Below, piece by piece: positions 1 through 40,594 of a stretch of 40,594 nucleotides of DNA (its first letter is position 1; each line of letters opens with the position of its first letter). Both the position numbers and the translations under genes were made by a program. Source of the DNA: Ilumatobacteraceae bacterium (lineage in GTDB: Bacteria; Actinomycetota; Acidimicrobiia; Acidimicrobiales; Ilumatobacteraceae). The stretch is taken from NCBI GenBank assembly GCA_017856815.1, contig JAFMEI010000003.1:1-40594 (forward strand), written 5' to 3'. A model generated the notes under the pieces. It was not told the DNA's origin. It saw only the letters and a program-made list of their open reading frames with translations, and ran no database searches.

Positions 1-1
1 G

Positions 2-727
2 GGACGCGCACACGCGCAGTACTCCTCCCTGATGCACGAAGCAGCTCATCGACTCTTGTTTTCCAATAAGCGTGTCAATGACCGAGTTGGGCGATGGCTA
101 CTTGGGTATCCGGTCTTCATCTCAACCGATGCATACCGCCGCGCGCATATGGCACATCACCGTGAAGAGTTTGGTGCTGAAGAACCGGATATCCCGCTGT
201 ACGCGGGATATCCGATTTCGCGTGAAAGTTTTCGTCGCAAAGTGATTCGCGATTTGACTGGACAAACAGGTTGGACCATGTTGCGAGGTCAACTGCGTGC
301 ACTGCGTTCGCCTGATGTACGTGCGCGTCGCACCATGCAAAAGATGATCGGTGTACAAATAATCCTGTTCGCTGCATCAATTGCAATCGGTGCACCACTT
401 GCCTATCTGCTTCTTTGGGTTCTGCCGTGGTTCACAATCTGGCGGCTGATAAATCGTCTGCGAGCAATTGCCGAACACGGTGGGCTCCGCGCGGACCCTG
501 ACCGGCGCAACACCACACACTCCATAAAGCAGCATTGGTTGGCTCGTTTTTACATGGTTCCGTACAACATCGGATTCCACATTGCCCACCACGTGGATGC
601 TGGAATCCCATATCGTTCGCTGCCGCGATACCACCGCGCTATGTGCGCAACAGGATTCGTGACCGGAGCCTACGAATACCCGTCGTACACGGCCTTCTGG
701 CGCGCTGCGAGGGCGGGAAAGGCTTGA
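2..727 (+). CDS. Fatty acid desaturase family protein, 5'-truncated by window edge
   Basis: The frame is open upstream of the listed ATG (GRAHAQYSSLMHEAAH...). His-box-like motifs HEAAH, HMAHH and HIAHH; hydrophobic segment in the middle. Confidence 0.8.
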   Translation, partial: GRAHAQYSSLMHEAAHRLLFSNKRVNDRVGRWLLGYPVFISTDAYRRAHMAHHREEFGAEEPDIPLYAGYPISRESFRRKVIRDLTGQTGWTMLRGQLRALRSPDVRARRTMQKMIGVQIILFAASIAIGAPLAYLLLWVLPWFTIWRLINRLRAIAEHGGLRADPDRRNTTHSIKQHWLARFYMVPYNIGFHIAHHVDAGIPYRSLPRYHRAMCATGFVTGAYEYPSYTAFWRAARAGKA

Positions 728-756
728 AACAGCTGGATTTAGTGGATGTTGGATTT

Positions 757-774
757 GCACTATCGGCATAGTGC
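757..774. promoter_or_regulatory. Perfect inverted repeat GCACTAT-CGGC-ATAGTGC upstream of sufC1; putative operator
   Basis: 7-bp perfect arms with a 4-nt spacer, 31 bp upstream of the sufC1 GTG. The 13-mer GGATTTGCACTAT (751-763) recurs upstream of sufB (8677-8689). Confidence 0.6.
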
Positions 775-793
775 TATTTGGGTCACCCGAATC

Positions 794-799
794 TAGAAT
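794..799 (+). promoter_or_regulatory. Candidate -10 element TAGAAT for a leaderless sufC1 transcript
   Basis: TAGAAT followed by 6 nt and then the GTG start at 806. Confidence 0.45.
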
Positions 800-805
800 T
801 GATCC

Positions 806-1564
806 GTGCCTGAGTTGCTAAGCCTCGTTGACATCCACGCCAAACCCGCCAACCCCGATGCCGGTGGCGACGAGATTCTGCGTGGACTCAACCTCACCGT
901 GAACGTGGGTGAGGTCCACGCAATCATGGGCCCGAACGGCTGCGGAAAATCCACGCTCGCCTCCACTCTTTTGGCGTCACCCGAATATGAACTCACTTCG
1001 GGACGAATCGTCTACAAAGGCGAAGATGCCACCAAGTGGCCAACGGAAGAACGTGCGAAAAATGGCATGTTTCTCGCATTTCAGTATCCGCAAGAAATCG
1101 CTGGGGTGTCGGTCATTCAGTTTTTGCGCCAAGCCCTCTCGGCGCGCAAAGGAATCGATCTCTCGGTACTCGAACTCCGTCTTGCAGTAATGGACTGGAT
1201 GAAGCGTCTTGACATGGATTCGTCATTTGTGGATCGTTATCTCAACGAAGGTTTCTCAGGCGGCGAGAAAAAGCGTAATGAGATCATGCAGATGGCAATC
1301 CTCGAACCCGAGCTTGCGATTCTTGATGAAACCGATTCCGGGTTGGATATTGATGCACTTCGAGTGGTTGCCAAAGGTATCCGCGAGGTTCGTAAAGATC
1401 GCCCCGAGCTCGGCATCGTCATGATTACCCACTACCAGCGTCTTCTTGATGAAGTTCAGCCGGACTTCGTTCACATCATGGTGGATGGACGCATTGTTCA
1501 AAGTGGTGGCATGGAGTTAGTGGAAATTGTCGAACGATCCGGATACGACTCCTTCAGGGATTGA
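806..1564 (+). CDS. sufC: Fe-S cluster assembly ATPase SufC (paralog 1)
   Basis: ABC ATPase: Walker A GPNGCGKST, FQYP Q-loop, NEGFSGGEKKRNE signature, LAILDETDSGLD Walker B, ITHY switch His. Followed by sufS and sufU. Confidence 0.95.
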   Translation: MPELLSLVDIHAKPANPDAGGDEILRGLNLTVNVGEVHAIMGPNGCGKSTLASTLLASPEYELTSGRIVYKGEDATKWPTEERAKNGMFLAFQYPQEIAGVSVIQFLRQALSARKGIDLSVLELRLAVMDWMKRLDMDSSFVDRYLNEGFSGGEKKRNEIMQMAILEPELAILDETDSGLDIDALRVVAKGIREVRKDRPELGIVMITHYQRLLDEVQPDFVHIMVDGRIVQSGGMELVEIVERSGYDSFRD

Positions 1565-1568
1565 TGTC

Positions 1569-2801
1569 ATGACCTTTGATTCCTCAGTTGTCCGCCGTGA
1601 TTTTCCGGTACTTCAGCGCGTGATCAATGGAAAGCCACTCGTCTACCTTGACTCCGCTAACACCTCACAAAAACCAGACTCCGTAATCACGGCAATTGAT
1701 CACTTTCTTCGCAATTCCTACGGCCCAATTAATCGCAGTGCGTACTTGCTGGCTTCAGAAGCAACTGACGCTTACGAAGGGGCGCGAGCAAAGGTGCGGA
1801 AGTTCATCAACGCACCCCAGGTGCACGAGATCGTCTTCACAAAAAATGCCACAGAGGCGCTGAACCTCATTGCACGATCGTGGGGTGCGGCCAATCTTGG
1901 ATCCGGTGATGCAGTCGTTCTCACACACATGGAGCACCACGCCAACATCGTGCCGTGGCAGATGCTGGCTGCTGAAAAAGGATTTGAAATCCGCTGGATT
2001 CCATTGACCCCCGATGGCCAACTAGATCTGAGTGATCTCAATACCTTGCTTGATGGAGCAAAGGCCATTTCATTCACCGCGATGTCGAATGTCCTTGGCA
2101 CCATCACGCCGGTTGAGCAGATAGTGAGTGCAGCACATCGTGCGGGAGCGATCGCAATCGTTGATGCCTGCCAGTCGGTGCCACATATGCCTACTGATGT
2201 TCAAGCGTGGGATGCCGATTTTGTTGCCTTCTCATCGCACAAAATGTGTGGCCCATCTGGCATTGGCGTGCTCTGGGGGCGGGAGTCATTGCTTGACGCA
2301 ATGCCACCGTTTCTTGGTGGCGGCAACATGATTGCCGACGTAAAGCTTGAGGGATTCAAGTGTGCAGAACTACCAGCGAAGTTCGAAGCTGGCACCCCAC
2401 CAATCGTGGAGGCCGTAGGCCTTGGGGCGGCGGTTGACTATCTAACCTCGCTTGGCATGGAATCCGTTCGTGCCCATGAAGTTGAGATCACCGCATACGC
2501 AATGCGCTCGCTCAAGGACCGTTACGGGGAGCGCATCACTATTCATGGGCCCACAAGCCCAGCGTGTCGTGGGGCCACTCTGAGCATCGCGTTGGAGGGT
2601 GTCCACCCACATGACGTGAGCCAAATTCTCGACCAAGAAAACATCTGTGTACGTGCCGGACACCACTGCGCCAAGCCACTGATGCGTATCCTCGGAGTAA
2701 CCGCAACTGCGCGGGCAAGCTTCTATTTGTACAACACTGAATCGGACGCCGACATTCTCACCGACACACTTGTTGGTGCATTCGATCTCTTTGGAATGTG
2801 A
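1569..2801 (+). CDS. sufS: Cysteine desulfurase SufS
   Basis: RRDFPVLQRVINGKPLVYLDSANTSQKP N-terminus, THMEHHANIVPW, FSSHKMCGPSGIGVLWG (PLP Lys), RAGHHCAKPLM active-site Cys. The ORF-track start 1527 is a TTG inside sufC1; ATG 1569 is more likely. Confidence 0.95.
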   Translation: MTFDSSVVRRDFPVLQRVINGKPLVYLDSANTSQKPDSVITAIDHFLRNSYGPINRSAYLLASEATDAYEGARAKVRKFINAPQVHEIVFTKNATEALNLIARSWGAANLGSGDAVVLTHMEHHANIVPWQMLAAEKGFEIRWIPLTPDGQLDLSDLNTLLDGAKAISFTAMSNVLGTITPVEQIVSAAHRAGAIAIVDACQSVPHMPTDVQAWDADFVAFSSHKMCGPSGIGVLWGRESLLDAMPPFLGGGNMIADVKLEGFKCAELPAKFEAGTPPIVEAVGLGAAVDYLTSLGMESVRAHEVEITAYAMRSLKDRYGERITIHGPTSPACRGATLSIALEGVHPHDVSQILDQENICVRAGHHCAKPLMRILGVTATARASFYLYNTESDADILTDTLVGAFDLFGM

Positions 2802-2807
2802 GTTGAA

Positions 2808-3263
2808 ATGCCAGGACTAGAAGACCTCTACCGCGAGATCATCCTCGATCACTACCGCACACCGCGTAACCGTGGTGAACTCCCGCCTCCGGCACGCATG
2901 GCAGAGGGGCACAACCCGCTTTGTGGGGATGAGATTCATGTGTATCTCGATGTCCAAGGTGACACCATCGTTGATGTGAAGATTTCCGGGCAGGGATGTT
3001 CAATCAGCCAGAGCTCGGCATCCATGATGTCAGCAGCAGTAAAGGGCAAAGACATCAATGATGTGTTGGCGTTGGTCAAGCGCTTCAAACAAATGATGTC
3101 GATTGAGGAAGAGAACGCCGACACCACAGGTGAGATTGACACTTCAATAAAGCTCGGAGATCTCGAGGCGTTGCAGGGTGTGGTCAAGTTTCCGGTGCGC
3201 ATTAAGTGCGCAACGCTTGCTTGGAACACGCTTGTGCAAGCACTTGAATCGCCGGAGCGCTGA
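2808..3263 (+). CDS. sufU: SUF-system NifU-like scaffold SufU
   Basis: DLYREIILDHYRTPRNRG, NPLCGDEIHVYL, GQGCSISQSSASMM, IKCATLAW; directly after sufS. Confidence 0.93.
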   Translation: MPGLEDLYREIILDHYRTPRNRGELPPPARMAEGHNPLCGDEIHVYLDVQGDTIVDVKISGQGCSISQSSASMMSAAVKGKDINDVLALVKRFKQMMSIEEENADTTGEIDTSIKLGDLEALQGVVKFPVRIKCATLAWNTLVQALESPER

Positions 3264-3264
3264 G

Positions 3265-3954
3265 ATGTCTGAGTTGCACGAGCTCTCAACACTTCAAGAT
3301 CCAATTCATCCAGATGGCGAAGAATCTTGGGACCTTCTGCACACCAGGAATTACGTGGTTAAGTCATACGTGACCCCCGATAACAATTTCGTTTTCCGCG
3401 GCGCGGTCGCTGATGACAAACCGGGAGAGTTGTACCTGCTTGAAGATCCCGAAGGTATGCGGTTACACCACATGGTTGTAGACCTTTTTGTGAACCGTTC
3501 CACTTTGGAGATTTCCGATGTCAAAGTCACTTTTCGTGCATACCCAGGGGTTGGGTGCCCTGCAATTGCCGAAAAATACAAAGAGCTCATTGGCACCAAC
3601 TTGAGTCGAGGTTTCAGCAAGAAAGTGCGTGAGACCTTCGGGGGCCCAAACGGTTGCTCTCACACCACCGCATTGCTATTGGCAATGGCGCCTGTAAGTG
3701 TGCAAACGATGTTCTCCGGCCGGTATTACGACCTGCGCAATGCATCCGATGAAGATCGTGCACAAGTTGCGGGCGTAGGTAGACAGAATCTTGCGCGCCT
3801 AAATGCCAACACATGTCACGTCTGGGCCGAAGGTGGTGAAGTGCTGGCTGGTGCTCGGGAAGGGGTACCTGTAGCAGCTCCGCTTCCTGTGCAACTCCGC
3901 TGTAAATCATTGGGCATAGACCCAAGCGCGTGGATCAAACGGGTGGCAGAATAG
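3265..3954 (+). CDS. DUF2889 family protein
   Basis: GCPAIAEKYKELIG...GFSKKVRETFGGPNGCSHTTALLLAMAP resembles the DUF2889 core. ATG at 3265 directly follows the sufU stop; the ORF-track N-terminus 3178 lies inside sufU. Confidence 0.7.
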   Translation: MSELHELSTLQDPIHPDGEESWDLLHTRNYVVKSYVTPDNNFVFRGAVADDKPGELYLLEDPEGMRLHHMVVDLFVNRSTLEISDVKVTFRAYPGVGCPAIAEKYKELIGTNLSRGFSKKVRETFGGPNGCSHTTALLLAMAPVSVQTMFSGRYYDLRNASDEDRAQVAGVGRQNLARLNANTCHVWAEGGEVLAGAREGVPVAAPLPVQLRCKSLGIDPSAWIKRVAE

Positions 3955-3961
3955 CAACACG

Positions 3962-4795
3962 ATGAAACTCCCCCGTTTGAGTCAGTTGGCAATGGCGTCA
4001 GTGCTGTTGGTGGCACCTTTCGCCCATGCCGCTCAAGCAGCATCGCCCGAATCACTACCGACTTATCGGAACTTACGTGCTGTGCGCAACATGGACATCG
4101 TTCGAACTCTCGATCGCAAAAGTCTTTTCATCTCTGCTGACCCCGTTGACACTGCGGTCAAGTATCAACTCAATTACAACGGCAAAAAGATTTACGAAGG
4201 ACGCAAGCCGCAATACACGGACACAAATCGCGCACTGGGCGTAGGCACTCACGTCTACTCAATGGTCGCAATCAACGCCTCAGGCGAGCGGACCACCCCC
4301 AATGTTGCTGCCTACACTGTGGATCCGTTTCCGACCATATTGCCCCCAATATCCGATTCAGTTGTTGGTGCAGTTCGAGTAGATCTTTCCGAACAGTTGG
4401 TCTACGTATTTGATGACCGAGCAATCTTTCCGCGATTGCTTGCCACTATTCAGATGTCGTCAGGCACTGGCTCAAAAGGCAGGCCCGGCAGCACGCCAAC
4501 TGGCACCTTCAATGTGTGGTCCGGCGATCGCGGGCGTAGCGAACGCGCACGATTCAGTTCCACTGAGTGCATGGACCACATGGTGCGCTTCACCATCGGC
4601 TTTGGCGGAGGCAACATTGGATTCCACTCGATTCCGTATCGCTGTGGATCAAGCCCAAAGCAATATCTGAGCAATGCAAGTGAGTATCTCGGTATCGCGC
4701 CTTCGTCACATGGATGCATTCGTCTTAATGACTATGCAGCTGCCTGGCTGTTTAGGAATATCGCCGAAGGCGCACGCGTAAGCGTTATTGATTGA
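3962..4795 (+). CDS. Secreted L,D-transpeptidase (YkuD domain)
   Basis: N-terminal signal peptide (LAMASVLLVAPFAHAAQA); C-terminal IGFHS...SSHGCIRLND catalytic Cys motif. Confidence 0.88.
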   Translation: MKLPRLSQLAMASVLLVAPFAHAAQAASPESLPTYRNLRAVRNMDIVRTLDRKSLFISADPVDTAVKYQLNYNGKKIYEGRKPQYTDTNRALGVGTHVYSMVAINASGERTTPNVAAYTVDPFPTILPPISDSVVGAVRVDLSEQLVYVFDDRAIFPRLLATIQMSSGTGSKGRPGSTPTGTFNVWSGDRGRSERARFSSTECMDHMVRFTIGFGGGNIGFHSIPYRCGSSPKQYLSNASEYLGIAPSSHGCIRLNDYAAAWLFRNIAEGARVSVID

Positions 4796-4798
4796 GCG

Positions 4799-5527
4799 TT
4801 ACCCGCTGAACGCGGCGTAACCGTCTGCTTCAAGACGATCTGCCAGTTCTGGGCCACCGCTTTCAACAATGCGGCCCTTAACCAAGATGTGCACAAAGTC
4901 TGGTTTCAGATCTTCGAGAAGCCGCGCGTAGTGGGTAACCACAATGGCCCCGAGGGAGTCCTCATTCGTTGCATCTTCAACGCGACGAGCACAGTCTCGA
5001 AGTGCGTCAACATCAAGGCCTGAGTCAAGCTCGTCGAGAATCGCAAACTTCGGCTTCAATAGCGCTAGTTGCATGGTCTCATTGCGCTTCTTCTCACCAC
5101 CCGAGAGATCTACGTTGACAGCGCGTTGGACCAAACGCGGATCAAAGTTGATGCGTTCTGCTTCGGCCACCACTGCACCAGCGAGTTCAGTTGTTGAGCG
5201 ACCACGCGCACGCCAAGCCTGTTCAATGAGCTCATCAACGTGCACACCAGGCACTTCGGTTGGGTATTGCATAACGAGATGGAGTCCAGCCACCGCGCGT
5301 TGCCAGGTTGGCATCGCAAGAAGATCGACACCGTCCAACTCGACCGAACCAGACGTGACCTCATACCCGCGTTTACCCATTAGCACGGCAGAAAAAGTTG
5401 ACTTACCCGCACCATTCGGGCCCATGATCGCATGGACTTCCCCCGAGCGAACCGTGAGGTTCATGCCCGTGAGAATTTCCTTACCTGCAACTGTTGCGCG
5501 CAGATTTCGAATTTCAAGCACACTCAC
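4799..5527 (-). CDS. sufC: Fe-S cluster assembly ATPase SufC (paralog 2)
   Basis: Walker A GPNGAGKST, MQYP Q-loop, NVDLSGGEKKRNE, FAILDELDSGLDVDAL, VVTHY; follows sufB, sufD and the Rieske gene. Confidence 0.94.
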   Translation of the reverse strand: MSVLEIRNLRATVAGKEILTGMNLTVRSGEVHAIMGPNGAGKSTFSAVLMGKRGYEVTSGSVELDGVDLLAMPTWQRAVAGLHLVMQYPTEVPGVHVDELIEQAWRARGRSTTELAGAVVAEAERINFDPRLVQRAVNVDLSGGEKKRNETMQLALLKPKFAILDELDSGLDVDALRDCARRVEDATNEDSLGAIVVTHYARLLEDLKPDFVHILVKGRIVESGGPELADRLEADGYAAFSG

Positions 5528-5841
5528 GATTCGACCTCCACAACAACTTCCCCATTGACAACCCTGGCCACAAATACCCGAACGGGCTGAGTGGCAGGAA
5601 GCGAATTGGGTACTCCAGTACGGAGATCAAAGGCACTTCCATGACGCGGACACTCAAGCGCGCATTCATCGTCCCAAACCGTGCCATCCGATAGTGAAAC
5701 ATTTGCGTGTGAACACACATCGCCAATTGCGTAAACCGCATCATCAATACGCACAATCGCCACGGCCACGTCTCCGACAAGAGCTTTGCGTGCTTCCCCA
5801 TGCTTCCAGTCTTCGAAACGACCGACAACAACGCTGCTCAT
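5524..5841 (-). CDS. Rieske [2Fe-2S] ferredoxin-like protein in suf operon
   Basis: CSHANVSLSDG...ECPRHGSAFDLRTG Rieske ligand motif (C-x-H ... C-x2-H); overlaps sufC2 and sufD by 4 bp each. Confidence 0.9.
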   Translation of the reverse strand: MSSVVVGRFEDWKHGEARKALVGDVAVAIVRIDDAVYAIGDVCSHANVSLSDGTVWDDECALECPRHGSAFDLRTGVPNSLPATQPVRVFVARVVNGEVVVEVES

Positions 5842-6899
5842 TCGCTACCCACCGTTTCGCTTGCGGCCAGCTTTGCCACCACACGGTCATACAGCTCGGC
5901 TGCGAGAACTTTATTCGGCAGTCGTTCGAGCACTTCGTTGAAAAAACCGAGAACCACTAGTCGTTCAGCGGTTGCTGGCTCGATACCACGGCTCTCAAGA
6001 TAAAAGCGTTGATCGTCATCAATTGGACCCACTGTGCTCGCATGGCTGCACTTAACTTCATTGGTCTCAATGTCGAGATTTGGAACGCTCTCGGCCCACG
6101 CACCTTCAGAAAGTGTGAGGTTGCGATTGGTTTGATAGGCCTCGGAACCCCGTGCATGCGGATGGATCTTGATCAAGCCGGTGTACACACTCTTTGACTT
6201 GCCAGCAACTGCCCCTTTAAACAAAAGGTCACTGTGGGTGCGTGGCGCTACATGCTCTTGGGTCGTGCGGAAGTCATGCATTTGCGTTCCGTCGGCAAAA
6301 TACAGAGCGACTTGCTGAGCTGAAGCACCTTGACCCACGAGGCGGCACTCGGTGCGCACTCGGGCATAGTCACCTCCCAAGGCAACAACAGAGAGATTTA
6401 GATTCGAATCTCTCTCTCCTTCGGCTTCTTGATGGGCGATCATCCAGGTTGTTGCACTGAGTTCATTAACCGCAAGGTATGAAACCCGTGCCGCTTGTGC
6501 AGCACGCACATCGAGCACTGGAATGACCAGCGCCTTGACACCATCTGCGGAGACAAATCTCTCAACTACAGATACCTCAGAATTTTCTCCAGCTTCAATA
6601 ACCACACGCGGGCAATAAAGTGCACCGCTGGCATCAAAGCGATGGATGATCTCAACTACACCACCAGCATGAGACTTGGGCACCCGAATTACGATCGCCT
6701 CTGAATTTTCAAGGTTTGTCTGAGTGAACACATCCTCGTGTTTGAGAACACTTGCTTCAGATGACTGCACCAGAATCGCTGGATCGCCAACCACCTGAGT
6801 TGTACAGCGCTGAGGTGAAAAAGCACCGAGATCGAGGTCGTCGATTCGGCTGTAGCGCCAAATCTCTTCCTCAGTTGTGGGCAATGCGAGCGTGGTCAT
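5838..6899 (-). CDS. sufD: Fe-S cluster assembly protein SufD
   Basis: SufD core: HPHARGSEAYQTNRNLTLSEGAWAESVPNLDIETNEVKCSHASTVGPIDDDQRFYLESRGIEPATAERLVVLGFF. Confidence 0.93.
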   Translation of the reverse strand: MTTLALPTTEEEIWRYSRIDDLDLGAFSPQRCTTQVVGDPAILVQSSEASVLKHEDVFTQTNLENSEAIVIRVPKSHAGGVVEIIHRFDASGALYCPRVVIEAGENSEVSVVERFVSADGVKALVIPVLDVRAAQAARVSYLAVNELSATTWMIAHQEAEGERDSNLNLSVVALGGDYARVRTECRLVGQGASAQQVALYFADGTQMHDFRTTQEHVAPRTHSDLLFKGAVAGKSKSVYTGLIKIHPHARGSEAYQTNRNLTLSEGAWAESVPNLDIETNEVKCSHASTVGPIDDDQRFYLESRGIEPATAERLVVLGFFNEVLERLPNKVLAAELYDRVVAKLAASETVGSE

Positions 6900-7243
6900 G
6901 GCCCCTGCTTTCTTTTACCGAATGGCCAACGGCGCTTCTTGGCTTCGGGCTGTTTCCATTCTTCGAGCACCGAAGCCCCGATTGAATTGATGATGTCTTC
7001 GGCTTCATCCAAAATCGCAGCGGCACTTCCATCGTCGAGGCCTGGTGGTTCTTCTGGAGTCTTTGGCGTGACAAGGGAACCGTAGGTCCAGTTAGCGTCA
7101 ACCAAGCGGCGCTCGAAACCTGAACAGGGTTCGGGGCAGCGCCAAGGTGCCTCCGGTGCGAGGTCGAGATTGCACTTGCGAACGGTTTCACCATTGGCAT
7201 AAGTGCGGCTCTCGAAGTTCTTGCACTCCACTCGCATTGGCAT
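6896..7243 (-). CDS. Uncharacterised small protein with four N-terminal cysteines, between sufB and sufD
   Basis: ATG overlaps the sufB stop (TGATG), and its own end overlaps the sufD start by 4 bp. Protein starts MPMRVECKNFESRTYANGETVRKCNLDLAPEAPWRCPEPCSGFERR. The ORF track extends it to 7288, inside sufB. Confidence 0.75.
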   Translation of the reverse strand: MPMRVECKNFESRTYANGETVRKCNLDLAPEAPWRCPEPCSGFERRLVDANWTYGSLVTPKTPEEPPGLDDGSAAAILDEAEDIINSIGASVLEEWKQPEAKKRRWPFGKRKQGP

Positions 7244-8643
7244 CAGCCAACCGAACCTTCCATCTGGAGCTCGATCAGGCGGCTCCACTCCACTGCGTAT
7301 TCCATTGGCAAAGTACGGGTAACGGGCTCAATGAATCCGTTAACCACCATGCTCATCGCTTGTTCTTGTGAGAGTCCGCGGCTTTGGAGGTAGAACAACT
7401 GCTCATCGGCAATCTTGGACACGGTTGCTTCATGACCAATCTGAGCATCGCGTTCTCCGACTTCCATGTAAGGCAGCGTGCGACTCTCACTTTCCTCATC
7501 AAGGATCAGTGCGTCACATTGCACGTGGCTCTTGCAGCCGTAAGCACCTTCATCAACTCGAACGAGTCCGCGGTAGGTGGTGATACCACCATCTTTGGAA
7601 ATCGACTTGGAAACTATCTTCGACGAAGTCTCAGGAGCAGCGTGCACCATCTTGGCTCCAGCGTCTTGATGCTGACCAGCTCCGGCGTAAGCCACCGAAA
7701 GAACTTCACCTGTTGCCTTTGGACCAACCAAGTACACCGCTGGGTACTTCATCGTGAGCTTGGAGCCGATGTTGCCATCGATCCATTCCATGTGACCTTC
7801 TGCTTCAACACGCGCACGCTTCGTTACGAGGTTGTACACGTTCGGTGACCAGTTCTGAATTGTTGTGTAAGTGACACGTGCGCTTGGCTTGACAACAATC
7901 TCGACCACTGCTGAATGCAATGAGTCACTGGTGTATACAGGAGCCGAACAGCCTTCGATGTAATGCACCTTTGAGCCCTCATCGGCAATGATCAGTGTGC
8001 GCTCGAACTGTCCCGCATTTTCGGAATTGATTCGGAAGTACGCCTGCAACGGCATCTCGCACTCAACTCCTGGCGGTACGTAAATGAACGATCCACCAGA
8101 CCAAACCGAGGTGTTAAGGGCGGCGAACTTGTTGTCTCCAGGTGGAATTACCGTGCCGAAGTACTGCTTTACAAGATCGGGATACTCGCGCAAGGCGGTG
8201 TCCATGTCGCAGAACAGAATTCCCTGCTTCTCCAGATCTTCGCGGTTGCGGTGGAAAACCACTTCACTTTCGTATTGCGCAGTGACACCAGCAAGGTACT
8301 TGCGTTCCGCCTCGGGGATGCCGAGCTTTTCGTATGTGGCCTTCATCTGCTCGGGCAAGTCGTCCCATTCGTCCACCTGCTCGGTAGCTGGCTTCAGGTA
8401 GTAGAAGATGTCCTGGAAGTCGATGTCGGGCATGTTCGCGGCGAACCACGGTGCCATTGGCTTCTTTTCAAAAACATTGAAACTGCGCAACCGCATTTTG
8501 CGCATCCACTCGGGTTCGCCCTTCCACCACGAGATCTGGTCAACTACTCCCTCGTTCAAGCCCTTCTGTGGGTCAAAGGCGTACTCGACTTCGTCACTCC
8601 AACCGAGTTGGTACTTACTGAGATCGAGGTCAAAGGTGCTCAT
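7243..8643 (-). CDS. sufB: Fe-S cluster assembly protein SufB
   Basis: SufB signature regions: GSFIYVPPGVECEMPLQAYFRINSENAGQFERTLIIADEGSKVHYIEGCSAP, YGCKSHVQCDALILDEESESRTLPYMEVGERDAQIGHEATVSKIADEQLFYLQSRGLS. Confidence 0.97.
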   Translation of the reverse strand: MSTFDLDLSKYQLGWSDEVEYAFDPQKGLNEGVVDQISWWKGEPEWMRKMRLRSFNVFEKKPMAPWFAANMPDIDFQDIFYYLKPATEQVDEWDDLPEQMKATYEKLGIPEAERKYLAGVTAQYESEVVFHRNREDLEKQGILFCDMDTALREYPDLVKQYFGTVIPPGDNKFAALNTSVWSGGSFIYVPPGVECEMPLQAYFRINSENAGQFERTLIIADEGSKVHYIEGCSAPVYTSDSLHSAVVEIVVKPSARVTYTTIQNWSPNVYNLVTKRARVEAEGHMEWIDGNIGSKLTMKYPAVYLVGPKATGEVLSVAYAGAGQHQDAGAKMVHAAPETSSKIVSKSISKDGGITTYRGLVRVDEGAYGCKSHVQCDALILDEESESRTLPYMEVGERDAQIGHEATVSKIADEQLFYLQSRGLSQEQAMSMVVNGFIEPVTRTLPMEYAVEWSRLIELQMEGSVG

Positions 8644-8674
8644 TCGGGCTCCAAACGGGCTTGTTCCAAGGGGT

Positions 8675-8708
8675 TGGGATTTGCACTATGACGATAGTGG
8701 GAATCCCA
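8675..8708. promoter_or_regulatory. Extended palindrome TGGGATT-tg-CACTAT-gacg-ATAGTG-gg-AATCCCA between sufB and ychF; putative operator
   Basis: Inner 6-bp arms (8684-8689/8694-8699) and outer 7-bp arms (8675-8681/8702-8708) share one centre at 8691.5. It shares GGATTTGCACTAT with the site upstream of sufC1. Confidence 0.65.
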
Positions 8709-8754
8709 CAGAAAGGCTACTTCTGGGGCTTTCCAACTAGCCTGAAGCCCTCTT

Positions 8755-9855
8755 ATGGAACGTTTCGGCCTCGTCGGGCTCCCCAATGCTGGTAAGTCTT
8801 CTCTCTACAACGCACTCACTGGGGGTGGGGCGCTCGCGGCCCCTTACGCGTTTGCCACCAAGGACCCAAACATCGGGGTATCCAAGGTTCCTGATTCGCG
8901 TTTGGACGCTCTCGCATTGATGTCGAAGACCAAGTCCACAATTCATGCCTCGGTCCAAGTGGTGGACATCGGTGGCTTGGTCGAGGGCGCCAGTAAAGGT
9001 GAAGGCCTCGGCAACAAATTTCTCGCCAATATCCGTGAAGTCGATGCGATTGTTTACGTCCTACGGGCATTCGAAGACGACGACGTACCCGGCCCTTCCG
9101 ATCCACTTGAGCATCTGCGTGTTGTTGAACTTGAACTCGCACTAGCAGACCTGGAAACTGTCGAGTCACGACTTGCTCGTGCACAGAAGGCCGCAAAATC
9201 TGACAAGAGCCTTGCCGACGAGGCCGCGCTACTCACAAAAGCGCACGCACTATTAGCCGAGGGCACGCCGCTCTATCGCGCTGGATTGAAGCCCGAAGAG
9301 CGTGAAGGGCTTGCACCACAATTTCTCCTCACTAACCGACGCGTACTTGCGGTTGTAAACGTGGGCGAGAACGACCTGGACAAGATTCCAGAAGTCGAAG
9401 CCCGGGTCAGGGCCGAGTTTGCTCAGCATGGCGCCACCAACGATGACGATGTGCAGGTTCTTGGCATGTGCGTTCAACTTGAGGCGGAAGCTGCGTCAAT
9501 TGAAAATCCCGAAGAGCGCCGCGAGATGCTCGAAGGCCTCGGGCTCGGTGATGGTGCGCTCACACGTATGGTTCGCACTGCCTACCACCTGCTTGGACTG
9601 CGCACATTCTTCACAACAGGAGAGAAAGAAACACGAGCGTGGACTTTCAACGCTGGTGCCAAGGCCCCAGAGTGTGCAGGCAAGATCCACTCCGATCTTC
9701 AGCGTGGGTTTATTCGCGCTGAAGTCATCCACTGGGATGAACTCTTGGAGATCGGCTCGTGGCAAAAGGCCAAAGAGCTCGGCAAGATTCGTGCCGAAGG
9801 CAAGGACTACGAGGTAGTTGATGGCGACACGATGGAGATCCGGTTCAACGTCTGA
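8755..9855 (+). CDS. ychF: Redox-regulated ATPase / Obg-like GTPase YchF
   Basis: [62 protein letters not shown]-terminal TGS-like domain ending [11 protein letters not shown]. Confidence 0.95.
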
Positions 9856-10213
9856 TCATCAGTGGCGTTCGGGCGCCATCACCACTGCGTTTGGCGTTAT
9901 TCCCGCATGTATCGCGCACACGCGTTCGTTACGCCGTCGCGGGCTACTCGGATTGGACAACTTCGATTCGATCCTCGTTTTGCCAAAAACTCGATGGATA
10001 CACACGTTGGGTATGCAATTTCCGATTGATGTGGCGCATCTGAACGCTTCGGGCTTGATCGTCGCAATGGAAACGGTGAAACCTAACCAAATCACTCGCC
10101 CGGTTCTGTCGGCTCAGGTGGTGCTGGAAAGTTACGCTGGCATGATGTTCCGACACGGTCTCCGTAAAGGTATGAATATCGCCGTGAATCACGCACCAAG
10201 TGCGGCAATCTGA
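9821..10213 (+). CDS. DUF192 family protein
   Basis: ARSLRRRGLLGLDNFDSILVLPKTRWIHTLGMQFPIDVAHLN-like DUF192 pattern. First ATG in frame is 9821, overlapping the ychF 3' end. Confidence 0.72.
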   Translation: MATRWRSGSTSDHQWRSGAITTAFGVIPACIAHTRSLRRRGLLGLDNFDSILVLPKTRWIHTLGMQFPIDVAHLNASGLIVAMETVKPNQITRPVLSAQVVLESYAGMMFRHGLRKGMNIAVNHAPSAAI

Positions 10214-11049
10214 TGGGGAGTCTGTATGTGGTTGCCACGCCGATCGGCAACCTTGGAGATCTAACGCTGCGGGCAACTGAGACATTGAGCAACGTCGATG
10301 TGATCGCCTGCGAAGACACGCGGCGCACCGGAAACTTGCTTCGGCACATTGGCGCCAAAGAGTTCCGCTACATCGTTGTCAATGAGCACACCGAATACGA
10401 CGCCACGAAGCAGATCGTTGACGCGTTGAACAATGGCGATGATGTTGCGCTAGTCAGCGACGCAGGTACGCCAGGGATCAGTGACCCGGGTTCATTATTG
10501 GTGCAAGCGGCGATTGAAGCTGGACACCAAGTGGTGCCAATTCCAGGTGCTTCAGCATCGGTTTCTGCGTTATCAGTGAGTGGGATGGATTCACGTCGAT
10601 TCTTCTTTGAGGGATTCCTCCCCCGCGATGGGAAAGAACGCACCGATCGACTTGCTTTTTTGAAGTCCGTTCCGGTCACGACAGTTGTTTATGAAGCACC
10701 ACACCGCATTGCGAAAACCATGAACGACTTGCAGGAAAATTTGGGGGGCGAACGACGGGTTGTACTTGCGCGCGAGTTGACCAAAATCCACGAGGAAATC
10801 TGGCGCGGAAGTATCCGTGATGCCGTCGAACACTTTTCTAACGCAGAGCCGATTGGAGAGTATGTGATTCTCATTGAATCTGCTCCGCCGCGACCCGCAG
10901 TCACAGAGGACCTTATTGAAACAGCGCTAAAGAACGCACTCGTTGATGGTCGCAGTGTCAAAGATGCAGCCAACGATGTTGCGGATATGTTCCAGCTCCC
11001 AAAGCGTGACCTGTACGAACGCGCATTACGTCTACGGGGTCAGCGGTGA
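10213..11049 (+). CDS. rsmI: 16S rRNA (cytidine(1402)-2'-O)-methyltransferase RsmI
   Basis: GSLYVVATPIGNLGDLTLRATETL, CEDTRRTGNLLRHI, LVSDAGTPGISDPG, PIPGASASVSALSVSGM. Confidence 0.95.
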   Translation: MGSLYVVATPIGNLGDLTLRATETLSNVDVIACEDTRRTGNLLRHIGAKEFRYIVVNEHTEYDATKQIVDALNNGDDVALVSDAGTPGISDPGSLLVQAAIEAGHQVVPIPGASASVSALSVSGMDSRRFFFEGFLPRDGKERTDRLAFLKSVPVTTVVYEAPHRIAKTMNDLQENLGGERRVVLARELTKIHEEIWRGSIRDAVEHFSNAEPIGEYVILIESAPPRPAVTEDLIETALKNALVDGRSVKDAANDVADMFQLPKRDLYERALRLRGQR

Positions 11050-11744
11050 ACAAGCCCCGCATGTGGGCGCACCACTCAGTACTTTTTTTCGATCTGGACG
11101 GCGCTCTTATTGATTCCAAGTCCGGCATTGAAAAGGGGCTCAATGCAACCTTCGATATTTATGACCTTCCGCATGTGACCACCGATGAACTTTCTTGGAT
11201 TGTTGGACCACCCTTCCAAGTCACTGTGCCCCAACTATTAGGAGCACGAGATGCCCACCATCTCGATGTCGCAGAGTTCATCCGGGAATACCGCAAGATT
11301 TATGCCGACGGCATCATTCAAGAGACACCATTAATGCCGGGAATCGCGGCAATGCTGCAAGCGGTCAAGGAAGATTGGCCGTTGGCGATTGTCACTTCGA
11401 AACCCGAACCCCAGGCCCGAATAGTTCTTGAAACCACGGGCGTCATTGATCACTTCGACATAATCGTCGGTGCTCCGATGGATGAGAATGTGCGCAAGGC
11501 AGTCCTCTTGGCAAAAGCATGTGAATTGTTTGATGCCTCGCACAATTTGCGTCCTAAACATCCAAATTCGTGGATGATCGGTGATCGCCACCATGACATC
11601 GACGCCGCCACTGAAGAAGGTGTTTCATCAGTCGGTGTCATGTGGGGTTATGGCTCCCACGACGAATTCACCACCGCGGGTGCAACCCACATCGTGCACA
11701 AACCCGAAGAACTTCTACATTTGTTGCGAACCCAACTTCGCTGA
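11046..11744 (+). CDS. HAD family hydrolase, phosphoglycolate phosphatase-like
   Basis: Motif I FFDLDGALIDS, IVTSKPEPQA motif II region, WMIGDRHHDIDAATEEGVSSVGVMWGYGS motif IV. GTGA overlap with the rsmI stop. Confidence 0.85.
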   Translation: MNKPRMWAHHSVLFFDLDGALIDSKSGIEKGLNATFDIYDLPHVTTDELSWIVGPPFQVTVPQLLGARDAHHLDVAEFIREYRKIYADGIIQETPLMPGIAAMLQAVKEDWPLAIVTSKPEPQARIVLETTGVIDHFDIIVGAPMDENVRKAVLLAKACELFDASHNLRPKHPNSWMIGDRHHDIDAATEEGVSSVGVMWGYGSHDEFTTAGATHIVHKPEELLHLLRTQLR

Positions 11745-11789
11745 CACAACAGAGACTTCCACACTGCACGGCAGCATTACGATTGCCCC

Positions 11790-14567
11790 ATGGGTGTCAA
11801 GCGTTTCAAAGCGCTGATCGGTAGGCGCGGAGCTTGGCTGCTTGTTGCAGGCATCGTTGCAGCTGCTGCAATCTCATTTGCCAACCAGCCATCCAAACAG
11901 ATCTGGAAACATGAATGGAAGGCGGTGACTGATCCACTCGATACGCCGCTTCCACTTGCAGACTCCCCCGTTCACTCTTTGCACTTCACCATGCAGTGCC
12001 CTGAAGTCACGCAAGGCTCACAAACATTGCTTTCATTGTCTGCATCACCGGGAGCACTCCAGTCGTTTCGGTTAGTACAGAAAATTGACACACTGCATCT
12101 TGAATTTGAGGGCGAGACAATTGCCGATCAGCTTCTAACCGATGATGAGTGTGACGTTGAACTCTTATTCAATGACAAGACCAGCGAAGCAACTTTTCGA
12201 GTCGGAGATTTAGCGCAAGTCATCGGCATCGATCGTGGTGACTCGTTATACGCCGCCCCAAGAATCACAGGGATACACGCCGTCGATGCACTGCGTCTAC
12301 TTGATGCACGTCTGACGCTGGAAGTTCAAACTGCTGAGACACAACCTGAAAGTGAGCAACTAGCCGCCTTCTATGTGGCCGTTGGACTACTAATGCTTCT
12401 GTTGGTGCTGACTCGTGCCCTCAGCAAAAAGCACACTTACGCCTTTGCCATCGGCCCGCCAGCTTTGTCGACCAGTCGAACATGGCCCGCAACGGCCCTA
12501 GTTGCCTTCACGACTCTCTGCGGAATGTTTATTGCTCCGCCCATGATCGATGATGGCTGGCTGACAACGATGGGACGCAAGTTCAGTGCACTTGGATATG
12601 TAACTAACTACTTCCACAATGCATGGCCCGCGATGCCACAGGGACATTGGCTGACCGCACTAAGCCAGTTATGGCTCGATACAGCAGAGAACGCTCTGCT
12701 TATGCGTTCAGCTTCCGCAATCGCAGCGATCGCGTCTTGGTTGATCCTAAAGCGGTGGGTATTGCAGCCGATTGCTGCGAACTGCAATTCAAAACTCCCG
12801 ATCTACTTTGCTGCAGTTGTTTACCTTCCATGGGTTGCCGTACCGATGATGACTCTTCGCTACGAGCCAATAATCGTGCTCTTGTGGTCCATAGGTCTTG
12901 CTGGCGTAATGCAAGTGTTCAAAAGTGGCTCGCCATTAGCCTTTGCAACGGTCTTGGTAGTTGGTGCACTTGGCGTAATGGCTCACCAAACAGGATGGGT
13001 TGTCGTGTCACTGTCCATCGTGGCGACTGTTGCACTGGTTCAGCACCAGCGCGCTGGACACCAAGTTCCGTGGTCACTCCATGCAGCAACCATGGTGGCG
13101 GTTGTCGGCACGGCATTCAATTCGTTGATTCTTGACAACCGAGTGAGTGACCTGTTTCGCTCCGCCGGTGATTTTTCCGACGCCCGTGCTTACCAAAAGT
13201 CGGCTTTGAGTATCGAGCATTGGCTCACAGGGCTCAACAACTCAGCGACGATCCGTGCATTTGCGGTACTTGGTTTCCTGGCACTCTTCGCCGTTGGATT
13301 GAGGCGGCGCGCAACTGAAGCCCCGTCAATGAAGTTGCTGCGGTTGGTTGTGATCCTCGCACTTGCATCCACAGTGATTAATGCAAGCAAATGGATTTGG
13401 CACCTAACTGTGCTCGCGCCCGTGGCATGCGTGCTTGCAGCTCTGGTTGCAATCGACGTACTTAATGACTACGACACACCAAAATTCAAGAACAGGATTC
13501 AACTACTTGCCTTAGCTGCATCAATCACAGCGGGAATCGCAATCACACGCGATACCAACATTGAAGCCGACTTCAAGAGCAGTTGGGTTCTGATCCCTCT
13601 CGCTGCAGTGGCATTGATTCCGCTTCTCCTGCGCATGAAGCGCTCGGAGTCAAAAGATATGAAGTCATTTGGTGGTCGGTTGGCACTTTGCTCAGTAATG
13701 CTGTCAACCACGATCGTTATTGGATCAAGTTGGGTTCCGCGTTTGGCTGACGTGAACGACACTCATTGGAGCATGCTCTACCAAAATCTGCGCAGCATTA
13801 ATCATGCAAATGAGTGTGGCGTGATGGAGCATTTTGACGCGACGACTCCTGGCGATCCGTTGCCAGTTTCAGAATCTCGAGCGCCTGACGTGGCATTCCC
13901 GCCAGCCAAACTACGTGGAGTCGACACCACTCCAGTTGGTGGGCTCAACTCGTACACATCCGCTGACCCGAACGATCCTGCTTTCGTTGGCCGTGTCGCC
14001 ACACCTTGGCAGTCGGTTGCCGGTGCTGACGAAGTCGTGTTCTGGGCTCTTGGTAATTACGACGAGCAGCCGAACGTGAAAGTTGTTGCCCGCGATGCGA
14101 GTGGTGAAATTTCCGAAGTTGAGTTGGAACCACTACTTATTCCCGACGAATCAGTGCGGCCCACGAATGACCTCAACCAACCTGCGGTGGATTCCTCGCC
14201 AATGTGGATATTGCACCGTGTGCAGGTACCTGCAGGAGCAGTAGAACTTTCAATCCGGCTGTTCGATACTTCAGCTGAGCCGAATAAATGGGAGGCAGCG
14301 ACGGTCCTTGCCGAGCCCAACACGCGCACCTTGCGTTACTTGCATGATGTCAATCCAACACAGACCTATGTCGAGCCTTCGGTTCTCATGTTCACTCCAT
14401 GTGTTCAGGAACCAGACATCGAACGCGGATTAGTCACTGATGTACGCCTCATCGTTGGTCAACGCACGTGGGGCTTTGGTTACCTGAGCTTTGAATACAC
14501 CCGTCTAGAAGTCGGTTGTAAAGAAATTGAGGAACTCAAATACGTTTGCGCTTACCTGATTCAGTAA
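11790..14567 (+). CDS. Emb-like (GT-C, GT53-type) arabinosyltransferase family membrane protein
   Basis: About 925 aa, multi-TM. PPMIDDGWLTTMGRKFSALGYVTNYFHNAWPAMPQGHWLTALSQLWLDTAENALLMRSASAIAAIASWLILKRWVLQPI resembles the EmbABC DDG...GYTTNYYR...WMRIPA..AAI.TWLI region. Soluble C-terminal domain. Confidence 0.72.
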   Translation: MGVKRFKALIGRRGAWLLVAGIVAAAAISFANQPSKQIWKHEWKAVTDPLDTPLPLADSPVHSLHFTMQCPEVTQGSQTLLSLSASPGALQSFRLVQKIDTLHLEFEGETIADQLLTDDECDVELLFNDKTSEATFRVGDLAQVIGIDRGDSLYAAPRITGIHAVDALRLLDARLTLEVQTAETQPESEQLAAFYVAVGLLMLLLVLTRALSKKHTYAFAIGPPALSTSRTWPATALVAFTTLCGMFIAPPMIDDGWLTTMGRKFSALGYVTNYFHNAWPAMPQGHWLTALSQLWLDTAENALLMRSASAIAAIASWLILKRWVLQPIAANCNSKLPIYFAAVVYLPWVAVPMMTLRYEPIIVLLWSIGLAGVMQVFKSGSPLAFATVLVVGALGVMAHQTGWVVVSLSIVATVALVQHQRAGHQVPWSLHAATMVAVVGTAFNSLILDNRVSDLFRSAGDFSDARAYQKSALSIEHWLTGLNNSATIRAFAVLGFLALFAVGLRRRATEAPSMKLLRLVVILALASTVINASKWIWHLTVLAPVACVLAALVAIDVLNDYDTPKFKNRIQLLALAASITAGIAITRDTNIEADFKSSWVLIPLAAVALIPLLLRMKRSESKDMKSFGGRLALCSVMLSTTIVIGSSWVPRLADVNDTHWSMLYQNLRSINHANECGVMEHFDATTPGDPLPVSESRAPDVAFPPAKLRGVDTTPVGGLNSYTSADPNDPAFVGRVATPWQSVAGADEVVFWALGNYDEQPNVKVVARDASGEISEVELEPLLIPDESVRPTNDLNQPAVDSSPMWILHRVQVPAGAVELSIRLFDTSAEPNKWEAATVLAEPNTRTLRYLHDVNPTQTYVEPSVLMFTPCVQEPDIERGLVTDVRLIVGQRTWGFGYLSFEYTRLEVGCKEIEELKYVCAYLIQ

Positions 14568-15385
14568 TCAGCAAGTGGCATCGCTGCGATCTGGCGCGAA
14601 ATAGCAATTAAGTTGCCGTTCTCGTCCCAAATTTCGCCGTCTTCTTCAACTAATCCATTTTTTACAAACCGCGAAGAGAACGATGTTGCGAGCCTCGTAC
14701 CAGTTGGTATTTGTCGGTAGTGAACTGTGAGTTCGATGGTTGGCACCCAACCCGCTTGGCCGACCAGGTTGAACACCGCAGGCGCGGTTGCATCAGCGGC
14801 GATGAAGGTAGAAAGTGCATCCATCGGACGATCATCTGGAAATGCGAACCACGCACGCATAGTGCCTTGGCCATTTGGCTGATTCAAAACGAAGCCAACA
14901 TCTTCTGGGGATAGTCGTAGGGCGAGCCGTTGCATCAACTGTGGGCCGCTACCACTCGCATCGGTAACCAGAGATTCATACGGAGGAATCTGTGGCGGTT
15001 GACCTTTGACAATCTCACGACCAATCGACTGAAGATTGCCAAAGGCGCCCATGGCCGTGATGGCAATACGTCCGTCTGAATTTCCCGAAGGATCATCGAT
15101 CGTGAGTTTGGCAATCATTGAGTTCGTGAGTCGACCACGCTTTACAGTTTCCACTTCAATTCGCGCCCGACCGGGCGGCACAGGCATCAGATAATGAACC
15201 GTGATGGTGTACGGATCGGGGCGCCCTCCGTGGAGTTGCATCGCGCGCATCATCACTGCGCCGATATAGCCACCGTTGGCCGCACCGTAGATGTCCCAGC
15301 CATCGAGAATCTCGGCTTCGTATTGCCCAACCGTGTCATCACCACCAACTTTTGTGACCTTGGTTGCGCGATCAAACTCAAACAT
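14561..15385 (-). CDS. Thioesterase-superfamily protein (acyl-CoA thioesterase-like)
   Basis: DGWDIYGAANGGYIGAVMMRAMQLHGGRPDPYTITVHYLMPVPPGRARIEVETVKRGRLTNSM: hot-dog thioesterase pattern. Confidence 0.75.
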   Translation of the reverse strand: MFEFDRATKVTKVGGDDTVGQYEAEILDGWDIYGAANGGYIGAVMMRAMQLHGGRPDPYTITVHYLMPVPPGRARIEVETVKRGRLTNSMIAKLTIDDPSGNSDGRIAITAMGAFGNLQSIGREIVKGQPPQIPPYESLVTDASGSGPQLMQRLALRLSPEDVGFVLNQPNGQGTMRAWFAFPDDRPMDALSTFIAADATAPAVFNLVGQAGWVPTIELTVHYRQIPTGTRLATSFSSRFVKNGLVEEDGEIWDENGNLIAISRQIAAMPLADY

Positions 15386-15435
15386 GACCGCTTAATCGTA
15401 GGTGTGAAGGTGCCTTGTCCACCTAACCTTGCGAT

Positions 15436-16956
15436 GTGCCGCGGTTTTCGTTGACAACTCCCATCTATTACGTAAACGCCAAGCCTCACCTTGGTCACGC
15501 ATACACGACCATCGTTGCCGATGCGGTGGCACGCTGGCACAGGATGCTCGGAGAGGACGTTCACTTCCTGACGGGCACCGACGAACACGGTCTCAAGATT
15601 CAACAAGCTGCTGATGCGGCTGGGGTGTCTCCGCAACAATTCGCCGACGACATCGCGCCACTTTTCCAACAAGCTTGGGAGCGGCTTGGCATCACTAACG
15701 ATGACTTCATTCGCACAACAGAAAATCGCCACAAAGTTGGGGTCCAAAAACTCCTACAGGCATGCCACGACGCCGGCGACATAGAACTAGATGTCTATCG
15801 GGGTCTCTACTGTGTGCCCTGCGAGGCTTACTACACCGAAGAAGAATTGGTCGCTGAGAGCGGTGCGAGCAATCTCTGTCCGATCCACAAAAAACCCGTA
15901 GATGCAGTTGAAGAGGAAAACTACTTCTTTCGACTTTCACGGTTCGAGGATCGATTGCTCAAGTGGTATGCAGATCACCCAACGGCGATAACACCGCAAC
16001 ACCGGATGAACGAAGTCGTGGGATTCATCAAGCAAGGCTTGAATGACTTCTCGGTAAGCCGTAAGACCCTGAAGTGGGGCGTGCCACTCCCCTTTGATGA
16101 ATCGCACGTTGCCTACGTGTGGTTTGACGCACTTTCCAATTACCTCACTGCAATTGGTTATGGAACCGATGATGCGAAATTCAAGTCATGGTGGCCAGTT
16201 GATTTTCATCTCATTGGAAAAGACATCATCCGTTTTCATTGCGTGTACTGGCCAGCGATGCTCATGTCTGCCGGCATTGAGCCACCAAAGGGCTGGGCTG
16301 TTGGTGGCTGGCTACTAGTCGGTGGCGAGAAGATGAGTAAGACCTCTGGAAATGTGGTTAATCCTCTCGACCTAATTGATGATTTTGGGGTTGACGGTTT
16401 TCGCTACTACGTACTGGCTGAAACCCCATACGGGAACGATGGCGACTTCACATACGAAGGTCTTGTCGCTCGCTATAACTCTGATCTTGCAAACAACCTC
16501 GGCAACCTTCTCGCGAGGGTTGCAACTGTTGTTGGAAAGAAATGTGATGGCATAGGTCCGAGACCATCGGAATCCAGCCCTCTTGCGGCATCCGCAAAAG
16601 AGGCAGTGGCTGCTGCACAATCTGCATGGTCTGCGGTGCAGCCGAGCAAAGCTCTTGATGCAACTTGGCAACTCATTAGAGCCACTAACTCCCATCTTGA
16701 AAACAACGAGCCCTGGAAAGCAGAGCCTGGGCCGACAGTTGACGCCGTAATGGGCGACGCGCTGGAAGCTCTTCGGATCGTTGCTCTCCTCACTTTTGCC
16801 GCGGTACCAACAACTGCCCAAGCAATCTGGGAACGAATTGGCATGAGTGGAGATGTGTCCGAGCAGCGACTCCCCGATGCTGCGGCATGGGGCGGATATC
16901 CAGGCGGTGTTCAAGTCACCAAGGGTGAATCACTGTTCCCGCGCAAGCAGGCCTGA
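15436..16956 (+). CDS. metG: Methionyl-tRNA synthetase
   Basis: TTPIYYVNAKPHLGHAYTTIVADAVARWHRM (HIGH-like HLGHAY), TGTDEHGLKIQ, KMSKTSGNVV (KMSKS). Confidence 0.97.
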   Translation: MPRFSLTTPIYYVNAKPHLGHAYTTIVADAVARWHRMLGEDVHFLTGTDEHGLKIQQAADAAGVSPQQFADDIAPLFQQAWERLGITNDDFIRTTENRHKVGVQKLLQACHDAGDIELDVYRGLYCVPCEAYYTEEELVAESGASNLCPIHKKPVDAVEEENYFFRLSRFEDRLLKWYADHPTAITPQHRMNEVVGFIKQGLNDFSVSRKTLKWGVPLPFDESHVAYVWFDALSNYLTAIGYGTDDAKFKSWWPVDFHLIGKDIIRFHCVYWPAMLMSAGIEPPKGWAVGGWLLVGGEKMSKTSGNVVNPLDLIDDFGVDGFRYYVLAETPYGNDGDFTYEGLVARYNSDLANNLGNLLARVATVVGKKCDGIGPRPSESSPLAASAKEAVAAAQSAWSAVQPSKALDATWQLIRATNSHLENNEPWKAEPGPTVDAVMGDALEALRIVALLTFAAVPTTAQAIWERIGMSGDVSEQRLPDAAAWGGYPGGVQVTKGESLFPRKQA

Positions 16957-16959
16957 CTC

Positions 16960-17718
16960 ATGTGGGTTGACACTCACTGCCATGTTTACGACCCCGGAGA
17001 AGGAAACACGGTTGACGGCACCATTGCGGCTGCGGCCTCTGAAAATGTCACGAGGATGGTGTGTGTTGGTACCGCCCGCGAAACGAGCATTCTCGCAAAC
17101 GAAATTGCGTTAGCCAACGAGTTCGTGTTCAGCACTGTTGGGGTACACCCTCATGACGCAACCGAAGGCACTGACTCAATCCGCGATCTGATTACGCGGA
17201 AAAAAGTCGTCGGTATCGGTGAATGTGGACTCGACTACCACTACAGCCACTCACCACATGAGATACAGCAACAAGTATTCGCCGAACACATCCGATTGGC
17301 AAACGAAACTGATTTGACTCTTGTCATTCACACACGCGATGCATGGGCGGACACATTCCGCATACTCGATCATGAAGGAATGCCGAGAAATGTTGTATTC
17401 CACTGCTTCACCGGTGGACCCGATGAAGCTGCCGAATGCTTGAGTCGAGGTGGCTTTTTGTCATTCTCGGGCATCATCACATTCAAAAATGCGGATGCGA
17501 CACGGGAAGCTCTGCGTTACGCACAACGTGATCGCATTCTGATTGAGACCGACTCGCCTTATCTCGCGCCGGTCCCACATCGCGGCAAACCAAATGAGCC
17601 AGCGCTCGTATCCCTTGTGGGTGCGAAGGTTGCCGAGGTGCTGGGCATTTCTGCACACGAGGCCTCTAAAATCACAACCGAGAATGCGTATAACGCTTTC
17701 CCAGGAATTCGCCCGTAA
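16960..17718 (+). CDS. tatD: TatD family hydrolase
   Basis: MWVDTHCHVYDPG, GVHPHDA, GIGECGLDYHYSHSPHEIQQQVFAEHIRLA, HTRDAWADT, VFHCFTGG, ETDSPYLAPVPHRGKPNEP. Confidence 0.95.
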   Translation: MWVDTHCHVYDPGEGNTVDGTIAAAASENVTRMVCVGTARETSILANEIALANEFVFSTVGVHPHDATEGTDSIRDLITRKKVVGIGECGLDYHYSHSPHEIQQQVFAEHIRLANETDLTLVIHTRDAWADTFRILDHEGMPRNVVFHCFTGGPDEAAECLSRGGFLSFSGIITFKNADATREALRYAQRDRILIETDSPYLAPVPHRGKPNEPALVSLVGAKVAEVLGISAHEASKITTENAYNAFPGIRP

Positions 17719-17750
17719 CCGCGGGTTGACTGCACCAGAAATTGCCCACA

Positions 17751-18257
17751 ATGGATCCAACTACTTACAAACGTCGACGCTTGCGCGTGCTGTTGGCTGT
17801 TGGTGTCACGACTGCGGCGATCATCTGGGCGACCACTCGAGATTCTGAGCCCGATGCCGAAACGGCCGATACAACCACCACGACCCAGTTTCAAAGCAGC
17901 CTTCCACCAATTGAAGGTGAGCCGGATGCGCCCGTGTACATCGAAGGCCCCAAGACCAGCATTCCAACTGCCACTAACCCGATTGCCTATGGCTCGGGTT
18001 ACGGGCAAAACAGACTTGCAGGATTTGCATCGTTCCATCGCTTCAGCGACGACACAAACGGCAAGTGCCACACAGAAAAAGTTCCACTTGGAATTGTCAT
18101 AACAATCACAAACCTGAATACAGGGCGCCAAACAACATGCTTCAATGTCGCCTACTTGCCGCCTCCGGTTGGATCGATCATTACCCTCAACACCAACAAC
18201 TACCTGCTGATTGGTGAGCTTGCCGATGCACCACTACCCGTCGAGATCACCTGGTGA
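17751..18257 (+). CDS. Membrane-anchored/secreted protein with RlpA/3D-like double-psi beta-barrel-type C-terminus
   Basis: N-terminal TM segment (LRVLLAVGVTTAAIIWA), Thr-rich linker. C-terminal GFASFHRFSDDTNGKCHTEKVPLGIVITITNLNTGRQTTCFNV...PVGSIITLNTNNYLLIGELADAPLPVEITW matches a DPBB layout. Confidence 0.62.
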   Translation: MDPTTYKRRRLRVLLAVGVTTAAIIWATTRDSEPDAETADTTTTTQFQSSLPPIEGEPDAPVYIEGPKTSIPTATNPIAYGSGYGQNRLAGFASFHRFSDDTNGKCHTEKVPLGIVITITNLNTGRQTTCFNVAYLPPPVGSIITLNTNNYLLIGELADAPLPVEITW

Positions 18258-19072
18258 CACTCACACGACGGGAAGCCTCTGATCTTTTGGCAACCCACGG
18301 GCTTGCACCATCACGGGCGTTGGGGCAGAACTTTGTTGTTGATGCCAATACCGTGCGGCGGATTGCTTCGCTGGCGGAGATTGATTCACATGATCGCGTG
18401 ATTGAGATCGGTGCTGGACTCGGTTCGCTAACCAGAGCCCTGCTTGAAACAGGAGCCCAGGTACTTGCAATTGAGGTCGATCGGGGCTTAATACCAATTC
18501 TTCGTGAACTTGAAGCCGACAATCCTGGGCAACTACGTGTGATTGAAGCCGACGCAATGAAGATTGGCTGGAGTGATGTTCTCGGTGAGCACACCGACTG
18601 GAAGCTCATTGCCAACTTGCCATACAACGTTGCCACGCCACTCGTTGCCGATCTCCTAGACGGAGTTCCTCAAATCAAATCGATGCTTGTGATGGTGCAA
18701 CATGAAGTCGGTGAGCGCATGGTTGCAGCGCCACGAACAGATGCATTTGGTGCGCTCTCAGTGAAAATCTCCTATTGGGCACAGGCACGAATCGTTGGAA
18801 CAGTCTCGCCTCAGGTGTTTCTTCCACGGCCCAAGGTGAACTCAGCACTCGTGAAGATTGATCGCCGCACGAGCCCTGCGGTTTCCACAGATCCACAACG
18901 CATGTTCACGTTGGTTCGAACCGCATTTGGGCAACGCCGCAAAATGTTGCGTCGATCACTCGCGGGCGTGGTCTCAGAAGAGCAATTCTTGCAAGCCGGC
19001 GTGGCTTCCGATGCCCGCCCTGAAGAACTCGGTGTGGAGGATTGGGGGCGGCTATGTCAAGCGTTGAGTTGA
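18254..19072 (+). CDS. rsmA: 16S rRNA dimethyladenosine transferase RsmA/KsgA
   Basis: LGQNFVVDANTVRRI, VIEIGAGLGSLTRALLETG, LIANLPYNVATPLV; GTGA overlap with the upstream gene. Confidence 0.96.
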   Translation: MTLTRREASDLLATHGLAPSRALGQNFVVDANTVRRIASLAEIDSHDRVIEIGAGLGSLTRALLETGAQVLAIEVDRGLIPILRELEADNPGQLRVIEADAMKIGWSDVLGEHTDWKLIANLPYNVATPLVADLLDGVPQIKSMLVMVQHEVGERMVAAPRTDAFGALSVKISYWAQARIVGTVSPQVFLPRPKVNSALVKIDRRTSPAVSTDPQRMFTLVRTAFGQRRKMLRRSLAGVVSEEQFLQAGVASDARPEELGVEDWGRLCQALS

Positions 19073-19791
19073 TCGCTCCAGCAAAACTCACACTCTCTCT
19101 GCGAATCACTGGCGTGCGTTCTGATGGCTACCACTTGATCGATGCCGAGATGGTCTCAGTTGCGCTGTCTGACACGGTGAGAATTACAGAATCATCCAAC
19201 ACCTCATTGCAGATCTCGGGCCCATTTGCCGAAGGTGTACCAAACGATTCATCAAACATCGCACTGCGAGCTCTCGCACTTGCCAATCGAACTGCTGCAG
19301 TGGAGATCGTAAAGAACATTCCCCACGGTGGTGGGCTCGGAGGTGGATCGACTGATGCAGCGACCGTGCTGCGGTGGGCGGGCTACACCGATCTTGATTC
19401 AGCTTCGCGCATCGGGGCCGATGTTCCGTTTTGCATGGTCGGTGGTCGGGCACGTGTACGTGGAATTGGCGAGATCGTCGAACCCTTACCTGCGAATTCA
19501 CAATCACTGCCTCTGACACTCATCGTTCCACCGCTACAGGTGTCAACACCGGTTGTATACAAAACCTGGGATGATCTCGGCGGCCCGGCCAGCGACGGCG
19601 TCAATGACCTTGAGCCTGCTGCGTGCGCCGCGTACCCAGACCTCGGTAGATGGCGCAGCCGAATAAAAGCACTTGGAATCGAGCCGATCTTGGCCGGCAG
19701 TGGTGCAACTTGGTTTGTGCATGGGCACATCAATGACATCGCAAAAGCGCTGCCTGATGCACGGGTGTACTTCACCGATACCCTCGCCTAG
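19054..19791 (+). CDS. ispE: 4-diphosphocytidyl-2-C-methyl-D-erythritol kinase IspE
   Basis: APAKLTLSLRITGVRSDGYHLIDAEMV, NIPHGGGLGGGSTDAATVLRW, GADVPFCMVGGRARVRGIGE, LAGSGATWFV. Confidence 0.94.
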   Translation: MSSVELIAPAKLTLSLRITGVRSDGYHLIDAEMVSVALSDTVRITESSNTSLQISGPFAEGVPNDSSNIALRALALANRTAAVEIVKNIPHGGGLGGGSTDAATVLRWAGYTDLDSASRIGADVPFCMVGGRARVRGIGEIVEPLPANSQSLPLTLIVPPLQVSTPVVYKTWDDLGGPASDGVNDLEPAACAAYPDLGRWRSRIKALGIEPILAGSGATWFVHGHINDIAKALPDARVYFTDTLA

Positions 19792-19805
19792 CGAGGGACA
19801 AACTG

Positions 19806-19898
19806 CTACTTACGACGCTGATGGCGCGTGCGGCGAAGCATCTTCTTGTGCTTCTTCTTGCGCATACGCTTGCGGCGCTTCTTGATCAGTGAACCCAT
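19806..19898 (-). CDS. bS22-type small basic ribosomal protein (AURKAIP1/COX24-domain family), 30 aa
   Basis: Own reading of the minus strand: [30 protein letters not shown]. Absent from the ORF track because of its length. Matches the actinobacterial [21 protein letters not shown]-type peptide as I recall it. Confidence 0.88.
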   Translation of the reverse strand: [30 protein letters not shown]

Positions 19899-19990
19899 AG
19901 GAAGTTCCAAAGTAGTCCGTGAACGTCGTTTGGGTGAAATGGGGGTGCTGGGGCAAAAACCCGCCTCCGCTAGCCTTGACCCTGACCCGC

Positions 19991-20064
19991 TCCGGGGTCG
20001 TCCAATGGCAGGACATCTGGTTTTGGTCCAGAGAATAGGGGTTCGAGTCCTCTCCCCGGAACCA
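19991..20064 (+). tRNA. tRNA-Gln (anticodon TTG), CCA encoded
   Basis: Cloverleaf: acceptor TCCGGGG/CCCCGGA, D-arm GTCC..GGAC, anticodon stem TCTGG-TTTTGGT-CCAGA, T-arm AGGGG-TTCGAGT-CCTCT, discriminator A, then CCA. Confidence 0.95.
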
Positions 20065-20096
20065 TCTAAGCCGTCGAATGGGACTAAAACAGTTCC

Positions 20097-21125
20097 ATGA
20101 CAGTTTCTGCGATCGTGCTCGCCGCTGGCGGCGGCACACGCATGAGATCAACACGACCCAAACCTCTGCACTTGATTTGTGGCCGTCCCATGGTGATGCA
20201 TGTCATTCATGCCCTTGAGAACGTAAAGCCTGATCGCACCGTTGTCGTGGTGGGCCATGGTGGTGACCGTGTTTCAGCAAAAGTGAGCGAGAACGTTCCT
20301 GACTGGGCCCATGTGAACTTCGTTGAGCAGGCGCAACAAAACGGAACGGGCCATGCAGCCCTCATCGGTTTGACTGCCCTCCCCGGTGACGAGTTGGACG
20401 ACACTTCCACCGTGATTGTTCTTCCTGGTGACACTCCCCTGCTCCGCACCGAAACCATTGAGGCACTGGTCAACGCCCACGAATCGAGTGGAAATGCCGC
20501 CACTGTTCTTACTGCCGTAGTTGAGTCACCTACTGGCTACGGACGCATCGTGCGCGCCAGAGATGGTCGGGTTATGAAAATCGTTGAACAACGAGATGCC
20601 GTGACCGAAGAGTTGGCAATCCACGAGATCAACACCGGAATTTTTGCGTTCCAGCGCAACCTCCTCGGCCCAGCCCTCAGACGTGTTTCAAATAAAAACT
20701 CACAAGACGAGTACTACCTGACCGACACTCTCGAAATCCTCTCTGGAATGGGGCACCGCGTAGGCAGTGTTGAGGCGGACGAAGCCGAAACGGCTGGCGT
20801 GAATGACCGGTGGCAGCTCGCAGTCGCTGAACGCGAGCTACGTAGGCGCACCAACAAGTTCTGGCTCCTAAATGGGGTCACCATGTTTGATCCGGATCAA
20901 ACCTTTATCGATGTGACCGTGGAAATCGGCCAGGATGTGACCCTCTTGCCGGGGACTCTGCTCCAAGGCCGTACCCGCGTCGGCGATGCATGCGAAATCG
21001 GTCCAAACACCAGGCTCATCGACACCACAGTCGAGCGAGGCGCACAGGTTCAGTATTCAGTTTGTGAGAACTGCACCGTGGATGCGGACACAATCGTGGG
21101 TCCTTTCGCCCACCTACACTCGTAG
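20097..21125 (+). CDS. glmU: GlmU-like UDP-GlcNAc pyrophosphorylase with truncated left-handed beta-helix; no acetyltransferase catalytic region
   Basis: VSAIVLAAGGGTRMRSTRPKPLHLICGRPMV, QQNGTGHAAL, YGRIV, EINTGIFAF, GVNDRWQLAVAE. ORF ends ...VDADTIVGPFAHLHS* where full-length GlmU continues (IGPFARLRPG...); prs starts 4 bp later. Confidence 0.9.
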   Translation: MTVSAIVLAAGGGTRMRSTRPKPLHLICGRPMVMHVIHALENVKPDRTVVVVGHGGDRVSAKVSENVPDWAHVNFVEQAQQNGTGHAALIGLTALPGDELDDTSTVIVLPGDTPLLRTETIEALVNAHESSGNAATVLTAVVESPTGYGRIVRARDGRVMKIVEQRDAVTEELAIHEINTGIFAFQRNLLGPALRRVSNKNSQDEYYLTDTLEILSGMGHRVGSVEADEAETAGVNDRWQLAVAERELRRRTNKFWLLNGVTMFDPDQTFIDVTVEIGQDVTLLPGTLLQGRTRVGDACEIGPNTRLIDTTVERGAQVQYSVCENCTVDADTIVGPFAHLHS

Positions 21126-21129
21126 AGCA

Positions 21130-22167
21130 ATGGGCTCTGCGCAAAACACTTCCAGCGACGGTAACGGCAACACGATTGACAAGGTGACGACTAAACGTCT
21201 CGCCCTCTATTCGGGTCGTACTCACCCCGAACTCGCAGCTGAAGTTGCACAGCACCTTGGTGTGAAACTCGGCGATCCCAACATCATCGAGTTTGCTAAC
21301 GGCGAAATTCGCCCGCGGTTTAACGAGAGCATTCGTGGTGCTGACGTGTTCATTATGCAGACCCACTTCGGCGTCGATGGTCAATCAATCAACGACTCGA
21401 TCATGGAGCAGCTAATCATGATTGACACTGCTGCGCGCGCATCGGCAAAACGAATCACTGCTGTGTGCCCGTTCTACGGCTACGCCCGCCAAGACCGTAA
21501 AGCCGAAGGTCGCGAACCCATCACGGCAAAACTGCTTGCAGATATGTTCCGCGCAGCGGGCTCTAAGCGCATGATTTCAATTGATCTTCACAGCGGGCAG
21601 ATCCAAGGATTCTTTGATGGTCCAGTGGATCACTTAACTGCACTTCCAGTTCTCGAGCACTATGTGCGCGCCAACGCACCAAAAGACATCGTGATCGTTT
21701 CACCTGATGCTGGTCGCGTGAAGGTTGCGGAACGCTTCGCTCAGCACTTGTCCGACATGAATGCTGACGTTGCGTTCATCAACAAGCGCCGACCAAAAGG
21801 AACAACCAACGTTGCGGTCGCAAAAGAGGTGATTGGAGAAGTTGAGGGTCGCGTGTGCATCCTCACCGACGACATGATCGACACCGGTGGCACCATCGTG
21901 TCCGCCGCTGAGTTGCTCCTCGCCCGCGGAGCAACTGAAGTCTGGGCTATGGCTACCCACGGGGTGCTCTCCGGCCCAGCCATTGAGCGCCTCGAAAACG
22001 GCCCGATTAGCCGAGTGGTGCTCACAAATACCCTGCCCCTGCCTGTGGAGAAGCGGATCCCCAAGATTCAGGTCTTGTCGGTAGCGCCGATCCTCGCCGA
22101 CGCCCTCGCAGCCGTATTCGACGAGACCTCGGTGAGCGAATTGTTCGGCGGGGAAAACCAGTCCTAA
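21130..22167 (+). CDS. prs: Ribose-phosphate pyrophosphokinase
   Basis: KRLALYSGRTHPELAAEVAQHLG, FANGEIRPRFNESIRGADVFIMQ, CPFYGYARQDRK, IVSPDAGRVKVAERF, LTDDMIDTGGTI. The start could instead be GTG 21184. Confidence 0.95.
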   Translation: MGSAQNTSSDGNGNTIDKVTTKRLALYSGRTHPELAAEVAQHLGVKLGDPNIIEFANGEIRPRFNESIRGADVFIMQTHFGVDGQSINDSIMEQLIMIDTAARASAKRITAVCPFYGYARQDRKAEGREPITAKLLADMFRAAGSKRMISIDLHSGQIQGFFDGPVDHLTALPVLEHYVRANAPKDIVIVSPDAGRVKVAERFAQHLSDMNADVAFINKRRPKGTTNVAVAKEVIGEVEGRVCILTDDMIDTGGTIVSAAELLLARGATEVWAMATHGVLSGPAIERLENGPISRVVLTNTLPLPVEKRIPKIQVLSVAPILADALAAVFDETSVSELFGGENQS

Positions 22168-22220
22168 ACTCTTACCCCCTTGGCTCAAGTCGCCTGATTT
22201 CCCTGCCTCGGAGGGTCCCA

Positions 22221-22847
22221 ATGTCAAACCAAACAAGTCTCACAGCTGTCGCCAATCGCCCCACGGGCTCTTCTGCTTCGCGCCGTCTGCGCGCTGAGGG
22301 TCGCATCCCAGGAGTGCTCTACGGACACGGCATGACCCCTATTGCTCTCAGCGTTGAGCGTCGTGATCTGCGTGTTGCCCTATCCGGCCCAGCTGGCGTG
22401 AACGCAATTCTTGAACTTTCTGTGGACGGCAGCACCTACCCCGCGATCGTGAAAGAACTCCAGCGTCATCCAGTTCGACGCACTGTGAGCCACATTGACT
22501 TCCAGCAGATCAACATGAACGAAGAAATCACTGTTGCTGTACCGGTTCGTCTCACTGGTAACGCAAAAGCGGTTCTTGCCGAGGGTGGTCTCGTGGACGC
22601 CGCTGTTGACACCATCGACATCCGTTGCACCGCGATGACACTGCCGAACGAAATCGTGATTGATGTCACCGAGATGCAGCCATACGACGTGATCCGTTTG
22701 TCCGAAGTTGCTCTTCCTGCCGGCGTATCCGCTGTCGGCGATCCTGATACAGCTGTCGTCACCACGCTGTTCCAGTCCAAGGAAGAAGTTGCCGCTCCTG
22801 CTGCCGAAGCCGATCCAGCGGCTCCAGCCGCACCTGCAGCTGAGTGA
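22221..22847 (+). CDS. rplY: 50S ribosomal protein L25/Ctc
   Basis: SSASRRLRAEGRIPGVLYGHG, VKELQRHPVRRTVSHIDFQQI; Ala/Pro/Glu-rich C-terminal tail; GGAGG upstream of ATG. Confidence 0.94.
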   Translation: MSNQTSLTAVANRPTGSSASRRLRAEGRIPGVLYGHGMTPIALSVERRDLRVALSGPAGVNAILELSVDGSTYPAIVKELQRHPVRRTVSHIDFQQINMNEEITVAVPVRLTGNAKAVLAEGGLVDAAVDTIDIRCTAMTLPNEIVIDVTEMQPYDVIRLSEVALPAGVSAVGDPDTAVVTTLFQSKEEVAAPAAEADPAAPAAPAAE

Positions 22848-22877
22848 AACCTGGTGGCACACTGAGCCACCGATTCC

Positions 22878-23456
22878 ATGAGACAGCGCCGAGGCACCGC
22901 AATAACCCATCTGATAGTTGGGCTTGGCAATCCAGGGCGCGAGTATGCGCGCACACGACACAACGTTGGGGCCGAAGCAGTAGAGCTTCTTGCTTCACGC
23001 CGAAATACCAATCTCAAGTCGTCGCGATCGAAAGCAATCGTTGCTGAACTCGGCTCCGTAGTGCTTGCAGTTCCAACTGTGTACATGAACGAATCTGGCG
23101 AAGCCGTCGGTTCGCTCGCCCGGAAATACGCGGTGACACCGGACCAGATCGTGATTGTGCACGATGAACTTGATCTTGAACCCGGTGTTTTACGGGTGAA
23201 GGTTGGTGGCGGACTCGCGGGACACAATGGTCTTCGATCCATCAATCAGCACATCAAATCCCAAGACTTTGTCCGAGTAAGAATCGGGATCGGTAAACCG
23301 CGCAACAAGGAACAGGGAGCGGACCACGTGTTGAAGCGTGTCCCACTGCAGGAGCGCCAGATTCTTGATGAAGCGGTTGCTCGCGCGGCTGATGCCTTGG
23401 AGTCGATAATCGCAAGTGGCACCGATGTCGCAATGCGTGAGTACAACGCAATATGA
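22878..23456 (+). CDS. pth: Peptidyl-tRNA hydrolase
   Basis: LIVGLGNPGREYARTRHNVGAEAVELLA, PTVYMNESGEAVG, IVIVHDELDLEPGVLRVKVGGGLAGHNGLRSI, FVRVRIGIGKP. Confidence 0.95.
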   Translation: MRQRRGTAITHLIVGLGNPGREYARTRHNVGAEAVELLASRRNTNLKSSRSKAIVAELGSVVLAVPTVYMNESGEAVGSLARKYAVTPDQIVIVHDELDLEPGVLRVKVGGGLAGHNGLRSINQHIKSQDFVRVRIGIGKPRNKEQGADHVLKRVPLQERQILDEAVARAADALESIIASGTDVAMREYNAI

Positions 23457-26400
23457 CCGTTCTTGCTGGCCTCGCGGGCTTGATTACCCGCGACCCTGCA
23501 GTCAAGCAGGCCCTCTCAGGCTCCATAGACACCCTCGCCTGCCCTGAATCTGCGCGTTCAACGGTTTTTGCTGCACTTGCAGAGGGCTCGGGTCGCCAAT
23601 TGCTCATAGTGCTTCCTACCGGCACCGCAGCCGAGCATCTCGCCGCAGACCTCGCCGGCTTTGCCGAAGGTGTTGAACTTTTCCCTGCTTGGGAAACCTT
23701 GCCATTTGAACGAGTTAGTCCCGCCGTTGAGACCATGGGCCAACGTCTGGCAGTAATCGAAAATTTGGACCGTATAAAAGTTGTCGTGACCAGCGTGCGT
23801 GCGTTGCTCCAACGACTTGGCCCAGGCGACGAATCACACGCACCACGATTAATCGTCCCTGGTCAAAATGTTGACCCCGATGAATTGATGTCATGGCTAG
23901 TCACGCACGGCTATCGACGCGAAGACATCGTGGAACATCGTGGTGAAGTCTCACGACGAGGCGCGATCATTGACATCTTCCCTGCAGTTGGGGAAGTGCC
24001 AATCAGAATTGATTTGTGGGGCGACGAGGTTGACCGTTTGGTCACGTTTGATGTCAATGATCAGCGCACACTGCACAGCCTTGAACGAGCCGAGATCGTT
24101 CCGGCACGTGAATTCTTCGTTGAAAATGCGCTTCGTGACCGAGCACGTGAACTGACTGCTGTAGAACCCTGGGGTCGCGAACAATGGGAGCGGATCGCAG
24201 AAGGCCAAATCTTCGATGGCATGGAGAGTTGGATGCCTTGGTTTTGTGAGCGAGAAGAACTTCTTACTCATCGCATGAAGGAAGGATTTTCCTGCTTGCT
24301 AGTGGAACCACGTCGAGTCGAAAACCGTGGCGAAGACATCATTGCTGAAGAATCAGATCTTGCAAGGAGTCTCGCTACTACCTGGTCGCGGGATCCTGCG
24401 CAGGAGTTTCCCCGATTGCATCTTGATCTTGAAACAGCGCTCGAGTCCATCAATGCGCGAGCTCACAACGTGATGCGAATCGTGGCCGTAGCCGAGGGGC
24501 CACACACAGCCCAGGTCGAAGCACACGCGTGGAGCACCACTGCAGCGGGCCCCACAGCATTAGCCGACCGCATTGGTGAGTACCTGGCTGACAAGTGGTC
24601 GATCACGATTGCCGTGGATGACAAATCTTCAATTGCCCGAATCAGCGATGCGATGAAAAATAACGGACTCCAAGTTGCCGACCCATCGGTGGCAATCACA
24701 GAGCCTGGTCTACACGTAATTGAATTCCCACTCGGGGCCGGTGCCGCATTTAGTGCTGCAAAAACTGCAGTCTTGGCCGAGGCCGATCTCTCCGGGCGGC
24801 GGCGACGCGCACGACGCGTCTCGCAGAGATCATCGGCGAGCATCTTTGAAGATCTGAAGCCAGGTGACTATGTCGTTCACCAGCATCACGGTGTGGGCCA
24901 GTACGAAGGAATGGTCACTCGTGCAATCGGGGGTGTTGAGCGCGACTATCTATTGATCTCATACAAAGGCGCAGACAAGCTCTATGTTCCGACCGACCAG
25001 ATCGATACGGTGCGTCAGTACATCGGCGGCGAAGCACCCACCGTAAACAAACTTGGTGGTGCCGACTTCGCACGAACCAAGTCACGCGTTGCCTCAGCGG
25101 TTCGAGCCATTGCACAGGAACTTGTGGTTCTCTATCAGAAACGTGTCAATGCAGTCGGCCACGCGTATGGCGGAGACACTCCGTGGCAACGCGAGATGGA
25201 GGAACGCTTTCCTTATTTAGAAACTCGCGACCAACTACGAGCTATCGGTGATGTCAAAGATGACATGGAACGACCACACCCGATGGACAGGCTGATCTGT
25301 GGAGATGTTGGCTTTGGCAAGACCGAGGTGGCAATTCGAGCAGCATTCAAGGCCGTTCAAGATGGAAAGCAAGTTGCTGTACTTGTGCCGACAACCCTTC
25401 TTGCCACACAACACATGAACACGTTCACTGATCGTTTTGCTGGATATCCAATTCGAGTAGAAGTTCTATCTCGATTCTTGACATCAGCCCAAGCAAAGAA
25501 AGTCATCGCCCAACTCGCTACGGGCGAGATTGACGTAATCGTTGGAACTCACCGACTCTTACAAGACTCCGTGAAGTTCAAAGATCTCGGGCTCCTCATC
25601 GTCGATGAAGAGCAACGCTTTGGCGTGCAACACAAAGAGATGATGAAGAAGCTACGCACAAATGTTGATGTGCTCACTTTGTCGGCAACTCCAATTCCGC
25701 GCACACTCGAGATGAGTCTTGTGGGCATCAGGGATTTATCGCTACTGCAAACACCTCCCGCCGACCGTCAGCCAATCTTGACTTATGTCGGCGAGTACGA
25801 CGAGCGCGTTGCCGTTGAAGCGATTCGCCGTGAATTGCTTCGTGAGGGTCAAGTTTTTTGGGTTCACAACCGTGTGCGGTCAATTGAAACATTTGCGGCC
25901 GAATTAAGAGAGCTTGTTCCCGAAGCGCGAATAGCCGTGGCACATGGCCAGATGGATGAAACAAAGCTGGAACAAGTGGTTCTTGATTTTTGGGAAGGCA
26001 ACTTTGATGTGCTTGTTTGCACCACCATCATCGAAAGCGGAATCGACATGCCAGCCGTCAACACGCTTGTGGTGGAACGCGCCGACCTCCTAGGCCTGGG
26101 TCAGATGCATCAGCTCCGTGGTCGTGTTGGACGCAGCAATAGTCGTGCGTACGCGTACCTGTTCCATCCACGCGACAAGCGATTGACCGAGGAGGCTTAC
26201 GAGCGGCTGCGCACGATTGGCGAAGCAACCGACCTCGGTTCTGGATTCAAGATTGCAATGCGTGATCTCGAAATTCGTGGTGCTGGCAATCTTCTTGGTG
26301 AGTCGCAAAGCGGCCACATCGCTGCCGTTGGCTATGACCTTTACTGCCAAATGGTGAATGATGCAGTCGCTGAGATGAAGGGTGAAGAACCACCAGCCCG

Positions 26401-26836
26401 CGACATCATCACACTTGATGTTCCAGCCGATGCATTCTTGCCCGTCGATTACATCCCGCGGGAGGAGATGCGACTCGAGGCGTACCGACGCTTAATGGCG
26501 GTCACATCGCATAACGATGTCCGCGACATACGCATGGAGTGGGAAGACAGATTTGGTCCGATTCCTGATGCCGCGACCGCATTGCTCAAAGTTGCATCAC
26601 TGCGTGCCGAGTGCCATCGAATTGGCTTGCGTGAACTCACGGTGACCGGGTTACGGGTGCGCATGGGACCAATTCACCTTTTAGGCAGCGAAAAGATGCG
26701 CCTAATGCGCCTTTCAAAGTCAGCGGTTCATCGTGAAGAAACTGGACTCTTGACCCTGGACATACCGAAGGGAGCGAATTCGGTTGAGTTTCTCCTTGGT
26801 TTTTTGGCTGAACTGCGACCCGTCGAGAACGACTGA
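23453..26836 (+). CDS. mfd: Transcription-repair coupling factor Mfd
   Basis: 1127 aa; CarD/RID-like [17 protein letters not shown]; helicase motifs [89 protein letters not shown]. Confidence 0.97.
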
Positions 26837-26875
26837 TCAGTCAAGATATTCGCCCACCAACTAGGGTCAATTTTT

Positions 26876-27799
26876 GTGAAATCCAAGAAATTCTTCTCTG
26901 TCTCCGCCATCGCCACAATGGTCATTGCTGGCTCAATGCTTGTGTCTTGTTCGTCTGTGGACTCAATTGATTCAGTTGCCACGGTCAATGGCAAAGAGCT
27001 TGGACGTGACGAATTCGAGGATCTAGCCGCGATGCTCAACGAAGCAGAGATTTTTACCCTTACCAACGGTGAACTCACTTCGGAAGATGCCCGTCAGGTG
27101 CTCCTGACGATGATCAGTGCCGAGGTCGTTCGCGGCATATTGGCTGACTATGACATCGAGGTCACTGATGCTGACCGTGAAACGTACCGAGCCCAGCTCC
27201 AAGAGGGTGGACAGCTCGAGGGGTACTCTGACGCACTCAAGGATTACGTGATCAACCTTTATGCAGAACAGGGTGCATTGTCGAACATTGAAGCCCTCAC
27301 CGATGCCGAGATCGAAGAACTTTACGATTCCGCACCCGGTGCTGCTGGGGTGATGTGCCTGCGTCATCTTGTTGTTGAAGCAGAAGACACCGCACTGGAA
27401 GCGCTTGCCGAGTATGAAGGCGGCACCGAATTTGCCGAGGTTGCAGGTAAGTACTCGACGGAACCCAATGCGGTGACATCTGGTGGCGCACTGCGTGACA
27501 CGACCAACGACAACGACTGCATTTCGGTTGTTCAGTATCAGCGCCAGTTCGATATGGACTTCGTTCGCGGCGCCTTAACCGCAGAAGCTGGCGCGGTTGT
27601 TGGCCCCATCAAGTCAAGCTTTGGCTATCACTTGATTGAATCGCGTTCTTTTGATGATGTGAAGGAATCATTAAGCAAGATCTTTGAGAGCAACACAGGA
27701 GCGAGCCTCGCGGATGCTGCATTGTTGAACTCAGATGTCCGTGTTGACTCGTCGTTTGGAAAATGGGACGCCTCGTCTGGCGTGATCGTCGACCTGTGA
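26876..27799 (+). CDS. Lipoprotein with SurA/PpiC-type peptidyl-prolyl isomerase architecture
   Basis: Lipobox-like MLVSCSS after a signal peptide; SurA_N-like VATVNGKELGRDEFEDL; parvulin-like LRHLVVEAED...FAEVAGKYSTEPNAVTSGGALRD...GPIKSSFGYHLIESRSF. GTG start. Confidence 0.82.
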   Translation: MKSKKFFSVSAIATMVIAGSMLVSCSSVDSIDSVATVNGKELGRDEFEDLAAMLNEAEIFTLTNGELTSEDARQVLLTMISAEVVRGILADYDIEVTDADRETYRAQLQEGGQLEGYSDALKDYVINLYAEQGALSNIEALTDAEIEELYDSAPGAAGVMCLRHLVVEAEDTALEALAEYEGGTEFAEVAGKYSTEPNAVTSGGALRDTTNDNDCISVVQYQRQFDMDFVRGALTAEAGAVVGPIKSSFGYHLIESRSFDDVKESLSKIFESNTGASLADAALLNSDVRVDSSFGKWDASSGVIVDL

Positions 27800-29220
27800 T
27801 CATTCGCGTCGTCGGTCTTGGCCCAGGTGATTCTCGTTACCTGACCGACCACACGCGACAAATTCTGAACTCAGCAGAGCGTGCCTTTCTGCGCACGAAC
27901 CGTCACCCAAGCGCAGCTGAGTTCTCTCACTTGCCAAGTTTTGACCACGTGTACGAAACAGGTTCGAGTTTTTCCGATGTATATGAATCAATCGTCGACC
28001 ATCTTGTCGATGCGGCTCGCGATGGCGAGGTTGTCTATGCGGTACCAGGATCGCCATTGGTACTCGAAGACACCGTGCGTCGCCTTCAATCTCGACCCGG
28101 CATCCAGCTCGTTGTCGAACCCGCAATGTCATTTCTTGATCTTGTGTGGCCCGCGCTCAACATTGACCCGATCGAGTCTTCGGTCCGCCTAGTTGATGGG
28201 CACACTTTTGCGAGTTCGGCCGCTGGTGAAACTGGACCACTGCTTGTGGCTCATTGTCATGCCAACTGGGTTTTGTCAGATATCAAACTTGCGATTGACA
28301 TACCGGACGATTCCGCAGCCGTCGTGATTCTCAAGTCACTTGGAACTCCCCAACAAGAACTCATCCACACCACATGGGCGGAAATGGATCGTGTCACTGA
28401 GGCGGATCATCTCACCAGCCTCTTTATCCCCCAATTGGCAATCCCTGTTGCCTATGAACTGCAGCAGTTGCATCAACTCTCCCTCAAATTACGTGAGGAA
28501 TGCCCGTGGGATCGTGAACAAACCCATGCAACGCTCATTCGTTACCTAATTGAAGAAGCGTACGAAGTTGTTGAAGCTCTTGATGAGCCCATTGATGACG
28601 ATCACTTGATCGAAGAACTCGGTGACCTGCTCTACCAGATTGAGTTTCATTGTGCGATCGCCCAGCAAGAGGGACGGTTCACTATCGCAGACGTGGCACG
28701 AAATCTGCACGACAAGATGGTGCGACGACACCCTCACGTGTTCGGTGAAAACGCTGGTACCGGTGGCACGGCTGACGAGGTGGTCGACCTTTGGGAACAG
28801 GTGAAGCAAGCAGAGAAAAAACAGGCGGGCAAAACCACCGTGGGAATCTTTGCTGGAGTAAACCGCCATCTCCCCGCGCTCACATTCGCCGAGGAACTGC
28901 AGCGCAAAGCAGCCAAGGTGGGCTTTGACTGGCCCGACGCGAAAGGGCCCCTTGAGAAGGTGGCGGAAGAAGCGCGCGAGGTTGCAGCAGCAGAACCCGA
29001 GTCGATCATGGGCGAGTTCGGCGATTTATTGTTCAGCGTGGTCAATCTCGCACGGCATCTTGGTGTTGACCCCGAGGCCGCATTGCGGGTCTCAACGGCC
29101 AAATTCCGCCAGCGAGTTGACACCATGTTTTCCATTGCCGAAGCGGAAGCGCTTGATTTTTCGTCACTATCACTCCCAGAAATGGACCAGTTATGGGAGC
29201 GGGCCAAGCGCGGTAAGTAG
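27796..29220 (+). CDS. mazG: Tetrapyrrole methylase-like domain fused to MazG nucleotide pyrophosphohydrolase (YabN-like)
   Basis: N-terminal IIRVVGLGPGDSRYLTDHTRQIL and VVYAVPGSPLVLEDTV; C-terminal LREECPWDREQTHATLIRYLIEEAYEVVEALDE...EELGDLLYQIEFH and EFGDLLFSVVNLAR. GTG 27796 overlaps the previous stop (GTGA). Confidence 0.9.
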   Translation: MIIRVVGLGPGDSRYLTDHTRQILNSAERAFLRTNRHPSAAEFSHLPSFDHVYETGSSFSDVYESIVDHLVDAARDGEVVYAVPGSPLVLEDTVRRLQSRPGIQLVVEPAMSFLDLVWPALNIDPIESSVRLVDGHTFASSAAGETGPLLVAHCHANWVLSDIKLAIDIPDDSAAVVILKSLGTPQQELIHTTWAEMDRVTEADHLTSLFIPQLAIPVAYELQQLHQLSLKLREECPWDREQTHATLIRYLIEEAYEVVEALDEPIDDDHLIEELGDLLYQIEFHCAIAQQEGRFTIADVARNLHDKMVRRHPHVFGENAGTGGTADEVVDLWEQVKQAEKKQAGKTTVGIFAGVNRHLPALTFAEELQRKAAKVGFDWPDAKGPLEKVAEEAREVAAAEPESIMGEFGDLLFSVVNLARHLGVDPEAALRVSTAKFRQRVDTMFSIAEAEALDFSSLSLPEMDQLWERAKRGK

Positions 29221-30510
<1,290 letters not shown>

Positions 30511-30567
30511 GTCCCAGTCGTTAAGCGATGACATGAATTCCACGGTGGTGGAAGCCACAATGGATCC

Positions 30568-31029
30568 ATGGCAAGAACCAGTGGATTCACGCGTCCAATC
30601 CCTAAAGAAGACCGCGTAATCCAGCGTCGGTCAGGTCAAGCAATCGCATGGCCTGTCGGAATACTGGTGGTCATCGCATTTGTCGTTGCACTCCTCATCT
30701 TGCCCGTACGCCAGTGGGTGAACCAACGACGCGACGTCGCACGAGCCAAAGAAGAGCTCGTGGCGCTCGCTGACGCCAATGCTGAATTGGCCAAGGAGAT
30801 TGAGAAATTGCGCACCCCCGAAGGCGTGGAGATGGCGATTCGCACCGAACTCGGTTTTGTCAAGCCCGGTGAACAACCACTGGAGATTCTGGATGACCCC
30901 AGTGCGCCCAAGAAACTGCCCAAAGCTTGGCCCTACACGATGGTTTCTAACATCCTCATAGTGCGCGCTGAGGCTGCCAAGAGCGCAGCAGAAAACGATG
31001 ATGGAGTACTGAGCCCGCTGACACCGTGA
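30568..31029 (+). CDS. Septum formation initiator family protein (FtsB/DivIC-like)
   Basis: Single TM (VGILVVIAFVVALLILPV), coiled coil RRDVARAKEELVALADANAELAKEIEKLRTPEGVEMAIRTELGFVKPGEQ; located after eno. Confidence 0.82.
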   Translation: MARTSGFTRPIPKEDRVIQRRSGQAIAWPVGILVVIAFVVALLILPVRQWVNQRRDVARAKEELVALADANAELAKEIEKLRTPEGVEMAIRTELGFVKPGEQPLEILDDPSAPKKLPKAWPYTMVSNILIVRAEAAKSAAENDDGVLSPLTP

Positions 31030-31039
31030 GGCTCTAGAG

Positions 31040-31060
31040 TCTCCTCACGGCTAGAGGAGA
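31040..31060 (+). promoter_or_regulatory. Inverted repeat TCTCCTC-ACGGCTA-GAGGAGA whose 3' arm is the Shine-Dalgarno of the coxL-like gene
   Basis: 7-bp perfect arms, 7-nt loop, ATG at 31066. An alternative overlapping stem is CTCTAG (31032-31037)/CTAGAG (31051-31056). Confidence 0.5.
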
Positions 31061-31065
31061 TCAAC

Positions 31066-33363
31066 ATGGGTGGAAGCATTCTCGGAAATCGTGTCGTCCG
31101 CAAGGAAGATCCAAAGTTTCTGACCACAGGCGGCAAGTACGTCGACGACTTATTTGATGAACCCCTACTCGCTGGCGCGTTACACGTCACATACGTGCGA
31201 TCAACCGTTGCCCACGGACAGATCATCTCCATTGACACTTCTACTGCCAAAGATATGGATGGCGTTGTCGCCGTATTCACTGCGGAGTCCTTGGGCCTCG
31301 AACTCATGCCTGCGGGACTCAACAAATCCGCCAAGCGCGCATTCTTGGCGCGCGACAAAGTTCGCTATGTAGGCGAACCGCTAGCAGCAATAGTTGCCAC
31401 ATCGCGTACTGCTGGTGAGGATGCAGCCGAAACAGTTGTTGTTGACTACAACGTGTTGCCAGCAGTAGTTGATGTTCGTGAAGCCGCAGAGAGCACAGTG
31501 CACCTGTTCGAGGAAGTTGGCAGCAACATCGTGTTCGATTCAATGAACCTTGGTGCACCCGATAATTCAGGGCCAGAGTTCTTTGATGGCTGTGAGGTCG
31601 TGGTGCGAGAGACCATCGTCAACCAACGCGTGGCGCCGTGCCCTATGGAAGTTCGCGGTTCAGCTGTTGCGTGGGTTGATGGTCGTTTGCACCAATGGTT
31701 GTCAACACAGCATGCGCAGGGAGCACATTCGTCTCTGTGTCGCACTTTTGGTTACGAACCCGCGAACGTACGCGTTATCGCTCCCGATGTAGGTGGTGGA
31801 TTCGGCGCCAAGATTGGGCTTTACGGCGAAGAACTGCTGCTCAGTGTTATGTCACAACAGCTGGGTCGCCCACTCATCTGGCGTGAATCACGAAGCGAAA
31901 GCATGGTTGCACTCGGCCATGGTCGAGCCCAAGTGCAAGAGATTGCAATCGGTGGTTCACGCGATGGTCGTGTTCACGCCTATCAATTGAAAGTGCTGCA
32001 GGACTGTGGTGGCTGGGTGGACTCTGCGGCATTTCTTGCCCCATTTATGACACGCCCAATGTCACAGGGTGTGTATGACATTGACCGCATTGAGTGTCGC
32101 ACGTTGTCGATTGTCACCAATACAACACCGGTTGTCCCCTACCGCGGTGCTGGTCGCCCAGAGGCAACGGCTGCAATTGAGCGCGCGATGGATCTCTTCG
32201 CCGCCGAGATTGGCATGGATCCAGTTGATGTCCGAAGCAAGAATCTGATCCAGCCATTCAATGAGCCGTACCAAACCAAGATGGGACAAACCTACGATGT
32301 CGGCAATTACATCGAATCCCTGAACCGTGTAACCGTCGCTGCCAAATATTCTGAACTGCGCGCCGAACAAGCGAAGCGCAGGGCTGCTGGCGACACTGTT
32401 CAGCTCGGAATCGGTGTGAGTGTTTACGTGGAAATCACTGGTGGTGGTGGCACCGGCGATACCGCCAAAATCGAAGTGCTGGAAAATGGCCGAGCCAAGG
32501 TCTACACAGGCACATCGCCACACGGCCAAGGCCATGACACCGCTTGGTCAATGCTGGCTTCTGATCAAACGGGAATCCCGATGGATCGAATTGAAGTTAT
32601 TCATGGTGATACCGATCTAGTGCCAAAAGGTGGTGGCACTTTTGGTTCGCGTTCGCTGCAACAAGGTGGTGCTGCTGTGCATGTAGCCGCTGTGGAACTT
32701 GTTGACATCGCCCGTGGGCTCGCAGCCACTCTGCTTGAAGCCAACGAAGACGACATCGTGTTGGATAAAGAAAACGGCGCATTCCACGTAGCGGGCTCTC
32801 CAAGTGTGAACAAGACCTGGGCTGATCTCGCGGTTGCGAAAAAATCAGAGGGTGGTTTGGTGCACGCAATTGACTTCCGCGTTGACGGAGCCACATTTCC
32901 ATTTGGTGCGCACGTAGCCGTAGTCGAAGTCGACACCGAAACCGGCAAGGTGCGACACATTGCCCACACCACCTGTGATGACGCAGGAACCGTATTGAAT
33001 CCCCTGCTACGTGACGGCCAGATCCATGGCGGAGTGGCGCAGGGTTCGGCCCAAGCACTCTTAGAGGAAGTGCTCTATGACCCAGATGGCAACCCAACAA
33101 CTTCAAATCTTGCCGACTACGCAATGATCTCGGCCGCTGAAGTGCCAAGTGTGACCATCGTGATGATGGAAACTCCAACATTTATGAATCCGCTCGGCGC
33201 CAAAGGCATTGGTGAATCGGGTTCAATCGGAGCAACACCCGCAGTGCAATCCGCGGTGTGCGATGCATTGTTGCATCTTGGAGTGCGGCACGTAGATATG
33301 CCTGCCACCCCAGAACGTGTCTGGCGAGCTATTCACACCGCAAAGTCAGGAGTTGGGCAATGA
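31066..33363 (+). CDS. Xanthine dehydrogenase/CODH-family molybdopterin-binding large subunit (form II CoxL-like)
   Basis: GNRVVRKEDPKFLTTGGKYVDDL, VAPDVGGGFGAKIGLYGEE-like motif (VIAPDVGGGFGAKIGL), VVPYRGAGRPEATAAIERAMD, C-terminal LGAKGIGESGSIGATPAVQSAV. Confidence 0.92.
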   Translation: MGGSILGNRVVRKEDPKFLTTGGKYVDDLFDEPLLAGALHVTYVRSTVAHGQIISIDTSTAKDMDGVVAVFTAESLGLELMPAGLNKSAKRAFLARDKVRYVGEPLAAIVATSRTAGEDAAETVVVDYNVLPAVVDVREAAESTVHLFEEVGSNIVFDSMNLGAPDNSGPEFFDGCEVVVRETIVNQRVAPCPMEVRGSAVAWVDGRLHQWLSTQHAQGAHSSLCRTFGYEPANVRVIAPDVGGGFGAKIGLYGEELLLSVMSQQLGRPLIWRESRSESMVALGHGRAQVQEIAIGGSRDGRVHAYQLKVLQDCGGWVDSAAFLAPFMTRPMSQGVYDIDRIECRTLSIVTNTTPVVPYRGAGRPEATAAIERAMDLFAAEIGMDPVDVRSKNLIQPFNEPYQTKMGQTYDVGNYIESLNRVTVAAKYSELRAEQAKRRAAGDTVQLGIGVSVYVEITGGGGTGDTAKIEVLENGRAKVYTGTSPHGQGHDTAWSMLASDQTGIPMDRIEVIHGDTDLVPKGGGTFGSRSLQQGGAAVHVAAVELVDIARGLAATLLEANEDDIVLDKENGAFHVAGSPSVNKTWADLAVAKKSEGGLVHAIDFRVDGATFPFGAHVAVVEVDTETGKVRHIAHTTCDDAGTVLNPLLRDGQIHGGVAQGSAQALLEEVLYDPDGNPTTSNLADYAMISAAEVPSVTIVMMETPTFMNPLGAKGIGESGSIGATPAVQSAVCDALLHLGVRHVDMPATPERVWRAIHTAKSGVGQ

Positions 33364-33830
33364 GCCAAATGATCAAAGTTGCAATCACCGTGAATGGTCA
33401 ACACACAACCGCCATGGTTGAGCCGCGTACTCTTCTGGTGCAGTACCTTCGCGACAATCTCAATCTCACTGCGACGAATGTTGGCTGCGACACATCAAGT
33501 TGCGGTGCGTGCACTGTTCATCTAAATGGCGAAGCGGTAAAGAGTTGCACCATTCTCGCGGTGCAGGCCGATGGCGAAAACGTCACAACGGTAGAAGGGC
33601 TCGCTAATGGCAATGAGATGCACCCAATGCAGCAAGCCTTCATGGCGAATCATGGTCTGCAGTGTGGCTACTGCACCCCTGGAATGGTGATGGCTGCAAT
33701 AAGTCTTGTAAAAGACATTCCAAACCCCACCGAAGAAGATGTGCGGATAGGGCTTGAAGGCAACTTGTGTCGATGCACCGGATATCACAACATCGTGCAA
33801 TCCGTCTTGGCCTACGCGGAAGGTAAGTGA
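33360..33830 (+). CDS. (2Fe-2S)-binding small subunit, CoxS-like
   Basis: NVGCDTSSCGACTVHLNGEAVKSC and LQCGYCTPGMVMAA...NLCRCTGYHNIV; ATGA overlap with the large subunit stop. Confidence 0.95.
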   Translation: MSQMIKVAITVNGQHTTAMVEPRTLLVQYLRDNLNLTATNVGCDTSSCGACTVHLNGEAVKSCTILAVQADGENVTTVEGLANGNEMHPMQQAFMANHGLQCGYCTPGMVMAAISLVKDIPNPTEEDVRIGLEGNLCRCTGYHNIVQSVLAYAEGK

Positions 33831-34660
33831 TCGCGATGTATCCAGCAGCTTTTGACTACAAGCGACCCGAGTCCGCAGCTGAGGCCATCAGCCTTGTAAA
33901 CGAATTTGGTGATGATGCGAAGTTTCTCGCAGGCGGTCACAGCTTGTTACCACTTATGAAACTTCGTCTAGCCCAACCTACGGTCCTCATTGACATCGGT
34001 CGCCTAGCCGATCTGTCGTACATCCGTGATGCTGGTGACCACATTGCAATCGGGGCTTTGACACGTCACAAAGATGTCGAAACATCAGCTTTGCTGCGGC
34101 AGCATGTGCCATTGCTTGCAGATGCTGCAGCACATGTCGGCGACCGCCAAGTGCGTCACCGTGGAACGATCGGTGGATCAATCGCTCACGCTGATTCTGC
34201 AAGCGACTTGCCGGCAACAATTCTCGCTCTTGGCGCAAAGCTGATTGCGGAAGGCATCGGTGGCAGGCGTGAAATTCCTGCTGTGGATTTTTTCAAAGGT
34301 TTCTTGGAGTCAGCGTTATTGCCAGACGAGCTACTAGTTGAAATTCAAGTGCCAAAGATGTCCAACGCTGGGTGGAGCTTTCTCAAGTTCAACCGCCGCG
34401 CACAGGACTGGGCAATTGTCGGAGTTGCGGCATGGCGTGACGCAGGAAATTGCGGTGTTGCACTCGTGAACATGGGGTCCACCCCCATCCTTGCCACGAG
34501 TGTCGTGCGGGCAATCGCCGATGGGGCCTCGGTCACCGATGCCGCCGCATTGGCTTGTGCGGAGGCAGAACCCCAGTCGGACAACAACGCCACTGCCGAA
34601 TACCGGACACACCTCGCACAGGTGTTGGTTAAGCGCGCTTTAGAAACTTGCTCACGCTGA
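33827..34660 (+). CDS. FAD-binding medium subunit, CoxM-like
   Basis: AFDYKRPESAAEAISLVNEFGDDAKFLAGGHSLLPLMKLRLAQP and RHRGTIGGSIAHADSASDLPATIL. Confidence 0.95.
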   Translation: MIAMYPAAFDYKRPESAAEAISLVNEFGDDAKFLAGGHSLLPLMKLRLAQPTVLIDIGRLADLSYIRDAGDHIAIGALTRHKDVETSALLRQHVPLLADAAAHVGDRQVRHRGTIGGSIAHADSASDLPATILALGAKLIAEGIGGRREIPAVDFFKGFLESALLPDELLVEIQVPKMSNAGWSFLKFNRRAQDWAIVGVAAWRDAGNCGVALVNMGSTPILATSVVRAIADGASVTDAAALACAEAEPQSDNNATAEYRTHLAQVLVKRALETCSR

Positions 34661-34951
34661 AAATTGCACCGCAGCACGCTCAGCAATGATGGCGCGGAAG
34701 ACTTCAGCACGCACTCGCTCGTGAACTGGATGCGTGTCGTACAACCGCCAATCATCTTCTGAGTCGAATTGCGCCACAATTCCGTAGTCCCAATTACGAC
34801 CCGTGGCCATCTGAAGATCGGGACCAAATGAGTACTCCCTGATCTTGGGTAATGCCGCACGCAACTCTGTTAGCGCATCAGCGATGCGCTGAAGATCAGA
34901 TTCTGCGAGCTCACGATTCCATTTGAAGCAAACAACATGAGTGAACGTCAC
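34652..34951 (-). CDS. Dabb (stress-responsive A/B barrel) domain protein
   Basis: MTFTHVVCFKWNRELAESDLQRIADALTELRAALPKIREYSFGPDLQMATGRNWDYGIVAQFDSEDDWRLYDTHPVHERV. Confidence 0.88.
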   Translation of the reverse strand: MTFTHVVCFKWNRELAESDLQRIADALTELRAALPKIREYSFGPDLQMATGRNWDYGIVAQFDSEDDWRLYDTHPVHERVRAEVFRAIIAERAAVQFSA

Positions 34952-35688
34952 AGCAATCCTCCATACACACCACCATCAACAGGTATGTGTGCACCGGTGA
35001 TGAATTTGGCTTGTTCTGAACACACAAAAGCAACCACTGCCCCAAAGTCATCAGGATCGCCCAGTTTCCCAACGGGAATTCCTGCGGCTGGATCAGCAGC
35101 CCCATAAAGCTGTTTCATGCGATCTGTTGCGTGATTCCCAGGCTGCACACTGTTCACCGTAATTCCATAAGGCGCGACTTCACGAGCGAGAGTTTTCAGA
35201 TACGCAGTAAGCCCCGATCGAGCCGTGTTTGAAAGAATCAAGCTCGGTATCGGCTGGCGCACAGCAATCGACGTAATCGCCACGATCCGGCCCCACTGCT
35301 GTTCTTTGAATCGCGGCAGTGCTTCTTTGCACATTGCAATCATTGCGATCAGGTTCGCTTCCAGTGCAGCTGAATAATCCTCGGTGGCGATGCTCGCATC
35401 ATTTCCCGGCTTAGGGCCACCACCATTTGTTACCAAAATGTCGATCCCGCCGAGAGCAGAAATTGCTTTATCCATAAAGCGCGTGGCACCCGAAGAGGTT
35501 GAAATATCCTCAACCACACCAATTGCATTGTTACCAAGCAGTTGCACCGCTGTGTTCACACGGTCCGCATCGCGACCACAAATTGCAACAGATGTACCGG
35601 CTGCCAATAAATTTCGCGCTGTAGCAAAACCCAAGCCTGCTGAAGCGGCAGCAACGACGGCTCGCTTTCCATTTAGCCCTAGATCCAT
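34948..35688 (-). CDS. SDR family oxidoreductase
   Basis: GKRAVVAAASAGLGFATARNLLAAG, LVTNGGGPKPG, Ser/Tyr-region variant AITSIAVRQPIPSLILSNTARSGLTAYLKTLA, PVDGGVYGG. Confidence 0.9.
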   Translation of the reverse strand: MDLGLNGKRAVVAAASAGLGFATARNLLAAGTSVAICGRDADRVNTAVQLLGNNAIGVVEDISTSSGATRFMDKAISALGGIDILVTNGGGPKPGNDASIATEDYSAALEANLIAMIAMCKEALPRFKEQQWGRIVAITSIAVRQPIPSLILSNTARSGLTAYLKTLAREVAPYGITVNSVQPGNHATDRMKQLYGAADPAAGIPVGKLGDPDDFGAVVAFVCSEQAKFITGAHIPVDGGVYGGLL

Positions 35689-35787
35689 GCTCGCAAGATA
35701 ATGCCAAATGGAATAGAACGACCACTCCGATCGTTACACCAGGTACCACCGATCATGTCGGTGTGTTACCCCCTAGGAGATACCCCC

Positions 35788-36345
35788 ATGAAGAAGACAC
35801 TTGCCGCCCTTGCGGTAGCGTCGGTTTTCGCTCTTGCCGCATGCGGCGATGACGAGAACTCAGCAACAACCACCACTGAGGCAACCGAAACCACTGAAAC
35901 AACTGCGATGACCGAAGAGCCCGGCACCATCGTTGAAGTTGCACAAGGCAACGATGATTTTTCAACCTTGGTTGCAGCAATAGTCGCCGCTGGACTCGGT
36001 GATGCGTTGTCAGGCGAAGGCCCGTTCACCGTGTTCGCTCCAACCAACGCCGCCTTTGAGGCACTGCCCGAAGGTCTGCTTGAGAAGCTTCTGCTTCCAG
36101 AGAACAAAGATGTCCTCACAGCAATTCTCACTTACCACGTTGTGAGTGGAGAGGTCATGGCTGCGGATGTGACAGCTGGTGATGTTGCAACACTCGAAGG
36201 TTCAACCATCGCCATCACAACCGACGACGGAGTGAAGATCAATGACGCAACTGTTACTGCCACAGACGTCGAGGCCTCCAATGGTGTGATTCACGTGATC
36301 GACCAGGTCATCGTGCCACCGACAGTAGATTTGTCGGCCCTCTAA
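35788..36345 (+). CDS. Fasciclin-domain lipoprotein
   Basis: Lipobox FALAACGDD; Thr/Glu-rich linker; fasciclin FSTLVAAIVAAGLGDALSGEGPFTVFAPTNAAFEALPEG...LTYHVVSGEVMAADV...GVIHVIDQVIVPP. AGGAGA upstream of ATG 35788. Confidence 0.92.
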   Translation: MKKTLAALAVASVFALAACGDDENSATTTTEATETTETTAMTEEPGTIVEVAQGNDDFSTLVAAIVAAGLGDALSGEGPFTVFAPTNAAFEALPEGLLEKLLLPENKDVLTAILTYHVVSGEVMAADVTAGDVATLEGSTIAITTDDGVKINDATVTATDVEASNGVIHVIDQVIVPPTVDLSAL

Positions 36346-36370
36346 TCAGAGCCACCTCTGTTTGACACTG

Positions 36371-36400
36371 GGACCGGAGCGGAAACGCTCCGGTCCTTTT
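36371..36400 (+). terminator. Intrinsic terminator downstream of fasciclin gene
   Basis: GGACCGGAGCG-GAAA-CGCTCCGGTCC-TTTT: 11-bp perfect stem, GNRA-type tetraloop, T-tract. Confidence 0.92.
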
Positions 36401-36449
36401 GTTTACCCAACTTCGAAGCCATAGCGACCGTGCAAGTACGCTCGTATCA

Positions 36450-37355
36450 ATGTCTCAAGCACCATCCTCTGTTGGTCAGGTACGTGATGCCCTTCAAACC
36501 AACGATTACATTCCCGATGAAGGCTTAGCCACGGCTGTTTTCTTGGCCATCACCCTTGGTCGACCCCTGCTCCTTGAAGGCGAAGCTGGTGTAGGCAAAA
36601 CCGAAGTTGCCAAAGTGATATCGCGGTGGCTGGGTGCTGAACTGATTCGTCTGCAGTGCTACGAGGGAATTGACGCATCACAGGCTGTGTACGACTGGGA
36701 CTACTCGCGTCAATTACTCCACCTCCGAAGCTCTGAAGCCTCTGGCGAGGCACAGTCAATCGGCACCGGTGCTCTTGAGGGTCAATTATTCGATGAGAGA
36801 TTTCTTCTAAAGCGCGCTCTTCTTCGAGCGATCGAGAACGATGGTCACGACAAAGTTTTGCTAATTGATGAAATTGACCGTGCCGATGATGAATTTGAGG
36901 CCTACCTTCTCGAGGTTTTGTCTGACTACCAGGTGACTGTTCCCGAACTCGGCACCTTTAAGGCAGAGAAGCCACCGATTGTGATCCTCACATCAAATCG
37001 CACACGGGATGTTCATGATGCGCTCAAGCGACGTTGTCTGTACCACTGGGTCGAGCATCCAAGTTTTGAACGTGAAGTAGCAATCGTGAAGCTGCGCGTA
37101 CCCAACGCGGCAGACAAACTCGTTCGGCAAGTAGCAGCAGCAGTTGAAATCATGCGGGGTCTCCATTTGTACAAGTCCCCTGGTGTGGCGGAGAGTATTG
37201 ACTGGACCACGGCGCTCGCACGTCTTGGTGCAACTGAACTTTCCGAGGAACTCATCCGTAACACCCTCGGAACTGTTCTCAAATATCGCGAGGACCAGCA
37301 ACGCGTGGAGGATTCCGGGGTCGACGCAATCCTTGGCCAAGCTATCGCGCGGTGA
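36450..37355 (+). CDS. MoxR-family AAA+ ATPase (CoxD-like)
   Basis: GRPLLLEGEAGVGKTEVAKVISRWLGAELIRLQCYEGID, KVLLIDEIDRADDEFEAYLLEVLSDYQVTVPELG, ILTSNRTRDVHDALKRRCLYHWVEHP. ATG at 36450. Confidence 0.94.
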   Translation: MSQAPSSVGQVRDALQTNDYIPDEGLATAVFLAITLGRPLLLEGEAGVGKTEVAKVISRWLGAELIRLQCYEGIDASQAVYDWDYSRQLLHLRSSEASGEAQSIGTGALEGQLFDERFLLKRALLRAIENDGHDKVLLIDEIDRADDEFEAYLLEVLSDYQVTVPELGTFKAEKPPIVILTSNRTRDVHDALKRRCLYHWVEHPSFEREVAIVKLRVPNAADKLVRQVAAAVEIMRGLHLYKSPGVAESIDWTTALARLGATELSEELIRNTLGTVLKYREDQQRVEDSGVDAILGQAIAR

Positions 37356-37359
37356 CTCA

Positions 37360-38508
37360 GTGAGTGCTGTGGTGCAATCCGACGTCGAAAGACTCGCTGT
37401 TGCGTTCGCTTATGCACTTCGTGACGCTGGCGTTTCGGTGCCGCTCGACTCTGTGATCACCTTTGTAAGCGCCATTGAGGCCACTGGAATCGACCAACAC
37501 GAGAGCGTCTACTGGAGCGGTCGCGCAACACTGATCAGAAGACCAGAGGACATCGATTCCTATAACTCTGTTTTCCAGGCATTTTGGTATCAGGACCAAG
37601 GCTGGATGCCACTCACATTTGCGCCAGTTGAGCAAGAGCACACCCTTGCGATTGATGACGAATCTGGAGGGCTTGATTCGGATTCCGGTGAAGGTTCCGA
37701 TCAAGCCGATACCACTCTTCGATTTTCAACAACTGAAATTTTGCGAGAGAAAGACTTTGCCGAGTGCACAGACGAAGAGCTATTCGAAGCGCAGAAGCTG
37801 ATGTCTCGTCTACGCATTTCGGGCCCACCTCGGGCATCTCTGCGCTTTGCGACCGATCGGCACGGGAAGCGCCCCGATTTACGACGCACAGTTCGCGGGT
37901 CGTTGCGTCACGGGGGCGAGCCGATCAAACGAGAGTGGAAGGACGCGGGCGAAAGACAGCGTCGCCTCGTTCTATTGCTCGATATTTCTGGCTCAATGGA
38001 GCCTTACGCTCGGGCACTTCTCCGCTTTGTCCATGCAGCGGTAGCGGGGCGCCAAAAGGTGGAAGCTTTCACCATCGGCACCAGGCTCACCCGAATTACA
38101 AAAGACCTGAACGAACGCGATCCCGATAAGGCGCTTGCCGCCGCTGCTGCGCGAGTGGCGGATTGGAGTGGTGGCACTCGACTCGGTTCCTGCCTGCGGG
38201 ACTTCAACGATCAATGGGGTGTTCGCGGTGTTGCTCGCGGGGCGATCGTTGTTGTGTTGTCAGACGGCTGGGATCGTGGTGAGCCCGAACTCCTTGGCGA
38301 GCAAATGGAGCGTCTACATCGAGTCACATCAAGGATCGTGTGGGTAAACCCGTTGAAATTCACACCGGGTTATGCACCTCTTGCCAAAGGCATGGCGGCA
38401 GCACTTCCCCACATTGACAACTTTGTCGAGGGGCACTCGCTTGCATCAATGGAAGAACTTGCGCGTGTGATCTCACTGCCGCTCAACATAATGGCTGTGC
38501 GAGACTGA
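37360..38508 (+). CDS. VWA domain-containing CoxE-like protein
   Basis: RRLVLLLDISGSMEPYARALLRFVHAAVAG, FTIGTRLTRITKDL, SGGTRLGSCLRDFN, VVVLSDGWDRGEPELL. GTG 37360 is preferred; the ORF-track start 37144 lies inside moxR. Confidence 0.9.
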   Translation: MSAVVQSDVERLAVAFAYALRDAGVSVPLDSVITFVSAIEATGIDQHESVYWSGRATLIRRPEDIDSYNSVFQAFWYQDQGWMPLTFAPVEQEHTLAIDDESGGLDSDSGEGSDQADTTLRFSTTEILREKDFAECTDEELFEAQKLMSRLRISGPPRASLRFATDRHGKRPDLRRTVRGSLRHGGEPIKREWKDAGERQRRLVLLLDISGSMEPYARALLRFVHAAVAGRQKVEAFTIGTRLTRITKDLNERDPDKALAAAAARVADWSGGTRLGSCLRDFNDQWGVRGVARGAIVVVLSDGWDRGEPELLGEQMERLHRVTSRIVWVNPLKFTPGYAPLAKGMAAALPHIDNFVEGHSLASMEELARVISLPLNIMAVRD

Positions 38509-38512
38509 CACC

Positions 38513-39628
38513 GTGAAGGAAATACTTGATGACATCACTCGTTGGCGCAACGCGGGCAAGAAAATTGCTGTAGCGCGTGTCATCGATGTCGAAGGTTCGG
38601 GTCCCCGCGATGCGGGTGCTGCAATGGCAGTGACCCAAGACGGCGAGGTTGCTGGTTCTGTTAGCGGTGGCTGCGTCGAGGGCGCTGTAGTAACTGAGGC
38701 ACTTGAAGTTCTGAGCAGTGGCACCCCTGGTCGTCGTGTCACTTTCGGATACTCCGATGACGAAGCATTTGCTGTTGGTCTTACATGCGGCGGCACTGTG
38801 CACCTATTCATCCAACCGCTCGATGAAATTGCATTTGATGCCTTGGCTGCCCCACTGCAGAACAACAATCCAGTGGTCATTGCCACCGTTTGCGGTGGAC
38901 CCAACATTGGTTCAAGCATCGTTGCCACACCTGAATCACTCGTTGGCACATTGGGCAACAACGAGCTTGACCGCGTCGCAAGTCGCGATGCGCGCGGCGA
39001 TCTCGATCTTGGGCGCACAACCACGCGCCACTACGGCCCCGAGGGGCAAGTAACCCCAAGTGATCTTGAAGACACCAACACAGTCACGCTGTTCATCGAG
39101 TCATTCGCGCCAGCACCAGAAATGTGGATCTTTGGAGCCGTGGACTTCACGGCTGCACTCACACGTGTGGCAAAAGTTCTTGGCTACAGAGTTACGGTGT
39201 GCGATGCGCGGGAGATGTTCGCCACCAAAAAGCGCTTTCCAATGGCCGACGATGTGAAGGTCACCTGGCCGGGTGCAGTTTTTGCCGAACACGGGAAGTC
39301 TCTTGGACCCCGTGATGCAGTTTGCATCCTCACTCACGATCCGAAATTTGATGTCCCCGCCATTGAAGGTGCGCTTGCAAGCAAAGTCGGTTATATCGGA
39401 GTTATGGGTAGCAGAAAGACCATCGAAAAACGCCTGCAACGTTTGGCAGACGTTGGCATTACTTCGGCTGAAGATCTTGCCCGCTTAATGCAACCTATTG
39501 GGCTCGACATCGGCTCACGCACTCCTGAAGAAACTGCAATCTCCATCTGTGGGGAAATAATCGCGTGTCGATCGGGTCGCACCGCAACTTCCCTGCGCAA
39601 TTCAAGCGGTCCAATCCACGCCAACTAA
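38513..39628 (+). CDS. XdhC/CoxI family protein
   Basis: ARVIDVEGSGPRDAGAAMAVTQDGEVAGSVSGGCVEGAVVTEALEVL and IFGAVDFTAALTRVAKVLGYRVTVCDAREMFATKKRFP...YIGVMGSRKTIEKR. Confidence 0.93.
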   Translation: MKEILDDITRWRNAGKKIAVARVIDVEGSGPRDAGAAMAVTQDGEVAGSVSGGCVEGAVVTEALEVLSSGTPGRRVTFGYSDDEAFAVGLTCGGTVHLFIQPLDEIAFDALAAPLQNNNPVVIATVCGGPNIGSSIVATPESLVGTLGNNELDRVASRDARGDLDLGRTTTRHYGPEGQVTPSDLEDTNTVTLFIESFAPAPEMWIFGAVDFTAALTRVAKVLGYRVTVCDAREMFATKKRFPMADDVKVTWPGAVFAEHGKSLGPRDAVCILTHDPKFDVPAIEGALASKVGYIGVMGSRKTIEKRLQRLADVGITSAEDLARLMQPIGLDIGSRTPEETAISICGEIIACRSGRTATSLRNSSGPIHAN

Positions 39629-40188
39629 TGAGCGTTCAAGCAATAATCCTCGCTGCAGGTGGTGGCAGCCGATTCGCTAGCAACACGCACAAACTCCTAA
39701 GCACAATTAAGGGAAGGTCGATCGTTTCACTTGCGATTCAGTCAGCAGTTGATGCTGGAATCGGAGAGGTCTTGGTAGTAACTGGTGCAGCAAATCTTGA
39801 CTCTGTACTCAGAGAGTTTCCCGATGTGGTCCAAGTTCATAATCACAACTGGGAAGCAGGGCAGGCTGTTTCAATTCAATGTGCGATTCGCAGCGTCAGC
39901 TCCGAGGTGACACGGGTAGTTGTGGGACTCGGCGATCAGCCAGGCATCGAGCCAGCCGCCTGGCGGGCAATCGCAGAAGATCCGAGTGAAATTACCGTTG
40001 CGACCTATCAAGGTATACGCGCTAATCCGGTTGGGCTTAACAGAAGTATGTGGGACTTGTTGCCCATAGATGGTGACGAAGGTGCACGAAAGGTGATGAA
40101 AATGCACCCTGAACTGGTCCACGAACTACCCTGCATTGGGTCATCTGAAGACATAGATACCGTGGAGGACTTGCGTCGATGGAACTGA
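39628..40188 (+). CDS. MobA-like nucleotidyltransferase (molybdenum cofactor cytidylyltransferase-like)
   Basis: VQAIILAAGGGSRFASNTHKLLSTIKGRSIVSLAIQSAVDAG, VVGLGDQPGIEPAAWRAIAE, GDEGARKVM. ATG 39628 overlaps the xdhC stop (TAATG). Confidence 0.9.
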   Translation: MSVQAIILAAGGGSRFASNTHKLLSTIKGRSIVSLAIQSAVDAGIGEVLVVTGAANLDSVLREFPDVVQVHNHNWEAGQAVSIQCAIRSVSSEVTRVVVGLGDQPGIEPAAWRAIAEDPSEITVATYQGIRANPVGLNRSMWDLLPIDGDEGARKVMKMHPELVHELPCIGSSEDIDTVEDLRRWN

Positions 40189-40594
40189 ATCACGAATTCA
40201 ATGTCAATGTGCCGGCTGAACAAGCTTGGAGCGTGCTTACGAACGTTGAAATGATTGCACCGTGCCTGCCCGGCGCACAGCTCCAAGAAGTCGAAGGCGA
40301 TACTTACCGCGGCGTGGTGAAGATCAAAGTGGGTCCAATCGTTGCCCAATTCAAGGGCCAGGCAGTTTTTGCCGAACGCGATGATGTCAACAAAAAAGCT
40401 GTCTTAAAAGCCGAGGGGCGCGATACCGGCGGAAAAGGTAACGCCAATGCCACCATCACCGCGCAACTCACACAGATAAGTGACTCCGTCACAAAGGTAA
40501 ATGTTGACACTGATCTGGCAATCACCGGCAAGGTTGCACAGTTTGGTCGTGGTGCCCTGGCAGACGTATCGGACAAGTTGCTTGCCCAATTTGC
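40179..40594 (+). CDS. CoxG/SRPBCC-family carbon monoxide dehydrogenase subunit G-like, 3'-truncated by window edge
   Basis: MELNHEFNVNVPAEQAWSVLTNVEMIAPCLPGAQLQEVEGDTYRGVVKIKVGPIVAQFKGQAVFAE...; start overlaps the preceding gene. Not in the ORF track because the frame runs off the end. Confidence 0.93.
   Translation, partial: MELNHEFNVNVPAEQAWSVLTNVEMIAPCLPGAQLQEVEGDTYRGVVKIKVGPIVAQFKGQAVFAERDDVNKKAVLKAEGRDTGGKGNANATITAQLTQISDSVTKVNVDTDLAITGKVAQFGRGALADVSDKLLAQF

Follow-up and report, generated by a model that had tools for sequence, protein, structure and literature searches.

A short GlmU ending before the acetyltransferase catalytic region is shared across the order Acidimicrobiales

How is glucosamine phosphate acetylated in a bacterium whose GlmU ends before its acetyltransferase region? 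The question is raised by the glmU gene in a stretch of 40,594 nt (contig JAFMEI010000003.1 of assembly GCA_017856815.1, from an Ilumatobacteraceae bacterium; Acidimicrobiales, Acidimicrobiia), which is called the window here. The acetyltransferase activity of GlmU is regarded as essential in bacteria and as a drug target. In work on GlmR, it was stated that GlmU would stay essential owing to this activity (PMC10128056). A sequence-only reading of the window had claimed an intact uridyltransferase, a clean deletion of the acetyltransferase region, and the need for a separate acetylation step.

The features of the locus are summarized in Table 1. The five uridyltransferase motifs named in that reading (GGGTRM, PKPLH, NGTGHA, EINTG, and GVNDR) were all present, and the match of the protein to GlmU structures was confined to residues 4-340. 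The C-terminus is ...VDADTIVGPFAHLHS* (final residues VGPFAHLHS), and the protein stops before the E. coli-type catalytic region (Lys351, His363, Tyr366, Asn377, Ser405, and Arg440). The TIGR01173 profile aligned over model positions 2-330 of 452 with 356 bits, below its curated cut-off of 366.85. As prs begins 4 bases past the glmU stop, no space is left for a displaced C-terminus. Thus, the intact uridyltransferase, the cleanly absent acetyltransferase region, and the spacing to prs were all confirmed.

Table 1 Features of the glmU locus in the window.
Feature	Position	Strand	Remarks
ispE-like gene	19042..19791	+	Upstream of glmU, part of the conserved locus
tRNA-Gln(TTG)	19991..20064	+	Directly upstream of glmU
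glmU, predicted monofunctional	20097..21125	+	ATG start, 342 aa
glmU uridyltransferase domain	residues ~1-230
glmU beta-helix stub	residues ~275-342		Without the acetyltransferase catalytic region
prs (ribose-phosphate diphosphokinase)	21130..22167	+	ATG 4 bases past the glmU stop

In the predicted structure of the window GlmU (mean pLDDT 76.6), the nucleotidyltransferase domain is accompanied by only a few coils of the beta-helix. Its best structural matches were GlmU structures, among them an E. coli protein shortened to about residue 331 and crystallised with UDP-GlcNAc (PDB 1fwy). The truncated E. coli proteins (1fwy and 1fxj) likewise comprise the uridyltransferase and a short beta-helix stub, but they were engineered, whereas the short GlmU of this order is natural. 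Bifunctional GlmU (TIGR01173; M. tuberculosis, E. coli) has the uridyltransferase domain, its motifs, the fold, and the beginning of the beta-helix in common with the short protein. The catalytic beta-helix coils and the C-terminal arm are absent from the latter, and the known active site for GlcN-1-P acetylation is necessarily missing with them. Judging from the sequence, the window gene probably encodes a monofunctional GlcNAc-1-phosphate uridyltransferase.

The gene lies in a conserved locus with the order ksgA-ispE-(tRNA-Gln)-glmU-prs-rplY-pth-mfd, and prs adjoins glmU in most of the order. The IspE-like protein of the window (249 aa) is shorter than typical IspE and scored below curated cut-offs (120.5 bits against 138.7 for TIGR00154). 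Elsewhere in the window, positions 31066-40188 hold a cluster resembling an aerobic CO dehydrogenase operon, with FAD-binding and CO-dehydrogenase flavoprotein domains, an AAA ATPase, XdhC/CoxI, and a MobA-like protein.

We compared GlmU across the order, taken in the GTDB sense with Acidimicrobiaceae, Ilumatobacter, and Microthrix as named members, mostly using draft metagenome-assembled genomes (MAGs). When read to their own stop codons, 56 of 57 sequences from 56 genomes, including that of the window, were 342-378 aa long and the remaining one was 251 aa; all 57 ended ahead of the acetyltransferase catalytic region. GlmU proteins of other orders in the class, read in the same way, were 453-503 aa (30 of 30). 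TIGR01173 matched GlmU in 22 of 25 order genomes and gave no match in three. All 22 matches ended at or before model position 362 of 452 and fell under the cut-off. In other orders of the class, the cut-off was exceeded in 70 of 75 genomes, with matches mostly extending to about position 450, and the five genomes below it had contig-edge fragments or no GlmU. The same division was seen in 80 named GlmU records. Those from Acidimicrobiaceae, Ilumatobacter, Candidatus Microthrix parvicella RN1, and related MAGs were 356-377 aa (23 records), and those from Streptomyces, Corynebacterium, Bacillus, and others were 451-504 aa (57 records). Thus, the truncation is real and wider than a single genome.

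The uridyltransferase and substrate-binding motifs were kept across the order, and the key motifs were invariant in 14 order sequences. Most members have about 20 residues more than the window GlmU, with the tail '...GSxVxxGxxTG[AP]FYT', so that the genus of the window has shed a little more on top of an older truncation. In one protein (L412, G034:C27:34600-36200), GlmU is only 251 aa long; the beta-helix stub is absent and the uridyltransferase domain stands alone. A maximum-likelihood tree built from 101 uridyltransferase regions needed a single change to separate the 63 short from the 38 full-length sequences (support 70/92; 71% of bootstrap trees). The loss of the acetyltransferase half thus likely occurred once, in the ancestor of the order, although the moderate tree support does not amount to proof. 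Of the clean deletion claimed for the window, the absence itself was upheld, but a local event was not; the truncation is ancient and order-wide, and it probably arose once.

An assembly error or a recent pseudogene limited to the genome of the window was refuted by this comparison, and we give it practically no weight. The source is a draft genome of 171 contigs, which would leave room for such an error, but the stop is identical in a congener (G001) whose GlmU shows 98.5-99% identity to that of the window. The truncation is also found in the single-contig genomes G072, G012, and G038. Of the changes between the two congeneric genes, 51 are synonymous and 7 are non-synonymous (dN/dS 0.04), indicating that the short glmU is under strong purifying selection. 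As the truncation is an old order-wide trait, an assembly artefact is excluded, and the relatives within the order, among which a full-length glmU at this locus would have pointed to one, were also short.

We next considered the upstream steps. GlmM of the window's genome scored above its curated cut-off and is of the bacterial type, GlmS adjoins it, and both enzymes were found across the order. Because glmS and glmM are retained, GlcN-1-P is probably still made. The GlmS-like protein of the window's genome (L080, G000:C12:6885-10283) is 1133 aa long, roughly double the normal length. It has an insertion of some 120 residues in its N-terminal part and some 320 extra residues at its C-terminus, neither of which matches a Pfam family. 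This long form is widespread in the order and in neighbouring families, and other relatives have the usual size of about 610 aa.

Genome G072, a single contig of 2,158,157 bp with a GlmU of about 364 aa, is by inference Acidimicrobium ferrooxidans ICP. This strain is free-living, uses CO2 as its carbon source and ferrous iron as its energy source, and has a murein containing meso-DAP (PMC3035218). An autotroph that lives on CO2 and has murein needs to carry out its own glucosamine acetylation. The separate acetylation step proposed for the window's organism is thus upheld on pathway logic, on which the existence of a replacement acetyltransferase is likewise inferred.

Known systems offer partial parallels. 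The GlmU of Rickettsia lacks the whole C-terminal domain, and import of GlcNAc-1-P from the host has been proposed (PMC5615194). The same domain is missing in both cases, but Rickettsia is an obligate parasite, whereas this order consists of free-living bacteria that have retained GlmS and GlmM, one of them an autotroph. In the eukaryotic GFA1-GNA1-AGM1-UAP1 route, acetylation and uridylylation reside on separate proteins, as proposed here for the order. However, a UDPGP/UAP1-type enzyme (PF01704) was found in only one of 41 relatives, no protein emerged as a GNA1 orthologue, and GlmM is of the bacterial type; a UAP1-type pyrophosphorylase was thus rejected as a sign of the eukaryotic route. 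GlmR/YvcK converts GlcNAc-1-P and UTP into UDP-GlcNAc (PMC10128056). As proposed for the short GlmU, it is a monofunctional bacterial enzyme for this step, but it is unrelated to GlmU.

The explanation that we hold to be quite probable is a monofunctional GlmU produced by a single ancestral loss, with GlmS and GlmM kept and acetylation carried out by an unlinked, non-GlmU enzyme. A single event in the ancestor of the order would have removed the acetyltransferase half of GlmU and left a short beta-helix stub. The pathway would still begin with GlmS and GlmM, and N-acetylation of glucosamine phosphate would have shifted to an unlinked enzyme unrelated to GlmU. This enzyme may act on GlcN-6-P, giving a eukaryote-like order of steps, or on GlcN-1-P, and by default a GNAT fold would be the likeliest.

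Other routes to UDP-GlcNAc would dispense with such an enzyme or place it later. Salvage, in which GlcNAc or GlcNAc-phosphate is imported and the cell never acetylates glucosamine, has its direct precedent in the proposal for Rickettsia, whose GlmU is without the acetyltransferase domain (PMC5615194), and some members of the order have small genomes. We regard it as highly improbable, as glmS and glmM would be unneeded under salvage but are retained across the order, and the members of the order are free-living. As A. ferrooxidans lives on CO2 and has murein (PMC3035218), salvage cannot be the general answer. Alternatively, the short GlmU might uridylate GlcN-1-P to UDP-GlcN, which a later enzyme would acetylate. 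This would also account for the lost GlcN-1-P acetyltransferase, and presumably one extra acetyltransferase would suffice. However, the uridyltransferase domain of GlmU prefers the acetylated sugar, and the GlcNAc-1-P-binding motifs of bifunctional GlmU are kept across the order, so that acetylation at the nucleotide level appears unlikely.

If the replacement belonged to the left-handed beta-helix (LbH) family, a stand-alone LbH acetyltransferase, split from GlmU or recruited, would acetylate GlcN-1-P. A profile of outgroup C-domains detected no orphan GlmU C-domain in 23 order genomes; the best match reached 43 bits, whereas two controls scored 204 and 216 bits, and the matches at or below 43 bits resembled generic hexapeptide-repeat proteins. 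The stand-alone LbH relative of the GlmU C-terminus suggested by the sequence-only reading was therefore not found in these genomes. The only LbH proteins in the window's genome were a 215-aa acyltransferase (L072), a gamma-carbonic-anhydrase-like protein, and GlmU. L072 speaks for a recruited enzyme in that the window's genome has it, as do 10 of the 14 order genomes tested, but G072, G049, G054, and G125 gave no match to it, and outgroups with full-length GlmU have it too. L072 was rejected because it is not universal in the order, and an LbH replacement of either origin seems very unlikely.

Among GNAT proteins, we searched with PF00583, which represents part of the GNAT subfamilies, and found nine in the window's genome. 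Beyond RimI and MshD, the only PF00583 protein common to this genome, A. ferrooxidans (G072), and a distant third lineage (G106) was a PAT-like GNAT (L065, G000:C23:4975-5475). L065 was present in 24 of 25 order genomes, and the single absence may be an assembly gap, as the locus is often near a contig end. However, L065 also occurs in 17 of about 20 neighbouring-family genomes with full-length GlmU, and this co-occurrence makes it a weak candidate. It matches phosphinothricin/arsinothricin N-acetyltransferases, and the residues conserved within the order are shared with neighbouring families, with no group-specific changes. That L065 is the replacement enzyme is thus doubtful.

Another GNAT (L067) lies in a conserved thyX-GNAT-enoyl-CoA hydratase-DUF349 locus in the ten order genomes examined, including A. 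ferrooxidans. The GNAT of the thyX locus (L383-L392; G000:C154 and relatives) is fast-evolving and carries the motif PGxRxxKxxFExxG. L067 matched proteins in 8 of 14 order genomes and in none of seven outgroups (E <= 1e-7), counts in which absence is an unsafe guide given its fast evolution. It was set aside because it is fast-evolving, has no GNA1-type conserved pair, and showed no counterpart in G106. RimJ-like L070 was rejected, as G072 gave no match to it and outgroups have it too. A GNAT with a GNA1-like IED motif was found in two distant members (L322 in G106:C5 and L330 in G072:C1; 47-49% identical) but not in the window's genome. Its weak PDB matches include 3fb3, which we take to be T. 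brucei GNA1.

An acetyltransferase gene near glmS and glmM had also been suggested. Beside glmU and in the glmM-glmS cluster, the only one was RimI, which outgroups with full-length GlmU have in the same place. The extended GlmS was rejected as the carrier of the missing activity, since it is also encoded alongside full-length GlmU, and order members G057, G072, G106, G110, G114, G118, and G146 do not have it. None of the GNAT, LbH, or GlmS candidates is strong enough to be named as the replacement enzyme.

Some members have no GlmU at all. GlmU matches were absent in nine order genomes (G002, G005, G009, G028, G030, G031, G045, G110, and G125), all more than 90% complete except G045. In G125 (98% complete; L209, G125:C3:19000-31000), ispE is followed by prs and glmU is cleanly absent between them. 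No UAP1-type enzyme was found in those GlmU-less genomes that were tested, and no obvious extra NTP-transferase was seen in the GlmU-less genomes. GlmR/YvcK would be a plausible stand-in for GlmU in these members. Their existence fits a pathway in which acetylation is independent of GlmU, and it also means that the pathway is less settled there than a single scheme implies.

In the open-access full-text literature, which does not cover subscription papers, we found nothing relevant on GlmU from this order or its class, and the only published parallel found is the GlmU of Rickettsia. Annotation by similarity to GlmU may label the short proteins as bifunctional. A large free-living clade, including an autotroph with murein, does without the GlmU acetyltransferase. 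On balance, we favor the view that this free-living order uses a split UDP-GlcNAc route with a novel glucosamine-phosphate N-acetyltransferase other than GlmU, which may act ahead of the mutase as it does in eukaryotes, and that some lineages dropped GlmU as well. This leaves a gap in a core pathway, where an essential enzyme must exist that is so far nameless, and the cultured members A. ferrooxidans and Ca. Microthrix parvicella make the gap testable.
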